A stretch of 64,000 nt of DNA from Clostridiales bacterium (lineage in GTDB: Bacteria; Bacillota; Clostridia; Christensenellales; CAG-138): the NCBI GenBank assembly GCA_012838425.1, contig DUPG01000008.1:1-64000 (forward strand), in the 5' to 3' direction. Shown here in pieces: positions 1 to 64,000 of this stretch; positions within the stretch are counted from its first letter, which is position 1; every line of letters starts with the position of its first letter. The notes under the pieces were generated by a model. The model worked only from the letters and a program-made list of their open reading frames with translations, was not told the origin of the DNA and made no database searches. The translations under genes were made by a program, and so were the position numbers.

Positions 1-1
1 C

Positions 2-38
2 AAGGAAAGCACTGCAAAAGCAGTGCTTTCCTTTTTAT
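2..38 (+). terminator. Intrinsic terminator of a gene upstream of the window
   Basis: Perfect 14-bp inverted repeat AAGGAAAGCACTGC-AAAA-GCAGTGCTTTCCTT followed by T-rich tract. Confidence 0.8.
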
Positions 39-139
39 TATTATGGTAATTGATTTCGCTTGGTTGCGGTTATCCTCTTCCATTTACTTATTGGTTTCAT
101 GCTTAATAACCACTAAAAAAGTATATTTTCTTGCCCTCC

Positions 140-189
140 TTTACAACCTCCCCTCCCCCTGCTATAATCAAACTGTATCAAATGATACA
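140..189 (+). promoter_or_regulatory. Promoter (TTTACA-17-TATAAT, 140-168) with operator-like palindrome TGTATCA-AA-TGATACA at 174-189
   Basis: Consensus-like -35/-10 with 17-bp spacer; 7-bp perfect inverted repeat at the expected transcription start. Confidence 0.65.
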
Positions 190-211
190 ATTTTTGCGAA
201 AGGCAGAAGCA

Positions 212-856
212 ATGGACAAGACGCGCTATGCAATAAGGAAGTCGTTTCTGTTTAAGAACATGAGCGACGAGGAGCTTGTTGACCTCTTAGCGAGGGAAGG
301 CGTCAGCTTTGTAACGGTAAATGCCGGCGAAGATGTGCAAAGCGGCAACACCCATTCGCTTATGCTAATAATTGAGGGCGAAGCGAATGTTCAAAAAACA
401 TATGATGACGGCTCAACAATGCTTGTAAATGTGCTTGGCGTGTCGGAAATATTGGGCGCGGCGTCGCTATTCAGCGAAGACGAGGAAACAGCGACCAAGG
501 TGATAGCAAAGCGCAAGATGCTATTATTAAAAATAGAAGAAAGCTCATTTAAGCTAATGCTCAAGCAGAATTCAAAGCTGTTTGATAACTATATGCGCTA
601 TATAACCTCAAGGCTTAGGTTCTTGGTAGGAAGAATGGAGCTGTTAGGCGCAAGCTCCGCAAGCACAAAGCTGATGTCATACCTACTTGAAAACGCGAAT
701 GACGGAGAGCTTGTGCTGAAGCGCAGCTATTCATCGCTTGCTACAACATTGGGCATAAGCCGCGCGACACTGTATAGAGCGTTTGACGAGCTTGAAGCGC
801 AGAGCAAAATTCAGCGCAATGGAAGAACAATAAAACTAATTGATATAACGCATTGA
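212..856 (+). CDS. Crp/Fnr family transcriptional regulator
   Basis: cNMP-binding-like N-terminal domain and C-terminal HTH (YSSLATTLGISRATLYRAFDELE); start moved to MDKTRYAIRKS. Confidence 0.85.
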   Translation: MDKTRYAIRKSFLFKNMSDEELVDLLAREGVSFVTVNAGEDVQSGNTHSLMLIIEGEANVQKTYDDGSTMLVNVLGVSEILGAASLFSEDEETATKVIAKRKMLLLKIEESSFKLMLKQNSKLFDNYMRYITSRLRFLVGRMELLGASSASTKLMSYLLENANDGELVLKRSYSSLATTLGISRATLYRAFDELEAQSKIQRNGRTIKLIDITH

Positions 857-897
857 AAAATGCTTATATAAATAAATCTAAAGAGAGAGGTAGTATT

Positions 898-1848
898 ATG
901 AAGCACACAATCAAAGTGATCACAGCGCTAACACTTGTTGCGGTATTTTTATTCAGCTTTACCGCTTGCAAAAACACAGAGTCTGAACCTATAAAGATAA
1001 TGGCACTTAAAGGCCCCACAGGTATGGGAATGGCATATCTTATGGAGAACAATGCCGATAAGTACGATATTTCATTGGCAGGCGCTCCCGACGATATAGT
1101 AGCCGCATTCTCATCCGGTGAAGCAAAAATCGCGGCAGTTCCAATCAATTTAGCGTCAACGCTGTACCATAAGCTTAATGGCGATGTGGTTATGCTTGCA
1201 ATAAATACGCTGGGCGTGCTGTATATAATCGAAAACGGCAACACCATTCAAAGCCTTGAGGACTTAGAGGGTAAGACCATCTACGCGACAGGCAAGGGCT
1301 CAACCCCCGAATACATACTCAGCTATCTTTTGAAGGCTAATGACATCAACGCGACAGTTGAGTTCAAAGCCGAGCATAGTGAGCTTGCTACGCTGTTGGC
1401 TTCAAAGGAAGTAGATTTGGGAATGCTGCCCGAACCCAATGTATCCGCAGTGCTTATGAAGAACAAGGACGCGCGCATAGCTCTTGACCTCACAGAAGAA
1501 TGGAATAAGCTGTTCGATTCTGAGCTTGTGCAGGGCTGCTTGATTGCTAACAAGACATTCGTTGAGCAGAATGAGGAGAGAATTCGAGACTTCATCACCG
1601 ATTATAAAACCTCAACGGATTTTGTGAACAACAAGGTAGAGGAAGCGGCGGAGCTGATAGCAAAGTATGAGATTCTGCCCAGCAAGGAAGCAGCCGCAAA
1701 GGCTATTCCCAACTGCAATATAGTCATGTATACAGCTAACAAGATGAAGCAGGAGGCCAAGAATATGTTCAACATATTGTTCTCAATAGAGCGCAAGAGC
1801 ATAGGCGGCTCACTGCCCGGCGACGACTTCTATTATAAAGCTGATTGA
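898..1848 (+). CDS. ABC transporter substrate-binding lipoprotein (NMT1/SsuA-like)
   Basis: Lipobox FSFTACKN; NMT1-like motifs; RBS gagaggtag before 898. Confidence 0.8.
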   Translation: MKHTIKVITALTLVAVFLFSFTACKNTESEPIKIMALKGPTGMGMAYLMENNADKYDISLAGAPDDIVAAFSSGEAKIAAVPINLASTLYHKLNGDVVMLAINTLGVLYIIENGNTIQSLEDLEGKTIYATGKGSTPEYILSYLLKANDINATVEFKAEHSELATLLASKEVDLGMLPEPNVSAVLMKNKDARIALDLTEEWNKLFDSELVQGCLIANKTFVEQNEERIRDFITDYKTSTDFVNNKVEEAAELIAKYEILPSKEAAAKAIPNCNIVMYTANKMKQEAKNMFNILFSIERKSIGGSLPGDDFYYKAD

Positions 1849-2603
1849 TGAATAGAAGGCTGAAAAACATAGTATCAAATGCAGCAGTGGCCATATTCTG
1901 GCTGCTGCTGTGGCAGCTTGCGGCGTTGTTAGTGGGGAAAACACTGCTTCTGCCTTCTCCTGTGCAAACACTAAGCGCCTTGTTCGCGCTAATTCAAACA
2001 GGTGAATTCTATTTAGCCTCCGCGCTGTCTTTAATAAGAATTATGGCGGGCTATATTATTGGCGTAATCATAGGAATCATATTCGGAATAGCAGCCGCAT
2101 TTTCCCCCATAATTGATAAGCTCATAACCCCCATTCAGCGAATCATAAAGGCAACTCCCGTAAGCTCAATAATTATATTGATGCTTTTGTGGCTAAGCGT
2201 TGGCACTACTCCCGTATTCGCTACATTTTTAATAGTAATGCCCATAATTCAGGCGAGCGTTTATGAGGGCATCAAGTCCACAGACCCGCTTATTATAGAA
2301 ATGGCGGACTTCTTTTTCGTCGATACCATAACCCGCATAAAGAAGATATATGTTCAGACGGTAAAATCAAGGTTTATTTCCGCCTGTATTGTTGCTATGG
2401 GCTTTGCTTGGAAGGCGGGCATTGCCGCAGAGGTGCTGTCCACTCCTAAATTTTCCATAGGTACAAGCCTATACAACAGCAAAATATATCTTGAAACAGA
2501 GCAGATGTTCGCATACACCGCAGTAGTTATAATTCTATCAATACTGCTTGAAAAGCTAATGGTCAAGCTGCTTGATAAGAAACGGAAGGCAAATCAGCTA
2601 TGA
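1845..2603 (+). CDS. ABC transporter permease (SsuC/TauC-like)
   Basis: Multi-TM protein with binding-protein-dependent permease EAA-like region; overlaps flanking genes. Confidence 0.85.
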   Translation: MMNRRLKNIVSNAAVAIFWLLLWQLAALLVGKTLLLPSPVQTLSALFALIQTGEFYLASALSLIRIMAGYIIGVIIGIIFGIAAAFSPIIDKLITPIQRIIKATPVSSIIILMLLWLSVGTTPVFATFLIVMPIIQASVYEGIKSTDPLIIEMADFFFVDTITRIKKIYVQTVKSRFISACIVAMGFAWKAGIAAEVLSTPKFSIGTSLYNSKIYLETEQMFAYTAVVIILSILLEKLMVKLLDKKRKANQL

Positions 2604-3175
2604 TAGAGCTAAAAAGCGTTACATTGGGCTATGACGGCATAGACCCTATACAGAATTTAAGCGCAGCATTGCCCGAAAAGGGCGTAGTTGCGGTTGTGGG
2701 TGCTTCGGGCATTGGCAAAAGCACGCTTTTGAAGGGTATAGCAGGAATAATCAAATCGAAAAGCGGCGAAATCATATGCGATAAAAAGCTGTCAATGGTG
2801 TTTCAGGAGAACAGGCTCATACACTCATTATCCGCGCTTGACAATGTGCTGCTTGTGGGTAAGGACGAGAAGAGAGCGCACAAAATGCTTGAAACAGTTG
2901 AGCTTACAGGCAATGAGAAAAAGCAGGTGTCCGAGCTTTCGGGAGGTATGCAAAGGCGTGTAAGCATTGCACGCGCTTTAATGTTCGGCGGCGACGCTAT
3001 TCTGTTAGATGAGCCGTTTGAGGGCTTAGACAAGGAGCTGCGCAATAGAATAGCCAAGCGCATACGAGAAATGTATGACCTGATTATCATTTCTTCTCAT
3101 GATAACGACGGCGAATTTTTCTTAAAAGACGGCGAGGAGCTTTTCGTAATTGACATTCAAAAAATCCAATACTGA
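2600..3175 (+). CDS. ABC transporter ATP-binding protein
   Basis: Walker A GASGIGKST, signature LSGGMQRR, Walker B AILLDEP. Confidence 0.9.
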   Translation: MIELKSVTLGYDGIDPIQNLSAALPEKGVVAVVGASGIGKSTLLKGIAGIIKSKSGEIICDKKLSMVFQENRLIHSLSALDNVLLVGKDEKRAHKMLETVELTGNEKKQVSELSGGMQRRVSIARALMFGGDAILLDEPFEGLDKELRNRIAKRIREMYDLIIISSHDNDGEFFLKDGEELFVIDIQKIQY

Positions 3176-3243
3176 CATTTCCGTTTGACCATATGTTATA
3201 ATCCTGTTAAAATTCACATAGAATTATTCAGCGGAGGATATGT

Positions 3244-4467
3244 ATGGAATTCAGAAAAACGCGCAAACCAAGCACAACCTTTTGTGTCTTGCTTGCAATC
3301 TGCATAACATTTGCAGCAACTCTTTTATTCGTATATTTTTGTAATGACGGTGTGGTGTTCATACCAAAGTCGCAGTTCGGCGATGTAAACAAAGCACTTA
3401 TGGTGGGCGAGATTGCAAACTACATAGACACAGAGTTTTATGGCGACGCACCCTCCACTGATGAGCTTCTGAATATTGCCGCAAAGGCTATGGTGGAAGC
3501 GTTGAACGACCCCTATGCCGAGTACTTCACCCCTGAAGAATGGGAGGAATATTATAAGTCCTTCTATGGCGGCTATGTGGGCATAGGAATAATTATCACA
3601 CCTCCCGATGATGTTGGCGTTACAATCAATAGCGTTTTCGAGGATAGCCCGGCTGACAAAGCTGGCTTGAAAGCAGGCGATATAATAACCAAGGTAAATG
3701 GCGAAACCGTAGTAGGCGCTGACGATGATACCTTGAATCAAATGCTGTCCGGCGAAGAAGGCGATGTCATAAACCTGACCATTTTAAGAAAAACAGAAAC
3801 GCTTGAAATAAGCGTTACTGTAGGCTTAGTGCCCCTAAAGTATGTTCATTCGCGTATGATTGACGACACGGGCTACATACTTATAGATATGTTTGGCGAT
3901 ACCACAGCTGCCGATTTCCAAGCCGCAATAGACGACCTCGCAGAGCAGGGTATGGACTCTCTAATAATAGATTTAAGAGATAATCCCGGCGGCTCATTGA
4001 ATTCAGTCGTAGCCTGTGTTGACGCTATACTTAATGAAGGAATAATCGTAACCATAGGGCGTTCTCCTGACGAAGCATCGGCCGAGGTTTACGAAGCCAC
4101 AGAGGGTGGAGTTTCAGTGCCTGTCGTAGTGCTTGTTAACGGAAATTCAGCGTCTGCAAGCGAGATATTCGCAGCAGCTATAAGCGAAAACGAAGCAGGC
4201 ATATTAGTAGGTACAACAACATACGGCAAGGGTATTGTGCAGACCACGCTCCCCGTACTTTCGAGCGGCGGCTACCTGAAAATCACTACGGACGCGTATT
4301 TCACGCCCAAGGGAAACAGCATACACGGCAAGGGCGTAAAGCCTGATTTCGTTGTAATACTTCCCTCAGAGCTTAGCAAATACCCAATAAGCGAAATCCC
4401 GTTTGAGAAAGACGCTCAGCTTCAAAAAGCCTTAGAGCAGGTTAAGCAAATGCTTCAAGACAATTAA
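3244..4467 (+). CDS. S41 family C-terminal processing peptidase with PDZ domain
   Basis: PDZ (SPADKAGLKAGDIITKVNGE) and S41 catalytic region (NGNSASASEIFAAAI; GKGIVQT). Confidence 0.93.
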   Translation: MEFRKTRKPSTTFCVLLAICITFAATLLFVYFCNDGVVFIPKSQFGDVNKALMVGEIANYIDTEFYGDAPSTDELLNIAAKAMVEALNDPYAEYFTPEEWEEYYKSFYGGYVGIGIIITPPDDVGVTINSVFEDSPADKAGLKAGDIITKVNGETVVGADDDTLNQMLSGEEGDVINLTILRKTETLEISVTVGLVPLKYVHSRMIDDTGYILIDMFGDTTAADFQAAIDDLAEQGMDSLIIDLRDNPGGSLNSVVACVDAILNEGIIVTIGRSPDEASAEVYEATEGGVSVPVVVLVNGNSASASEIFAAAISENEAGILVGTTTYGKGIVQTTLPVLSSGGYLKITTDAYFTPKGNSIHGKGVKPDFVVILPSELSKYPISEIPFEKDAQLQKALEQVKQMLQDN

Positions 4468-4471
4468 GTGT

Positions 4472-4500
4472 AAAAGCGGGGGCAACGCCCCCGCTTTTTT
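4472..4500 (+). terminator. Intrinsic terminator after S41 peptidase gene
   Basis: AAAAGCGGGGGC-AAC-GCCCCCGCTTTTTT. Confidence 0.9.
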
Positions 4501-4687
4501 AGTGTGGAGTTAGGAGTTTGCGCGCCTCGCGGTAATACCCTTACGGGAATAAAATATTTCGATTACGCGAATAATGAAATATCGTTCAGATATGAAATAT
4601 TGCGCTCACGCGCAATATTATTATCCGGTATTTTACATTCATCATTTCGTGCTTTGCGTTCTAACTCCACACGCAACACTCCACACT
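4501..4687. repeat. MITE-like hairpin-train element with 10-bp terminal inverted repeats
   Basis: AGTGTGGAGT (4501-4510) and ACTCCACACT (4678-4687); internal hairpins ATATC-GTTCA-GATAT and ATATTGCG-CTCACG-CGCAATAT separated by GAAAT. Confidence 0.6.
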
Positions 4688-4689
4688 GC

Positions 4690-5460
4690 TTATATATCCT
4701 TAACCAGCATTTCAAATTCATTAAAGCTCAACTGCTGCTCACAATCCGACAGCGCACATTCGGGGTAGGGGTGCACTTCTATCATAATTCCGTCAGCGCC
4801 TACCGCTTTGATAGCCCTTGCGATAGGCACAACAATATCCTTCCTGCCCAGCGAATGGCTCAAATCGGCGATTATCGGAACAGAAGAATACTGCTTAGTA
4901 AGCGCTATTGAGCCGAAATCTAACATATTGCGCGTGCTGTTCTCGAATGAGCGTATGCCGCGCTCGCAAAGCATCAGATTTTCGTTTCCGCCCTTCAATA
5001 TGTATTCTGCAGCAAGGTGAAATTCCTCCATAGTAGACATGAACCCGCGCTTCAAAAGCACAGGCTTGCTTGTTTTGCCTATTTCGGTAAGCAGCGGAAA
5101 GTTATGCATAGAGCGCGACCCTATTTGAACAATATCGGTGTATTCCAGCACCGTGTCCAGCATTCGAATATCTATTAGCTCGGTAACCGCCTTCAACGAA
5201 TACTTATCGCATACATAGCGCAGGGTGCGCAGGGCGGACTTTCCTAAGCCCTGAAACGAATACGGCGAGGTTCTCGGCTTAAATGCACCCCCGCGCATAA
5301 AATGAACGCCCATTTTTGATAAGAAAGCCGCGGTAGCCTCCGCCTGCTCGTCGCTTTCAATAGCGCAAGGGCCTGCAATTATAGTAAAAGGTGAGTTAGT
5401 ATTGAACAGCTCATCTATTGCTTTGAACTTAATATTATATAATAGTAGGTTTTCAGGCAT
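4690..5460 (-). CDS. aroF: 3-deoxy-7-phosphoheptulonate (DAHP) synthase
   Basis: FTIIAGPCAIES, FMRGGAFKPRTSPYSFQGLG, PVLLKRG, IADLSHSLGRKD; start MPENLLLYN. Confidence 0.92.
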   Translation of the reverse strand: MPENLLLYNIKFKAIDELFNTNSPFTIIAGPCAIESDEQAEATAAFLSKMGVHFMRGGAFKPRTSPYSFQGLGKSALRTLRYVCDKYSLKAVTELIDIRMLDTVLEYTDIVQIGSRSMHNFPLLTEIGKTSKPVLLKRGFMSTMEEFHLAAEYILKGGNENLMLCERGIRSFENSTRNMLDFGSIALTKQYSSVPIIADLSHSLGRKDIVVPIARAIKAVGADGIMIEVHPYPECALSDCEQQLSFNEFEMLVKDI

Positions 5461-5669
5461 TTTTCTTTCCTTTTTCGTTATTTTGCCGAACACAAGTATA
5501 ACAGGAAGCAATTTAGTATTCAACATCAAAAATATCTGATAGTAATTTTTGACATTTTTAAGTGCCTCTTTATCAGAAAAAACCAAAACCACTATATATA
5601 GCCGCGTTCACAATCTTCTAAAACAAGATAAAGTATTCGAAAATCGATAAAATTTCCTTCGAAATTTTG

Positions 5670-5698
5670 TTGACAATAATGCCAAGTTGTGTTATTAT
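5670..5698 (+). promoter_or_regulatory. Sigma-A-like promoter TTGACA-17-TATTAT
   Basis: Direct -35/-10 match with 17-bp spacing, ~290 nt upstream of the 1338-aa ORF. Confidence 0.6.
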
Positions 5699-5709
5699 TA
5701 TTTTAACAA

Positions 5710-5882
5710 TATATTCTCGCCAAATGGGCTTATTTGATGAGAATATATGAATTACAAATATTAGATATAATACCGTGAAATGGAAATGAAGCTTATGTGA
5801 CAATCTTACGGTATTAGCGAATAAAAATACTGTAATCTTTCCAAAGCTTACATTTGGAAAGGAGAATTGAAAGGGTATTCGC
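5710..5882 (+). promoter_or_regulatory. Structured 5' leader with three successive stems
   Basis: 5710-5718/5739-5747 (TATATTCTC/GAGAATATA); 5768-5776/5808-5816 (TAATACCGT/ACGGTATTA); 5817-5823/5876-5882 (GCGAATA/TATTCGC) enclosing 5837-5845/5853-5861 (CTTTCCAAA/TTTGGAAAG). Confidence 0.5.
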
Positions 5883-5988
5883 AGCTATAATTGCAAAAAA
5901 TATAAAAACAATTATGTGTTGCAAATGCGACACTTTGTGAACAGAATATGAGATTAAGCGCAATTAAGATAATTAGGAGGGAAAATCA

Positions 5989-8900
5989 ATGAAAAGGCGG
6001 TGCAGAACTAAAGGCTTCTCGCTGATGGAGCTGATAATAGTTATCGGCGTAATCGGCGTGCTATTGTCAGTATTTATTCCGGTATACTCGCATACGGTTG
6101 AGAAATCTAAGCACAAATCAGCTACATCTGACGCGATAGTTACTTTGAAGTCGTTCGTTTCCGAAAATGTAACTGCGCGTGTCGCTACCGATGTGGTTAT
6201 ATTTGTTCAGAAGCCCGAAGGAGTATATGTATTCGGCTATCAGGCATCGAACGGTAGATTGCAGTACCCTGCAGAGTATTCGTTTGATGTGCCGTCTATT
6301 GACGCGTTGATTGAAAGCGAATACAACTCGAAGGATGGTGTATTCAGGCTAAAGACTATTGTAAATTCACAACAGGAAAAGGCATACCACAATCTTGCTG
6401 AATACGCTCCCGATAAATTTGATAACTGTGAGATTTACGAAGGTTATCTGCAAGGCACCGTGCACGATACCGATTATATTCCCACATTCCCCGTAAACTA
6501 CCTGCCCGGCACAGAAGACGAGGTTATAAACCTTCCTCCCGTAGTAAATGTAGAGGCTGGCGGCAAGCATACTATTCATGGTAATTATATCGCACGCAAT
6601 GACTATATGTTCGATGGCTGGTATGATTCGAGCGATCCCGAAATTACCTATATTCCCGGTCAGATTATTCGCGTTACGAAGCCCTTGACCCTTGTCGCGA
6701 AGTGGGTTCCCGTCGCCGAATACACATTGACATTTGACGGCAACGGCGGTACTGTCGTGCTTGCGGAGGGCCTGTCCGACCTTACTACCAAACACTTGGT
6801 AGGTACAAACATTACAAGCTATGTATTGGAATCCTACTCAACCCTCCCCGGTATGACATTCAGGGGCTGGTATTGTGAGGACATAATCTACAATTCCGAC
6901 TACACCGGCTCAATAATAATCAGGAAGGATATTACATTCAAGGCGATTTGGGAGAAGTTCACTCTCACATACGACCCGGGCGCAAAGAATGTAGTAAATA
7001 TGCCCGACCCGCTTACAGTAGAATATGATTTCGGCGAGCCTGTTACGATTTCTACGCAAATTCCCTTCTTAACAGAATCGGCGGTGTTCAGCCATTGGAA
7101 TTGCCTTGAGCTTGGAATGAACTTCGCTCCCGGCGCTTCGATTCCCGGCGGTATGCCCATGCAGAACATCACTCTGCGCGCTATGTGGACTGCACCTAAG
7201 TTTACGGTAATATACCAGCCCGGTTCAGTCGATGTAGAAGTAAAGGGCATGATTTCACCCTCGGTTGTCGATATTAACATCTTCAGCAGCGATGAGGTAT
7301 ATACATTGCCTGCTAACAAGCCCACAGCCGAAGGCTACAGGTTCATGGGCTGGGCAAGCTCATACCCCTCGCATGGCGGAGCTATATTCCCTGCCGGCGG
7401 TTCATTCCCGTATGACTTCACATATACCGGCGACACAGTATTATTGACAGCTATGTGGGAGAAGCTGTACGCGGTAAATTACAGGCGCGTTACTGAGGAT
7501 TCAGTCGAAATAATTCAAACAACATACCATATTGCGAACGAAAATGTACCTATTGAGGACATTATGCCCGACCCGTACAACGCATATCCCTTCGCCGGCT
7601 GGGCGTTGAGAATAGGACTTGACGGACCTATTTCGGATGTTTACCATTTCGGCAATTCGTTCATAATGCCTGCGGACAATGTATATCTCGATTCGCAGTG
7701 GATAATCACCAAGTATAAGATCACCTACTATGCGGGCGACGGTGTAACCGCAACGAATATGCCTGATGAAACAGAGATGTATTCACCGAATGAAATAGTG
7801 ACGCTCTCTAATATGACGCCCAAGCGTGAAGGCTATGTATTCTTCGCATGGCTGTATGAAACTCAGCCCTACAAGCCCGGTGGAAAATTCATAATGCCCG
7901 ACCATGATGTAGTGCTAACAGCCTCTTGGGTAACCACAAATACGGTAATATACAAGCATAATGCTGAGAATAACGGCGTAAAAGTACCGCCTAACGAGAA
8001 GTGCATAGCGCATACAGAGTATGTTATACCCTCAATGGTACCGAGATACGAGAATAAGAAGTGGGTATTTACAGGCTGGCTGAACAGCTATGACAATATG
8101 ATTTATCAGCCCGGTGCAGCGTTCATAATGCCCGAGCAGGATGTAACATTGACGGCTCAATGGATAAGCGCGTTTGAATTGACCTTTGCGACGCAGAACG
8201 ACGAGAATTTAGGCGTAATAAATATGCCGGAGCCTATTATAGTACGAAAGAATGTCGAGTTTCAGATACCCGATACGGTTATTGTGCGAACAGACGGCGT
8301 TAACAAGGTATTCGCATACTGGCAGGAAAGGGGCAAGACTAATGGCACAAAGTACTACCCCGGTGATACCATTAAGATAAACAAGGATATAACGCTTGAC
8401 GCTTTTTGGGGAGACCCGATTACGATTACATTTGATGATGGCGTAAGCAGTCAGCAAATACAGGTTCCCGAAACCGTACAAGGTGTCAGCCCATGGATTA
8501 AATACACTGTACCCATGTTTGAGCCTCAGCGTCCCAACTATCAGTTTATGGGCTGGAAGCTCACACACAGCAACGGCACAAATACATCATTGGGTTCAAA
8601 CTTCATAGTGACTCCGGGCGAAACATTCCAGATCCCGCAGTCAACGGGCCTGAAGCTCACAGCTCAATGGGCAAGAAGCTCCGATGTAAGACGCTATACA
8701 GTAACTGTTGTTATGTACGATGTAATAAACAACGAATATGCAGGCATGCAAACATTTGATTTGTGGATGCTGTATAATGGCGGTTCGTTCACGCTGCATA
8801 ACAACAACTTTACAGCATTCCTGCCCGGCTACAAACCGTATGGCAACTTCTCACAAAAGTTCACCTCAAACTCGGGCTCTATATCGTTGCCGTACATTTC

Positions 8901-10005
8901 GGTAAATGTATATAAGTACGATATAATAGACGGTGAAGAATACATACATATTACCAACAGCTACGGTTTGCAAACAGGCATAAGGCAGGACCTCTCCGCC
9001 AACTACATACAAAAGAGGGATATCGCGTTATATTCCTACATGCAGCCGATAGGCTATATATCCGACACGCAGTACGAGTCCTTCACAGGCAAGTATGATG
9101 GCGACGGGCACACGATTTCAGGCTTTGAGGCAGCGTATTACGGAAGCTCATACATTGGGCTATTCTCACGCAACAAGGGCGAAATCAGAAACCTGAACCT
9201 CATTGTAGGCGAAGTTGCGGGTAGGTTCTTGGTTGGCGGCTTGTGCGGTCAGAACGATGGTTTAATCTACAACTGCACAGTTACTTCAACATGGCAGATT
9301 TACACCACAGAGTTCCTTTACAAGATGTTCGGCTTAGGCGAAAACGGTGAAGAGGATTACCGCTTTGCTTCCTTCACGGGCGGCATTACGGGCTTCAACA
9401 CAGGTGTTATAGACCTTTGCGGATTCAGCGGTCCTATTAAGAATATGTATATGCATGTAACCGAGATTTGCGGCGAACAGCTTAGCGGATTATCGGGCTG
9501 CATAGGCGGCATCGCAGGATACAACAAGGGCGAAATTGAGCGCAGCTGGGCATTTGCCGACATAAACGGTGCTGTAAAAACCAAGGCAGGCGGCACAAGC
9601 ACGAACGGCAACTGGAACTACATTGGCGGTCTTGTTGGCATGAATTTCGGCGGTACAGTAAGCGACTGCTGGTCTAACTCCTTTGTAGTAGGCGCATACG
9701 ATGTAGGCGGCTTGGTAGGTGCTAATTCAGGCGAAGTCAATAATCCTTGGTCATATGTTCGCGGACTAACCTGTTCGGCTCAGGCTCACTACAGATATGG
9801 CGACGCTATGGGTATTGTAAGCAATCAGGGCGAAGCGCAGTACATCTATTACGAAGCGTCGAGCGCATGCGGTTTGGGTACGCGCGTTACTTCTCTGAAA
9901 ACCGGTACGCAGCTTCCCGGTCTTAGCGTAAAGGTTTGGGAGTACAGCATAGGCAGCCGTCCGCAGATTGACGAAAACAAGACGAGCTTAGCAAACAACA
10001 AGTAA
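5989..10005 (+). CDS. Giant prepilin-like surface protein: type IV prepilin N-terminal module + nine InlB-type B-repeats + GLUG-rich C-terminus
   Basis: N-term KG|FSLMELIIVIGVIG; repeated FxGW..PG....(V/I)TL.A.W units; C-term SYIGLFSRNKGEIRNL, VGGLCGQNDGLIYNC, IGGIAGYNKGEIE, VGGLVGANSGEV. Confidence 0.85.
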   Translation: MKRRCRTKGFSLMELIIVIGVIGVLLSVFIPVYSHTVEKSKHKSATSDAIVTLKSFVSENVTARVATDVVIFVQKPEGVYVFGYQASNGRLQYPAEYSFDVPSIDALIESEYNSKDGVFRLKTIVNSQQEKAYHNLAEYAPDKFDNCEIYEGYLQGTVHDTDYIPTFPVNYLPGTEDEVINLPPVVNVEAGGKHTIHGNYIARNDYMFDGWYDSSDPEITYIPGQIIRVTKPLTLVAKWVPVAEYTLTFDGNGGTVVLAEGLSDLTTKHLVGTNITSYVLESYSTLPGMTFRGWYCEDIIYNSDYTGSIIIRKDITFKAIWEKFTLTYDPGAKNVVNMPDPLTVEYDFGEPVTISTQIPFLTESAVFSHWNCLELGMNFAPGASIPGGMPMQNITLRAMWTAPKFTVIYQPGSVDVEVKGMISPSVVDINIFSSDEVYTLPANKPTAEGYRFMGWASSYPSHGGAIFPAGGSFPYDFTYTGDTVLLTAMWEKLYAVNYRRVTEDSVEIIQTTYHIANENVPIEDIMPDPYNAYPFAGWALRIGLDGPISDVYHFGNSFIMPADNVYLDSQWIITKYKITYYAGDGVTATNMPDETEMYSPNEIVTLSNMTPKREGYVFFAWLYETQPYKPGGKFIMPDHDVVLTASWVTTNTVIYKHNAENNGVKVPPNEKCIAHTEYVIPSMVPRYENKKWVFTGWLNSYDNMIYQPGAAFIMPEQDVTLTAQWISAFELTFATQNDENLGVINMPEPIIVRKNVEFQIPDTVIVRTDGVNKVFAYWQERGKTNGTKYYPGDTIKINKDITLDAFWGDPITITFDDGVSSQQIQVPETVQGVSPWIKYTVPMFEPQRPNYQFMGWKLTHSNGTNTSLGSNFIVTPGETFQIPQSTGLKLTAQWARSSDVRRYTVTVVMYDVINNEYAGMQTFDLWMLYNGGSFTLHNNNFTAFLPGYKPYGNFSQKFTSNSGSISLPYISVNVYKYDIIDGEEYIHITNSYGLQTGIRQDLSANYIQKRDIALYSYMQPIGYISDTQYESFTGKYDGDGHTISGFEAAYYGSSYIGLFSRNKGEIRNLNLIVGEVAGRFLVGGLCGQNDGLIYNCTVTSTWQIYTTEFLYKMFGLGENGEEDYRFASFTGGITGFNTGVIDLCGFSGPIKNMYMHVTEICGEQLSGLSGCIGGIAGYNKGEIERSWAFADINGAVKTKAGGTSTNGNWNYIGGLVGMNFGGTVSDCWSNSFVVGAYDVGGLVGANSGEVNNPWSYVRGLTCSAQAHYRYGDAMGIVSNQGEAQYIYYEASSACGLGTRVTSLKTGTQLPGLSVKVWEYSIGSRPQIDENKTSLANNK

Positions 10006-10310
10006 TACTAAAATTAACAAAAGCTATATAACTACAAAAGAGGGGCGGTAATTCCGCTCCTTTAATTTTGTTAAGATTTATGCCTACAAAAAATGCTCTT
10101 TCAACCATTCCCCTCCCATTTCAAATATAGTTGAAGCACATTTGCAATATCTCGCTTTCTGTTCCGTAGCTTTCAATATTCTACTCTGCCAAAAATCGTT
10201 GAAAATTTATATATGAAAATGCTATGCTCTGTGGAAAATATATTATTCTCTCCCGCGCATAATCAAGTGTGATAATACCCGAAAATGCCCATAAAATAGG
10301 GAAAACTGTG

Positions 10311-10409
10311 GTTTAGTTTTATTAAACAAAAAGGTTGATAATACTATTGACAAAACATAAGTTAAATGCTTTAATAGCTTTACTGCAAGTTTAGGATAAC
10401 TAAACTTGC
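10311..10409 (+). promoter_or_regulatory. Promoter TTGACA-17-TTTAAT (10347-10375) flanked by two GTTTA-N7-TAAAC palindromes (10311-10327 and 10389-10405, the latter within 10385-10409)
   Basis: GTTTAGTTTTATTAAAC and GTTTAGGATAACTAAAC with identical half-sites and spacing. Confidence 0.6.
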
Positions 10410-10430
10410 GAATTTTAATGGAGTAGCGCT

Positions 10431-10970
10431 ATGCAGATAGGTGAAAAAATAAAACGAATGCGCATAAAGCTGGGCTTAACGCAAGACGAGCTGGCAGCGC
10501 GTACCGAGCTTTCAAAGGGCTTTATATCGCAAATCGAGAGAGAGCAGGCATCGCCCTCTATCGCGACGCTGATAGATATTTTGGAGGCGTTGGGCAGCAA
10601 TCTGTCAGACTTCTTTGCCGAGCGTCCTGTCGAAAAGGTCGTGTTCAAGGTTGACGATATGTTTGAAAAGTGCGAGCCCGAGCTTGGACATTCTATATGC
10701 TGGCTTGTTCCCAATGCACAGAAAAACGAGCTTGAGCCGATACTAATAACATTAGAGCCGGGCGGCACAAGCCATACATACGACCCCCACGAGGGCGAGG
10801 AATTCGGTTTCGTGCTGCGCGGAAGCATAACATTGTATGTAGGCACGCAGAAGTTCAAGGTTAAAAAGGGCGAGAGCTTCTGCTTTAAACCGTCAAGCGT
10901 TCACTATATTGTCAATACGGGCAAAAGCGAGGCAAAGGTATTATGGGTGGCTACTCCCCCCTCATTTTGA
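10431..10970 (+). CDS. XRE-family transcriptional regulator with C-terminal cupin domain
   Basis: N-term HTH (LGLTQDELAARTELSKGFISQIEREQASPS) and cupin_2 (EFGFVLRGSITLYVGTQKFKVKKGESF). Confidence 0.9.
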   Translation: MQIGEKIKRMRIKLGLTQDELAARTELSKGFISQIEREQASPSIATLIDILEALGSNLSDFFAERPVEKVVFKVDDMFEKCEPELGHSICWLVPNAQKNELEPILITLEPGGTSHTYDPHEGEEFGFVLRGSITLYVGTQKFKVKKGESFCFKPSSVHYIVNTGKSEAKVLWVATPPSF

Positions 10971-10987
10971 CATAGCGGAGGAACTAA

Positions 10988-12109
10988 ATGGAAAGCAATC
11001 ACTTAATCGAATTGGTAAATGTAACGAAGGAATATTCGGGCGAGAAGGCGCTTGACAATATAAATCTCTATATCCGTAATGGCGAGTTCCTCACGCTTTT
11101 AGGTCCTTCCGGGTGCGGAAAGACCACCATGCTTCGCATAATTGCGGGCTTTACTATGCCCACAAACGGAGATGTGTATTTAGACGGTAAGCGCGTAAAC
11201 GAGGTGCCCCCGTATAAGCGCAGGGTTAATACCGTATTCCAAAAGTACGCGCTTTTTACGCATTTGAATGTTTTTGATAATGTCGCGTTCGGCTTGAAGC
11301 TGAAGAAAGTCGGCAAGAAGGAGATTCAACGCCGCGTAGAGAGCATACTTGAGCTTGTAAACCTAAAAGGCTATGAAAGACGTTGGATAGACCAGCTTTC
11401 AGGCGGTCAGCAGCAGCGAGTAGCCATTGCCCGCGCGTTGGTCAACGACCCCGAAGTGCTCCTGTTAGACGAGCCTTTAAGCGCGTTGGATAAAAAGCTA
11501 AGAAAAGATATGCAGGTTGAATTGAAGCGCATGCAGCAGGCGGTGGGAATTACCTTCGTATATGTTACGCACGACCAAGAAGAAGCCCTTACAATGAGTG
11601 ATACCGTCGTGGTAATGAACGAGGGCAAAATTCAGCAGATAGGTACCCCGCAGGACATATATAACGAGCCTAAGAATAAGTTCGTGGCGCAGTTCATAGG
11701 CGAAAGCAACATAATTGACGGCGTAATGCTTCAAGACTACCTGGTGTCATTCAAGGGAAGCGCGTATCAATGTGTTGATACCGGCTTTGAGCCTAACGAG
11801 CCCGTAGATGTAGTAATTCGCCCTGAGGATGTAGATATTGTTCCCTTAGGTTCAGCGCCTTTGACGGGCGTTATAACCGATGTAGTGTTTATGGGCGTGC
11901 ATTATGCCATAACCGTCAACTGCAATGAGTTTTCGCTAATGGTGCATACGACGGACTATGTTCCCGTAGGCGAGCATGTAAGCGTGCAGATATTGCCCGA
12001 CGCTATTCATGTAATGAAAAAGCCCAAGACATTAGATGAAAGCGAAGCCATAGAAGCGACACAAGAAATGAAAGCAATCGAAGAAGGAATGGACGCAGAG
12101 GAACAATGA
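10988..12109 (+). CDS. potA: Spermidine/putrescine ABC transporter ATP-binding protein
   Basis: Walker [29 protein letters not shown]-like C-term; followed by potB/C/D homologs. Confidence 0.92.
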
Positions 12110-12930
12110 AACGCTCAGTTTTTGCAACACCTTATATTGTTTGGATGATTATGTTCATAGTAATCCCCATGCTGTTCATACTTTACAGCGCGTTCATTAA
12201 AGATGGGCAATTCACGCTTGAGTATGTAAGGCAGGCTATGGAGTCGCCTAAGTATATGAATGTTCTGCTGCGCTCTATAGTAATTGCGCTTATTTCGACT
12301 GCGCTTTGCCTGCTTATCGGCTATCCTGTCGCGTACATTCTTTCCAATATGAAGAAAAGCACAGCGGCAATACTCTCCATGTTCTTCATATTGCCTATGT
12401 GGATGAACTTCCTTTTAAGAACATACGCTTGGCAGGTAGTATTAGCCGATAACGGCGTATTGAATATGCTGCTCACTTCTTTGGGCTTTCCTAAGGGAGA
12501 GTTTATGTATACGCAGGGCGCTGTGCTGCTTGTTACGGTGTATAACTTTTTACCCTTTATGATACTGCCCATATATACGGTGCTGTCTAAAATAGACCGT
12601 TCGCATATAGAAGCTGCGCACGACTTGGGCGCGAACTCAATAAAAACATTCTTTAAGGTAGTGCTGCCATTGTCTGTACCGGGCATTATTTCGGGAATAA
12701 CAATGGTTTTCATACCCGCAATTACTACATTCGCAATATCAAGGCTCATAGGCGGCAAGAATGTTGCCCTATATGGCGACCTGATAGAAGAAAAGATAGT
12801 CTCAAGCGGCAGCTTGGGCTTAGGCTCCGTACTTTCAATAATTTTGCTTGTGCTCGTAATAATATCCATATTCGTAATGCACAGAATGGAAGTAGAGCAG
12901 GGCAATGAGGAAGGCGGTACACTATGGTGA
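12106..12930 (+). CDS. potB: Spermidine/putrescine ABC transporter permease
   Basis: Permease EAA region ([26 protein letters not shown]); operon context. Confidence 0.9.
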
Positions 12931-13739
12931 AAAGGCTTGCTAACTTCCTTAAACACTCATATTTAGGGCTTGTACTGCTGTTTATGTATGCGCCCATAGC
13001 AATATTGATACTGTTCTCGTTCACGGATTCCCGCACTATGAGCAAGTGGCAGGGCTGGTCGCTCGGAGCGTATGAAAAGCTGTTTGCAGACGGTGCGGTC
13101 TGGGTAGCTGTAAAGAATTCAGTCAGCATAGCGCTTATTTCTGCGACAGTCGCAACAATTATAGGCACTTTCGCGGCTATTGGCATATACTCTATGAAAA
13201 AGCGCAGGCGAATGGTGATTGAGAACATCACTCAGCTTCCCATGGTAAACCCCGACCTTGTAACCGGTATCAGCTTTATGCTGCTTTTTACAGCAATCGG
13301 ATTTACATCGGGCTATTTGAGAATGCTTATAGCGCATATTACATTCAACCTGCCCTATGTAATATTCTCTGTAATGCCAAGGTTGAGGCAAAGCTCAAAC
13401 AGGCTGTATGAGGCGGCGCTCGACTTGGGCTGTACTCCCATGAAGGCGCTTACTAAGGTTGTAATACCCGATATTATGCCGGGAATCATATCGGGCTTCA
13501 TACTTGCGTTCACATTGTCTATAGACGACTTCGTAATAAGCTGGTTTGCCGCAGAGGGAGTGCAGAATATCTCAATTTATGTTTATTCTATAGCTCGCAG
13601 GGGAATTCCCTCGCACATAAACGCGTTGTCTGCTTTGATGTTCGTAGTTGTAGCCGCACTTTTGGTTATAGTAAACCTGCGCAGCATAAAGCAGGAGCGT
13701 GAAGCGGAGGCGCAGGCAAATAAGCTGAGAAGCAAATAA
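12924..13739 (+). CDS. potC: Spermidine/putrescine ABC transporter permease
   Basis: EAALDLGCTPMKALTKVVIPDIMPGI; operon context. Confidence 0.9.
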   Translation: MVKRLANFLKHSYLGLVLLFMYAPIAILILFSFTDSRTMSKWQGWSLGAYEKLFADGAVWVAVKNSVSIALISATVATIIGTFAAIGIYSMKKRRRMVIENITQLPMVNPDLVTGISFMLLFTAIGFTSGYLRMLIAHITFNLPYVIFSVMPRLRQSSNRLYEAALDLGCTPMKALTKVVIPDIMPGIISGFILAFTLSIDDFVISWFAAEGVQNISIYVYSIARRGIPSHINALSALMFVVVAALLVIVNLRSIKQEREAEAQANKLRSK

Positions 13740-13796
13740 CGGCTCAATGCCTAAGATATACCACTAAAACATGAAAAAATGAAAGGAAACAGGGAG

Positions 13797-14852
13797 ATGA
13801 AAAACACAATCAAAAAAGCAATATGTTTAGCTTTACTTGTGTTGTTTGTGCTTGGAAGCTTCTCGCTTTCAGGCTGTAACAGCAAGGAAACACTGTATAT
13901 TCTAAACTGGGGAGATTACATTGACCCCGATGTAATAGCTAAGTTCGAAGCGGAATACGGCGTAAAGGTCCATTACGACACAATGGCAAACAATGAGGAA
14001 ATGCTTATAAAGCTTGAATCCTCAACGAATATTTATGATTTGTGCTTTCCGTCAGACTACATTATTGAAAAGCTGATTAAAAGCGACCTTTTGCGCGAAA
14101 TCAACAAGGACAATATCCCCAACATAAAGAATATTGACGAGCAGTTCTTAGATTTGTCCTTCGACCCCGGCAACAAGTATTCTGTGCCTTATATGTGGGG
14201 CACCTTAGGAATACTCTACAATACAACTATGGTAGATGAGCCGGTCGATTCGTGGGGCGTGCTTTTTGATGAAAAATATGAGGGTCAGATATATATGTAT
14301 GACAGCATGCGCGACTCAATAGGTGTTGCGCTGAAATACTTGGGCTATTCACTTAACACGCGCAACGAAGCAGAGGTAGCTGAAGCCCGCGATCTGCTAA
14401 TACAGCAAAGGTCAATAGTAAAGGCATACCTTGGCGACACTATTAAAGACGCTATGATAGGCGGCGAGGGCGCTTTGGCAGTAGTATATTCAGGCGACGC
14501 GGTATGGTGCGTTGACCCAGAGGAGGGCAACCCTGATTTAGCATATGTAGTTCCCAACGAGGGCAGCAATCTGTGGTTCGACAACGCAATAATACCCAAG
14601 ACATCAAAGAACCCCGAGCTTGCCGAGAAGTTTATAAACTTCCTGAACGACCCTGAGATAGCAATGCAGAACAGCCAGTACCTAGGCTATTCGACTCCCA
14701 ATAAGGCAGCATTGGCGCTTATGGACGAGTCATGGCTTGAGAATGAGATCTATAATCCCCCGCAGGAGGTTATCGACAGGTGCGAGATATTCCATGACTT
14801 AGGTGAGTTTACAGCGGTGTTCTCAGAAGCGTGGGATGAGATAATATATTAA
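13797..14852 (+). CDS. potD: Spermidine/putrescine-binding lipoprotein
   Basis: Lipobox SLSGCNSK; LYILNWGDYIDPDVIAKFE; RBS caggga before 13797. Confidence 0.9.
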   Translation: MKNTIKKAICLALLVLFVLGSFSLSGCNSKETLYILNWGDYIDPDVIAKFEAEYGVKVHYDTMANNEEMLIKLESSTNIYDLCFPSDYIIEKLIKSDLLREINKDNIPNIKNIDEQFLDLSFDPGNKYSVPYMWGTLGILYNTTMVDEPVDSWGVLFDEKYEGQIYMYDSMRDSIGVALKYLGYSLNTRNEAEVAEARDLLIQQRSIVKAYLGDTIKDAMIGGEGALAVVYSGDAVWCVDPEEGNPDLAYVVPNEGSNLWFDNAIIPKTSKNPELAEKFINFLNDPEIAMQNSQYLGYSTPNKAALALMDESWLENEIYNPPQEVIDRCEIFHDLGEFTAVFSEAWDEIIY

Positions 14853-14858
14853 GAATTA

Positions 14859-14905
14859 GCGCTCTGTTTGCGAGTTTAGTACTTCAAGCAGAGCGTTTTT
14901 GTTAG
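14859..14905 (+). terminator. Intrinsic terminator after potD
   Basis: CGCTCTG...CAGAGCG followed by TTTTTG. Confidence 0.6.
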
Positions 14906-15080
14906 TATTTATAAAATCTTTCAAAGCATTTTTGAAATCTACCAAAAATACTTGACAAAACATAATAATTTGGAGTATATTTGTGTTATGCACCAACATT
15001 ACAATTAGTTTAATAGTATTTTCGTATAATAGGCGTGATGTTGTGCAGCAATGCTTATGCAGGGGGAGAAGATATAAAGC

Positions 15081-15560
15081 ATGAAAGGCGCAATCTTGAT
15101 GGAAGGTGAGCGTTTTTATACCGATATGCGCAGGATGCTTACAGGTGTAAAAAATGTTACCGACTATAATTGGCTGATAACTGACTGTTTATGTTATCCC
15201 AAGAATGCAAGAATTGACGCTATGCTTTCAGAGGAATACTGCTTTTTATCCGGTGAAGAACTACTAAAGCTTGTGAAGACGGAGAACTTCCAATGGATAT
15301 GGGCGGTATTGTCGGCATTCAAGAAGGATATTCCCCTCGAAAAGATACTCACCTTCGCACTTCCGTATGCAGATGGGTATGACGGTTTTTGGGAAGATAG
15401 AATTACAATTCAGCATCCTATGGCTGAAATAGAATTAGTCGCATACGACAGCTCATTGTTCTTAATGATTGCAAGAAATTATCATTTAGTGAAGCATTTT
15501 ATGAAAACATTCCCTTTGGCAAGGGATTTGAAGCAATATAATTTAGAAAACTTCTATTGA
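15081..15560 (+). CDS. Hypothetical protein, 159 aa
   Basis: Intact ORF with promoter TTGACA-18-TATATT (14952-14981) and following hairpin/T tract; no family recognised. Confidence 0.6.
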   Translation: MKGAILMEGERFYTDMRRMLTGVKNVTDYNWLITDCLCYPKNARIDAMLSEEYCFLSGEELLKLVKTENFQWIWAVLSAFKKDIPLEKILTFALPYADGYDGFWEDRITIQHPMAEIELVAYDSSLFLMIARNYHLVKHFMKTFPLARDLKQYNLENFY

Positions 15561-15683
15561 TATAAAAAAACGGCTCTGCGCCGCTTTTTTATTTTTGGAG
15601 CTATATGCTCTTTTTTATTTGGATAGAATACCGCTTACAAAAAAACGGGGAGCATATCCCCGTTAATTATTTAGTATTTTGAT

Positions 15684-18218
15684 TTACGGTGTAACGCTGA
15701 AATAGTCAGTCAGGTTCTCGGGCGCCTGTGCGTTTTTGCGCTCATAGTAGTAGGTGATAATATCCTCAATAGCCGATGAGCTTGACGAGCCGGAATATCC
15801 ATGCGGCACGCAAACAACTATTGCGATTTCGGGCTTTTCACGCGGGGTGTATGTTATGAACCACGATGTATTATGAATATCTATCTGCTCTGTCGCGCCA
15901 ATTTGCGCCGTACCTGTCTTTCCGCTGATGAGCGAAGCGTAACCGGCATCAACAAACTCCTTTGTCCATGAGCTTGCCGCAGTACCTCTGTCCTCCGGCG
16001 AAACAACGCCCTTCATACCCTCGCGCACTGCCTCCCAATACTCCATAGGCGCGTCAATGCGGTTTAATAGCTTTGGTTCATTCTTGAATATTGTGTTGCC
16101 CGAAGCGTCTAATACGCTGTCAACTATATGAACATCATATACATTTCCGCCATTTGCTATTGTCGCCAAGCAGCGTGCCATAGCTACGGGAGTGATAAGC
16201 GTTGAGCCCTGCCCTATGCCTGTTCTTATTGTTTGTGAATCCTTCCATTTAAGCTCAACCAAGTCGGAAAGAATTTCGGTTACCCATGTCTGCTTTATAA
16301 TTGATTCGGGAATTCCCAAGTACTGATTTAGTATTTCGCGCACTTTGGGACCCTTGCCCGAAACATCGCCGTCTTGCAGCTGCATAAGCCGTATAGCCGC
16401 TTCCTTTATTTCTTCTGATTCAGCGTTCAAGGTGGTGCCTGCCGAATATGATTTAACATATCTTTCAAGGCTTGCGCGCAGCTTGTTATATACGAATCGG
16501 GGCATTGAGGTCTGCTGCTGTTCAAGCGGAAGCATATTGTCATACCAAACCTTTTGACCGCCTATAATGCCCACAGCCTCGCCGGTTACTTCAATTCCAG
16601 TCGCCGTGGTAAGCCCAAACATGCCTGCCCATTCGTTCAGCTTGTCAATGCCTAATCTGTTAGCGACTTCAAAGAAATAGTAGTTGCACGAATTCTTTAT
16701 AGCGTCAACTATTGTCTGATTTGCGTGTCTGTGCGGGTCGGATACCCAGCAGCTTGGCGCATTCGAAGTAATCGGGTTGCCCTCTGCGTCATAAAGGTAG
16801 TAGGGGGATTTGTCGTCTATTGTTTCGTCAAGCGTTATTTTGCCCTCCATAAGCCCTGCTAAGCCCGTTACAATCTTAAATATTGAACCCGGAGCCAGCC
16901 TTGCCGAAACTGCCTTGTTTCGCATAGGCGTTGTTTTTTGTGCGTATTCGCTTGTCATCAAAAGCTCCGCCTGCTCCTTTGTAAGCCCTTTTATGAACCA
17001 GTTCGGGTCAAATGAAGGATATGACGACATTGCCAGCACATTGCCCGTATTCACATCAAGCACAACTATAGCACCCGTTTCCGCCAGCTGAATATCCTTA
17101 TATACTTCTTCGCCGTCAACTATATGGGTGTACTTGCCGTCCTCATTTTCTTCTATGATTTTGCGCTCTTTCTCGTTGATTTTCCAAATAAGCTCCTCCA
17201 ATGCCTCATCGACCTTTTTCTGCAAGGGCAGGTCTATTGTAAGCATTACATCATTGCCGTTTTTAGCAGGAGTTACGGATACGAGAGCAATTTCGCTGCC
17301 ATTTCGGTTTACCTTTATTACGCGTGCGCCATGCCTGTCCTTCGATGCGCCTGTTAGATATTCTTCAAAGGTGTATTCAACGCCGGAAACGCCAACAAAG
17401 TCATTGTACGAATATCCCTTTTCATTCACCATTTCTTCCGTTGCCGAACGCTGTAAATAGCCTATAATATGCGCTGCGGTTTCGCCATGGGGATATACGC
17501 GTATTGTGCTTTCCGTAACGCTTATGCCCAACAGCTCCTCCGAACGCATTTCAAGCTGGGATACGACTTCAACGCTCACATTGTATGCAATAGTGATAGG
17601 CTCATACGCTCTGTAATTGTTCAGGTTAGCTTCTTGGCGTATCGATATTATCTTCACAGCCTCAGAGAAGGGCATTTCAGGCGGTATGTACCAGCTCTTG
17701 CACATATCCAAGTACGCGCTTTCAGCAGGCTTCCACTTGCTTTTGTCGTTTACTATTTCTTCGGTTACATAAAAGCCCATAGCCGAACAAAAGTTGTAAT
17801 AGCGCTTCTTCTGAACCTCCTCGTCCTCTACGCCCCAATCGTAGTACAGCTCGCCTTCGTCGTTCATCTGTATATACGAAGTGTTTATGGTGGTGCCGCC
17901 GCCTGCTTCAATAATCTTAATCGCCTTGATCAGCGACTCAGTGTATTTCGCGCTGTAATACTCTGTGCGGTTGTCGGGGTCTCTCTGAAATTGCACATTG
18001 TAGCAGGTTTCGTCGTAAGCCAATACTATGCCGTTGCGGTCTAATATTCTTCCGCGTGTGCCTTTTAATATAGTAGTTCTTGTAGAACGGTTTTCTGCAA
18101 CATCCTCATACACCTTGCCCTCAGCTAAGGTAAGGCTTCCAAGCTTAAATATAAGCGCTCCCATCATGCACAAGCACAATACTGATGCTACTATAAATCG
18201 TGGCAATAATCTTTTCAT
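15684..18218 (-). CDS. mrdA: Penicillin-binding protein 2 (transpeptidase)
   Basis: PBP dimer domain, SxxK in APGSIFKIVTGLAG, SCNYYFFEVANRLG, KTGTAQ; adjacent to mreD/mreC. Confidence 0.9.
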   Translation of the reverse strand: MKRLLPRFIVASVLCLCMMGALIFKLGSLTLAEGKVYEDVAENRSTRTTILKGTRGRILDRNGIVLAYDETCYNVQFQRDPDNRTEYYSAKYTESLIKAIKIIEAGGGTTINTSYIQMNDEGELYYDWGVEDEEVQKKRYYNFCSAMGFYVTEEIVNDKSKWKPAESAYLDMCKSWYIPPEMPFSEAVKIISIRQEANLNNYRAYEPITIAYNVSVEVVSQLEMRSEELLGISVTESTIRVYPHGETAAHIIGYLQRSATEEMVNEKGYSYNDFVGVSGVEYTFEEYLTGASKDRHGARVIKVNRNGSEIALVSVTPAKNGNDVMLTIDLPLQKKVDEALEELIWKINEKERKIIEENEDGKYTHIVDGEEVYKDIQLAETGAIVVLDVNTGNVLAMSSYPSFDPNWFIKGLTKEQAELLMTSEYAQKTTPMRNKAVSARLAPGSIFKIVTGLAGLMEGKITLDETIDDKSPYYLYDAEGNPITSNAPSCWVSDPHRHANQTIVDAIKNSCNYYFFEVANRLGIDKLNEWAGMFGLTTATGIEVTGEAVGIIGGQKVWYDNMLPLEQQQTSMPRFVYNKLRASLERYVKSYSAGTTLNAESEEIKEAAIRLMQLQDGDVSGKGPKVREILNQYLGIPESIIKQTWVTEILSDLVELKWKDSQTIRTGIGQGSTLITPVAMARCLATIANGGNVYDVHIVDSVLDASGNTIFKNEPKLLNRIDAPMEYWEAVREGMKGVVSPEDRGTAASSWTKEFVDAGYASLISGKTGTAQIGATEQIDIHNTSWFITYTPREKPEIAIVVCVPHGYSGSSSSSAIEDIITYYYERKNAQAPENLTDYFSVTP

Positions 18219-18257
18219 CGTTTCACCTCTTTGCCTTTTTCTCTTCTTCTCTTTTCC

Positions 18258-18782
18258 CTACACTATGCTGCTTTGCTTATCGTAAATGTACTTGCCATAT
18301 GTCTTTAACAGGGGCTTTATTACAAAGTAAACAGGAATACAGAACACCCCCGTAAGCAAGGCGCAGGGCAGTATATACACAATCAGCATTAAGAAATAGT
18401 TGAAATGCGCCCCGTAAAGCGCGGTTATTATGGCTAATATGTTGTGCTTAATAAAGCATAAGACCGCAGCGGCTATGCTTGGAAGTATTACATTATCCGC
18501 ATAGAACTTTCTGAAAAAGAAGCCCGCCGCCATTCCGCAAATCATATAAACACTCGCGTTTATGCCTATGCTGTCGAAATACAGTATGTCGTATAAAAAG
18601 CCTACTCCAAGCCCTATCAGCCCGGCGCGCATGCTTCCTATCGAAAAGCCAATCACTACGAGCAATGCCAGCATCATATCAGGGCGAATATCCGCTAAAT
18701 TGTATTTAGCAAATATCGCATTATCTATGAACTTGCATATTATAATTGCTATGGCTATTGTAATGCCTGCTCTGTAGCGCAT
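18258..18782 (-). CDS. mreD: Rod shape-determining protein MreD
   Basis: Small multi-TM protein between mreC and PBP2 genes. Confidence 0.85.
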   Translation of the reverse strand: MRYRAGITIAIAIIICKFIDNAIFAKYNLADIRPDMMLALLVVIGFSIGSMRAGLIGLGVGFLYDILYFDSIGINASVYMICGMAAGFFFRKFYADNVILPSIAAAVLCFIKHNILAIITALYGAHFNYFLMLIVYILPCALLTGVFCIPVYFVIKPLLKTYGKYIYDKQSSIV

Positions 18783-19675
18783 CAGTCTCCGCCTCCGACA
18801 ATTATAATAACATCCTCAATATGCGCGAAATCAACCGCAGGGGTGATTATCGCGTTCGCTTCATTCGTACCCATGCCCGATACGCGCATAACCTCGGAAA
18901 CAGTTCCAATAACTAAGCCCTTGGGAATCTTTTCGCTGCCCAAGCCGTTGGTTATTATCTTATCGCCGGGAATAAGGTCGCTGCCGGAGGGCAAAAAGTA
19001 CAGCTCTACCATGTTTCCGTCTTTGCCCGAAGCCAGCACGCCGCGCACAAAGCCATTGTCGCGCGTACGCTCAACAAGCACGCCTACGCTTGCCTGCGGG
19101 TCAATTATTCCGCGCACCTTGCACCATGTCGCGCCTACCTCAGACACAATACCCACCAAGCCTTGATTATTAACGACCGGGTCGCCCACGGATACGCCAT
19201 GCTCTCTGCCGGCATTAAGCGTAAAGGTATCGAACCACACGTTCCCCGAATTAGCTATAACCCTTGCGGTAACATATTCGTCGTTTATGGTTTCTTCAGC
19301 ATATGAAAGCAGCTCTTTTAGTCTTTCATTCTCTTTTTTCAATTCGTTAAGCTGTGCTACCTCAACCTCAAGTGTAGCTATTCTTGCTTTCAGCTGCTCG
19401 TTCTCCCTGTCTAAATCGGTAGTGTTGAACAGCTCTGAAAAGAACTTGACTATACCCGAAGAAACCGACGAAGCAAATGACTGCACAGGCGAAAATATCG
19501 CCCCTGCCGCGCTCTCAATCCAAGAAACAGTCCTGTCTCCCGATGTAATCAGTACAAGTACTATAAGCACAACAAGGGAAATTATTGTTATTATTAAAGG
19601 CTTGTTCTTAATATTTCTATCCTTCTTCAAGGCCGTTATTCCTTTCAAAAAGTTTTGAATTACACTATAACCCAA
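18782..19675 (-). CDS. mreC: Rod shape-determining protein MreC
   Basis: TM + coiled coil + GREHGVSVGDPVVNNQGLVGIVSEVG. Confidence 0.92.
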   Translation of the reverse strand: MGYSVIQNFLKGITALKKDRNIKNKPLIITIISLVVLIVLVLITSGDRTVSWIESAAGAIFSPVQSFASSVSSGIVKFFSELFNTTDLDRENEQLKARIATLEVEVAQLNELKKENERLKELLSYAEETINDEYVTARVIANSGNVWFDTFTLNAGREHGVSVGDPVVNNQGLVGIVSEVGATWCKVRGIIDPQASVGVLVERTRDNGFVRGVLASGKDGNMVELYFLPSGSDLIPGDKIITNGLGSEKIPKGLVIGTVSEVMRVSGMGTNEANAIITPAVDFAHIEDVIIIVGGGD

Positions 19676-19800
19676 GCTATTATATCATAATTATATATTG
19701 ATTCAAGCGCGAACGCATCTAATGATGTTAGGAAATCATTTTGAATAATGCTTGTTTTGTAGTATAATCCTATTTGCACTAAAAATTTGAAGGATGAATT

Positions 19801-20865
19801 ATGACGAGAAAGCTGTCTGATTATTATTTCGACTTGCCAAAGGAGCTGATTGCCCAATCCCCTGCGCCTGACAGAAGCTCATCACGCTTATTGGTTTACG
19901 ATAAATACGATAAAAGCATAAAAGACGAACACTTTTACGATATAGTCAAGTATCTAAGAAAGGGCGATTGCTTAGTTCGCAACAACACAAAGGTTATCCC
20001 TGCAAGGCTATACGGAATGCGCGAGGATACAGGCGGCACAATGGAGTTTTTGCTGCTGAAAAGACTTGACGCCCATACCTTCGAAGCGCTTGTAAGGCCG
20101 GCAAAGCGCGCAAAAAAAGGAATAATCTATAAGGTAAGCGACGAGCTGAACATAGAGATTATTGACACCACTGAAGCCGACGGCGGCCGCATATTGCGCC
20201 TGTATTACGACGGAATATTAGAAGAAATATTAGATAGAGTAGGCAATATGCCTCTCCCTCCGTACATAACAAAGCCGTTAGAGGACAAGAACCGCTATCA
20301 GACAGTATATGCAAAAATAGATGGCTCAGCCGCAGCCCCCACAGCAGGTATGCACTTTACACAAGAGCTTTTGAAGCAAATAGAGGATATGGGAGTAATA
20401 ATAGTTGATGTACTGCTCCATGTAGGCTTAGGCACCTTTCGTCCCGTATCAGTTGAGAATATTGACGAGCACAAAATGCACTCAGAATATTATGCGGTTT
20501 CACAGGAAGCAGCGGACAAGATAAACGCGGCGCGTCAGGCGGGCGGCAGGATAATCGCGGTAGGCACTACAAGCGTAAGAACATTGGAAAGCGTAGCGGA
20601 CGAGCAGGGTGTCATACACCCAAAAAGCGGCGAAACGAATATTTTTATAACCCCGGGCTATAAGTTCAAAGCCGTCGATATGCTTATAACGAACTTCCAT
20701 TTGCCCGAATCAACGCTGCTTATGCTTGTTTCCGCATTCAGCTCAAGAGAAGAGATTTTGCGTGTTTACGAGCACGCTATAAAGGAGAGATACAGATTTT
20801 TCAGCTTCGGCGACGCGATGCTGATACTAAGCAGTAAGCAGGAAGGCAGATTAAAAGAAGAATGA
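19801..20865 (+). CDS. queA: tRNA preQ1(34) S-adenosylmethionine ribosyltransferase-isomerase
   Basis: [44 protein letters not shown]. Confidence 0.95.
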
Positions 20866-21011
20866 GCATAAAGCCCTTTATTGCGGGGCTTTCGGCGTTT
20901 ATTACATAATGAACCTAAACGAATAAGCGTGAACGGAGGACCGGTAAGATAATAGCTTAATTGGTATAATGGCAAAGTGAAGTGATATGCGGTTAATGCG
21001 CAAAAAAGTAA

Positions 21012-21030
21012 GCCCGCCCTTGTGGCGGGC
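21012..21030 (-). terminator. Probable terminator downstream of the aminomutase gene
   Basis: GCCCGCC-N5-GGCGGGC; minus-strand T-rich run TTACTTTTTT follows. Confidence 0.45.
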
Positions 21031-21142
21031 AGTATTATATTCAGCGTTGCTCTTTAATTTTATGAAGCATTATACAGTTTTGCTGCTATAGAGCAGCATA
21101 TAGCCTGCTGCCCTTCATTGCTAAGCTACAGGCTCAATTTCA

Positions 21143-22372
21143 TTATCTCGCTTTATTGTCAATCACAAATTGCTTTCCTTCCCAGTTGCGGAACACCGCT
21201 TTTTCAGCTCCAATATACATCAGGTAGTTTGGCAGAATTGGAGTTTTCCCAAGCCCTCCCGGTCCATTGACAACATATGTAGGAATAGCCATGCCGGAAG
21301 TGCGCCCTCTCAGCGATTCCATTATCTCCAAGCCTTCTTCTATTCGCACCCAGAAATGTGATGTTCCCTTAACTGTCTTCGGATGAAAAATATAATACGG
21401 CTTTACACGAATTCTAAGAAGGCTTTGGTTTAATTTTCTTACAATGTACGGGTCATTGTTGACTCCGTTTAGCAATACCATCTGATTACCGACAGGAATG
21501 CCCGCATTAGCCAGCCGCTTGCAGGCTTCTTTTGATTCCTTCGTAATTTCACGCGGACTGTTGAAGTGCGTGTTTACATAAACCGGGTGGTATTTTTTAA
21601 GTATGCTTACAAGATTTTCAGTGATGCGCTGTGGGAGGGTTACTGGAGTTCGCGTGCCGAATCTGATTATTTCTACATGGTCAATTTTTCTTAGAGAGCT
21701 GAGCAGCCTTTCTATTATGCTGTCGCTTAGCATAAAGGCGTCCCCTCCCGTGATAAGCACATCACGAATTTCCTTGTTTTCCTTTACATAATCTATCGCG
21801 GCTTTAATCTGATTCCAAGACATGTTTTTGTCCGATTCTCCGATTAGGCGTCTTCTCTGACAAAAACGGCAGTACATACCGCATACATTTGTTACCTTTA
21901 TAATTAGTCTATCAGGGTATCGTCTTGTTACTAAGTCAATAGGACTCCAGCCTTCCTCGTCCATCGGGTCTAAATCTCCGTCGGGATTGAGTTCCTCCGG
22001 CGACGGCACTGCTTGTCGGCGTATTGGGCATTCAGAATCATCAGGCGAAATAAGTGAAAGGTAATACGGAGATATTGCATAGCGATAGGTCTTGCCGACT
22101 TCATTGATGTACGCTGCCTGCTCAGGTGAAAGCCCTATTAAGTCCGCAAAATCGTCTATACATATAAAACGATTAGCAAGCTGCCATTTGTAGTCGTTCC
22201 ACTGCTCGTCAGTAGCTCCTAACCTCTCCATTATCCTTTTCTTTTGAATACTTATCCGTTCTTCATCTTCTATGCCGGTAAGTATGTTATCTTTGCGCTG
22301 CATATAGTCAGCTATTGAAGCTTTAAGCTTAGTAAATCTGTTCGATTGTGTTTTTGCTGTCATATCATACAT
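21143..22372 (-). CDS. eam: KamA-family radical SAM/PLP aminomutase, probably glutamate 2,3-aminomutase
   Basis: CGMYCRFCQRR radical SAM motif; FHPKTVKGTSHF and PTYVVNGPGGLGKTP carry Lys and Asn where lysine 2,3-aminomutase has Asp and Asp. Confidence 0.75.
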   Translation of the reverse strand: MYDMTAKTQSNRFTKLKASIADYMQRKDNILTGIEDEERISIQKKRIMERLGATDEQWNDYKWQLANRFICIDDFADLIGLSPEQAAYINEVGKTYRYAISPYYLSLISPDDSECPIRRQAVPSPEELNPDGDLDPMDEEGWSPIDLVTRRYPDRLIIKVTNVCGMYCRFCQRRRLIGESDKNMSWNQIKAAIDYVKENKEIRDVLITGGDAFMLSDSIIERLLSSLRKIDHVEIIRFGTRTPVTLPQRITENLVSILKKYHPVYVNTHFNSPREITKESKEACKRLANAGIPVGNQMVLLNGVNNDPYIVRKLNQSLLRIRVKPYYIFHPKTVKGTSHFWVRIEEGLEIMESLRGRTSGMAIPTYVVNGPGGLGKTPILPNYLMYIGAEKAVFRNWEGKQFVIDNKAR

Positions 22373-22422
22373 TAAGCATATTACCTCCTTTACAGTCTAT
22401 GATAAATTATGTCATGCGCCTA

Positions 22423-22469
22423 ATCAGATAATCTGATGCTGAAAGATTTTATAAATTTTATAAAATCTT
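22423..22469 (-). promoter_or_regulatory. Two palindromes in the aminomutase 5' leader
   Basis: ATCAGAT-A-ATCTGAT (22423-22437) and AAGATTTTATAA-ATT-TTATAAAATCTT (22443-22469). Confidence 0.45.
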
Positions 22470-22681
22470 CATATATTGCAGTTCAAAACAAGAACTAATA
22501 ATACAATTTATATTATATTATCATATCTCTGTCAACTCGTCAAATCGTGGAAACAGACTGATGGCGCAGAGGTGATATCGGGCTGTTTGTTATGAGCAGC
22601 CGCTGAAAATCTCATATAATAAGCAAATCCCCCTTACTGTCAGGAGGATTGCACATTTGTTAGTCTTATTCTATACAGCCT

Positions 22682-23737
22682 TCACCCTATCAGCATTGAA
22701 TACTCGCCCTCATACATACTATCCCTTTTGCCCCTGAGTATTTCCAAAATAGTCAATGCGCCGTTTGCTACACATTCAAGCGGCTTTTCGGCTATCTTTA
22801 CTTCAATGCCTGTTGCTTTATGTATAGCTTCTGATAATCCGTACAGATTTGCTCCGCCGCCTGTAAGCATAATGCCGGTTTTCATAATATCGCTTGCAAG
22901 CTCGGGCGGCGTGCTGCTAAGCACATCGCATAGCATGTCCACTATTTTACCCTTTGCGTTTTCAAGCGCAGGCGCAATGCTGCCTATTTCAATATCAATA
23001 TAGCGCGGCAATGAGGTTTCCACACCAAGTCCGCAAACCTTTATTTTCCTTTTCAAGTCCTTTGCTTTGCCAAGCTCTATTTTTAAGCACTCGGCAGTTT
23101 TCAGCCCTATGCTGACATTGTGCATTTTGCGCACATAATTCGATATGTCCTCATCAATTGCATTTCCGCCAACGCGAATAGAGCCTTGCGCCGCTATTCC
23201 TCCCAGCGCAATCACAGCCGCGTCTGTTGTGCCTCCGCCAATATCTACTACCATTGAGCCTATCGCTTCCCTAAACTGCATATTTGCGCCTATGCACGCC
23301 GCCATTATTTCTTCGGCTATATACACGTCCTGCGCGCCCGCGTGTCTTGCGGCTTCGTGCAGCGCGTGGCGCTCAACCTCGGTTATGCAGTTAGGAACGC
23401 ACAACAGCACCTTTGGTCCAAACAATACCGAACGCAGCTTGCACTTTTGCATAGCCTTGCTCATAAATTCGCGAATCATGTACTCGGAAAGCAGGTAGTC
23501 GGCAATAACTCCGCGCGAAAAGGGGAATTTCAGCTTAACTCCGCTTGGAGTTTTTCCGCACATATCAACAGCTTCGTTCCCAACAGCCAACACATCTCTT
23601 TCGTCAGAGCCCGAAACTGCCGCCGCGGTTGCTTCGTTAAGCACTATTCCAAACCCCGAAACCGCGACAAGCGAGTTCACTGTTCCTAAGTCAATAGCCA
23701 TAAGTATAGGCGATAATCCAAGCAGCTTGTTTATCAT
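22682..23737 (-). CDS. MreB/Mbl-like rod-shape actin homolog
   Basis: MAIDLGTVNSLVAVSG, VVDIGGGTTDAAVIALGG, MLTGGGANLYGL. Confidence 0.9.
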   Translation of the reverse strand: MINKLLGLSPILMAIDLGTVNSLVAVSGFGIVLNEATAAAVSGSDERDVLAVGNEAVDMCGKTPSGVKLKFPFSRGVIADYLLSEYMIREFMSKAMQKCKLRSVLFGPKVLLCVPNCITEVERHALHEAARHAGAQDVYIAEEIMAACIGANMQFREAIGSMVVDIGGGTTDAAVIALGGIAAQGSIRVGGNAIDEDISNYVRKMHNVSIGLKTAECLKIELGKAKDLKRKIKVCGLGVETSLPRYIDIEIGSIAPALENAKGKIVDMLCDVLSSTPPELASDIMKTGIMLTGGGANLYGLSEAIHKATGIEVKIAEKPLECVANGALTILEILRGKRDSMYEGEYSMLIG

Positions 23738-23852
23738 GTGTCCTCCATATAGGTTGTCCTACTTGTTGTAATAATTAACGCTATATGATATGCTTTGACG
23801 GTGAATAATAGAACCATAGCCTACAAAACTTGTGGAAAATAGAGGTAATTCG

Positions 23853-24440
23853 ATGAAAAAATCGATGCAGAAGCAGGAGATTATATTAGCCTCCGCCTCA
23901 GCGCGCAGAAGGGACTTATTGCAGCTGATGGGCTTAGAGTTCACCTGCATTCCGAGTCAGGCTGATGAGCATATTACAGCCGCTGCTCCTGATGAATATG
24001 TAAAGCTGTTAGCGCAAAGAAAAGCGCGCGATATAGCGGCAACGCACAATAACGCCTGCGTAATAGGTTCGGATACAATAGTGGTGCTGAATGATGAAAT
24101 CATAGGCAAGCCGATAGATGAAACGGACGCTAAGCGGATATTAAGAAAGCTAAGCGGCAACACGCATACTGTTTATACGGGCGTATGTATAATTGCGAAT
24201 GGCAGAGAAATAGTTGATGTTGACAGCACCGATGTAACATTCAGAGAACTTACAGATATGGAAATTGAACGCTACATAGCTTCGGGCGACCTGTTTGACA
24301 AGGCGGGCGCATACGGTATTCAAGGCGAATTCTGCGTGCATATTACGCATATGAAGGGCAATTTCTTCACAGTAATCGGCTTGCCCGTGCATAAGGTGTA
24401 CGAAATGCTAATCGAGCTAAATGTGATTGATAATTCATAA
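23853..24440 (+). CDS. Maf-family nucleoside triphosphate pyrophosphatase
   Basis: [49 protein letters not shown]. Confidence 0.93.
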
Positions 24441-24502
24441 GTTGCGGCAATGCGTATATAGATGATATAATATTCAAGCTAATTTATAATACGGAGGTAT
24501 AT

Positions 24503-25243
24503 ATGGCAGGACATTCTAAATGGGCGAATATTAAAAATAAAAAAGCCAAGACGGACGCTCAAAAAGGTAAAATATTCACAAAATTAGGCAGAGAAATCGC
24601 TATAGCTGTAAAAGAGGGAGGCTCCGACCCCGCTAACAACGCGAAGCTGCGTGATGTTATAGCAAAGGCAAAAGCCAGCAATATGCCCAACGATAACATA
24701 ATGCGTTCCATTAAGAAGGCGGCAGGCGAGCTTGGTTCAGTCAATTATGAGGAAATCGCATACGAGGGTTATGGCCCGGGCGGAATCGCGGTAATTGTTG
24801 ATGTCGTAACGGATAACAGAAACAGGTCTGCTTCTGAAATACGCCACATATTTGATAAAAGCGGCGGAAGTATGGGCTCAAATGGCTGTGTGGCATGGAA
24901 GTTCGATAAAAAGGGCGTAATTGTAATAGAAAAGACAGACAAGATAGACGCAGACGAGCTGATGATGCAGGCGGCAGACGCGGGCTGTGAGGACTTTGTT
25001 GAGGAAGACGATGTATTTGAGATTGTAACCTCGCCGGCTGATTTTTCAAAGGTCCGCGAATATTTAGAAAATGCGAATTACGAGTTTTTGTCGGCTGAAA
25101 TCGCTATGGTTCCCAACGATACAGTCGATTTGACCGGCGATGCAGAGCTTGCAGAGAAAATAGAGCGTATGTTAGAGCGTTTCGATGATAATGACGATGT
25201 TCAGAATGTTTATCACAACGCAATACTGCCCGACGAAGAATAA
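24503..25243 (+). CDS. YebC/PmpR family transcriptional/translational regulator
   Basis: [32 protein letters not shown]. Confidence 0.97.
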
Positions 25244-25276
25244 AATTAATTATATAAATGTAAAGGAGTAGGAAAC

Positions 25277-26188
25277 ATGTTACTTTTCATTATCGCGATT
25301 GTGCTGTCAATCATAGTCTTTATTTGGGCCGGCTTTAGCAGCAGGGGCTTCAGCTTCAATCTAAAGCAGTTATTAGCAATATTGCCCTTGCTTCTCATTC
25401 TTTTCGCGGCAGTGGCCATTGTACCGCCAAACTCCGTAGGAATACAGTACAGCCCGTTCAGCGGTGTTAAAGAGAGCACGCTTTCTGAGGGCTGGCACTT
25501 CAAGGGCATATTTGACAAGGTGTATATCATAAGCACTGAGGTTCAAACGCGCGTACTCTCGGGAATTACAGGACAAACGGAAGACGCGCAGTACTTGGAA
25601 ATGGTCATAGACATTAAGTATCGCGTAAATAGGGAAAAGGCGTTTGAGGTTTTCAGACTTTACAGAACGCTTGAAAATGTTTCGAACAACCTCATCGAGC
25701 CCGTTGTTCAGCGCAGCATCGAAACCATAACCACGCAGTATAATGTTATAGAGATATTGGGCGAAAAGCGCAACGCCGTATATCAGGGCATTGAGAAGGA
25801 CTTGTCTGAGAGGCTTTCAAAGAACGGTATTGACTTCATATCAATCAACTTCATGGATACAGACGCGGGCGAAGCTATTGAGGTAGCTATTCAGAATGAA
25901 GCGGTAGCGAAAAAAGAAGTCGAAACCGCCAAGCAGAAGTTGGAGAAAGCGCAAATTGAATCTAAGGAGAAGATAGTTCAAGCCGAAGCCGAGCGCGACG
26001 CTGCGAAAATCAGAGCCGAAATGCTGCTTATTGAGGCTCAGGCGCAAGCCGAAGCCAACGAGATATTGGCGCAATCCCTAACCCCCGAGCTGTTAAAGAA
26101 AATGGAGATGGACGCAAGAATGAAGTGGGGTTGGATAACCGTATATACAGGCGAAGCGATTGTTAACATTCCGCAAGGCACCGAGTGA
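25277..26188 (+). CDS. SPFH/Band 7 (prohibitin-like) membrane protein
   Basis: N-terminal TM segments, SPFH domain, coiled-coil EVETAKQKLEKAQIESKEK. Confidence 0.85.
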   Translation: MLLFIIAIVLSIIVFIWAGFSSRGFSFNLKQLLAILPLLLILFAAVAIVPPNSVGIQYSPFSGVKESTLSEGWHFKGIFDKVYIISTEVQTRVLSGITGQTEDAQYLEMVIDIKYRVNREKAFEVFRLYRTLENVSNNLIEPVVQRSIETITTQYNVIEILGEKRNAVYQGIEKDLSERLSKNGIDFISINFMDTDAGEAIEVAIQNEAVAKKEVETAKQKLEKAQIESKEKIVQAEAERDAAKIRAEMLLIEAQAQAEANEILAQSLTPELLKKMEMDARMKWGWITVYTGEAIVNIPQGTE

Positions 26189-26210
26189 GGTACTGCGCTG
26201 GCGAATAAAG

Positions 26211-26235
26211 ATGGCGGCAATGCCGCCATTTTTTT
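26211..26235 (+). terminator. Intrinsic terminator
   Basis: ATGGCGGC-AAT-GCCGCCAT-TTTTTT. Confidence 0.85.
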
Positions 26236-26299
26236 CAGTGCGAAGCACTGTCTTTATTCACGCGAAGCGTGTCAACTCCACACTCCAAGCTCTACACTA
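26236..26299. repeat. Short hairpin-train repeat related to the 4501-4687 element
   Basis: CAGTGC-GAA-GCACTG, CACGC-GAA-GCGTG, then AACTCCACACTCC. Confidence 0.4.
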
Positions 26300-26370
26300 T
26301 ATTTGCGGCATTCGCCCTCTCTGTGCTATAATCTCTGCAAACTCAGAAGAAGCATACGGAGGAAACGACT

Positions 26371-27120
26371 ATAAAACACGTATTAGGCTGCATAAGGCGC
26401 GCTGACGAGCGCTACAACATGATAAAAGACGGCGATTCTATATGTATCGGCGTTTCAGGGGGCAAGGACAGCCTTCTCTTGATGTACGGCTTAAAGCTGT
26501 ACCAGCGTTTTTGTAAAAAAGACTACAAGCTGAAAGCGGTAATGCTTGATTTAGGCTTGGTAGAACAGAATATAGACTCTATATACGAGTACGCCAAGCG
26601 CATAGATGTTGATTTCGAATGTGTAAAAACCGATATTGGCGATGTTGTTTTCAATATCAGGAAAGAGAAAAGCCCCTGCGCCCTCTGCGCAAAATTAAGA
26701 AGAGGTGCGTTGAACAACATAGCAAACGATTTGGGCTGCAATCTTGTGGCATTGGGGCATAACAGGGAGGATGTAATAGAAACATTCTTTTTAAGCCTTT
26801 TATATGAAAGCAGGCTAAGCACATTCGGCCCTGTTACATATTTAAGCAGGAAAGAGGTTACGATTATTCGCCCGCTTGTTTTCCTGCCCGAAAAGTATGC
26901 GTTAGGAATAGCAAGAAAGCTTGAACTGCCCGTGAAGCCTTCAAACTGCCCCGTAGCAGGCAAAACAAAGCGCGAGGATATGAAGGGGCTGATAAAGCAC
27001 CTGTGCAGCAATTTTGTGCCCGACGCCGATTCGCGCATTATGAACGCAATTGCCGATACGCACAAGTACAATATGTGGGATAGATTGAGATTGCCGCCAT
27101 GTGAGGTTGAGGAGCAATGA
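26371..27120 (+). CDS. TtcA-like tRNA 2-thiocytidine synthetase family protein (PP-loop ATPase)
   Basis: GVSGGKDSL PP-loop and CALCAKLRRGAL; in-frame extension IKHVLGCIRRADERYNM upstream of 26419 with GGAGG at 26358-26362 suggests a non-ATG start at 26371. Confidence 0.75.
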   Translation: MKHVLGCIRRADERYNMIKDGDSICIGVSGGKDSLLLMYGLKLYQRFCKKDYKLKAVMLDLGLVEQNIDSIYEYAKRIDVDFECVKTDIGDVVFNIRKEKSPCALCAKLRRGALNNIANDLGCNLVALGHNREDVIETFFLSLLYESRLSTFGPVTYLSRKEVTIIRPLVFLPEKYALGIARKLELPVKPSNCPVAGKTKREDMKGLIKHLCSNFVPDADSRIMNAIADTHKYNMWDRLRLPPCEVEEQ

Positions 27121-27557
27121 AGGAGAAGGTCGCTGTCTCCGCCTGCCTTTGCGGAATGCCATGCAGGTATAACGGAGAAAAGCTTGAGCCTGTATTCAAC
27201 TTCTTAGATGATGAGGTAATCCCCATATGCCCCGAATTGATGGGCGGAATGTTCACTCCACGCCTGCCCGGCGAAATAGTGGGCGGCACAGGCGAAGATG
27301 TGCTTGACGGCAAAGCCCGCGTAATAAACTCAGAGGGCGAGGATGTTACAGAGTTTTTTATAAAGGGCGCGTACAGGACATTGGAGCTGTTGAAGAAATA
27401 CGATGTGAAAGTGGCGTACTTAAAAAGCAGAAGCCCCTCATGCGGAATAGGTCATATATACGACGGTACATTTCGCAGCGTATTGGTGCAGGGCGACGGC
27501 GTTACGACAGCGCTGTTAAAGCGCAACGGCATAACAGTCCGTAAAGGCGATTTATAG
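27117..27557 (+). CDS. DUF523 family protein
   Basis: VSACLCGMPCRYNG; CPELMGGM; LKSRSPSCG. Confidence 0.9.
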   Translation: MKEKVAVSACLCGMPCRYNGEKLEPVFNFLDDEVIPICPELMGGMFTPRLPGEIVGGTGEDVLDGKARVINSEGEDVTEFFIKGAYRTLELLKKYDVKVAYLKSRSPSCGIGHIYDGTFRSVLVQGDGVTTALLKRNGITVRKGDL

Positions 27558-27565
27558 GAGGTAGT

Positions 27566-28276
27566 ATGGAAAACTACACAGTATTGGTAATAGATGACGA
27601 CAAGAACATATTGAAGATATTAGAGCTTTACCTGAAAAAAGAAGGCTTCAATGTAGCCACCTGTGAGAACGGAATGCTGGCAAAGGAGAAGTTCTTAGAG
27701 GTTCAGCCCGCGCTTGTGGTGCTTGATGTTATGCTTCCGGGAAAGGACGGCTTTCAGGTATTAGCCGATATTCGCGGTATTAGCGATGTTCCCGTAATCA
27801 TGCTCACCGCAAAGGGCTCAACGCAGGACAGAGTAATGGGCTTAGACTGCGGCGCAGACGATTATTTAGCAAAGCCCTTCGACGCAAAGGAGCTGTTGGC
27901 ACGCATAAAGGCGGTGCTTAGGAGAACAGCTTCCGTGCAGGATTCGGGCGAGGTTAAGACAGCGCTTAGCTTTCATGGCTTGCAGGTGTCTATAGAGTAT
28001 TATTCCGTTACAATCAACGGCGAAAAGGTCGAAATGACACCCAAGGAGATTGAGCTTCTACACTACTTGGCTTCGCATGAGCGCAAGGTTTTCACAAGAG
28101 AGCAGCTTTTAGAAGCGGTATGGGGCTTTGAATACTATGGCGATACGCGCACAGTCGATGTTCATGTAAAGCGCATAAGGGAGAAGTTAGGTGCGGAATA
28201 TGCAAGCCTTATATGCACAGTCTGGGGAGTAGGGTATAAGTTCGATTCTGAAATGTTCGGCAAAAAGGAAGAGTAG
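27566..28276 (+). CDS. OmpR-family response regulator
   Basis: Receiver (VLVIDDDKNILKIL, LDVMLPGKDG) and winged HTH (RTVDVHVKRIREKLG). Confidence 0.95.
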   Translation: MENYTVLVIDDDKNILKILELYLKKEGFNVATCENGMLAKEKFLEVQPALVVLDVMLPGKDGFQVLADIRGISDVPVIMLTAKGSTQDRVMGLDCGADDYLAKPFDAKELLARIKAVLRRTASVQDSGEVKTALSFHGLQVSIEYYSVTINGEKVEMTPKEIELLHYLASHERKVFTREQLLEAVWGFEYYGDTRTVDVHVKRIREKLGAEYASLICTVWGVGYKFDSEMFGKKEE

Positions 28277-28282
28277 CGGTTA

Positions 28283-29761
28283 ATGTTTAAGACCTTGTTC
28301 TCAAAAATGCTTACCACCTACTTGGCGGTAATTCTCAGCTTGCTTCTGCTGTTGGGAATAACCGTTACAAGCGCATCTGTAAGGCAGTATAAGTTAGAAA
28401 GAGAACAAGAGCTTTTCAGGGAAGGCGAAAAGATACACGAGTCCGTTATCACAAAGTATATTGATGAAGAAAAGCGTGCGGTATCATTGGAGGAGCTATT
28501 ATCAATAGCAAGAAAGTATGACGGAATGATTCAGCTAAGGTTTGAGGACGAGAAGTTCGGCAAGGTATCCGTTACAGCATCCTCCGCAAATGAAAAATGG
28601 TTTCTTCTCACCGACTACTATGTTAACATAAGCAAGTACATTTCCGATATAGCTGACAATCAGCAAGGCATCATAATATCCAACGGCTTTTCAAAGCTAA
28701 CCGATATGCCCACAATAACATTGGTCAGAAACGCAGTATTGCGCGATAAAACGATAGGCACAATATTCTTCACAGTAGATATAAGCAACACCTATGAATC
28801 AATCAACAATATGGTTGTTGATGTAATACTTTTCTCTATGCTTGCTATTGTGCTTGCGATTTTAGCTGTGCTCTATATTACAGAAAGAATCACACGCCCC
28901 ATAATTCAGATGACAAAAACGGTGAGGCAGTTCTCAAAGGGCAATTATGACGCGCGCATAAGCTATAAAGGCGATGATGAGGTAGGCGAGCTTGCGTTCA
29001 GCTTCAACAAGATGGCAGACGAGGTGAACACATTGGAAACAGCAAGGCGTAGCTTCGTGGCGAATGTTTCGCACGAGCTGCGTTCGCCGTTAACATCTAT
29101 GCGCGGCTTCTTAGTAGCAATGCAGGACGGTACAATTCCTCCTGAGGACTATCAGAAGTACTTGAAAATAGTAATAGCCGAAAACAACCGCATGATTTCA
29201 ATGGTAAACGACCTATTGGATATGGCGCGCATAGAATCAGGCGATGTAAAACCAAACTTCTCAATATTCGATATAGCCGAAACTATAAGAACAACTATAA
29301 TTACATTCGAAGCACGCATATTGGAGAAAAAGCTTGATGTAAGCGTAGAGCTTGGCGACGAACCGGTATTCGTAGAGGCAGACAGGTCGCAGATAATTCA
29401 AGTATTGCGCAATCTCATAGATAACGCAATAAAGTTTACTCCCGTAGGCGGCAGGCTATACTTATCGTTGTCAACTGAAAGGAATATTGCTTGGGTAACG
29501 GTGAAGGACTCCGGCAGAGGCATAAGCGAAGAGGATATACCCCATGTTTTTGAAAGGTTTTATAAGGCCGAAAAAGCCCATACGCCCGACAGCAATTCGG
29601 GCACAGGCTTAGGCCTTGCTATTGCTAAGCGAATAATTGACGCGCACGGGCAAACCATAACAGTAAAAAATGAGGGCGGCTCGTGCTTTATGTTCTCATT
29701 GAAACGCGTCGCCCGAAGCAGACCTGTCAGGCCTGTTCTTCGCACAAATCACACAAAATAG
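28283..29761 (+). CDS. Sensor histidine kinase
   Basis: HAMP; H-box FVANVSHELRSPLTSM; HATPase N/G boxes. Confidence 0.95.
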   Translation: MFKTLFSKMLTTYLAVILSLLLLLGITVTSASVRQYKLEREQELFREGEKIHESVITKYIDEEKRAVSLEELLSIARKYDGMIQLRFEDEKFGKVSVTASSANEKWFLLTDYYVNISKYISDIADNQQGIIISNGFSKLTDMPTITLVRNAVLRDKTIGTIFFTVDISNTYESINNMVVDVILFSMLAIVLAILAVLYITERITRPIIQMTKTVRQFSKGNYDARISYKGDDEVGELAFSFNKMADEVNTLETARRSFVANVSHELRSPLTSMRGFLVAMQDGTIPPEDYQKYLKIVIAENNRMISMVNDLLDMARIESGDVKPNFSIFDIAETIRTTIITFEARILEKKLDVSVELGDEPVFVEADRSQIIQVLRNLIDNAIKFTPVGGRLYLSLSTERNIAWVTVKDSGRGISEEDIPHVFERFYKAEKAHTPDSNSGTGLGLAIAKRIIDAHGQTITVKNEGGSCFMFSLKRVARSRPVRPVLRTNHTK

Positions 29762-30577
29762 CTATTGCGCAGGCTTCTGCACCCCGTTCACATCTATTAT
29801 CGTATTCCCCTCTAACAATAGCTCCGATATTGTTACGAACTCATACCCTCTTGAAAGTGCTTCCTCAATCAATGGCGGCAGGTATTCCTCAATCTTGTAT
29901 CCGTTGTTGTGGCACAGTATTATAGAGCCGCTTTCCAGCTTAGGCAGTACAGTGTTTAGAATAGTCTGAGTGCTGCGCTCCGGCTTCCAGTCTATTGTGT
30001 CTATATTCCATTGCACAACCTCATAGCCCATGCCGCGAACAGTCTTAATTACATTGTCGTTGTATTCGCCGTAGGGTGCGCGGAAGGTTTTTGCACGCTT
30101 GCCTATAATGCCTTCTAACAGGTCGTCAAATGTTTTTAACTCCTTTTGGATCTGTGAGGAGGAAAGCTGGTTCATATGCGGGTGTGTCGCGCTGTGATTG
30201 CCAAGCTCATGTCCTGCCGCATCGATGGCCTTTACCTTGTCGGGATATTTCTTCGCCCAGAATCCGCATAAATAAAAGGTTGCCTTTATGTTGTACTTAT
30301 CTAATGTTTCCAATATAAAGTCGGTTTTATCGTCGTCCCATGCGGCGTCTATAGTGAGTGCTATTTTCTTGTCGTCGCGCGCAACGCTGTAAACGGGAAG
30401 CTCCCTCTTATTCGCTGTTGATACCTCAAGCTCGTATGCTTCAACAATAATGTTTGTAGAAACAGTCTGGCTCGCTTTCTTTTCCATTGTTATAAGTGTG
30501 ATTATAAGTGCAATCAGTATCAGAATAATCAATGCGCTGATTATCAAATTCTTCTTGCTTATTAGGATTATTCGCAT
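29762..30577 (-). CDS. Polysaccharide deacetylase (NodB domain)
   Basis: IALTIDAAWDDD, HELGNHSATHPHM, RAPYGEYN. Confidence 0.92.
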   Translation of the reverse strand: MRIILISKKNLIISALIILILIALIITLITMEKKASQTVSTNIIVEAYELEVSTANKRELPVYSVARDDKKIALTIDAAWDDDKTDFILETLDKYNIKATFYLCGFWAKKYPDKVKAIDAAGHELGNHSATHPHMNQLSSSQIQKELKTFDDLLEGIIGKRAKTFRAPYGEYNDNVIKTVRGMGYEVVQWNIDTIDWKPERSTQTILNTVLPKLESGSIILCHNNGYKIEEYLPPLIEEALSRGYEFVTISELLLEGNTIIDVNGVQKPAQ

Positions 30578-30698
30578 ATATACTCCCCTTTCATGCTGCG
30601 ACAGTATTACATAAAATCAATATGCTGTTCTTTCTTTAATATTCCAATATGCATAGCCTTGTTTGCCTTTTTAATGCCCATTATGGTAAAATATTATT

Positions 30699-32894
30699 AT
30701 GGAGATTTTAGGTACTGTTGAAGGCATTATTTACAGAAACGAACAAAACGGTTACTCTGTCATAGAATTCTGCGAAGATGATACTGAAGTCTGTCTAATA
30801 GCTGTGGGCAATCTCTGCATTGCCGATGTTGGCGAGCGCTTGTTGCTCATAGGCGACTGGGTAGAGCATAAGCAGTACGGCAGGCAGTTTAAGGTTGAAA
30901 CCGCTACAGTACTGCCTAAGTCTGACCTAAAATCTATTGAAAAGTATTTAGCTGGCGGCACTATAAAGGGCATTGGTGAGTTCACAGCCAAGGAGCTTGT
31001 AAAAAGGTTCGGGCTTGACACATTCAGAGTCATTGAGGAGGAGCCTGAAAGGCTTACTGAGGTAGTAGGCATAGGTAAAATTAAGGCCGCTATGATTCAT
31101 GATTCATTCGTGCAGCAGGCGGCACTGCGCGATGTAATGCTTGCATTGCAGGAGTTCGACATAACCATAAATCAGTCGTTGAAAATTTACAGCATATATG
31201 GCCCTAATTGCGTAAATGTAATAAAAACGAATCCGTATAAGCTGATAGAAGATGTTGAGAACATAGGCTTCATAACAGCCGATAAAATAGCCAAAAGCGC
31301 AGGCATAGAGCACGAGAGCGAGTTTCGAATTCAAGCAGGTATCAGGTATATGTTAGAGCTGGCAAGCCAAGAGGGGCATACCTACCTGCCCAAGCATTTG
31401 CTTATTGAAGCTACGGTTAAAAAGCTCAATATATCAGAAGAAAAAATCAACCGCGCAATAGACAAGCTCATTATTGAGGGCAAGCTCTCTACATTGACCA
31501 TAGAGGGCGAGCAGGCGGTATTCTTACCCAAAATGCGCTATTATGAAAGCGATTTAGCTAAGAGGCTTTTGCAGATTAGCAGGTCGCGCGTGAGGCGTGT
31601 TGACTTTAATACTGAATCTGAAATACAACGCTTAGAAGCCACGCTCGGCATTGAGTTAGCCCCGTTGCAGAAGCAAGCCATTGAAGCTATTTTAACTCAG
31701 AGCGCTGCTGTTATCACTGGCGGTCCGGGTACGGGCAAAACAACGATTCTCAAGCTTGCTATCAAAATAATGGAGAGATACGGGCTAACCTATGAGCTTG
31801 CGGCGCCTACGGGCAGGGCGGCAAAGCGCATGAGCGCAGCAACAGGTGTAAACGCCCGCACAATACATAGGCTGTTGGAGTATAACTTTCACGAAAACGG
31901 CTTTATGCGCAATCAGGACTTCCCATTAGAAGCCGACATAGTGATTATAGACGAAATGAGCATGGTTGACTGTATGCTCATGGACTCGCTGTTAAAGGCA
32001 ATATCGGGCAACACAAGGCTTATAATGGTTGGCGATGCCGACCAGCTGCCCTCAGTGGGTGCAGGCAATGTGCTTCAAGATATTATTAACTCAAACATAA
32101 TTACCTGTATCCGCCTGAAAGATATTTACAGGCAGGCGGGCAGAAGCATGATAGTTACAAACGCTCACAGAATAAACAATGGTCAGCCGCCCATTATGAA
32201 TTCGAATGAGGAAGATTTTAAGTTCGACAACATAATAAATCAAGAGGATTGTCTGAAGCGCATAGTTCAAATATGCGTACAGAAAAGAGATGAGAATGTT
32301 GACTGTCAAGTATTAGCCCCTATGAAAAAGGGCGTGCTTGGCGTGCAGAACATAAACGCCTGCCTGCAAAAAGCGCTAAATCCGCCGTCGCAGGATAAGA
32401 AAGAATGTGTTTTCGGAAACAGCCTGTATAGAGAAGGCGACAAGGTAATGCAGATTAAGAACAACTATTCTTTAGAGTGGCAAAAGACGGTGGAATTCGG
32501 CGTTATTGAAAAGGGTGCAGGCGTATTCAATGGCGATATTGGCACAATAACCAATATTGATTCAAAGCATCAGCGCATGGAAATCACATTCGACGACGGC
32601 GCAGTAGCCGAGTATGACTTTTCGCAGTTAGAAGAGGTTGAGCTTGCCTACTGCATTTCAATACATAAGAGCCAGGGCAGCGAGTTCGATATGGTGCTGA
32701 TACCCATATTGGGTGGCCCGCCTATGTTTATGACGCGCAACCTTTTATACACAGCCGTAACGCGTGCTAAGAAGCAGGTCTATATATTGGGCAGCCGCAA
32801 TCATGTAAACTATATGGCGGCAAACAACAACCAAAGGCGACGCTATACCGCATTGAAGCACCTGCTTACAACCTATGAATCGGTAATAAGATGA
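30699..32894 (+). CDS. recD2: ATP-dependent RecD2-type DNA helicase
   Basis: GGPGTGKTTIL, DEMSMVD, GDADQLPSVGAGNVLQD, SIHKSQGSEF. Confidence 0.95.
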   Translation: MEILGTVEGIIYRNEQNGYSVIEFCEDDTEVCLIAVGNLCIADVGERLLLIGDWVEHKQYGRQFKVETATVLPKSDLKSIEKYLAGGTIKGIGEFTAKELVKRFGLDTFRVIEEEPERLTEVVGIGKIKAAMIHDSFVQQAALRDVMLALQEFDITINQSLKIYSIYGPNCVNVIKTNPYKLIEDVENIGFITADKIAKSAGIEHESEFRIQAGIRYMLELASQEGHTYLPKHLLIEATVKKLNISEEKINRAIDKLIIEGKLSTLTIEGEQAVFLPKMRYYESDLAKRLLQISRSRVRRVDFNTESEIQRLEATLGIELAPLQKQAIEAILTQSAAVITGGPGTGKTTILKLAIKIMERYGLTYELAAPTGRAAKRMSAATGVNARTIHRLLEYNFHENGFMRNQDFPLEADIVIIDEMSMVDCMLMDSLLKAISGNTRLIMVGDADQLPSVGAGNVLQDIINSNIITCIRLKDIYRQAGRSMIVTNAHRINNGQPPIMNSNEEDFKFDNIINQEDCLKRIVQICVQKRDENVDCQVLAPMKKGVLGVQNINACLQKALNPPSQDKKECVFGNSLYREGDKVMQIKNNYSLEWQKTVEFGVIEKGAGVFNGDIGTITNIDSKHQRMEITFDDGAVAEYDFSQLEEVELAYCISIHKSQGSEFDMVLIPILGGPPMFMTRNLLYTAVTRAKKQVYILGSRNHVNYMAANNNQRRRYTALKHLLTTYESVIR

Positions 32895-33541
32895 TGAACG
32901 CTGCATTTCAACGCATACTTGATTTGCTTTTCCCTAAAAACTATGTTTGCTTAATGTGCAATCGTGAGGCATACGCGCCAAGCAATCAGCTTTGCGATAT
33001 TTGCAGAAGCAGACTGCATGGCAGCAGCGGGTATAATAGCATAGAAATTCCGCAGATAGACGGCTTCAAATGGACATTTCTTTTCGACAGCACAACTCAG
33101 GGCTGCATACACAGGCTTAAATACGGCAACTGCAAGTATTTAGGCGAATTCTTGGCGCAGTTCATAGAAATTCCTGAGGATTGGCAAATAGATTATATTA
33201 TACCTGTTCCCCTCCACAAAAAACGCTTGAAAAAGCGCGGCTACAATCAAGCTGAGCTGATAGCAAACGCTTTGGGCAAAAGGCTAAATATAGAGGTCAG
33301 AGCGGACATATTATTGAGAGTTATTGATACAAAAACACAGACATCACGTACGCGCACCGAGCGCAGTCAAGCGTTAAAAGGCGCATTTAATGTTGCAGGA
33401 AGCATAGAAGGCAAGCACATTTTGCTAATTGATGATGTATGCACGACCGGAGCCACATTGACAGCCTGCGCACAAGAGCTAATAAAAGCAAAGGCGGCAC
33501 GAATATATGCCGCCACAGTCTGTTATACGCCTAAGCAGTAA
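32891..33541 (+). CDS. comF: ComF-family phosphoribosyltransferase
   Basis: Cys pairs at N-term; KKRGYNQAELIA; HILLIDDVCTTGATL. Confidence 0.92.
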   Translation: MMNAAFQRILDLLFPKNYVCLMCNREAYAPSNQLCDICRSRLHGSSGYNSIEIPQIDGFKWTFLFDSTTQGCIHRLKYGNCKYLGEFLAQFIEIPEDWQIDYIIPVPLHKKRLKKRGYNQAELIANALGKRLNIEVRADILLRVIDTKTQTSRTRTERSQALKGAFNVAGSIEGKHILLIDDVCTTGATLTACAQELIKAKAARIYAATVCYTPKQ

Positions 33542-34870
33542 TTATTTTTTGCCGAATCTATATGCATAGCTCACTACAAGCAGATCGTCTGAGGTATAAT
33601 ACGAAAAACCGGAGATTCCGAATATTCGCGCGCTTTCCTTGTTCCATTCCTTTACCCAGTCGGCGTGCTTCTCATTGAACAGCTCATAATCCTCTTTAGA
33701 TTCAAACTTTAATTGAATGCTTTTGCCCTTTTCGCCTTCATTTACATTAAGCGCAGAAAGCTTATCAAACAGCAGCGCTTTTATATCTGTGCCTTCCTCA
33801 ACAAATAAATCGTTCACTATAAAGTAATTGTATTCGGTTGCGGTGCATTTTGGCACTTCAACTGTTGCGAATCTATCGTCAAGCGTGCGCTTATGCATCA
33901 TTTCATCATCGGTTATGTTGAAGTATGTATAGCGCGAGCGTGAAGTGCGGCTGTCGTCAAAATCGTCCCATGTAGGGTCGGTTTGATAGGGTTCGCCGTT
34001 TATATACACTATGTTCCATGCGTGCGGCTCTTCCTCGCCGTTCTCCGAATTGAACGCATTGCCTGTAAGCTGAGTCGCTACAATGCCGTTGTAGTGCATA
34101 GCCATCATAAACGCGTGGCTGTACCCTTCGCAAAGCGCCTTGCCCAACACTATTGCGCCGTATGCTGAATCTCTGAAATCCGCATTCAGCGAATATATGC
34201 AGTTAGCCATAATCTCGTTATATAGCGCAAGCTCGCGCTCGTATTCGCTTTTTGTGGCTACAGCTTCACTCCAAACCTGTATGGTCTCATAGGTTCGCTT
34301 CAAGGCCTCGTAGTAATCGAACGGCGACATTCTGTATTGGAATTTCAACGACTTTACTATATCGTTTGAATCCGATAAATACGAATACGACTTATCCATG
34401 TGGAATAATTCGGGGCACTCGTTTTTCAAAAAGAACACAATGCGCAAAATATCGTCTTTATGTATTGAATACGCGTCTGGTATTTTATATTCCTTCTGCG
34501 AAGTGATTATTGCCGTATATATGCCGGCAGCTATTACGCTGTATTCGGGCTTCTCCTTAGCTATTTGCGACAAAAACGGGCGGTTGAATATGTATGCGCA
34601 GAAAGAATCGTCAACGCTTTCAAAATCGAAGTCATCGCGTATGGATTCGAAAATTACAGCAAGCAGCTTTTCCGAATCAACAAGCTTTGTAGTAGTATGC
34701 GGATACGGTGTTGGGGTAACATCAGCGGGAGTGGGCGCAGCAGTTTCATAAGGAGTAGGCGTGTTAGTGTTTATTATATCGTCTATAAGATTGCAAGAAG
34801 AACATAATAGCGCGATAACGCCCAATGCCAAGCATAGAATTGCTTTAGAATAAACCCTAGCCCTTCTCAT
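33542..34870 (-). CDS. Transglutaminase-like domain lipoprotein
   Basis: Lipobox LLCSSCNL; GKALCEGYSHAFM...EEPHAWNIVYINGEPYQTDPTWDD catalytic triad pattern. Confidence 0.8.
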   Translation of the reverse strand: MRRARVYSKAILCLALGVIALLCSSCNLIDDIINTNTPTPYETAAPTPADVTPTPYPHTTTKLVDSEKLLAVIFESIRDDFDFESVDDSFCAYIFNRPFLSQIAKEKPEYSVIAAGIYTAIITSQKEYKIPDAYSIHKDDILRIVFFLKNECPELFHMDKSYSYLSDSNDIVKSLKFQYRMSPFDYYEALKRTYETIQVWSEAVATKSEYERELALYNEIMANCIYSLNADFRDSAYGAIVLGKALCEGYSHAFMMAMHYNGIVATQLTGNAFNSENGEEEPHAWNIVYINGEPYQTDPTWDDFDDSRTSRSRYTYFNITDDEMMHKRTLDDRFATVEVPKCTATEYNYFIVNDLFVEEGTDIKALLFDKLSALNVNEGEKGKSIQLKFESKEDYELFNEKHADWVKEWNKESARIFGISGFSYYTSDDLLVVSYAYRFGKK

Positions 34871-35013
34871 CTCTTTACCTCCGAAAAACCTAATAACAGT
34901 TTATACTCATAATGCGCTGAAATCAAGTATTCATTATGACATTTGGCATATAATACTCATATTGTTTATTTTTCGACATTTGATTGCTGTTGCCTCTAAA
35001 ACAGGCTGAATTG

Positions 35014-35649
35014 TTATGCTTTCGTCAAAATTCGCTTTGAAATATACGCGTTTTCAAGCATTTTTACCGTCACCTTGCCGCTTGACCTCTCCTGCAATGC
35101 CTTTTCAAACTGTTCTGCCTTATGCTCCTCAATATTCGCTGTGATTTTCACAACCTCAACATATTCTATGTTATCAGGCTCGCAGCTTTCGCGCAAAAAG
35201 GGCTCAAGCGTATTATATAAGCTGTATTCCAGCTCAAAATATATGCGTTTGGCAGGCAGGTATTCATATATTTCGGCTTTTTCAATAGCCAATGCCGCCG
35301 CTTTTGAGTATGCCCTTACAAGTCCGCCCGCGCCTAACAGTATTCCACCGAAATACCTTGTTACAACGCATAGGCAGTTCACTAAATGGTGCGCTTTGAT
35401 TACCTCTAAAATCGGAACGCCTGCTGTGCCTGAGGGCTCGCCGTCGTCGCTGCACCTTGATATGCCGCTCCTCAAAACAAATGCGTGGCAGTTATGTGTG
35501 GCGTCGTAGTGCTTTTTCTTGATTTTTGCTAACTGCTCCTCCGCTTCCTTTTCGCTTTCTACCGGGAACAAATACCCTATAAAGCGCGACTTGTTTACTA
35601 TATACTCGGCTTCACAGCTGTTTTTTATTGTTCTATATGGCTTGAACAT
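35014..35649 (-). CDS. YigZ/IMPACT family protein
   Basis: SRFIGYLFPV; CSDDGEPSGTAGVPIL; VTRYFGGILLGAGGLVRAYS. Confidence 0.93.
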   Translation of the reverse strand: MFKPYRTIKNSCEAEYIVNKSRFIGYLFPVESEKEAEEQLAKIKKKHYDATHNCHAFVLRSGISRCSDDGEPSGTAGVPILEVIKAHHLVNCLCVVTRYFGGILLGAGGLVRAYSKAAALAIEKAEIYEYLPAKRIYFELEYSLYNTLEPFLRESCEPDNIEYVEVVKITANIEEHKAEQFEKALQERSSGKVTVKMLENAYISKRILTKA

Positions 35650-36412
35650 CTATATAGTCCTCGGAATTGAAGTCATTATAGCGCACCCCCGTCAAAAACA
35701 ACCCATGCGCCGGGGCTGTAGCGCCTAAAACGCTCCTGTCCCCGGTCTGAAATGCCTCCTGTATGCAGGAAATATCAAGCCTGCGCCTTGCAATATCAAG
35801 CATTGTGCCAACTATTATCCGTACCATGTTGTATAAGAAGCCGCTGCCCTCAATGTCGTATATGAGCAGGTTGTTATCGAAGGTCCATTTTGATAAGAAG
35901 ATTTCGCGAACGGTAGATTTTACGCTTGTTCCTGCCGCCATAAATGCGTGGAAGTCATGCGTGCCGATTATTTGATTTGCCGCCTGCACTAAAAGCTCTC
36001 TGTCTAACTCGCTGTAAATATGCAGCGCGGTATCATAGTGAAATGCGCTGTTGTGAGCGGTGTTCAATATTACATATCTGTAATGCTTTGAAATTGCGTC
36101 GAAGCGTGCGTGAAATTCCGGGTTTTTAGGCTCGTCGCCATAAATTATGCGAATGTCGGGCGGTAATGATACATTCAAAGCGTATGGGAACTTTGCGGCT
36201 GGTATGCGCGAATTCGTATCGAAGTGAACCACCTGCGCCAATGCGTGCACGGAAGCGTCAGTCCTGCCCGAAGCGTGAATCCTAATATTCTCGCCTGTAA
36301 TGCGGAAAAGCTCGTGCTCTATAACCTCCTGTACGCCTATCCCTGTATCCTGCACCTGCCAGCCTGCGTACGCGTTGCCCTTATATTGAACTACAAGCCG
36401 AATCCGTCGCAT
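35633..36412 (-). CDS. truA: tRNA pseudouridine(38-40) synthase
   Basis: YKGNAYAGWQ; ASGRTDASVHALAQVVHFD; GSGFLYNMVRIIVG. Confidence 0.95.
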   Translation of the reverse strand: MRRIRLVVQYKGNAYAGWQVQDTGIGVQEVIEHELFRITGENIRIHASGRTDASVHALAQVVHFDTNSRIPAAKFPYALNVSLPPDIRIIYGDEPKNPEFHARFDAISKHYRYVILNTAHNSAFHYDTALHIYSELDRELLVQAANQIIGTHDFHAFMAAGTSVKSTVREIFLSKWTFDNNLLIYDIEGSGFLYNMVRIIVGTMLDIARRRLDISCIQEAFQTGDRSVLGATAPAHGLFLTGVRYNDFNSEDYIDVQAI

Positions 36413-37347
36413 TATTCAAATTCTTCGTCGTCTATTGAAATATCGTCTAATATATCTCGGCAGCAGGTATGAGCCTCAACGGTATATTGAAGCTCGGATA
36501 TATGATATTCCCTAACATCGTATGTACCGTCATTAAGCTGCACCTTAACGCGGCTCTTTTCTGTGAGCACATTGTTTTCAAGCACTGTGCCTATACCGTC
36601 GGGAGTTCCGATATTGCTTTGAATTCTTGGCATTTTTGCGCGCATTTTCTCATAGCATTCCTGCTCGTAGCGCAGGCAGCACATCAGCTTGCCGCATACT
36701 CCGGAAATCTTTGCAGGAGAAAGCGCAATGTTCTGGTCCTTAGCCATCTTTATTGAAACCGGCTCGCACTTTGATAGGAATGTAGTGCAGCAAACCTCCC
36801 TGCCGCATATGCCCAAACCGCCTATTGACTTTGCCTTAGCGCGCGACTTTATCTGCCTAAGCTCTATGCGCGTCTTGAATATTGGCACTATCTCGCGCAA
36901 AAGCTCTCTGAAATCGACCTTGTTATCGTCGCTCGTCGTAAAATAGAAGGTTATATAGCTTCCGTCTAACGCTATGTCGCAATCGATAAGGTTCATATCA
37001 AGGTTCAGAAGCTTAATCTTCTCGTCGCACTTAATAAGCGAATCCTTGATTTTTGCCTGATTGCGCTTTAAGGCTTCATAATCCTCAGGTGTGGCAATGC
37101 GCAAAACTGATTTCAACGGCAATGTAAGCTTCGAGCCTTCCATTTCGATAATATTAGTCGCAACGGTTGCGAACTCAGGTCCTTTAACCGTTTCAACTAC
37201 AACATCATCGCCCATTTTTAGCTCTAAATCATTAGGTGAGAAGTAGTATATCTTACCTGCGTTTTTGAATTGAACCCCTACAACGGGTACCGTATAATCC
37301 CCCGAGCCTTCATATTCAAGCTCTATGTTTATATCGTTATATTCCAT
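36412..37347 (-). CDS. ricT: PSP1 domain protein (RicT/YaaT-like)
   Basis: IGGLGICGREVCCTTFL; GVCGKLMCCLRYE. Confidence 0.92.
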   Translation of the reverse strand: MEYNDINIELEYEGSGDYTVPVVGVQFKNAGKIYYFSPNDLELKMGDDVVVETVKGPEFATVATNIIEMEGSKLTLPLKSVLRIATPEDYEALKRNQAKIKDSLIKCDEKIKLLNLDMNLIDCDIALDGSYITFYFTTSDDNKVDFRELLREIVPIFKTRIELRQIKSRAKAKSIGGLGICGREVCCTTFLSKCEPVSIKMAKDQNIALSPAKISGVCGKLMCCLRYEQECYEKMRAKMPRIQSNIGTPDGIGTVLENNVLTEKSRVKVQLNDGTYDVREYHISELQYTVEAHTCCRDILDDISIDDEEFE

Positions 37348-38248
37348 TTATAATCACCTTTTCTGTATTAACAGCAAAGTAAACAAGTGCTTGCTTTTGA
37401 GGAATTCTCTCAAGCGTCTGCTTCCTTGCCTCTATACAAATATCTAATATTTTCACGACCTGAGTTTTCGTAAGCCTCTTTGCCGTATTTATTACCCTCG
37501 TGCAATACGGCTCGTCAACAAAGGTTTTTGGCTCAAGCCCTAAATAATAATATAGCATATCACATAGGCAAAGGTAAAGCACATCAAAAAACAATGCAGC
37601 GTTTGAAAATTCGTCCAATTTTGAATCGATAAGTGATTTTTCACCAATATTGCACGCTAATTCGAATGCTTTATCGTACTTTTCAAAATATTCCTTATCC
37701 GTCGCAAGCAATATGGCGTTACTGATATCGCAGCTTGACAGCCTTACAAAGCGCAGCGCGTCATCATATGAACAGCCTACTGCGTTTTTTACATACTCCG
37801 CCGCTTCATTTACGCCCAGCTGCCCTAAATTTATCCTCATGCAGCGCGAGCGTATTGTAGGCAATAAGCCTTCCTCGTTTCCAAATAAAAAGAAATGGTT
37901 ATGTACCTGCGGCTCTTCTAATGTTTTCAACAGCTTGTTCTGAACATCCTCAGGCATTGCACCTGCGTTTTTTATCTGAATCACGCGCTTGTATTTAAGC
38001 GGAGGGTTTAGCAGCACCTCCAACAGCTCTAACACAGTCGCAACGCGCATATCCTGCCCGTCGTAATAATAAAAATCGGGAGAAAATCCGACCTTGCTTT
38101 CAGGCACTTCGAACAAAAGTGAACAAGCAAAGCGAACTAACTCCTCGCACTGATAGGAATCCCCCGCAAGAAAAAGCGCATGGGAGAGCCTGTCCTGCTT
38201 AATCGCGTTGGCAATAAGGCCTTTTGCGTCGTTGCTGTTTGGGCTCAA
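37337..38248 (-). CDS. holB: DNA polymerase III delta-prime-like subunit
   Basis: RLSHALFLAG; KLLKTLEEP; position between darA and ricT homologs. Confidence 0.88.
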   Translation of the reverse strand: MSPNSNDAKGLIANAIKQDRLSHALFLAGDSYQCEELVRFACSLLFEVPESKVGFSPDFYYYDGQDMRVATVLELLEVLLNPPLKYKRVIQIKNAGAMPEDVQNKLLKTLEEPQVHNHFFLFGNEEGLLPTIRSRCMRINLGQLGVNEAAEYVKNAVGCSYDDALRFVRLSSCDISNAILLATDKEYFEKYDKAFELACNIGEKSLIDSKLDEFSNAALFFDVLYLCLCDMLYYYLGLEPKTFVDEPYCTRVINTAKRLTKTQVVKILDICIEARKQTLERIPQKQALVYFAVNTEKVIINGI

Positions 38249-38574
38249 AAGTGTTCATGCCTCCATACATCGCATACGAACACCACTGCGCCGCCTACCG
38301 TAATCTCAATCGGCGAAGCGTTGGCGTGCGAATACCCAACCATAGAGGTTTGCGGCGATACCATGTAGTGCTTGCGCATCTTGGATTCGTTCTTAATTAT
38401 TTCAAGCGCAAGCTCGACTTGGTCGTCCTCAATGCCCATCATAATAGTAGTATTGCCGCCCTTCAAGAAGCCTCCCGATGAAGCAATCTTAGTAACGGAA
38501 AAGCCCTTTGAGTTCAGTGCGTTTATTAGCTTTTTTGCGTCCTCATTCTGCACTATTGCAAAAACTAACTTCAT
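38245..38574 (-). CDS. darA: Cyclic-di-AMP receptor (DarA/PstA, PII-like)
   Basis: KLVFAIVQNEDAKKLINALNSKGFSVTKIASSGGFLKGGNTTIMMGIED. Confidence 0.92.
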   Translation of the reverse strand: MKLVFAIVQNEDAKKLINALNSKGFSVTKIASSGGFLKGGNTTIMMGIEDDQVELALEIIKNESKMRKHYMVSPQTSMVGYSHANASPIEITVGGAVVFVCDVWRHEHF

Positions 38575-38653
38575 ATATCACCTCGTTTTACTCGCTATTA
38601 TTATATCATAGAAATATATTCTTTACAACTATTTCATATAGCATTACATGATT

Positions 38654-39607
38654 TTATGCTATAAGCGTGTAAATTACAGGTATTGCCGCTAAGCTCAATA
38701 CGGTAGAAATAGTCATAGCGGAAGCCGCATATTGCTCGTCCGCCCCATACGCCGCGGATACTATTACGGTTTGCGTCATAACAGGCATTGCGGATTCAAT
38801 TACAAACACCTTCTGCACAAGCCCGTTTATTACAAACAACTTGCACAAAACAATAGTAATTACAGGGGCGACTGCAAAGCGCATAAGCATAGCGAATACC
38901 ATGCTGAATTCAAGCTTGTACTTCTCCTTCGTCTGCTTTTTCTTTGAAAGCGTTTCGTACATTATGAAGCCAACATACATGAGGGCAATAGGCGAAACGG
39001 TGTCGCCCAAGTAGCCGCTGAATGTCAAAATGATTTTAGGAAGCTTCACGCCTATCATTACAAGAAACACAGCCAAAAATAAAGAAATCAAAGGAGGTGT
39101 GAGCAGCTTTTTTATTGAGTGCCTGAGGTTAAATTCCTTTCCGTTAGCGGAATATTGAATAAGCGCGGTGCCGAACGTCCAAAACATCAGCGTGTTGATT
39201 ATGTAGAATATAATTACATACAGCACAGCGGATTCGCCGAAAAGCTCCTTGCACATGGGCAAGCCCATAAAAATTGAGTTTGAGAAGGCGCCCATAACCA
39301 CGAACGCACCATAGCGTTTCTTAGGAATTTTGAAGAATCGCGCCGCAAGCAAAGCAATCAGAAGCGTAATCAGCATGGAGATTATAGGCGGCACAAAATA
39401 TATGAATTCGAAGGCAGCGCTTTCCCCGCCTATCTGCTCGAATACATTAGCTATGCACATTGCGGGAACTGCTATGTTTATAAGATATTTTACTATGAAC
39501 TGCTTGTGCTCGGAGCGCATTATTCCGCTTTTGCCGGCAAACACTCCGACCGCAATCATCATCAGTATAAGCCCAACGGCGTTAAGCGAATGCAAAAAGG
39601 CTTCCAT
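38654..39607 (-). CDS. AEC family transporter
   Basis: Multi-TM; AEC-type fold motifs (GALSNSIFMGLP-like, ESAMPVMTQ). Confidence 0.85.
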   Translation of the reverse strand: MEAFLHSLNAVGLILMMIAVGVFAGKSGIMRSEHKQFIVKYLINIAVPAMCIANVFEQIGGESAAFEFIYFVPPIISMLITLLIALLAARFFKIPKKRYGAFVVMGAFSNSIFMGLPMCKELFGESAVLYVIIFYIINTLMFWTFGTALIQYSANGKEFNLRHSIKKLLTPPLISLFLAVFLVMIGVKLPKIILTFSGYLGDTVSPIALMYVGFIMYETLSKKKQTKEKYKLEFSMVFAMLMRFAVAPVITIVLCKLFVINGLVQKVFVIESAMPVMTQTVIVSAAYGADEQYAASAMTISTVLSLAAIPVIYTLIA

Positions 39608-39609
39608 AC

Positions 39610-40323
39610 CTAACTCCCTAATACCTGTTCAGCTAAAATATTCAGTGCTTCTCTCAACCTTTCCTGCATATTTACAGGAGGTTTCAGCTGTTTTATAAGC
39701 GTATCTCTGTTCATCAAGCATAGGTGCTGTAAGCCTTTTAGCAGAATCTCCGAATGGTCGGAAGCAAGTGAGCTTTCATACACTCTCTTTATCTTTATGG
39801 GAAGGTTGAAATAGTCGTCGTTCTCGGTTTCTAAAGAGAGCTTAAGCGTATTCTCTCCATCGCAAAGCGTAATCAAGCAAATATTATTATCTCGTGTGAA
39901 ATTTAGTGTGAAAACTCGTGCGTCGCTCGCGTCGTCGCCCGCTTTGGGTGAAAAAGCGCCCATAGGCACAATGCCCAGATGCGCTATCGATATTATTCGC
40001 GTGCGCGGGTCTCTGCCAAGCCTTCCGAATGAGCCGTACTCGTACATTTTATCAAGCTGTATGCTGGCTTCCTCAAACAGCTCGCGCTTCGCTGCTGCCT
40101 CTACCTCTTCGTCAATCTCTACAAAACCGCCGGGGAGCGCGTATTCGCCAATAAAGGGGTGATTCCTGCGCTTGATAAGCAATACAGTCGGCTTCAGCGT
40201 GCTCTCAGACACTGAAAAAACCGCCATATCTACGCATACAGCGGGATTTTTATAAATAGTCGGGTCATAGCTTTTTAGAAATTCCTCAAGCGTTTGCCCC
40301 TGTTCATTTCGTTTGCTTGGCAT
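39610..40323 (-). CDS. NUDIX hydrolase
   Basis: Nudix box GGFVEIDEEVEAAAKRELFEEA. Confidence 0.92.
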   Translation of the reverse strand: MPSKRNEQGQTLEEFLKSYDPTIYKNPAVCVDMAVFSVSESTLKPTVLLIKRRNHPFIGEYALPGGFVEIDEEVEAAAKRELFEEASIQLDKMYEYGSFGRLGRDPRTRIISIAHLGIVPMGAFSPKAGDDASDARVFTLNFTRDNNICLITLCDGENTLKLSLETENDDYFNLPIKIKRVYESSLASDHSEILLKGLQHLCLMNRDTLIKQLKPPVNMQERLREALNILAEQVLGS

Positions 40324-40331
40324 AGTATCAC

Positions 40332-40814
40332 CTATTTTTGCTCTTCTGAGCCTTCTTTCTTCTCCTTTTTCCTGTTAATAGCGCCCATTATTCCAATATA
40401 GAGCACACAGAAGCCCATTATTATTTCAACAGTGCTTAAAATCGAGCCGTATATTGCATATAACTCGGTACCGTTTAGTATTTTAACTCTAAGCACGACA
40501 GAACAAGCGATAGTCGCAACGCTGTGGAATATTATAAAAGCGGGTGTAAGATAGCTCGTTTCTTTTAATCTAAGAAGCGGTAAATGTGCGCTGCCTTCCT
40601 TCTTCATAGCGTCGAAAAGCGTTATAAAGCCGTAGTAAAGCATTATGAAGCCCAATAATATCATTACTGAAACAGACGCAGCGCCAATTAAGTCTGTGGT
40701 CGTATCGCCCACATATACCAATACGCGAAGTGTAATCATTATAGCTATAGACAGTGCGCTGTAAATCAATATCATTATCGGAACAAACTTGCTCTTTGGT
40801 AGTTGCTTATTCAT
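40332..40814 (-). CDS. Hypothetical membrane protein, ~4 TM
   Basis: Intact ORF with four hydrophobic segments. Confidence 0.65.
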   Translation of the reverse strand: MNKQLPKSKFVPIMILIYSALSIAIMITLRVLVYVGDTTTDLIGAASVSVMILLGFIMLYYGFITLFDAMKKEGSAHLPLLRLKETSYLTPAFIIFHSVATIACSVVLRVKILNGTELYAIYGSILSTVEIIMGFCVLYIGIMGAINRKKEKKEGSEEQK

Positions 40815-40995
40815 ATTCCCTCCAATATAACCTGGTTCTCTACATGATTATATCACAATAGTATTTTATTTGCACACAAATAATGCAGTATTATTTCGAA
40901 ACTTGTTCAATTCAAAGCGTAGCTGATTGGAGGCTATTTCGTATTTCATTGATTATTTACTAATGAATAAGGGGAGGGCTTTATTCCAAACAAAA

Positions 40996-41021
40996 AGAGC
41001 AGGCTTTCACCTGCCCTTTAT
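40996..41021 (-). terminator. Terminator downstream of hydrogenase gene
   Basis: GCAGG-CTTTCAC-CCTGC hairpin with minus-strand T tract CTTTTTG. Confidence 0.6.
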
Positions 41022-41035
41022 AATTATGTGTTCAG

Positions 41036-42787
41036 TTACTTAACATACTTCGGGCGGGGAGTGTAATGCGTATGCAGTAATTCATGCGACTTGTGCCCGC
41101 AGGGTTCGCCCAAGAAGTTCTCATAAATGTACTTGATAGACGGGTTCTTGTGCGACTTTCTTATGGGCATATCCCTATCAGCCTGGTAGGTAGCCTTTGC
41201 GCGTGCTACCTTGGGGTTGACGCTGTATAGGTCGCGCGAGTTGACTATAGGTTGACCGCCTCCTGTGATACATCCGCCGGGGCAGCCCATAATCTCTATG
41301 AAGTGATATGTGCGTTCGCCGCGCTTTATAGAATCAAGCAGCTTTGCAGCATTGCCTGTGCCATGTGCTACAGCAACATGAATATCTGTCATCTGACCGT
41401 TTATGGGAAGCTGTAATGTAGCTTCTCTTATGCCTTCTAAGCCGCGAACATCAGCGTATTCGATTGACTTCAGATCCTCGCCGGTCAAAATATCAGCAAC
41501 TGTACGCAATGCAGCCTCCATAACGCCGCCGGTTACGCCGAATATAACAGCCGCACCTGTGGAATCGCCTAAAATGTTATCAAATTCCTCGTCGGGCAGG
41601 TTCACGTAATCAAGCGATGCTTGGCGAATCATGCGTGCAAGCTCGCGTGTGGTGATGTTTGCGTCAACATCTCTGTAACCGTCTCTACCCATTTCGGGAC
41701 GCTTGATTTCGAACTTCTTAGCCGTACAGGGCATTACCGAAACAACGAAAATGTTCTTCGGGTCTAAGTTGTTCTTTTGCGCGAAGTATGTCTTTGTCAA
41801 TGCGCCCTGCATCTGATTCGGGCTCTTGCAGGTTGAGAGATTGGGCAGGAAATCAGGGTAGAAGTGCTCGCAGAACTTGATCCAGCCGGGCGAACATGAA
41901 GTGATCATGGGTAATGGACCGCCGTTTTGCAGGCGCTGCAGCAGCTCTGTGCCTTCTTCCATGATTGTAAGGTCGGCAGCAAAGTCAACATCGAACACCT
42001 TGTCAGCGCCGAGCCTGCGGATTGCCGCAACCATCTTGCCGGTTGAGTATGTGCCGATGGGCATGCCGAATTCTTCGCCCAATGCTATACGAACAGCAGG
42101 AGCTGTTTGGAATACAACATACTTGTTGGGGTCAGCCAATGCGTCCCAAACTTCCTTTGTTGAGTCCTTTTCTGTCAATGCGCCTGTGGGGCAGGCAACT
42201 ATGCACTGTCCGCAGTTAATGCAGGCGACCTGACCCAATGGACGACCGAACTGTGAGCCTATCTCGGTCTTGTAACCGCGATTCTGCATTCCGATAGCCG
42301 AAACGCATTGAACCTTTTCGCACGCAGCAACACATCTGCGGCAGAGTATGCACTTGTTATTATCACGAACAACAGAGGGTGAAAACTCGTCAATGGTCTT
42401 TACAAGCCTTTCACCGTCGAATTCTATCTCATCTATTCCAAGCTCATTTGCCAAGTCTTGCAGCTCGCAGGAACGATTTCTCTTACAGGTCAAGCATGAA
42501 CGGTCATGCTCTGAAAGCATAAGCTCTAATACAGTGCGTCTTGCCTTCAATACCTTGGGAGTGTTCGTTAAAACCTCCAAGCCCTCTGAAACGGGAAGCA
42601 CGCATGCAGCCTGCAGCCTATGCGTCTTAGCGTCCTCAACCAAGCACATACGGCAAGCGCCAATGTTGTTTACATCCTTGAGATTGCAAAGTGTAGGAAT
42701 CTTGATTCCTATTTTGAGAGCTGCCTCCAGTACTGTGGTTCCCTCAGGAACTGTTACGGTTTGTGAATCGATTTTGAATGTAACCAT
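41036..42787 (-). CDS. hydA: [FeFe] hydrogenase, group A type with N-terminal 2Fe-2S and ferredoxin-like clusters
   Basis: H-cluster motifs TSCSPGWIKFCE, MPCTAKKFE, EIMGCPGGCITGGGQP; start MVTFKIDSQTVTV. Confidence 0.93.
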   Translation of the reverse strand: MVTFKIDSQTVTVPEGTTVLEAALKIGIKIPTLCNLKDVNNIGACRMCLVEDAKTHRLQAACVLPVSEGLEVLTNTPKVLKARRTVLELMLSEHDRSCLTCKRNRSCELQDLANELGIDEIEFDGERLVKTIDEFSPSVVRDNNKCILCRRCVAACEKVQCVSAIGMQNRGYKTEIGSQFGRPLGQVACINCGQCIVACPTGALTEKDSTKEVWDALADPNKYVVFQTAPAVRIALGEEFGMPIGTYSTGKMVAAIRRLGADKVFDVDFAADLTIMEEGTELLQRLQNGGPLPMITSCSPGWIKFCEHFYPDFLPNLSTCKSPNQMQGALTKTYFAQKNNLDPKNIFVVSVMPCTAKKFEIKRPEMGRDGYRDVDANITTRELARMIRQASLDYVNLPDEEFDNILGDSTGAAVIFGVTGGVMEAALRTVADILTGEDLKSIEYADVRGLEGIREATLQLPINGQMTDIHVAVAHGTGNAAKLLDSIKRGERTYHFIEIMGCPGGCITGGGQPIVNSRDLYSVNPKVARAKATYQADRDMPIRKSHKNPSIKYIYENFLGEPCGHKSHELLHTHYTPRPKYVK

Positions 42788-43050
42788 TGTCCAAAACCCT
42801 TTCTGAATGTATTTCCGAACATAATTCGGATATGGACATATCGCCACTCTTCATTGTAACACACAGAAAGAATGTGTGTCCAATATATTATTGTAGGAAT
42901 TTTTTAATCATAAGAATTTTGAGTGAGATTGACAGCTTATGAAAAATCAAGCACAGCAATAATAGTTTCAGATTTTTTATTGAATCTTCTTCATCAACCC
43001 GAAAAGCAGATATTAACTGTTCAGCAATTACTTGCTTGCGCGTATTTCAC

Positions 43051-43557
43051 TTAACCGTTCGGCGACGCGCTGTTAAGCACTGAGTAAGGAATCCTTGTCC
43101 CGTCCCATGCTACTATTCCTTTAGCCATATATGCAACGTCGTCTTTTGATATTATGCCTTTTTCATATGCTTCTACAACCTCAGTAAGCTTTCCGTTCTT
43201 ATAAATATGCAGAAGCGTATTTCCGTAGGCCGTTTCAAGATAGTATCCATCAATGTGTATGTATCCGACTGAGCAATTGTCAGAGCCTTCGCCAATATTT
43301 GGATAGATTACTACAAAAGTAGCGCCATTATATGTTCCGTAATGCCTTACTTCAACATCTTCAAAGCTGATGGCGCTTCTTTTCGGGTTATCCGAAAATG
43401 TTTCGTTATACAGCTCTACATAAGCCTTTTTAATCTTCTTCTCTTTTGCTGCGCTAAGCGTGGATTCGTCGTTAGTTGTATTATCACAGCCGCTGATAAA
43501 AGAGCAAAGAAGAATAAAGCATAAAGCCAACACAAAAACAGCAATAACGCGTTTCAT
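43051..43557 (-). CDS. Hypothetical lipoprotein
   Basis: Signal peptide with lipobox CSFISGCDN; start at MKRVIAVF. Confidence 0.65.
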   Translation of the reverse strand: MKRVIAVFVLALCFILLCSFISGCDNTTNDESTLSAAKEKKIKKAYVELYNETFSDNPKRSAISFEDVEVRHYGTYNGATFVVIYPNIGEGSDNCSVGYIHIDGYYLETAYGNTLLHIYKNGKLTEVVEAYEKGIISKDDVAYMAKGIVAWDGTRIPYSVLNSASPNG

Positions 43558-43806
43558 TATTTTTTCCTCATTTCTGCAGGGCATATCTGCTATACTATTT
43601 AGTATATCAACAATACCAAGCCTTGTATAGAATTTATCAACAAACCATATGCGTAAATCTGAAATGTTTACGATGAATATACACTGCTGCCATTCTTGCT
43701 TCATAAATCTAATAAAAGCCAAGCTGTACAGTCATGCTCATTTATAAAGAAAACGCCATACCCCTCTTGCAACCTCCTTGCACATATAGTATAATATGCA
43801 AGTTGT

Positions 43807-43897
43807 GGAGAGATGGCTGAGCTGGTCGAAGGCGCACGACTGGAAATCGTGTTTACGGGGAACCGTAACAAGGGTTCGAATCCCTTTCTCTCCGCCA
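43807..43897 (+). tRNA. tRNA-Ser (anticodon GGA), CCA encoded
   Basis: Acceptor GGAGAGA/TCTCTCC, anticodon stem-loop CACGACTGGAAATCGTG, long variable arm, T-arm AGGGTTCGAATCCCT, CCA. Confidence 0.95.
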
Positions 43898-43905
43898 GAG
43901 AAATG

Positions 43906-43930
43906 CACGCCGTCAGGCGTGTTTTTATTT
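43906..43930 (+). terminator. Terminator after tRNA-Ser
   Basis: CACGCC-GTCA-GGCGTG-TTTTTATTTT. Confidence 0.85.
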
Positions 43931-44147
43931 TGCGCTGTCAAGGTTAGGATTGGGGTACTGCCGCATGAAGCGAGGAATGTAAAATGAAAAGCGCATAGTG
44001 CTTATGTGAAAAGAAGGTTTCCTACAATATTTGTGCTTTGAATTTCTCCACACTTCTAACTCTGCATTTTCATAGTCGTTTTTCGTACACAGCTTATCAT
44101 ATAATAGCAATAGAAAGCACCACCATTTTACAATAGGAGGTATAGCC

Positions 44148-44308
44148 ATGACGGTAATTGATACTATTCAATAGGTTCATCTGATATGACTTCTAAGATT
44201 ACACACGAGTATTACAATAAGGCTTTCGATGAGTATGTCAGTAAGCTGTCGGCAAATGATTCGTTGCATATCAATAAAAAAATGGGCAATACGGTTTCTT
44301 GGTATTGA
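44148..44308 (+). pseudogene. Possible decayed/frameshifted small ORF
   Basis: Strong RBS AGGAGG then ATG, stop after 8 codons; second frame reads YYSIGSSDMTSKITHEYYNKAFDEYVSKLSANDSLHINKKMGNTVSWY. Confidence 0.3.
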
Positions 44309-44436
44309 CTTCTGAAAATAATTACGCACTTTTTGCATTACATGATAATAATTCACTTAGTAATAAAACTAATAAGTACGTTTTACTTATTTGTGCTATA
44401 ATCTAAATAGCCATCATATTCACAAGGAGAGCCTTT

Positions 44437-44745
44437 ATGACACAGAAACGCCAATACATTTACACGCTAAGACCCATTCCACGCTTGCTGAAAGAAGAAA
44501 ACTGGACGGCGCGTGAGGAGGAAATCACAAGCAGGCACTTCAACTATCTAAAAGCAAAACTGGCAGAGGGCAAGCTTATATTAGCCGGCAAAACAAGCGG
44601 GTTAGACGAAAAGACATTCGGAATAGTTATATTCGAAGCGGAATCTTGCGAAGAAGCGGCGGAGTTCATGAACGGCGACCCCGGCGTAAAAGAAGGCATA
44701 ATGCAGGCGGAGCTTTTCCCGTATGATATCGCTTTAATCAGATAA
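44437..44745 (+). CDS. YciI-like protein
   Basis: HFNYLKAKLAEGKLILAGKT...IVIFEAESCEEAAEFMNGDP. Confidence 0.85.
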   Translation: MTQKRQYIYTLRPIPRLLKEENWTAREEEITSRHFNYLKAKLAEGKLILAGKTSGLDEKTFGIVIFEAESCEEAAEFMNGDPGVKEGIMQAELFPYDIALIR

Positions 44746-44826
44746 TCGCGGCATTTTTGAATAGCAGAATATGAAAAACGCACCTTTTAGGTGCGCTTTG
44801 TTTTGCTTTTAAGCTGTTTTACCGAA

Positions 44827-45714
44827 CTAATCGGCATTTTTGGGCATATACTCCGCAATAGTATCGTCTGACGGAATCCATATGCCTTGAATTTTGCGCA
44901 CGCCCTCATCGTCGCCTACTGCGATAACCCAATAATTCGTGCCGGACTTTAATTCGCCTGTGTCATCAGAATCCTCAATCAGCGTGAACTCATTGCGCAC
45001 CAAGTAAATCAAAGGATTATGCTTTTCAAAATAGCTCTCTATGGTTGCAGGGTCATTAGGGTTAATAGAGCTTGCAGTTTGAGGGATAACCCTTCTGTGC
45101 CAGTTTTCACCGTAAACGCCATCAAGAGGCATTATGCCAAGCACTTCTGTATCGCTGACCATATCAATGCCGTAAATGCCTGTTTTGTTCGCTTCTGCTT
45201 CTTCGTCGCCAACGCTTTCAAGCATTGAGTAATCTATACTGTTCGCTGCATATGGGAAATTGCTGAACAGCTCGGCATAGTCCTCATAACGCTTTTCGTT
45301 TATAGCGGCGTACATGGAGTTTATAAGCGCAATATCCGCGTCTATATCCGCATCGTAAATAAATATTCTCACGATTTGGGTTTCGCTGTCGGTCAGCTCG
45401 CTCATTCTGTATGGAAGCTTAATTTCAGCCGCGTCTTTATATATAGCGTGCAGTCCCGAAAGCTTCGCGTAATGGAAAGCGTCGTACTTTCCTCTGCTCT
45501 TTATGATTACGACTGCGCCTTCGAAGTTCTTGTCGCTATGCTGTTGCATATACTTGTTAAGCTCAAACTCTGCTTGCTCCTCTGTGGAAATCGTTAAGGG
45601 TGGGGTAGTGTTCTGAGCTTTTTGGGGAGTAGGCTGGTTAGCGCTGTTCCCCGAACAACCGCACAGCAAAGCAATACATATTATAATCAGAAATAATGCA
45701 ATTACCCGTTTCAT
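44827..45714 (-). CDS. Hypothetical lipoprotein
   Basis: Lipobox ALLCGCSGN. Confidence 0.65.
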   Translation of the reverse strand: MKRVIALFLIIICIALLCGCSGNSANQPTPQKAQNTTPPLTISTEEQAEFELNKYMQQHSDKNFEGAVVIIKSRGKYDAFHYAKLSGLHAIYKDAAEIKLPYRMSELTDSETQIVRIFIYDADIDADIALINSMYAAINEKRYEDYAELFSNFPYAANSIDYSMLESVGDEEAEANKTGIYGIDMVSDTEVLGIMPLDGVYGENWHRRVIPQTASSINPNDPATIESYFEKHNPLIYLVRNEFTLIEDSDDTGELKSGTNYWVIAVGDDEGVRKIQGIWIPSDDTIAEYMPKNAD

Positions 45715-45809
45715 AGCATTCTCCTAAAACTCTTGATTTTTACCCGAAGGCAATGAATACATTATAACATTCGCATCAATTATTCAAAGCGATTTTATGA
45801 GATTCATGC

Positions 45810-46649
45810 TCAATAAGCGCAGATAATACCGCCGCTGTTGGCGTAAACGGTAGAAATTCCTCGCGTATCGGTTATAAGCACTTCTTTTAAGTCACAGCTT
45901 TTTAGCAGCTGCGCCTTCAGCCATTCGGCTCTTTCGGGATTGGCGCATTGGCTTATCACAAGCGTTTTGCCCTTGTGGTTTTCGTCTGCTTCAACCAGCG
46001 CAATCAACTTGCTCAAAGCGTGCTTCGCGGATAAGCTTTGCCCTGCCATGCCTATTTCGCCCTCGGGAGTAGCTTCGCACAGCAGCTTAATTCTCAACGC
46101 AATCGCGACAATAGCCTGCAGCTTCTTTAGCCTGCCGTTCTTGCGCAGGTTTTCTAACGATTCCAGCACAAAAAGCGTTTTCATTTCATCAACAAAACGC
46201 TCGCCCTTTTCGACAACCTCGTCAAACGACATTCCGGCTCTTGCGTACTCCCGCAACCTCATGGCAAGCAGTGTTTCGCCCGAAGCGGCGGAACGGCTGT
46301 TGAACACGTGGATATTCACATCAGGATTAGATTCCTTGAACTGCTCGGCAGCCAGCATGGCCGAATTATATGAACCGCTGAGCCTTGCTGACAGTGTAAC
46401 TACATAGATGTTCTTTGCACCACAGCCATATGCGTCTAAATAGCTTTGCGGAGAGGGGCACGCGGTTTGCGGCGCGTCCTCATGGCGCTTCATCATATCC
46501 AGCAGCTCTGATTGAATCAGACTCTTATCATCAACAAATGTTGTGCCGTCTGCAAAGCTGATAGTAAGTGGAACGCTTATAAAATCGCTATCCTCCCTCA
46601 TTTCAGGGGTCATATCGCAGCAGCTGTCTACAATTATCTTATACTCCAT
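45810..46649 (-). CDS. DegV family (fatty acid-binding) protein
   Basis: YKIIVDSCCDMTPEM; VVTLSARLSGSYNSAMLA; GRLKKLQA. Confidence 0.9.
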   Translation of the reverse strand: MEYKIIVDSCCDMTPEMREDSDFISVPLTISFADGTTFVDDKSLIQSELLDMMKRHEDAPQTACPSPQSYLDAYGCGAKNIYVVTLSARLSGSYNSAMLAAEQFKESNPDVNIHVFNSRSAASGETLLAMRLREYARAGMSFDEVVEKGERFVDEMKTLFVLESLENLRKNGRLKKLQAIVAIALRIKLLCEATPEGEIGMAGQSLSAKHALSKLIALVEADENHKGKTLVISQCANPERAEWLKAQLLKSCDLKEVLITDTRGISTVYANSGGIICAY

Positions 46650-46961
46650 ACTCTTCTCCAAAATTTATTATATATCAATCATACTATATATAAACAGTTT
46701 TTGCAATGAATTATTAAAAATGCCAAGCAAGGTAAAAAGCTCTATTCTGCGTAACGGTCAGTAATTATGTCGAATAGTGTTTTTTGTTTCTGCCCGGTGG
46801 TTTTTATATGGGATTTGACAAAACCTGCCTAATCGGAAAAGAATATATTTCTTTCATATTGATAAGTGCCAAAATTAGTATATGATGTTATCAAGCTTTC
46901 TGCTGTTAGTGTGTCCGCCGCGACATTAGATGCTAACTCTTATCAAATTTTTGAGGTTCAA

Positions 46962-47770
46962 ATGAGAAAACGCCTTTCGATTATTGCAGTATTGCTTTTG
47001 CTTGCAGTATTATTTTCGGCTTGCAATTCAAAGCAAACAACGACTACACCCATGCCGACTCAAGGTAGTACGCCGACGCCGACAGCCGCAAGCACACCTG
47101 TTCCCGAAAACCTGCACGCAAGCGGCGAAATATCAGATAATGAGGGCGTAATTGCATCAGCCATGTCGCTTGTTGTAGAAGGGCAAGTGCAAATCATCGT
47201 AGAAACAGTTGACGGGCAAAGCTTTACAGTTAAATATGACACCACTAAGGATTTCAGCGAAAGAAGCGGAAAGCTCGATATTGCCAAGGTAGATGGCGGA
47301 TATTTGATAATCGCAAAGACTACTATGGGGCATTATGAGTCCATACTTGCGGAATATTTTGACGGTGAAGCATTGAGAAAGGTCGATTTCCCATATGATG
47401 AAAGCCTAAGCGCAGACAAAAGGATATAGCTGCCGAACTATTCACTCTGAAATGGGGCAAGGATAACAAGTTTACTATCACCCCCAAGGGCGGCGAACCG
47501 GAAGAATTCACCGTTAACGAAGAAAACTATAAAAATGCAACAGGTCAATCATTTGATGATTTTGACAAGGAAGTCCCCATACAAAACGTAATAAGCTGGT
47601 CGGAGTACAATCAGCTTGATGAAGCAACCAACACCTTGCTTATGAGCGCGCACCTCTCATTTGATGGCGGTCAGGGAGGAGAATTCGCAGTCGCAAAGCT
47701 CTCATTTGAATTTGACGCAAAAACATTATCATTTACACGCAAAAGCATTGAGTACGAGTTATCAAACTAA
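46962..47770 (+). pseudogene. Lipoprotein gene interrupted by one apparent frameshift near 47418-47423
   Basis: Lipobox VLFSACNS; frame 1 stops at 47429 (ADKRI*), a second frame continues from about 47420 as KDIAAELFTLKWGKDNKFTITPKGGEPEEF...KSIEYELSN* ending 47770. Confidence 0.65.
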
Positions 47771-47885
47771 ACGCATATAGCGAAAAGCCAACAATAAATG
47801 GGGCAGTACGCCCCATTTTGTGTTGCAAATCGATTGTTCACCATTTATCCCGTAATAAATCAACTATATTGCTCCGCTTTTAATT

Positions 47886-48644
47886 CTACTCTCCCCACTT
47901 GCCCAGCAGTTCGTTCATAAGCGAATACACGTCAAGACCATACGCTTCTTCTAAATTCGCTTTTGTCAATACTTCCTCGGTTTCCCCGAATGCCACGGCT
48001 CTGCCCTTGCTCAAAAGCAGCGTGTGCGTGCCATACGCCTTTGCCAAGCTTAAATCGTGAACAACCGTAATCACAGCTTTGCCCTCATGCTTCAGCCAAT
48101 CGCTTATCAAGTCGAACAGCTGCTTCTGAAACGTAATATCCAAGTGGCTCGTGGGCTCGTCTAATACGAGTATGTTGGGGTCCAACGCAAACAGTTGAGC
48201 CAAAAAGGTGCGTTGCAGCTCGCCGCCGGACAGCGTGAGTATGGATTGATTCGCAATATCGGATAAGCCGCATACGTTCAGCGCGTATTCTATCATTTCT
48301 TCGTCCTTCTTGCTTAAAGTGGAGAAAAGCCCTTGCGAATACGCATACCGCCCCATCTTCACCACTTCGCCAACTGTAAAGGAATAGTCAACCGATAAAC
48401 CCTGCTTCATTACTCCTATTCTTTTCACAAATTCCGCAGGCTTGAAGCGCTTAATGTCCACTCCGTCATACTCAAATATGCCTTCATAATTCAGCTTTTG
48501 CGAAACAGCGTTTACAAGCGTGGACTTGCCCGCGCCGTTTCTGCCAACAATCATAAGCCATTCGCCGGCGTTTAATGTGAAGCCTACGCCGTCAATAAGC
48601 GTTTTTTCCTGCACCTTTACGGTTATGCTATGAGCCTTCAGCAT
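47886..48644 (-). CDS. btuD: FecE/BtuD-type ABC transporter ATP-binding protein (corrinoid uptake)
   Basis: Walker A GRNGAGKST, LSGGELQR, LVLDEPTSHLD; behind cobalamin riboswitch operon. Confidence 0.85.
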   Translation of the reverse strand: MLKAHSITVKVQEKTLIDGVGFTLNAGEWLMIVGRNGAGKSTLVNAVSQKLNYEGIFEYDGVDIKRFKPAEFVKRIGVMKQGLSVDYSFTVGEVVKMGRYAYSQGLFSTLSKKDEEMIEYALNVCGLSDIANQSILTLSGGELQRTFLAQLFALDPNILVLDEPTSHLDITFQKQLFDLISDWLKHEGKAVITVVHDLSLAKAYGTHTLLLSKGRAVAFGETEEVLTKANLEEAYGLDVYSLMNELLGKWGE

Positions 48645-49687
48645 CAGCTTTTCTTCCTGTTTTTATAGAATATTATTACGAACACTATTGAGCCAACAAA
48701 CGAGGTTACAACGCCAATAGGCAGCTCTAACGGTGAAAGCAGAGTACGCGCTAAAAGGTCGCTAAGCATTAAAAATATCGCCCCCGTGAATATTACCGCA
48801 GGGAACAGCTTTTTGTGATTTGCGCTCACTAACATTCTTGTTATATGCGGCACAACCAAGCCCACAAAGCCTATGGTTCCGCCAATGGAAACGCAAACGC
48901 CTATTATCGCCGACACGCTGAACAGTATCAGAAGCTTAACCCGTTTTATGTTCACACCTATATTCCTTGCGTTGTCCTCACCTATCGCAAAAGCGTTCAG
49001 CTCGGTTGAAAATCTAAGTATTATTCCGCCGAAAACCATAAGCACAGCGAATAATATGATTACGTTCGTGTAAGTGCTGCCCGCTAATGAGCCCATAGTC
49101 CAGAAAGTGATATGCTTTACCTTGTCTGCCGCGAATGTAATAGCAAGGCTAATAATGCTGTTCGCGAACATTGAGAAAACAACGCCCATCAAAATAATAG
49201 TGTTCGTAGAAAGCGAAAAATCAAGCCTATACGACAGGGAAAGTATCAGTATAAGCGAAGCGAAAGCGAATATAAGCGCCATTACCATAGTGCCTGCAAG
49301 CGGAATGTTAGGAATTGATATCCCGAAAGCAATCGCAAGCACAGCGCCTAAGCTTGCGCCCGAAGATACACCCAAGGTCGAGCCCTCTGCCAGCGGGTTT
49401 TTGAGTAGCCCCTGCATAGCCGCTCCGCATATTGAGAGGGAAATGCCCACTAACGCGACAGACAGCACACGCGGCAGTCTAACGGATACTATAACCGAAT
49501 ACGCTATGCCCTCAGGCACGGGCTTTGCGAATATTGCGCTGTATATAGCGCGAAATACATCTTTAATGGGTATGTTTACGCTGCCCAAGCACACGCACAA
49601 TATTAGCGTGCACAGCGTAAGTATCGCGAAAATTATATAAGGAAGCGTGTTAAAGCCTTCTCTTTTTAGTTTAAGTTTTTTCTTCAT
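48644..49687 (-). CDS. btuC: FecCD/BtuC-type ABC transporter permease (corrinoid uptake)
   Basis: RLPRVLSVALVGISLSICGAAMQGLLKNPLAEGSTLGVSSGASLGA; GFVGLVVPHITRML. Confidence 0.88.
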   Translation of the reverse strand: MKKKLKLKREGFNTLPYIIFAILTLCTLILCVCLGSVNIPIKDVFRAIYSAIFAKPVPEGIAYSVIVSVRLPRVLSVALVGISLSICGAAMQGLLKNPLAEGSTLGVSSGASLGAVLAIAFGISIPNIPLAGTMVMALIFAFASLILILSLSYRLDFSLSTNTIILMGVVFSMFANSIISLAITFAADKVKHITFWTMGSLAGSTYTNVIILFAVLMVFGGIILRFSTELNAFAIGEDNARNIGVNIKRVKLLILFSVSAIIGVCVSIGGTIGFVGLVVPHITRMLVSANHKKLFPAVIFTGAIFLMLSDLLARTLLSPLELPIGVVTSFVGSIVFVIIFYKNRKKS

Positions 49688-49761
49688 ATATCCGTGAACA
49701 ATTTTCGGGCGCACACTCGGCACGCCCTTTATCGTAAAGTATTAGGTTAAATCAATGTAGC

Positions 49762-51102
49762 TTACTCGTATATGAACGCGTATAATGCGTTAGCCCCGTC
49801 AACCAAGCGCGGACCGGGGCGGGTCAGCGTATCTGCATTCGCCAAGAATACATTGTCGTTCATAACCGCCTTCATGTTTTCCCAGCCTGCGCGGCTCTTA
49901 ATCTCGTCAACGGGATGCGTGCCCTCGCCATAGTACATAGTAACTGTAACTATATAATCGGGGTCGCGCGCGATAACCTGCTCCTCCGATATTGCCGCCC
50001 AGCCGTCAACATCCTCAAATGCGTTTTTCAAGCCTAACATATTCGCAAGATCGTCCATAAATGTATTTTTGCCGGCAGTCCACAGCCCGAATTCTAACGG
50101 GGACACCTCAAAGTAAACCGTTTCGGTTCCGTCGCCCGTGGATTGCTCAATTATCTGCGCGAACTGGCTCTTCATGCTTGCTACTAAGCTTTCAGCGGCG
50201 GCGTTTTCGCCTGTAACTTTGCCGACTAAGCGTATTGCGGTATATACTCCTTCAATGTCGAAGGCTTCTATCGCTACAACCGTAATGCCTGCGTTCTCCA
50301 ATGCCTGCGCGTGCTCGGGTGTTTGATTCATGGTAGCCATTATTACTACATCAGGGTTCAGCGCAATTATGCTTTCAATATTAGTTTCAAAGCCCGATTG
50401 AACGGAGGGAACGGACAGCACCTCGGCAGGATAATCGCAGTAAGCCCCTCTGCCTACCAGCTTGTCGCCAGCGCCTATTGCGTACAGTATTTCACATTCG
50501 GAAGCGGATAGAGCTACAATTCTATCAGCAGGCTTGTCAAGGTGAATAGCTCTGCCCTTCATATCAACGAAGTTTATTCCCGTTTGAGCGGGTACAGAGC
50601 TTGATATGCTCTCAGCCACGGAATCCAACAGCACGCCCTCAAAAAGCGTTACATTATTGTGCGCCTTAAAGCCTAACTTGTGTGTTACATTGTGAAATTC
50701 GCTTGGATTGACAGGGTCGTACGAAAGCACAAATGCCTTGCCCTCTTCCTCGCCGTTTGTAGAGTGAAGCGCGTTCACAAGCTCGGTAACGCTTGAGTAA
50801 TTCTCATATGCGTTGTATTTTGACTGCATCAGCGTAAACTGCATGAACTGATAGCCATAAACGTAGTAAGCGTCGGCTTTTTCGATAATGATTATAAGAT
50901 TGTCTATTACATGGTTGTCGCGGCTTTCGCTTACGAATTGAGTGCTTATGTTTTTTGCGTCGGCAAGTGCGGATTTTGCGTTTGCATTGTCAATCATTTT
51001 ATTGAATGCAGGGAAAAGAATAGCCGACAAAATGCCTATTATCGCAATTACGATAAGCAACTCAACAATGGTAAAGGCTTTTTTAGAACTCCTTGTCTTC
51101 AT
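49762..51102 (-). CDS. Prepilin-like N-terminal module fused to BtuF-like corrinoid-binding protein
   Basis: N-term KKA|FTIVELLIVIAIIGILSAI (type IV prepilin); residues ~175-446 a complete BtuF-like fold (RIVALSASECEILYAIGAGDKLVGRGAYCDYPAEV...TRPGPRLVDGAN); no lipobox Cys. Confidence 0.88.
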   Translation of the reverse strand: MKTRSSKKAFTIVELLIVIAIIGILSAILFPAFNKMIDNANAKSALADAKNISTQFVSESRDNHVIDNLIIIIEKADAYYVYGYQFMQFTLMQSKYNAYENYSSVTELVNALHSTNGEEEGKAFVLSYDPVNPSEFHNVTHKLGFKAHNNVTLFEGVLLDSVAESISSSVPAQTGINFVDMKGRAIHLDKPADRIVALSASECEILYAIGAGDKLVGRGAYCDYPAEVLSVPSVQSGFETNIESIIALNPDVVIMATMNQTPEHAQALENAGITVVAIEAFDIEGVYTAIRLVGKVTGENAAAESLVASMKSQFAQIIEQSTGDGTETVYFEVSPLEFGLWTAGKNTFMDDLANMLGLKNAFEDVDGWAAISEEQVIARDPDYIVTVTMYYGEGTHPVDEIKSRAGWENMKAVMNDNVFLANADTLTRPGPRLVDGANALYAFIYE

Positions 51103-51190
51103 AATTCCTCCAATTAAGCTATATTGAATGATACGCCTTACCTAATAATTGAGCAGCTTATATAGCCTAATCTCAACCCCAGGTAGTTAA

Positions 51191-51354
51191 ATATGTATTC
51201 AGGTATCCCGACTTAGCTTCGTTCTAATCAAGGCGCCTTCCCGCATACGCAGTGGCACATTTCCTCTTTCGTCAGCTTCACGGTTACTGGGATAGTCCGG
51301 AACTCTCATCCGATTCCCTCAACGAAAACTCGTTGGCATTACGCAAATACATAT
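51191..51354 (-). ncRNA. Cobalamin (B12) riboswitch
   Basis: Minus strand reads GGGAATCGGATGAGAGTTCCGGACTATCCCAGTAACCGTGA...GCCACTGCGTATGCGGGAAGGCGCC...AAGTCGGGATACCTG; terminal P1 AATACATAT/ATATGTATT. Confidence 0.9.
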
Positions 51355-51369
51355 GGCTATTCAATATTG

Positions 51370-51398
51370 ATAGTAGCATGATAACGTGTATATGTCAA
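51370..51398 (-). promoter_or_regulatory. Promoter of the riboswitch-btu operon, TTGACA-17-TACTAT
   Basis: Minus-strand -35/-10 placing the start just upstream of aptamer P1. Confidence 0.55.
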
Positions 51399-51487
51399 AT
51401 AGTGAAGGTTAAGAGATTTTTTGTACAAGCAGTTTCAAATGTATATAAAACGGTGTATAATAGAAAAAGCAAACGGAGGTGGACAGA

Positions 51488-51769
51488 ATGGAATTTAACA
51501 CCGGCTTAACGACCAAGTACAGAAAGAGTGTTACAGGCGAAACCTGCAGGGATATTCTAAAAAAGGTTTACGAGGCGCTTAAAGAAAAGGGCTATGACCC
51601 TGTAAATCAGATAGTAGGCTATCTCATTTCGGGCGACCCTACATATGTAACAGGCTATAAGAACGCAAGGTTCCTGATTACAACAATGGAGCGAGATGAG
51701 ATTTTAGAGGCGCTCGTATCGCATTACTTGGAATCCTTGAACGATTCTGAAGCAAAAAGCGAGGAATAA
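51488..51769 (+). CDS. IreB family regulatory phosphoprotein (UPF0297)
   Basis: [35 protein letters not shown]; adjacent ruvX. Confidence 0.95.
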
Positions 51770-51770
51770 T

Positions 51771-52187
51771 ATGCAGAGAATTCTTGCGCTCGATGTAGGC
51801 GATGTCCGCGTAGGCTTAGCGGTAAGCGACCCCCTTGGCATTACAGCACAGGGGCTTGAAACATACACGCGCACAGGCGATGTTGATAAGGATTGCAATT
51901 ACATAATCAATATCGCTAAAAAGTATGCGCCTGTTAAGCTTTTGTTTGGTCTGCCTAAGAATATGGACGGTTCAGAGGGCTTTCAATCAAAAAAGGTGCG
52001 TGATTTTGCCGAAGAAATAATTAAGCGCTATGCTTGCGAGCATGTTTTTTATGACGAGCGCCTAACCACCGTTTCAGCAAAGCGAATAATGAATGAACGC
52101 ATGATGAAAACAAAGAATAATAAAGCCGCTATTGACAGAATCGCGGCGGCGGTAATACTGCAAAGCTATTTAGACAGCATAATTTAG
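51771..52187 (+). CDS. ruvX: Holliday junction resolvase-like protein RuvX/YqgF
   Basis: RILALDVGDVRVGLAVSDPLG; LLFGLPKNMDGSEG; DERLTTVSA. Confidence 0.95.
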   Translation: MQRILALDVGDVRVGLAVSDPLGITAQGLETYTRTGDVDKDCNYIINIAKKYAPVKLLFGLPKNMDGSEGFQSKKVRDFAEEIIKRYACEHVFYDERLTTVSAKRIMNERMMKTKNNKAAIDRIAAAVILQSYLDSII

Positions 52188-52197
52188 TGAGGACAAT

Positions 52198-52518
52198 ATG
52201 GGTATTGATGATAATTTCAGCACTGATGAATTTCACGAAGTAATATTGAAAGACGAAGCAGGCAACGATGTGCATTTTGACCATGTGCTTACATTCAAGT
52301 ACGAAGGTGAAAAGTACATTGCACTTTTACCGTTAGATGAAGTAGAGGGCATAGGCGAAGACGAAGTGCTGCTTTTGAGAATAGACAATCAGAACGGCGA
52401 GGACGTATATAAGACAATAGAAAACGAAGTGCTGCTTGAAGAAGTGTTCGATGAGTTTATGCGCCTGCTTGAAGAGTTAGACGCAGACGACGAAAACGAA
52501 AACGGGGACGAGATATAA
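52198..52518 (+). CDS. DUF1292 domain protein
   Basis: Acidic small protein (YIALLPLDEVEGIGEDEVLLLRI) in conserved ireB-ruvX context. Confidence 0.85.
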   Translation: MGIDDNFSTDEFHEVILKDEAGNDVHFDHVLTFKYEGEKYIALLPLDEVEGIGEDEVLLLRIDNQNGEDVYKTIENEVLLEEVFDEFMRLLEELDADDENENGDEI

Positions 52519-52527
52519 TTAGCAACA

Positions 52528-53214
52528 ATGATTCCAAATAGCACAATGGATACAGGCACAACCCCACGCTTCTTAGCTTTCAAAAAAGGGCGAGAATCAA
52601 GTGAGTTGTGCCTCTTAAATGAGCTTTTAAGCTTTACAAAAGAAAAACACAGAAGCGAGGAAATCAGCAGGACTATATTCAAGAAATACGATTGCTTATC
52701 CAATCTGCTCATTCACCCTTTGATGTTAGAGCGCGTATTGTCGTTAAATACAGATAAAAGCACAGCGTGTCTTTTAATGCTCTGCGCTTTGGCGTATGCA
52801 AACGATAACAGCAAACGGAATCCAATAGCAAAAAAACGCCTAAACAGCTTAAATGCGCTTGCGAAATATGCAGCTAACCTTTATAAAAACGAAAAAGCGG
52901 AGAGAATTTCGCTTCTCTTTGTGAATGAGAATATGGAATTAGCGAACTCCCGCACGCTTACCAGCAATCACATAAGCTATGCTAAGCTGAAAATACGCGA
53001 CGTTCTAATATCAAAGCCCGATTTGAAAAGGTGCGGGCTGTTCTTGGTGCATAACCACCCAAACGGGAATTGCTCTCCCAGCCAAGCGGATACAGACGCG
53101 TACAACAATCTCAAAAAACGCCTAATCCAGTATGGAATAACGGTGTTGGATTCGGTAATAGTCGCGAAAAACAAGGTGTATAGCATTGCGAATGAGAGAG
53201 CGGTTGAGGTTTAG
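52528..53214 (+). CDS. radC: RadC-like JAB domain protein
   Basis: JAMM motif LVHNHPNGNCSPSQADTD. Confidence 0.88.
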   Translation: MIPNSTMDTGTTPRFLAFKKGRESSELCLLNELLSFTKEKHRSEEISRTIFKKYDCLSNLLIHPLMLERVLSLNTDKSTACLLMLCALAYANDNSKRNPIAKKRLNSLNALAKYAANLYKNEKAERISLLFVNENMELANSRTLTSNHISYAKLKIRDVLISKPDLKRCGLFLVHNHPNGNCSPSQADTDAYNNLKKRLIQYGITVLDSVIVAKNKVYSIANERAVEV

Positions 53215-53395
53215 TGAGGAGTTATCCGAGTAAGCCCAAAATGCTAAATGCAAAATTATCAGCAGAGAATTACTTCATGTCCGGAGGATATTTCATTCTT
53301 CTACGCATAGCGAAATAGATTCACTCACAGAGTGTCATCATTCGCTGGTGCAAGCGCAATGTTTCATGGTCAAAGACTATTTCATGCCGCGCAGC
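53213..53395. repeat. Decayed hairpin-train repeat related to the 4501-4687 element
   Basis: AGTGAGGAGTTA at 53213-53224 (vs AGTGTGGAGTTA at 4501) followed by small hairpins separated by TTTCAT. Confidence 0.35.
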
Positions 53396-53398
53396 GAC

Positions 53399-53428
53399 AA
53401 AAAAGGAGGGCTTCCCCTCCTTTTTATT
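53399..53428. terminator. Bidirectional terminator between radC and serS
   Basis: AAAAAGGAGGG-CTT-CCCCTCCTTTTT. Confidence 0.8.
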
Positions 53429-53438
53429 ACTTATACTA

Positions 53439-54704
53439 TCAAATAATCTCACATCTCATATACGGAACAAGCACATCGGGGATTCTCACATGTCCGTCTT
53501 TCGTTTGGTAGTTCTCCAATATCGCCGCTACTGTGCGCCCGACAGCAAGCCCGGAGCCGTTAAGCGTATGCACCAGCTCTGTTTTTGCGTTCTTGTCGCG
53601 CTTGAAGCGTATCTGCATTCTGCGCGCTTGGAAATCCTCAAAATTCGAGCATGAGCTTATCTCAACATAGCGCTCATAGCTGGGCATATACACCTCTATA
53701 TCGTATGTCTTAGCTGATGAGAAGCCCAAGTCGCCTGTGCTCAAAACCATCACGCGATAGGGAAGCTGCAACAGCTGCAACACTTTTTCCGCATCGCGCG
53801 TCAAGCTTTCAAGCTCGTCATATGAGTTTTCGGGCAGGCAGAACTTCACAAGCTCAACCTTGTTGAACTGGTGCTGGCGAATAAGTCCGCGCGTATCCCT
53901 GCCGGCACTTCCCGCTTCGGCTCTGAAGCAGGCGCTGTATGCGCAATACTTTATGGGAAGCATATCCGCGGACAGAATTTCCTCCCTGTGCATATTGGTT
54001 ACAGGCACTTCGGCTGTGGGTATGAGGAAATATTCCGTATCTGCAACCTTGAAGGCGTCCTCCTCGAATTTAGGAAGCTGCCCAGTCCCCGTCATAGCAG
54101 TCCTATTAACCATGAATGGCGGAAATACCTCCGTATAGCCGTTTTCGGCGTGCGTATCCATGAAGAAGTTAATAACAGCACGCTCTAACCTTGCGCCAAG
54201 CCCCTTGTATGTGGTGAATCGCGCTCCGGTGGTCTTTGCGGCAGTCGCAGGGTCTAATATGCCCAAATTCTTGCCTATATCCCAATGGGGCAAGGGCGTA
54301 AAGTCAAATTCTCTCGGCTCGAACATTCTGCGCACTTCTACATTTGCGCTGTCGTCTGCGCCCTTTGGTATGCTTTCATTCGGAATATTCGGAATCCTCA
54401 AAAGCATTTCATCAACTTTTGCGTCTAAAACCGCCAATTCATCGTCTAACTCCTTTATCTTTGCGGAGGTAGCCTTCATTTTCTCTAAAAGCGGTTCTGT
54501 GTTCTCGCCATTCTTTTTCATTATGGGAATCTGCGCGGACACTTCGTTGCGGTAGGCCTTCAAATCCTCCGCCTGCTTCATAATATCCCTGCGCTTTTCG
54601 TCAGCTTCAAGCAGGGCGTCAACATCTATGTCGTGATTGTTGCGCAGAATAAGCGCCTGTTTTAATTCGTCAGGGTTTTGACGAATCCGTTTTATGTCTA
54701 ACAT
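53439..54704 (-). CDS. serS: Seryl-tRNA synthetase
   Basis: [18 protein letters not shown]; class II motifs [42 protein letters not shown]. Confidence 0.97.
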
Positions 54705-54711
54705 TTTTCCC

Positions 54712-55230
54712 CTATTCTCCTAAGTGATGCTCAAAGTATAGCTCGGCGTAAACAAGCGTATCTCCCTCAATCTGCACGAAGAAATACAAAGGCTCGCCCT
54801 CGTATTTCTCAGTCGCGTTCTCAAAGAAGAAATCATTATCGACCTTTTTGTTTGTGAACTTGCCTAAGCCCTTGTAAATGAAAATGTTGCCGAACATAAT
54901 GTAGCTATTTTCATCAACCTTTACGGTTTTGGTTTCGCCTGTTTTAACCATTTTTGAGTCAGCTTCGTTGTAGAACTCAAGCGTTACTGTACCGTCCTTC
55001 GCTTTTGCTTTCTTCACGATTGCAAGCTGCATATCCTCCCTGCTTGGCTCAGGAGTGCGCGGCGGCGGTGAAGCGGTGGGAGCCATTGATTGTACTTCGT
55101 CAACGCGCTTTTCTCCGCGCGGTGCAGTAGTCTTATTTGGGTCGGGGGGTGCCTGCTCTTTGGCGCAAGCGGCAACAGCCGTCAAAATAACCAGCGCTAA
55201 AATTGCAGCAATGATGTGTTTCAGCTTCAT
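54712..55230 (-). CDS. Hypothetical lipoprotein
   Basis: Lipobox TAVAACAKE. Confidence 0.65.
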
Positions 55231-55248
55231 AATTTCCTCCAATATCGT

Positions 55249-56952
55249 TTACATTCTTTCAGGAGCATTTATTCCCAATAGGAATAAGCCCACCTTTATT
55301 GCGGTTTTCGCGGCATAGCACAGCGCAAGCCTTGAATTCTCAATATCTTTTTCTTCGCCTATTATCCTGTGCTCATAATAGAACCTGTTGAATTTGCCGC
55401 ATATATCTATAACGCGCCTTGCAATCAAGTATGGCTCATACTTTTCTGCGGCAGAGTGTATGGCGTCCTTCAACGCGTCAATGCTCTTTATAAGCTCAAT
55501 TGATTCGGGGTCTGTCAGCAATTTGCCCTTGAACTCAATATCGCGAATATCCGAAATATCCGCCTTCCTTAGCACAGAACAGCATCTTGCGTGCGTGTAT
55601 TGCGCGTATGGTGCGGTTTCACCGTCAAAATTGAGTGCCTTGTCGTATGAAAAAGCAATATCCTTTATCCTGTTGTTATACAGGGGAAGCCAAACCACAG
55701 CGCCAACGCCTACCTGCCTCGCTACCTCGTCTTTATCCTCTAAGTCGGGGCTTTTTTCCTCTATAATAGCCCTTGCCTTCTCGATAGAAGCGTTGAGCAC
55801 ATCGTCAAGCAGTATAACCTTGCCCTTTCTTGTTGACATCGCCCCGTCTTCCATGGATACCATACCGAAGCTCACATGCTCACAGTCCTTCACCCAATCA
55901 TAGCCCATAAGCTCTAAAACCTTGAACACCTGCTTGAAGTGCAATGCCTGCTGATACGCCACAACATACAACAGCTTATGGAAATCATAAGTATTCTTGC
56001 GGTATATTGCGGTCGTAATATCCCTTGTTGCGTACAGCGTCGCTCCGTCGCTTTTTAGAATAAGGCAGGGGGGCATATTGTACTCCGATAAATCGACTAT
56101 CGTAGCGCCGTCGTCTATCCTCAAAACGCCCTTTTCGCGCATTTCATCAATTACTGCGGGCATGTACGGAGTGTAAAAGCTCTCGCCTGCGTATGAGTCA
56201 AACTCCACGCCAAGCATATCATAGGTCTTTTTCGCGCTTTTCAGTGTCAGCTCCTTGAACCAGTTGAAAAGCGACAGCGCTTCCTCGTCGCCGTCCTCAA
56301 TCCGCTTGAACCATGCGCGCGCCTCATCGTCTAACGCAGGATTCTTCTCCGCTTCCTCGTGATAGCGCACATACAGGTCCATCAGTGCCAGCACAGAGCC
56401 CTTTTCAACCTCCTCGCGCACTCCCCAAAGCTTGTAGGCGACAATCAGCTTGCCGAACTGCGTGCCCCAATCGCCCAAGTGGTTTATACCCACTGTTTTA
56501 TAGCCCAAGTGCTTGAATATGCGCGTTAACGCGTTGCCTATAACTGTGGTGCTCAAATGCCCAATATGAAAGGGCTTTGCTATGTTGATAGAAGAATAGT
56601 CAAGGCATATAGTCTTGCCATTGCCTTCGCTTGTACGCCCGAAGTCCTCGCCGGCTCTTAGAACCTCGCTGATTACGGCGTTTGCGTATTCCGCCTTGTT
56701 TATAAATATGTTCAGGTAGCCGCCCTCAGCTTTTGCAGAGTCAATATATGAATTTACTCCCTGCAGCTTCTCGGCCAATTCAGAAGCTATTATAGCAGGT
56801 GATTTCTTGAGCTGCTTTGCTAAAATAAAGCATGGGAAAGCATAGTCGCCCAGCTCTGCGCTTGGCGGAGTGGTAAGCGCGTTTTCCACAGCTTGAATGT
56901 CTATATTTGCAGCGTCTGCGATGTTTTTGGCTACCAGTTGCTTAAAGTCCAT
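55249..56952 (-). CDS. argS: Arginyl-tRNA synthetase
   Basis: SSINIAKPFHIGHLSTTVIGNAL; NHLGDWGTQFGKL; C-terminal anticodon-binding domain. Confidence 0.97.
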   Translation of the reverse strand: MDFKQLVAKNIADAANIDIQAVENALTTPPSAELGDYAFPCFILAKQLKKSPAIIASELAEKLQGVNSYIDSAKAEGGYLNIFINKAEYANAVISEVLRAGEDFGRTSEGNGKTICLDYSSINIAKPFHIGHLSTTVIGNALTRIFKHLGYKTVGINHLGDWGTQFGKLIVAYKLWGVREEVEKGSVLALMDLYVRYHEEAEKNPALDDEARAWFKRIEDGDEEALSLFNWFKELTLKSAKKTYDMLGVEFDSYAGESFYTPYMPAVIDEMREKGVLRIDDGATIVDLSEYNMPPCLILKSDGATLYATRDITTAIYRKNTYDFHKLLYVVAYQQALHFKQVFKVLELMGYDWVKDCEHVSFGMVSMEDGAMSTRKGKVILLDDVLNASIEKARAIIEEKSPDLEDKDEVARQVGVGAVVWLPLYNNRIKDIAFSYDKALNFDGETAPYAQYTHARCCSVLRKADISDIRDIEFKGKLLTDPESIELIKSIDALKDAIHSAAEKYEPYLIARRVIDICGKFNRFYYEHRIIGEEKDIENSRLALCYAAKTAIKVGLFLLGINAPERM

Positions 56953-57093
56953 AACATACTCCTCTTGTATTATGCGCCGTAAGGGTTCGGAATAAAATAT
57001 TATCACAGCTTATGTATTTTAGCAAACTTTTCTTGACTTGCGAAACGCATGTAAAAAATGTATTATAGCCATGTATTATGTGAATCAAGGGGA

Positions 57094-58410
57094 ATGACGG
57101 TGGAAAACGCAAAAAGGTTCAATATAACGCCCTTAATAATGGTGCTGATAATGGCCTTTTCCTACCTTTTGTTATATGACCTAACCGCTGTTACGGATTA
57201 CGCCGGCGGTGGCAGTCAGGGTACAAGCATATTAGACCATTGCATGTGGGACAGCTACACATTGCAGGCGTTAGCTTGGAAGGAGGGCAGGCTGTATATT
57301 GCAGAGGCTGAGTACAACGAAGCGGGCGAGCGCACAAACTACGCATATTTAGAGCTTGCGGAATACGATAACAAGTTGTATGTATCATTCCCGCCCTTCC
57401 CGTCTGTCGTAATGCTGCCTTTCACATATATTTTCGGAAGCAAGACTCCGAATCAGGTAATCATAGCGGCAATTTGCATAATAACCGCACTAATCGCCTA
57501 TAAAATTTTGAAAAAGCTCAATACTGATGATAAAGCAGCTGCCTTTATAGCAATAGCCTATGTATTCGGAAGCAATATGCTGACTATGAGCCTAAATGGC
57601 GGCGTATGGTTCATGGCGCAGGCAATAAATCTTCTCCTCTGCACATGGGCAATATATGCGATGATAACTAATAGGCGCATACTGTCTTATGCGTTAATAG
57701 CATTTGCGGTAGGGTGCAGACCGTTTTCGATACTTTTCTTCATTGTGCTGTTTGCAGTATATTTAATAGAAGATATTAAAGCCGACAGCAAGAGCGGCAT
57801 ATTTATAAATGCCCTGAAGCAGTGGAAATGCCTGATAATACCTTTGGTTATAGCGCTGTGCTATATGTCGTACAACTATGCAAGGTTCGATAATGCTTTG
57901 GAATTCGGACATAACTATTTAGAAGAATTCCGCAAATCCCCGAACGGGCAGTTTAGTTTAGTTTACTTGGGTGAAAACCTATCAAGGCTGCTGTTTGGTA
58001 AAATTGCGCTGAATTCGCGCCTGCACCTTGAATACACATGGTTTGATGGCTTTATGTTTTATATAGCTAACCCGTTTTTCCTGGTCATGTTTATTCAAAT
58101 GATTAGAAATGCCTTCAAGCGCAGTTTTTCGGTGCAAAGGCTTGTAATAATATTTGCTTTTGTGATGAATATACTTCTTTTGTGCTGTCATAAGACGCTT
58201 GGCGGCTGGCAGTTCGGGGCAAGATATACGGTAGATATGCTTCCGTATGCGCTATTGTATATGCTGATTCAAACTCCTGAGAAGGGGTTATCCATAGACT
58301 TAGAATGCAAAGCGTGGAAGCTCAAAAAATATGAGTTTGTAATATTGCTGTTCGCTGTTATGTTTAACGCATACGGCGCAGTGAAGTTTTGGGTGGCGTA
58401 TTATAATTGA
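57094..58410 (+). CDS. Polytopic membrane protein (glycosyltransferase-like)
   Basis: Many TM helices with extracytoplasmic loops; RBS AAGGGGA before ATG 57094. Confidence 0.6.
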   Translation: MTVENAKRFNITPLIMVLIMAFSYLLLYDLTAVTDYAGGGSQGTSILDHCMWDSYTLQALAWKEGRLYIAEAEYNEAGERTNYAYLELAEYDNKLYVSFPPFPSVVMLPFTYIFGSKTPNQVIIAAICIITALIAYKILKKLNTDDKAAAFIAIAYVFGSNMLTMSLNGGVWFMAQAINLLLCTWAIYAMITNRRILSYALIAFAVGCRPFSILFFIVLFAVYLIEDIKADSKSGIFINALKQWKCLIIPLVIALCYMSYNYARFDNALEFGHNYLEEFRKSPNGQFSLVYLGENLSRLLFGKIALNSRLHLEYTWFDGFMFYIANPFFLVMFIQMIRNAFKRSFSVQRLVIIFAFVMNILLLCCHKTLGGWQFGARYTVDMLPYALLYMLIQTPEKGLSIDLECKAWKLKKYEFVILLFAVMFNAYGAVKFWVAYYN

Positions 58411-59459
58411 TGAAATGCAGGCACATTCAAATAACTTGTTCATCAGGCGTTTCTAATGTTTATGTTAGAGAGGGCTTATTAAGCCATGCGGCTAAGTTCA
58501 TTCAGCAGAAAAAAGCAGTAATAATAACCGATGATAATGTCGCAAAGCTGTATTTAGGTGATCTGTTAAGGTCATTAGAAGCGCGTGGAATCTCGGCACA
58601 CCCAATATCCATAGGGGTGGGGGAGAGTGTAAAGAGCCTGAAAACAGTTGAGAGAATATACGCCTTTCTGCATGAATGTAAAATCAAGCGCAGCGATTGC
58701 ATAATATCCTTAGGCGGCGGGGTGGCAGGAGATATAGCGGGCTTCGTTGCCGCAACATATATGCGCGGAATAGCATTGGCGCATATACCCACAACAATTA
58801 TAGCGCAGGCGGACAGCAGCATAGGCGGCAAGTGCGGCGTAAACTACAACGGTATTAAGAATCTGATAGGCATATTCTATCAGCCTAACTTGGTATTGAT
58901 AGATACAGGCGTATTAAAAACGCTTTCAAAGCGCGATTTCAACTCAGGCATGGCGGAGGTTATAAAATACGCCGCGCTATTCGATAAGGAAATGTTCTTC
59001 GCATTGGAAACAGCCCCGTATGACTTAGAAGAAATCATATACAAGTGCTGCAAGCTCAAAGCTATTTTGGTGGAAATAGACGAGTTTGACAAGCGCGAGC
59101 GCCACATACTCAATTTCGGGCATACCTTCGGGCATGGCATAGAAGCCGCATCTAATAACGAGCTAACGCACGGCGAAGCGGTAGCAATAGGCATGGTGAT
59201 CGCTTCAAGGCTTGCAGAGAAATACTTTTTCGCAAGCAAAGGCACGACAGACAGGCTAAAAAGGCTGCTTATGAAGTTCTCGTTGCCCACAAGCACCAAG
59301 CTTGATATTATGCCCCATATAGAATTCGACAAAAAGGCTGAAGGAGAGCATATCAATATAATTGCGTTAAAGGAAATCGGGCGCGTTATGAGCATTAGCC
59401 TGCCCTTAGACGAGCTAAAAGCATTCTGCTGCGAAGTGATGAACGAGCTATGCGAATGA
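58407..59459 (+). CDS. aroB: 3-dehydroquinate synthase
   Basis: SLGGGVAGDIAGFVAATYMRGI; PTTIIAQADSSIGGKCGVN; LNFGHTFGHGIEA. Confidence 0.95.
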   Translation: MMKCRHIQITCSSGVSNVYVREGLLSHAAKFIQQKKAVIITDDNVAKLYLGDLLRSLEARGISAHPISIGVGESVKSLKTVERIYAFLHECKIKRSDCIISLGGGVAGDIAGFVAATYMRGIALAHIPTTIIAQADSSIGGKCGVNYNGIKNLIGIFYQPNLVLIDTGVLKTLSKRDFNSGMAEVIKYAALFDKEMFFALETAPYDLEEIIYKCCKLKAILVEIDEFDKRERHILNFGHTFGHGIEAASNNELTHGEAVAIGMVIASRLAEKYFFASKGTTDRLKRLLMKFSLPTSTKLDIMPHIEFDKKAEGEHINIIALKEIGRVMSISLPLDELKAFCCEVMNELCE

Positions 59460-60595
59460 TTATTCATACAAACAAGCTGTCGGGTGAGATAGATATTTCT
59501 GCGCGTATGCCCTCAAAAAGCATTATGCACAGAATGCTGATATGCGCCTCACTCTGCGGTCAAGAAATGCAAGTCAATAACCCTTCTGACGATATATCAG
59601 CCACGCGCGAATGTATGAATTCTCTTTTGAATGATGATAACCCGGTACTGAATGTTCGTGATTCCGCTTCGACATTGCGCTTTTTGATTCCTTTGGCATT
59701 GGCTTTGGACAAGCCTGTAAAATTCGTGTTGGGCGATAGCTTGGCTCGCCGCCCGATTACGGAGTATAATCACCTTTTACCCTATGCAGAATTCGCGTCG
59801 AATGGCAATAATCTTACAGTATCCGGCAAAATATTGCCCGGGAAATATGTGGTAAATTGCGATATTCAGAGCTCGCAATTCGTATCGGGGCTTTTGTTCG
59901 CACTGCCATTGCTTGCAGAGGACAGTCATATAATAATTGAAGAAATTCAGTCGCAAAGCTATGTTGAATTAACTCTTCACACGCTTAAAAGGTTCGGCAT
60001 TGATGTTATCAAAACCGAAAGCGGCTACTGCATACCCGGCAATCAAGCATATAAGAAAGCCGGCGACTTAACTGTCGAGGGCGACTGGTCATACGCTGCG
60101 AACTTCATAGTCGCAAACAAGTTAGGCTCAAAAATCGTGCTGAAAGGGCTTAACACAAGCTCAAAGCAGGGCGACAGCGTGATTCAGAGCATAGACCTAA
60201 CGCAAAAAGAGATAGATGTTTCGCAATGCGTGGATATTTTCCCGATATTAGCGGTGTCAGCGTGCAAAAAGCATGGCGAAACCGTGCTTACAAACGCAAA
60301 AAGACTTAGATTAAAGGAGTGCGACAGGCTGCACGCTATGTATTTAGAATTAAAAAGCTTAGGCGCAGAGGTTTACGAGTATGATTCAGCCCTTAAAATT
60401 ATTGGCAAGGGCAGCTTGCGTGGAGGTAACGTCAGCTCGCATAATGACCATAGAATAGCCATGTGTTTGACTGTCGCCGCGCAGCTTTGCGAAACTCCCG
60501 TGATACTGACAGGCTATGAAGCGGTTAGAAAAAGCGCGCCCGATTTTTTCAGCGACTTTTCGAGCTTAGGAGGCAAATATGAACTCTTGGGGTAA
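59450..60595 (+). CDS. aroA: 3-phosphoshikimate 1-carboxyvinyltransferase (EPSP synthase)
   Basis: PSKSIMHRMLICASL; DSASTLRFLIPLAL; SSQFVSGLLFALPL; HNDHRIAMCLTVAA. Confidence 0.95.
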   Translation: MRMIIHTNKLSGEIDISARMPSKSIMHRMLICASLCGQEMQVNNPSDDISATRECMNSLLNDDNPVLNVRDSASTLRFLIPLALALDKPVKFVLGDSLARRPITEYNHLLPYAEFASNGNNLTVSGKILPGKYVVNCDIQSSQFVSGLLFALPLLAEDSHIIIEEIQSQSYVELTLHTLKRFGIDVIKTESGYCIPGNQAYKKAGDLTVEGDWSYAANFIVANKLGSKIVLKGLNTSSKQGDSVIQSIDLTQKEIDVSQCVDIFPILAVSACKKHGETVLTNAKRLRLKECDRLHAMYLELKSLGAEVYEYDSALKIIGKGSLRGGNVSSHNDHRIAMCLTVAAQLCETPVILTGYEAVRKSAPDFFSDFSSLGGKYELLG

Positions 60596-61652
60596 TATGT
60601 TGAGAATATCCTTGTTTGGTGAATCGCATGGCAAGGCGGTAGGAGGAGTGTTAGACGGTTTGCGTGCGGGAATAGAGCTTGACTTTGCGCAGATAGAACA
60701 GGATTTAGGGCGCAGAAGGCCGCGCACAGCCGCATACTCCACGCAGCGCAGGGAGAATGACGAGTACGAGCTGATTTCCGGCGTTACAAATGGCATAACC
60801 AACGGCGCGCCGCTAACAGTGATGTTCAAAAATAAAGATGTGAAGCGAGACGACTACAAACCACAAATAGCAAGACCCTCCCACGCTGACTTTGCCGCAT
60901 ACATAAAGCATAACGGCTTTTGCGACCTGTCTGGCGGCGGGCATTTTTCAGCAAGGCTTACAGCTCCGCTGGTGTTTTTCGGCGCGATTGCGAGAACAGA
61001 GCTTAGAAAGCAGGGCATAGAGGTATTCTCGCATATCAAGTCAATAGGCGATGTCGAGGACGATTCCTTCAACCCCGTATCTCCGCAGAAGAATGATTTC
61101 GAGCTTGATTTTCCGCTTATAGATAAATCAAAGCGCAAAGCAATGGAAGAATTATTGAGCGAGGTGAAAAGTGAAGGCGACAGCATAGGCGGAGTGGTAG
61201 AGTGCGCAGTAACGGGAGCTCCCGCAGGCTTGGGCGAACCGTTTTTCGATAGCGTCGAAAGCTGCTTGGCGCATTTATTATTCTCAATACCTGCTGTGAA
61301 GGGTGTTGAGTTCGGCGCGGGCTTTGCGCTTGCTAAAATGCGCGGCAGTATAGCTAACGACCGGTTCACAGAAAATCCCACGAATAAATACGGAGTTTCT
61401 ACGCATACCAATAACGCAGGCGGCATAACAGGCGGTTTGACAAATGCAATGCCCATAATATTCAGGGCGGCGTTTAAGCCAATACCGTCAATAGCTAAGC
61501 AGCAATCAGGCATTGATTTGCAAGCCATGAAGCCCGTCAGCGCGAAGGCGGAAGGCAGACACGATGTTTGCGCGGCATTGCGTGGAGCTGTGATTGTTGA
61601 AGCAGTCGCCTGTATTTGCATATACGACTTTATTCTGAGGGAAAAGCAATGA
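60579..61652 (+). CDS. aroC: Chorismate synthase
   Basis: LFGESHGKAVGGVLDGLRAG; RPSHADF; GGGHFSARLTAPLVFFGAIA; GGITGGLTNAMPI. Confidence 0.96.
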   Translation: MNSWGNMLRISLFGESHGKAVGGVLDGLRAGIELDFAQIEQDLGRRRPRTAAYSTQRRENDEYELISGVTNGITNGAPLTVMFKNKDVKRDDYKPQIARPSHADFAAYIKHNGFCDLSGGGHFSARLTAPLVFFGAIARTELRKQGIEVFSHIKSIGDVEDDSFNPVSPQKNDFELDFPLIDKSKRKAMEELLSEVKSEGDSIGGVVECAVTGAPAGLGEPFFDSVESCLAHLLFSIPAVKGVEFGAGFALAKMRGSIANDRFTENPTNKYGVSTHTNNAGGITGGLTNAMPIIFRAAFKPIPSIAKQQSGIDLQAMKPVSAKAEGRHDVCAALRGAVIVEAVACICIYDFILREKQ

Positions 61653-62446
61653 GCGATTCTGCAAAAAAGCCAAGCCTTTCCGATTTGCGCAGGGAAATAG
61701 ACGGGATAGACGCGGAGCTAATGGCACTTTTCGAGCGCCGCTTGCTGTATGTCGAGCAAATAGGCGCAATCAAGCGGCAAGAAGCTAAGCCGATAGAGGA
61801 TAAAGCGCGCGAAAAGCAAATATTGGCGCAAAAAATGAAGCTGCTTGAAACTGAAAGCTACAAGCAGTATGCCGAATTCTTCTTTAATTCTATTTTTACA
61901 GCTTCAAAGGCGTTGCAGCGCGCTATGCAGAACTTCTACCTTATAGGAATGCCCCTAAGCGGTAAAAGCACGCTGGCAAAGCAGCTTTCGCAGGCAACAG
62001 GTATTCCGTTTGTTGATACAGACGCTGAAATCGTGAGAATTACAGGCAATACCATAGAAGAAATATTCGAAAATGAGGGCGAAGAGGCTTTCAGAGAGTA
62101 CGAGCGACAGGCATTAGAGGAAGCGGCATACGAAGGGCAGCTCATTGTGGCAACAGGCGGGGGTGCTTTGACCTATAAGGACAATGCCCGGCTGCTTAAA
62201 GCAAGCGGCAAATGTATTTTTATAGATAAGCCCTTGAATGAGCTATTAGAAGCATATCAAAATGACAATGTCGGCAGACCGCTTATAAAAGACGCGTCAG
62301 ATATTGAAAAGCTGTATTACGAAAGAATCATAGCATATAGAACAACTGCAGATATGATTTACAGCACAAAAGAACCCTTCTCAAAGCTATTGTCCTATGT
62401 GCATGACTGCATCAAGTCAAATTCACTCCCCAAAACAGATTTTTAG
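61649..62446 (+). CDS. Bifunctional chorismate mutase (AroQ-type) / shikimate kinase
   Basis: N-term LRREIDGIDAELMALFERRLLYVEQIGAIKRQ; C-term LIGMPLSGKSTLAKQLSQATGIPFVDTDAEIV and ATGGGALTYKDN. Confidence 0.93.
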   Translation: MSDSAKKPSLSDLRREIDGIDAELMALFERRLLYVEQIGAIKRQEAKPIEDKAREKQILAQKMKLLETESYKQYAEFFFNSIFTASKALQRAMQNFYLIGMPLSGKSTLAKQLSQATGIPFVDTDAEIVRITGNTIEEIFENEGEEAFREYERQALEEAAYEGQLIVATGGGALTYKDNARLLKASGKCIFIDKPLNELLEAYQNDNVGRPLIKDASDIEKLYYERIIAYRTTADMIYSTKEPFSKLLSYVHDCIKSNSLPKTDF

Positions 62447-62599
62447 GGCAAAACAATATATTATTTAATATCCACCGCTTTTTTGAGATTTTGTGCGCTA
62501 TATACATAAATGCAGGCAGATGTGAAAAATGCAGAAGTGTGCATATTAGTCAAAGCTAAACAGCATACTGCAATAATTCACATAAATGAATAATAATTC

Positions 62600-62661
62600 T
62601 TGACATTATTCGCTGCCGCATATATAATTAAATGTATATGTTAGGATAGGGAAATATCCTA
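62600..62661 (+). promoter_or_regulatory. Promoter TTGACA-17-TATAAT (62600-62628) and palindrome TAGGATA-GGGAAA-TATCCTA (62642-62661)
   Basis: Exact consensus boxes with 17-bp spacer; 7-bp inverted repeat at the expected 5' end of the transcript. Confidence 0.65.
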
Positions 62662-62693
62662 TGTATATATTTATCTTCACAGGGGGGAGAAAT

Positions 62694-64000
62694 ATGAGAC
62701 ACAAGAACTCGAAGAGCTTTATTGCAGGCATCTTAGCGGCATTGATGATGCTTTCGTTGATGTCGGGGCTTGCAATAGCGCTAAGTTCTGAGGCAAGCAT
62801 GGCAAACGGCTACAAAATCGTTCAGATGAGCGATGTAACCGTGAACACGAAAAAAGGCAACTATAATCTTATGGACGAGGTAGAAGAAGTTACTATCGAC
62901 CCTAATGAAATCGTATCGATTATGGTTGGCTTGGAGGACGACCCGGTACTCGAAGTTTACGGTACGCTACAGGCTCTCCGTTCGGGTGCAAGAACTCTGA
63001 GTTCGAAGGGTAAAAGCATTGAGCAGTCATTATTAGAAAAGCAAGCTGACATTGCTAATGAAATCTCAACCAAGTTCTTAAACGGCGAAAAAATCAATGT
63101 AAGAAGAAATCTCACACTCCTTTTCAACGGCTTTTCATTCGATGGTCCTTACTATCTGATTGAAAAGATAAAGGGTCTTGATGGTGTTAAGTTCTGTGAA
63201 CCCGTAGCATACTACGATGTTCCTAAGACTGAGTTCGCAGGCACCTTGAAGCCCTCAATGTATGCGGCTGCCGATATGGTTTCGGCGTTCGGCGCATGGG
63301 ATTTGGGCTTTGACGGTGAAGGAACATTGGTCGCGGTTATAGATACCGGCTTATACACCGACCATGAGGCTTTCCAGACAGCTCCCGCAAATCAGAAGCT
63401 GACTCTTGACTCATTGAAGGAGATATTCGAGAATAACAATCTGAAGTGCGAGGATAGATTTAAGGATCTAACCGCTGAGAATTGCTATCTGCGTGAGAAG
63501 GTTCCTTTCACATTCGACTATCACCACAATGATTATGATGTAAACCATGGCCATTCTGCTAACAGCTCCGACCATGGTACGCATGTTGCGGGTATCTCCG
63601 TTGCTGATCCGCAGCATGAGATGAACGGCTTGGAAGGCGTTTACGCACGCGGCGTTGCTCCTAAAGCACAGCTTGCGGTAATGAAGGTATTCCCCGACCA
63701 AGGCGGCGGCGCAGCATGGGACAATACAATTGCAGCTTTGGAAGACTGTATATATCTTGGCGTTGATGTTGCGAACCTGAGTCTTGGCTCACCGCTTGGC
63801 TTCCCCACGCAGAGCCAGACATACGCAAAGATTTACGACCTGCTCAACGATAACGGCGTTTCATTGTCCGTAGCGGCAGGCAACGATTACAGCTCAGGTT
63901 ATTCAAACACTTGGGGCAAGGACATGAACATAACCCGCCACCTCGATTCGAGCATGGTAGGTTCACCCTCAACATATGCTGATTCACTTTCAGTTGCAGC
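62694..64000 (+). CDS. Secreted S8 subtilase-family serine protease, truncated by window end
   Basis: Signal peptide from MRHKNSKSF; TLVAVIDTGLYTDHEAF (Asp), SSDHGTHVAGI (His); open frame to 64000, absent from the supplied ORF track for lack of a stop. Confidence 0.9.
   Translation, partial: MRHKNSKSFIAGILAALMMLSLMSGLAIALSSEASMANGYKIVQMSDVTVNTKKGNYNLMDEVEEVTIDPNEIVSIMVGLEDDPVLEVYGTLQALRSGARTLSSKGKSIEQSLLEKQADIANEISTKFLNGEKINVRRNLTLLFNGFSFDGPYYLIEKIKGLDGVKFCEPVAYYDVPKTEFAGTLKPSMYAAADMVSAFGAWDLGFDGEGTLVAVIDTGLYTDHEAFQTAPANQKLTLDSLKEIFENNNLKCEDRFKDLTAENCYLREKVPFTFDYHHNDYDVNHGHSANSSDHGTHVAGISVADPQHEMNGLEGVYARGVAPKAQLAVMKVFPDQGGGAAWDNTIAALEDCIYLGVDVANLSLGSPLGFPTQSQTYAKIYDLLNDNGVSLSVAAGNDYSSGYSNTWGKDMNITRHLDSSMVGSPSTYADSLSVA

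Follow-up and report, generated by a model that had tools for sequence, protein, structure and literature searches.

The window, a stretch of 64,000 nucleotides at the start of contig DUPG01000008.1 of a Clostridiales bacterium, contains a gene (49762..51102, minus strand) that fuses a type IV prepilin module to a BtuF-type substrate-binding domain. The encoded protein probably serves as binding subunit to the one corrinoid ABC importer recognisable in this organism and is held in the membrane by its pilin helix after cleavage by the prepilin peptidase PilD and possibly polymerised into a pilus; cleavage, location, binding of vitamin B12, docking and incorporation into a filament are inferred. 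The fusion, its operon and riboswitch, their conservation, the genes of the pilus machinery and the lack of any detectable backup can be read directly from the DNA sequence. The corrinoid ligand is inferred only from the riboswitch and the protein family, without binding data. The interpretation offered in a first-pass annotation of this DNA, that a prepilin-type anchor carries the BtuF domain of the adjoining importer, is supported; its suggestion that such display extends the capture radius for corrinoids is speculative.

The fusion gene and its operon

The fusion is a single ORF of 446 amino acids with an ATG start codon and GGAGG immediately 5', exactly at the coordinates that the first-pass annotation had assigned to it. 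Residues 1-30 (51013..51102, minus strand) are a class III leader, MKTRSSKKA followed by FTIVELLIVIAIIGILSAILFP with the predicted cleavage site KKA/FTIVE, and the hydrophobic segment alpha-1N; the canonical pilin features F+1, E+5, G+14 and P+22 are present. Pfam N_methyl (PF07963) matches residues 4-30 above its cut-off (E 9.6e-7), bearing out the annotated signal KKA/F with Glu at +5 and satisfying the modular-pilin criterion of an N-terminal class III signal or N_methyl motif that includes E+5. Solved structures that match the N-terminus are Geobacter and other pilins, over alpha-1. Inspection of the protein sequence revealed no lipobox, as had been claimed. Residues 31-164 (50611..51012, minus strand) comprise alpha-1C and a globular head, recognised as a recurrent pilin module by matching ORFs of the genome, by alignment and by AF2 prediction; residues 165-174 (50581..50610, minus strand) are a short linker of about 10 amino acids, delimited by alignment with the fusion of a sister species; and residues 175-446 with the stop codon (49762..50580, minus strand) encode the BtuF-type substrate-binding domain, identified by Pfam and Foldseek.

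That this last domain is complete, as the annotation held, is confirmed by a match of Pfam Peripla_BP_2, which is not specific to pili, to residues 195-423 (E 1.3e-35). Comparison of the C-terminal part with solved structures returned 4m7o (E 6e-36) as well as BtuF of V. cholerae and E. coli, and a Foldseek search with the predicted BtuF half returned 4m7o (E 6e-18) and E. coli BtuF 1n2z (E 1e-12). The NCBIfam BtuF model (PRK03379) matches residues 190-440 with 92.1 bits and does not reach the equivalog cut-off of 234 bits, so the domain is named BtuF-type rather than a BtuF equivalog. In an alignment with E. coli BtuF, E243 and E374 of the fusion fall opposite glutamates by which that protein docks on its permease; two tryptophans with which E. 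coli BtuF contacts its ligand are not conserved. No record in a plasmid collection covered 80% of the fusion.

The gene sits between a cobalamin riboswitch on its 5' side and transporter genes on its 3' side, an arrangement that was annotated correctly. The riboswitch aptamer (RF00174; 51181..51365, minus strand; cmscan 77.1 bits, full length) lies 78 nt upstream of the ATG, and the genes of a FecCD/BtuC-type permease (48644..49723, minus strand; PF01032, E 1.2e-84) and a BtuD/FecE-type ABC ATPase (47886..48644, minus strand; PF00005, E 4e-28) lie downstream. The criteria for a BtuCDF-type importer, a Peripla_BP_2 fold adjoining FecCD and ATPase genes with a cobalamin riboswitch upstream, are satisfied. 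The source genome (94.8% complete) and a MAG of a sister species have one Peripla_BP_2 match and one cobalamin riboswitch each; no second riboswitch was found in either, nor any second Peripla_BP_2 protein, in agreement with the expectation that no conventional BtuF also serves this transporter. Both genomes are incomplete MAGs, and the source genome sequence was examined around the matches, not end to end.

The recurrent pilin module and the pilus machinery

The first 165 or so residues of the fusion recur in about 20 ORFs of the source genome that code for large proteins, in many ORFs of the sister MAG and in many of G022, which represents another genus of the family. Alignment indicates a single head family with the motifs ANAKSALSDARNTLT, VIFVxKAxxYYVFGY, FxNLTD and VFDGFLIG, ending at the start of the cargo, and residues 31-164 of the fusion are a complete copy of it. 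The cargos with Pfam matches are Flg_new/InlB-type repeats, GLUG and Big_2, mostly of adhesin type; among the module proteins of the source genome that were scanned with Pfam, the fusion alone carries a transporter-type cargo. There are 24 N_methyl motifs in the source genome (1.48 Mb), 21 in the sister MAG and 16 in G022; in the same search, genomes elsewhere in the family have 0-5, most relatives having none. This expansion points to the pilin as a general display platform. For the annotated pilin-like head of about 130 residues, membership of a pilin-module family is confirmed (residues 1-164) and the fold is uncertain: the head corresponds to no named Pfam domain, and its AF2 model from a shallow alignment (a long helix at residues 12-63 plus a small sheet; pLDDT 75) has no significant match in the PDB. 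The grounds for calling the head "pilin-like" are accordingly its alpha-1 segment and the context of the module family. In a prediction of the full fusion, the BtuF half fits BtuF-type structures well and the head half is of low confidence.

Several other genes bear on the module family. The window encodes a second protein with the same prepilin module (5989..10005, plus strand; 1338 amino acids, with Flg_new (InlB-type) and GLUG repeats), recognised by module match, Pfam and alignment, and its module has an orthologue in the sister MAG (L097). Two module genes of the source genome are broken within the head (L025:5916-6290/6377-7900 and L029:4249-4545/4567-7044), one by a frame change and one by an in-frame TAG, which may reflect decay, sequencing error or on/off variation. 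The proteins encoded at L041:5496-5924 and L040:4994-5593 are head-like (YYVFWY/YYSFKY-like motif) and have an ordinary membrane segment in place of the prepilin motif; one of them is encoded inside the pilus operon. The module expansion of G022 (L100-L110) is parallel to that of the source genome, and no Peripla_BP_2 protein was found in G022. A buffalo-cecum Clostridia MAG encodes a prepilin-type protein of 1025 amino acids (L080:36-3113) whose head differs and whose C-terminal part is long.

The prepilin peptidase that the first-pass annotation expected elsewhere in the genome is present (PF01478, E 5e-17): on contig C8, PilD is encoded together with PilB (E 1e-165), PilC (GspF-type) and several small prepilins, and PilT is encoded on contig C2. 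Many module proteins of the source genome have Ala instead of Gly at position -1, and cleavage of the fusion after Ala9 is expected for that reason. Archaeal Bas machinery was not recognised in the source genome: the BasE model scored 34.6 bits where its cut-off requires 1000, and no dedicated bas operon was found.

Conservation of the fusion and exchange of the anchor

The sister-species MAG, of the same genus, has the same fusion (L078:3838-5163; 73% identity) with the same riboswitch and gene order, including FecCD and ATPase, and F+1, E+5 and P+22 are kept in the fusions of both species. The modules of the two fusions cluster as one orthologous pair with support of 100/99, which indicates a single fusion event that predates the split of the species. 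Identity between the species is 81% in the BtuF domain and 57% in the head, although synonymous differences approach saturation (pS 0.72-0.81 across the two main parts); taken together, these values imply that both halves are constrained, the cargo more than the head.

A comparison across 103 genomes of the family gave 39 orthologues in other genera (counted by eye from a table; 51-63% identity); these begin to align only at about residue 156-176 of the fusion, and the pilin half is missing. Of 24 close orthologues inspected at the N-terminus, 20 show a signal peptide followed by a Cys, as is typical of lipoproteins, and the other four a plain signal-like start. FecCD lies downstream in nearly all of the close orthologues inspected, and a cobalamin riboswitch lies upstream in all eight orthologues tested. 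Since unfused, mostly lipoprotein-like orthologues keep FecCD and the riboswitch, the operon is inferred to be ancestral and the anchor alone to have changed. Monoderm bacteria normally make their substrate-binding proteins as lipoproteins, a monoderm envelope being assumed here from the affiliation to Clostridia, and the comparison of sequences implies that within one genus a lipoprotein anchor was exchanged for a type IV pilin. Loss of the lipoprotein pathway cannot explain the exchange and was ruled out as its cause, because LspA is encoded in the source genome and other substrate-binding proteins keep the lipobox, including one in the window at 13797 (plus strand). With operon and regulation unmoved, one transporter can be compared directly before and after its anchor changed.

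Proposed function and known systems

On the preferred reading, the ancestral lipoprotein signal and linker gave way to a ready-made type IV pilin module, which serves the organism as a general surface carrier. When corrinoid is scarce, the riboswitch would permit expression; the precursor would insert into the membrane and PilD would cut between Ala9 and Phe10; alpha-1N would keep the mature protein anchored in the cytoplasmic membrane, the pilin head acting as spacer; and the BtuF domain, on its linker, would capture corrinoid and dock on the FecCD permease of the neighbouring gene. A fraction of the protein may polymerise as a minor or tip pilin. A pool held at the membrane is a simpler mode than extended capture because the permease sits in the membrane.

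Several other readings of the fusion were weighed. The protein might instead be polymerised into the type IV pilus with BtuF domains along the filament or at its tip, so that corrinoid is caught at a distance from the membrane and brought in by PilT retraction or by passing from subunit to subunit. This is possible but doubtful: the genome encodes a pilus machine that includes a retraction ATPase, the carrier is common to about 20 other proteins, both species retain F+1, E+5 and P+22, and in Archaea PilB/PilC homologues are required to incorporate sugar-binding proteins (PMC4371748), but the ligand would still have to reach the membrane permease, no module protein has been proved to polymerise, and the preservation of E+5 in two species counts for little. 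Sequence cannot decide between a membrane-held and a polymerised protein, because both readings keep F+1, E+5 and P+22. A fuller version, a bacterial bindosome in which BtuF domains are polymerised in retractile type IV pili, PilT retraction brings the loaded subunits to the membrane importer and the lineage has made its pilus into a scaffold that displays about 20 different cargos in general, is considered unlikely but is not ruled out.

A loss of the transport role, making the BtuF domain a pilus-borne adhesin or sensor that binds ligand, would bring the fusion into line with the other module proteins, most of whose cargos look adhesive (Flg_new, GLUG, Big_2); it is very improbable for a gene that remains in an operon with the riboswitch, FecCD and the ATPase, encodes the sole candidate binding protein for that transporter and is better conserved in its BtuF part than in its head. 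Two genes wrongly joined by assembly or annotation could be suspected in a draft MAG in which two sister module genes are disrupted. Scarcely any weight is given to such an artefact, and the possibility of two separate ORFs was rejected, because the separately assembled sister-species MAG has the fusion at the corresponding position, with the same riboswitch and gene order and with orthologous modules; this conclusion, which agrees with the first-pass annotation of a single gene, comes from comparison alone, without transcript data. The preferred reading remains a membrane-held binding subunit.

The first-pass annotation knew of no described example. Precedents in kind do exist: modular pilins have been described in bacteria (PMC8179133), and prepilin-type substrate-binding proteins in the bindosome of Archaea (PMC4371748). 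As for the fusion itself, a search of a limited literature collection found no description of a bacterial SBP-pilin, a BtuF-pilin or a bacterial class III SBP, though an earlier listing in Dataset S1 of PMC8179133 is possible. Beyond the order, genome contigs were scanned with only two peptide patterns, and independent fusions elsewhere are not excluded by so narrow a search. A second fusion in a Sedimentisphaerales MAG was rejected since the pilin and BtuF genes are separate and adjoining; at this locus (L079:3550-5698), the prepilin-type gene lies just upstream of the BtuF-type gene and an ATPase gene.

The importer resembles BtuCDF of E. coli in its BtuF-type fold, FecCD permease, ATPase and cobalamin riboswitch; E. 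coli BtuF is free in the periplasm and the relatives within the family are mostly lipoproteins, whereas the fusion has a pilin anchor and a PRK03379 score under the cut-off. Modular type IV pilins such as PilB and PilC of Streptococcus sanguinis are widespread, with 264 architectures, and the modules named in the main text of the paper that describes them are vWA, lectin, carbohydrate-binding and peptidase, without mention of transporter binding proteins (PMC8179133). The fusion is like them in its N-terminal pilin module and short loop to a non-pilus domain (9 residues in PilB, about 10 here) and differs in that its cargo is an ABC solute-binding protein within its own transporter operon, a new type of cargo for modular pilins as far as could be found. 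Subunits of the archaeal bindosome (Bas system) are SBPs with prepilin leaders, argued to be SBPs that acquired a leader rather than descendants of pilins (PMC4371748). In both systems an importer SBP bears a type IV prepilin leader and the cell has a prepilin peptidase and PilB/PilC homologues; they differ in that the fusion accompanies bacterial PilB, PilT and GspF-type PilC, has an inferred vitamin-type ligand and contains a pilin head that separates the leader from the SBP. By architecture the fusion may be classed as a modular pilin, and by function possibly as an analogue of the bindosome rather than a member of it. It would widen the range of modular pilins beyond adhesion to the import of nutrients and provide a bacterial test case for the bindosome idea.
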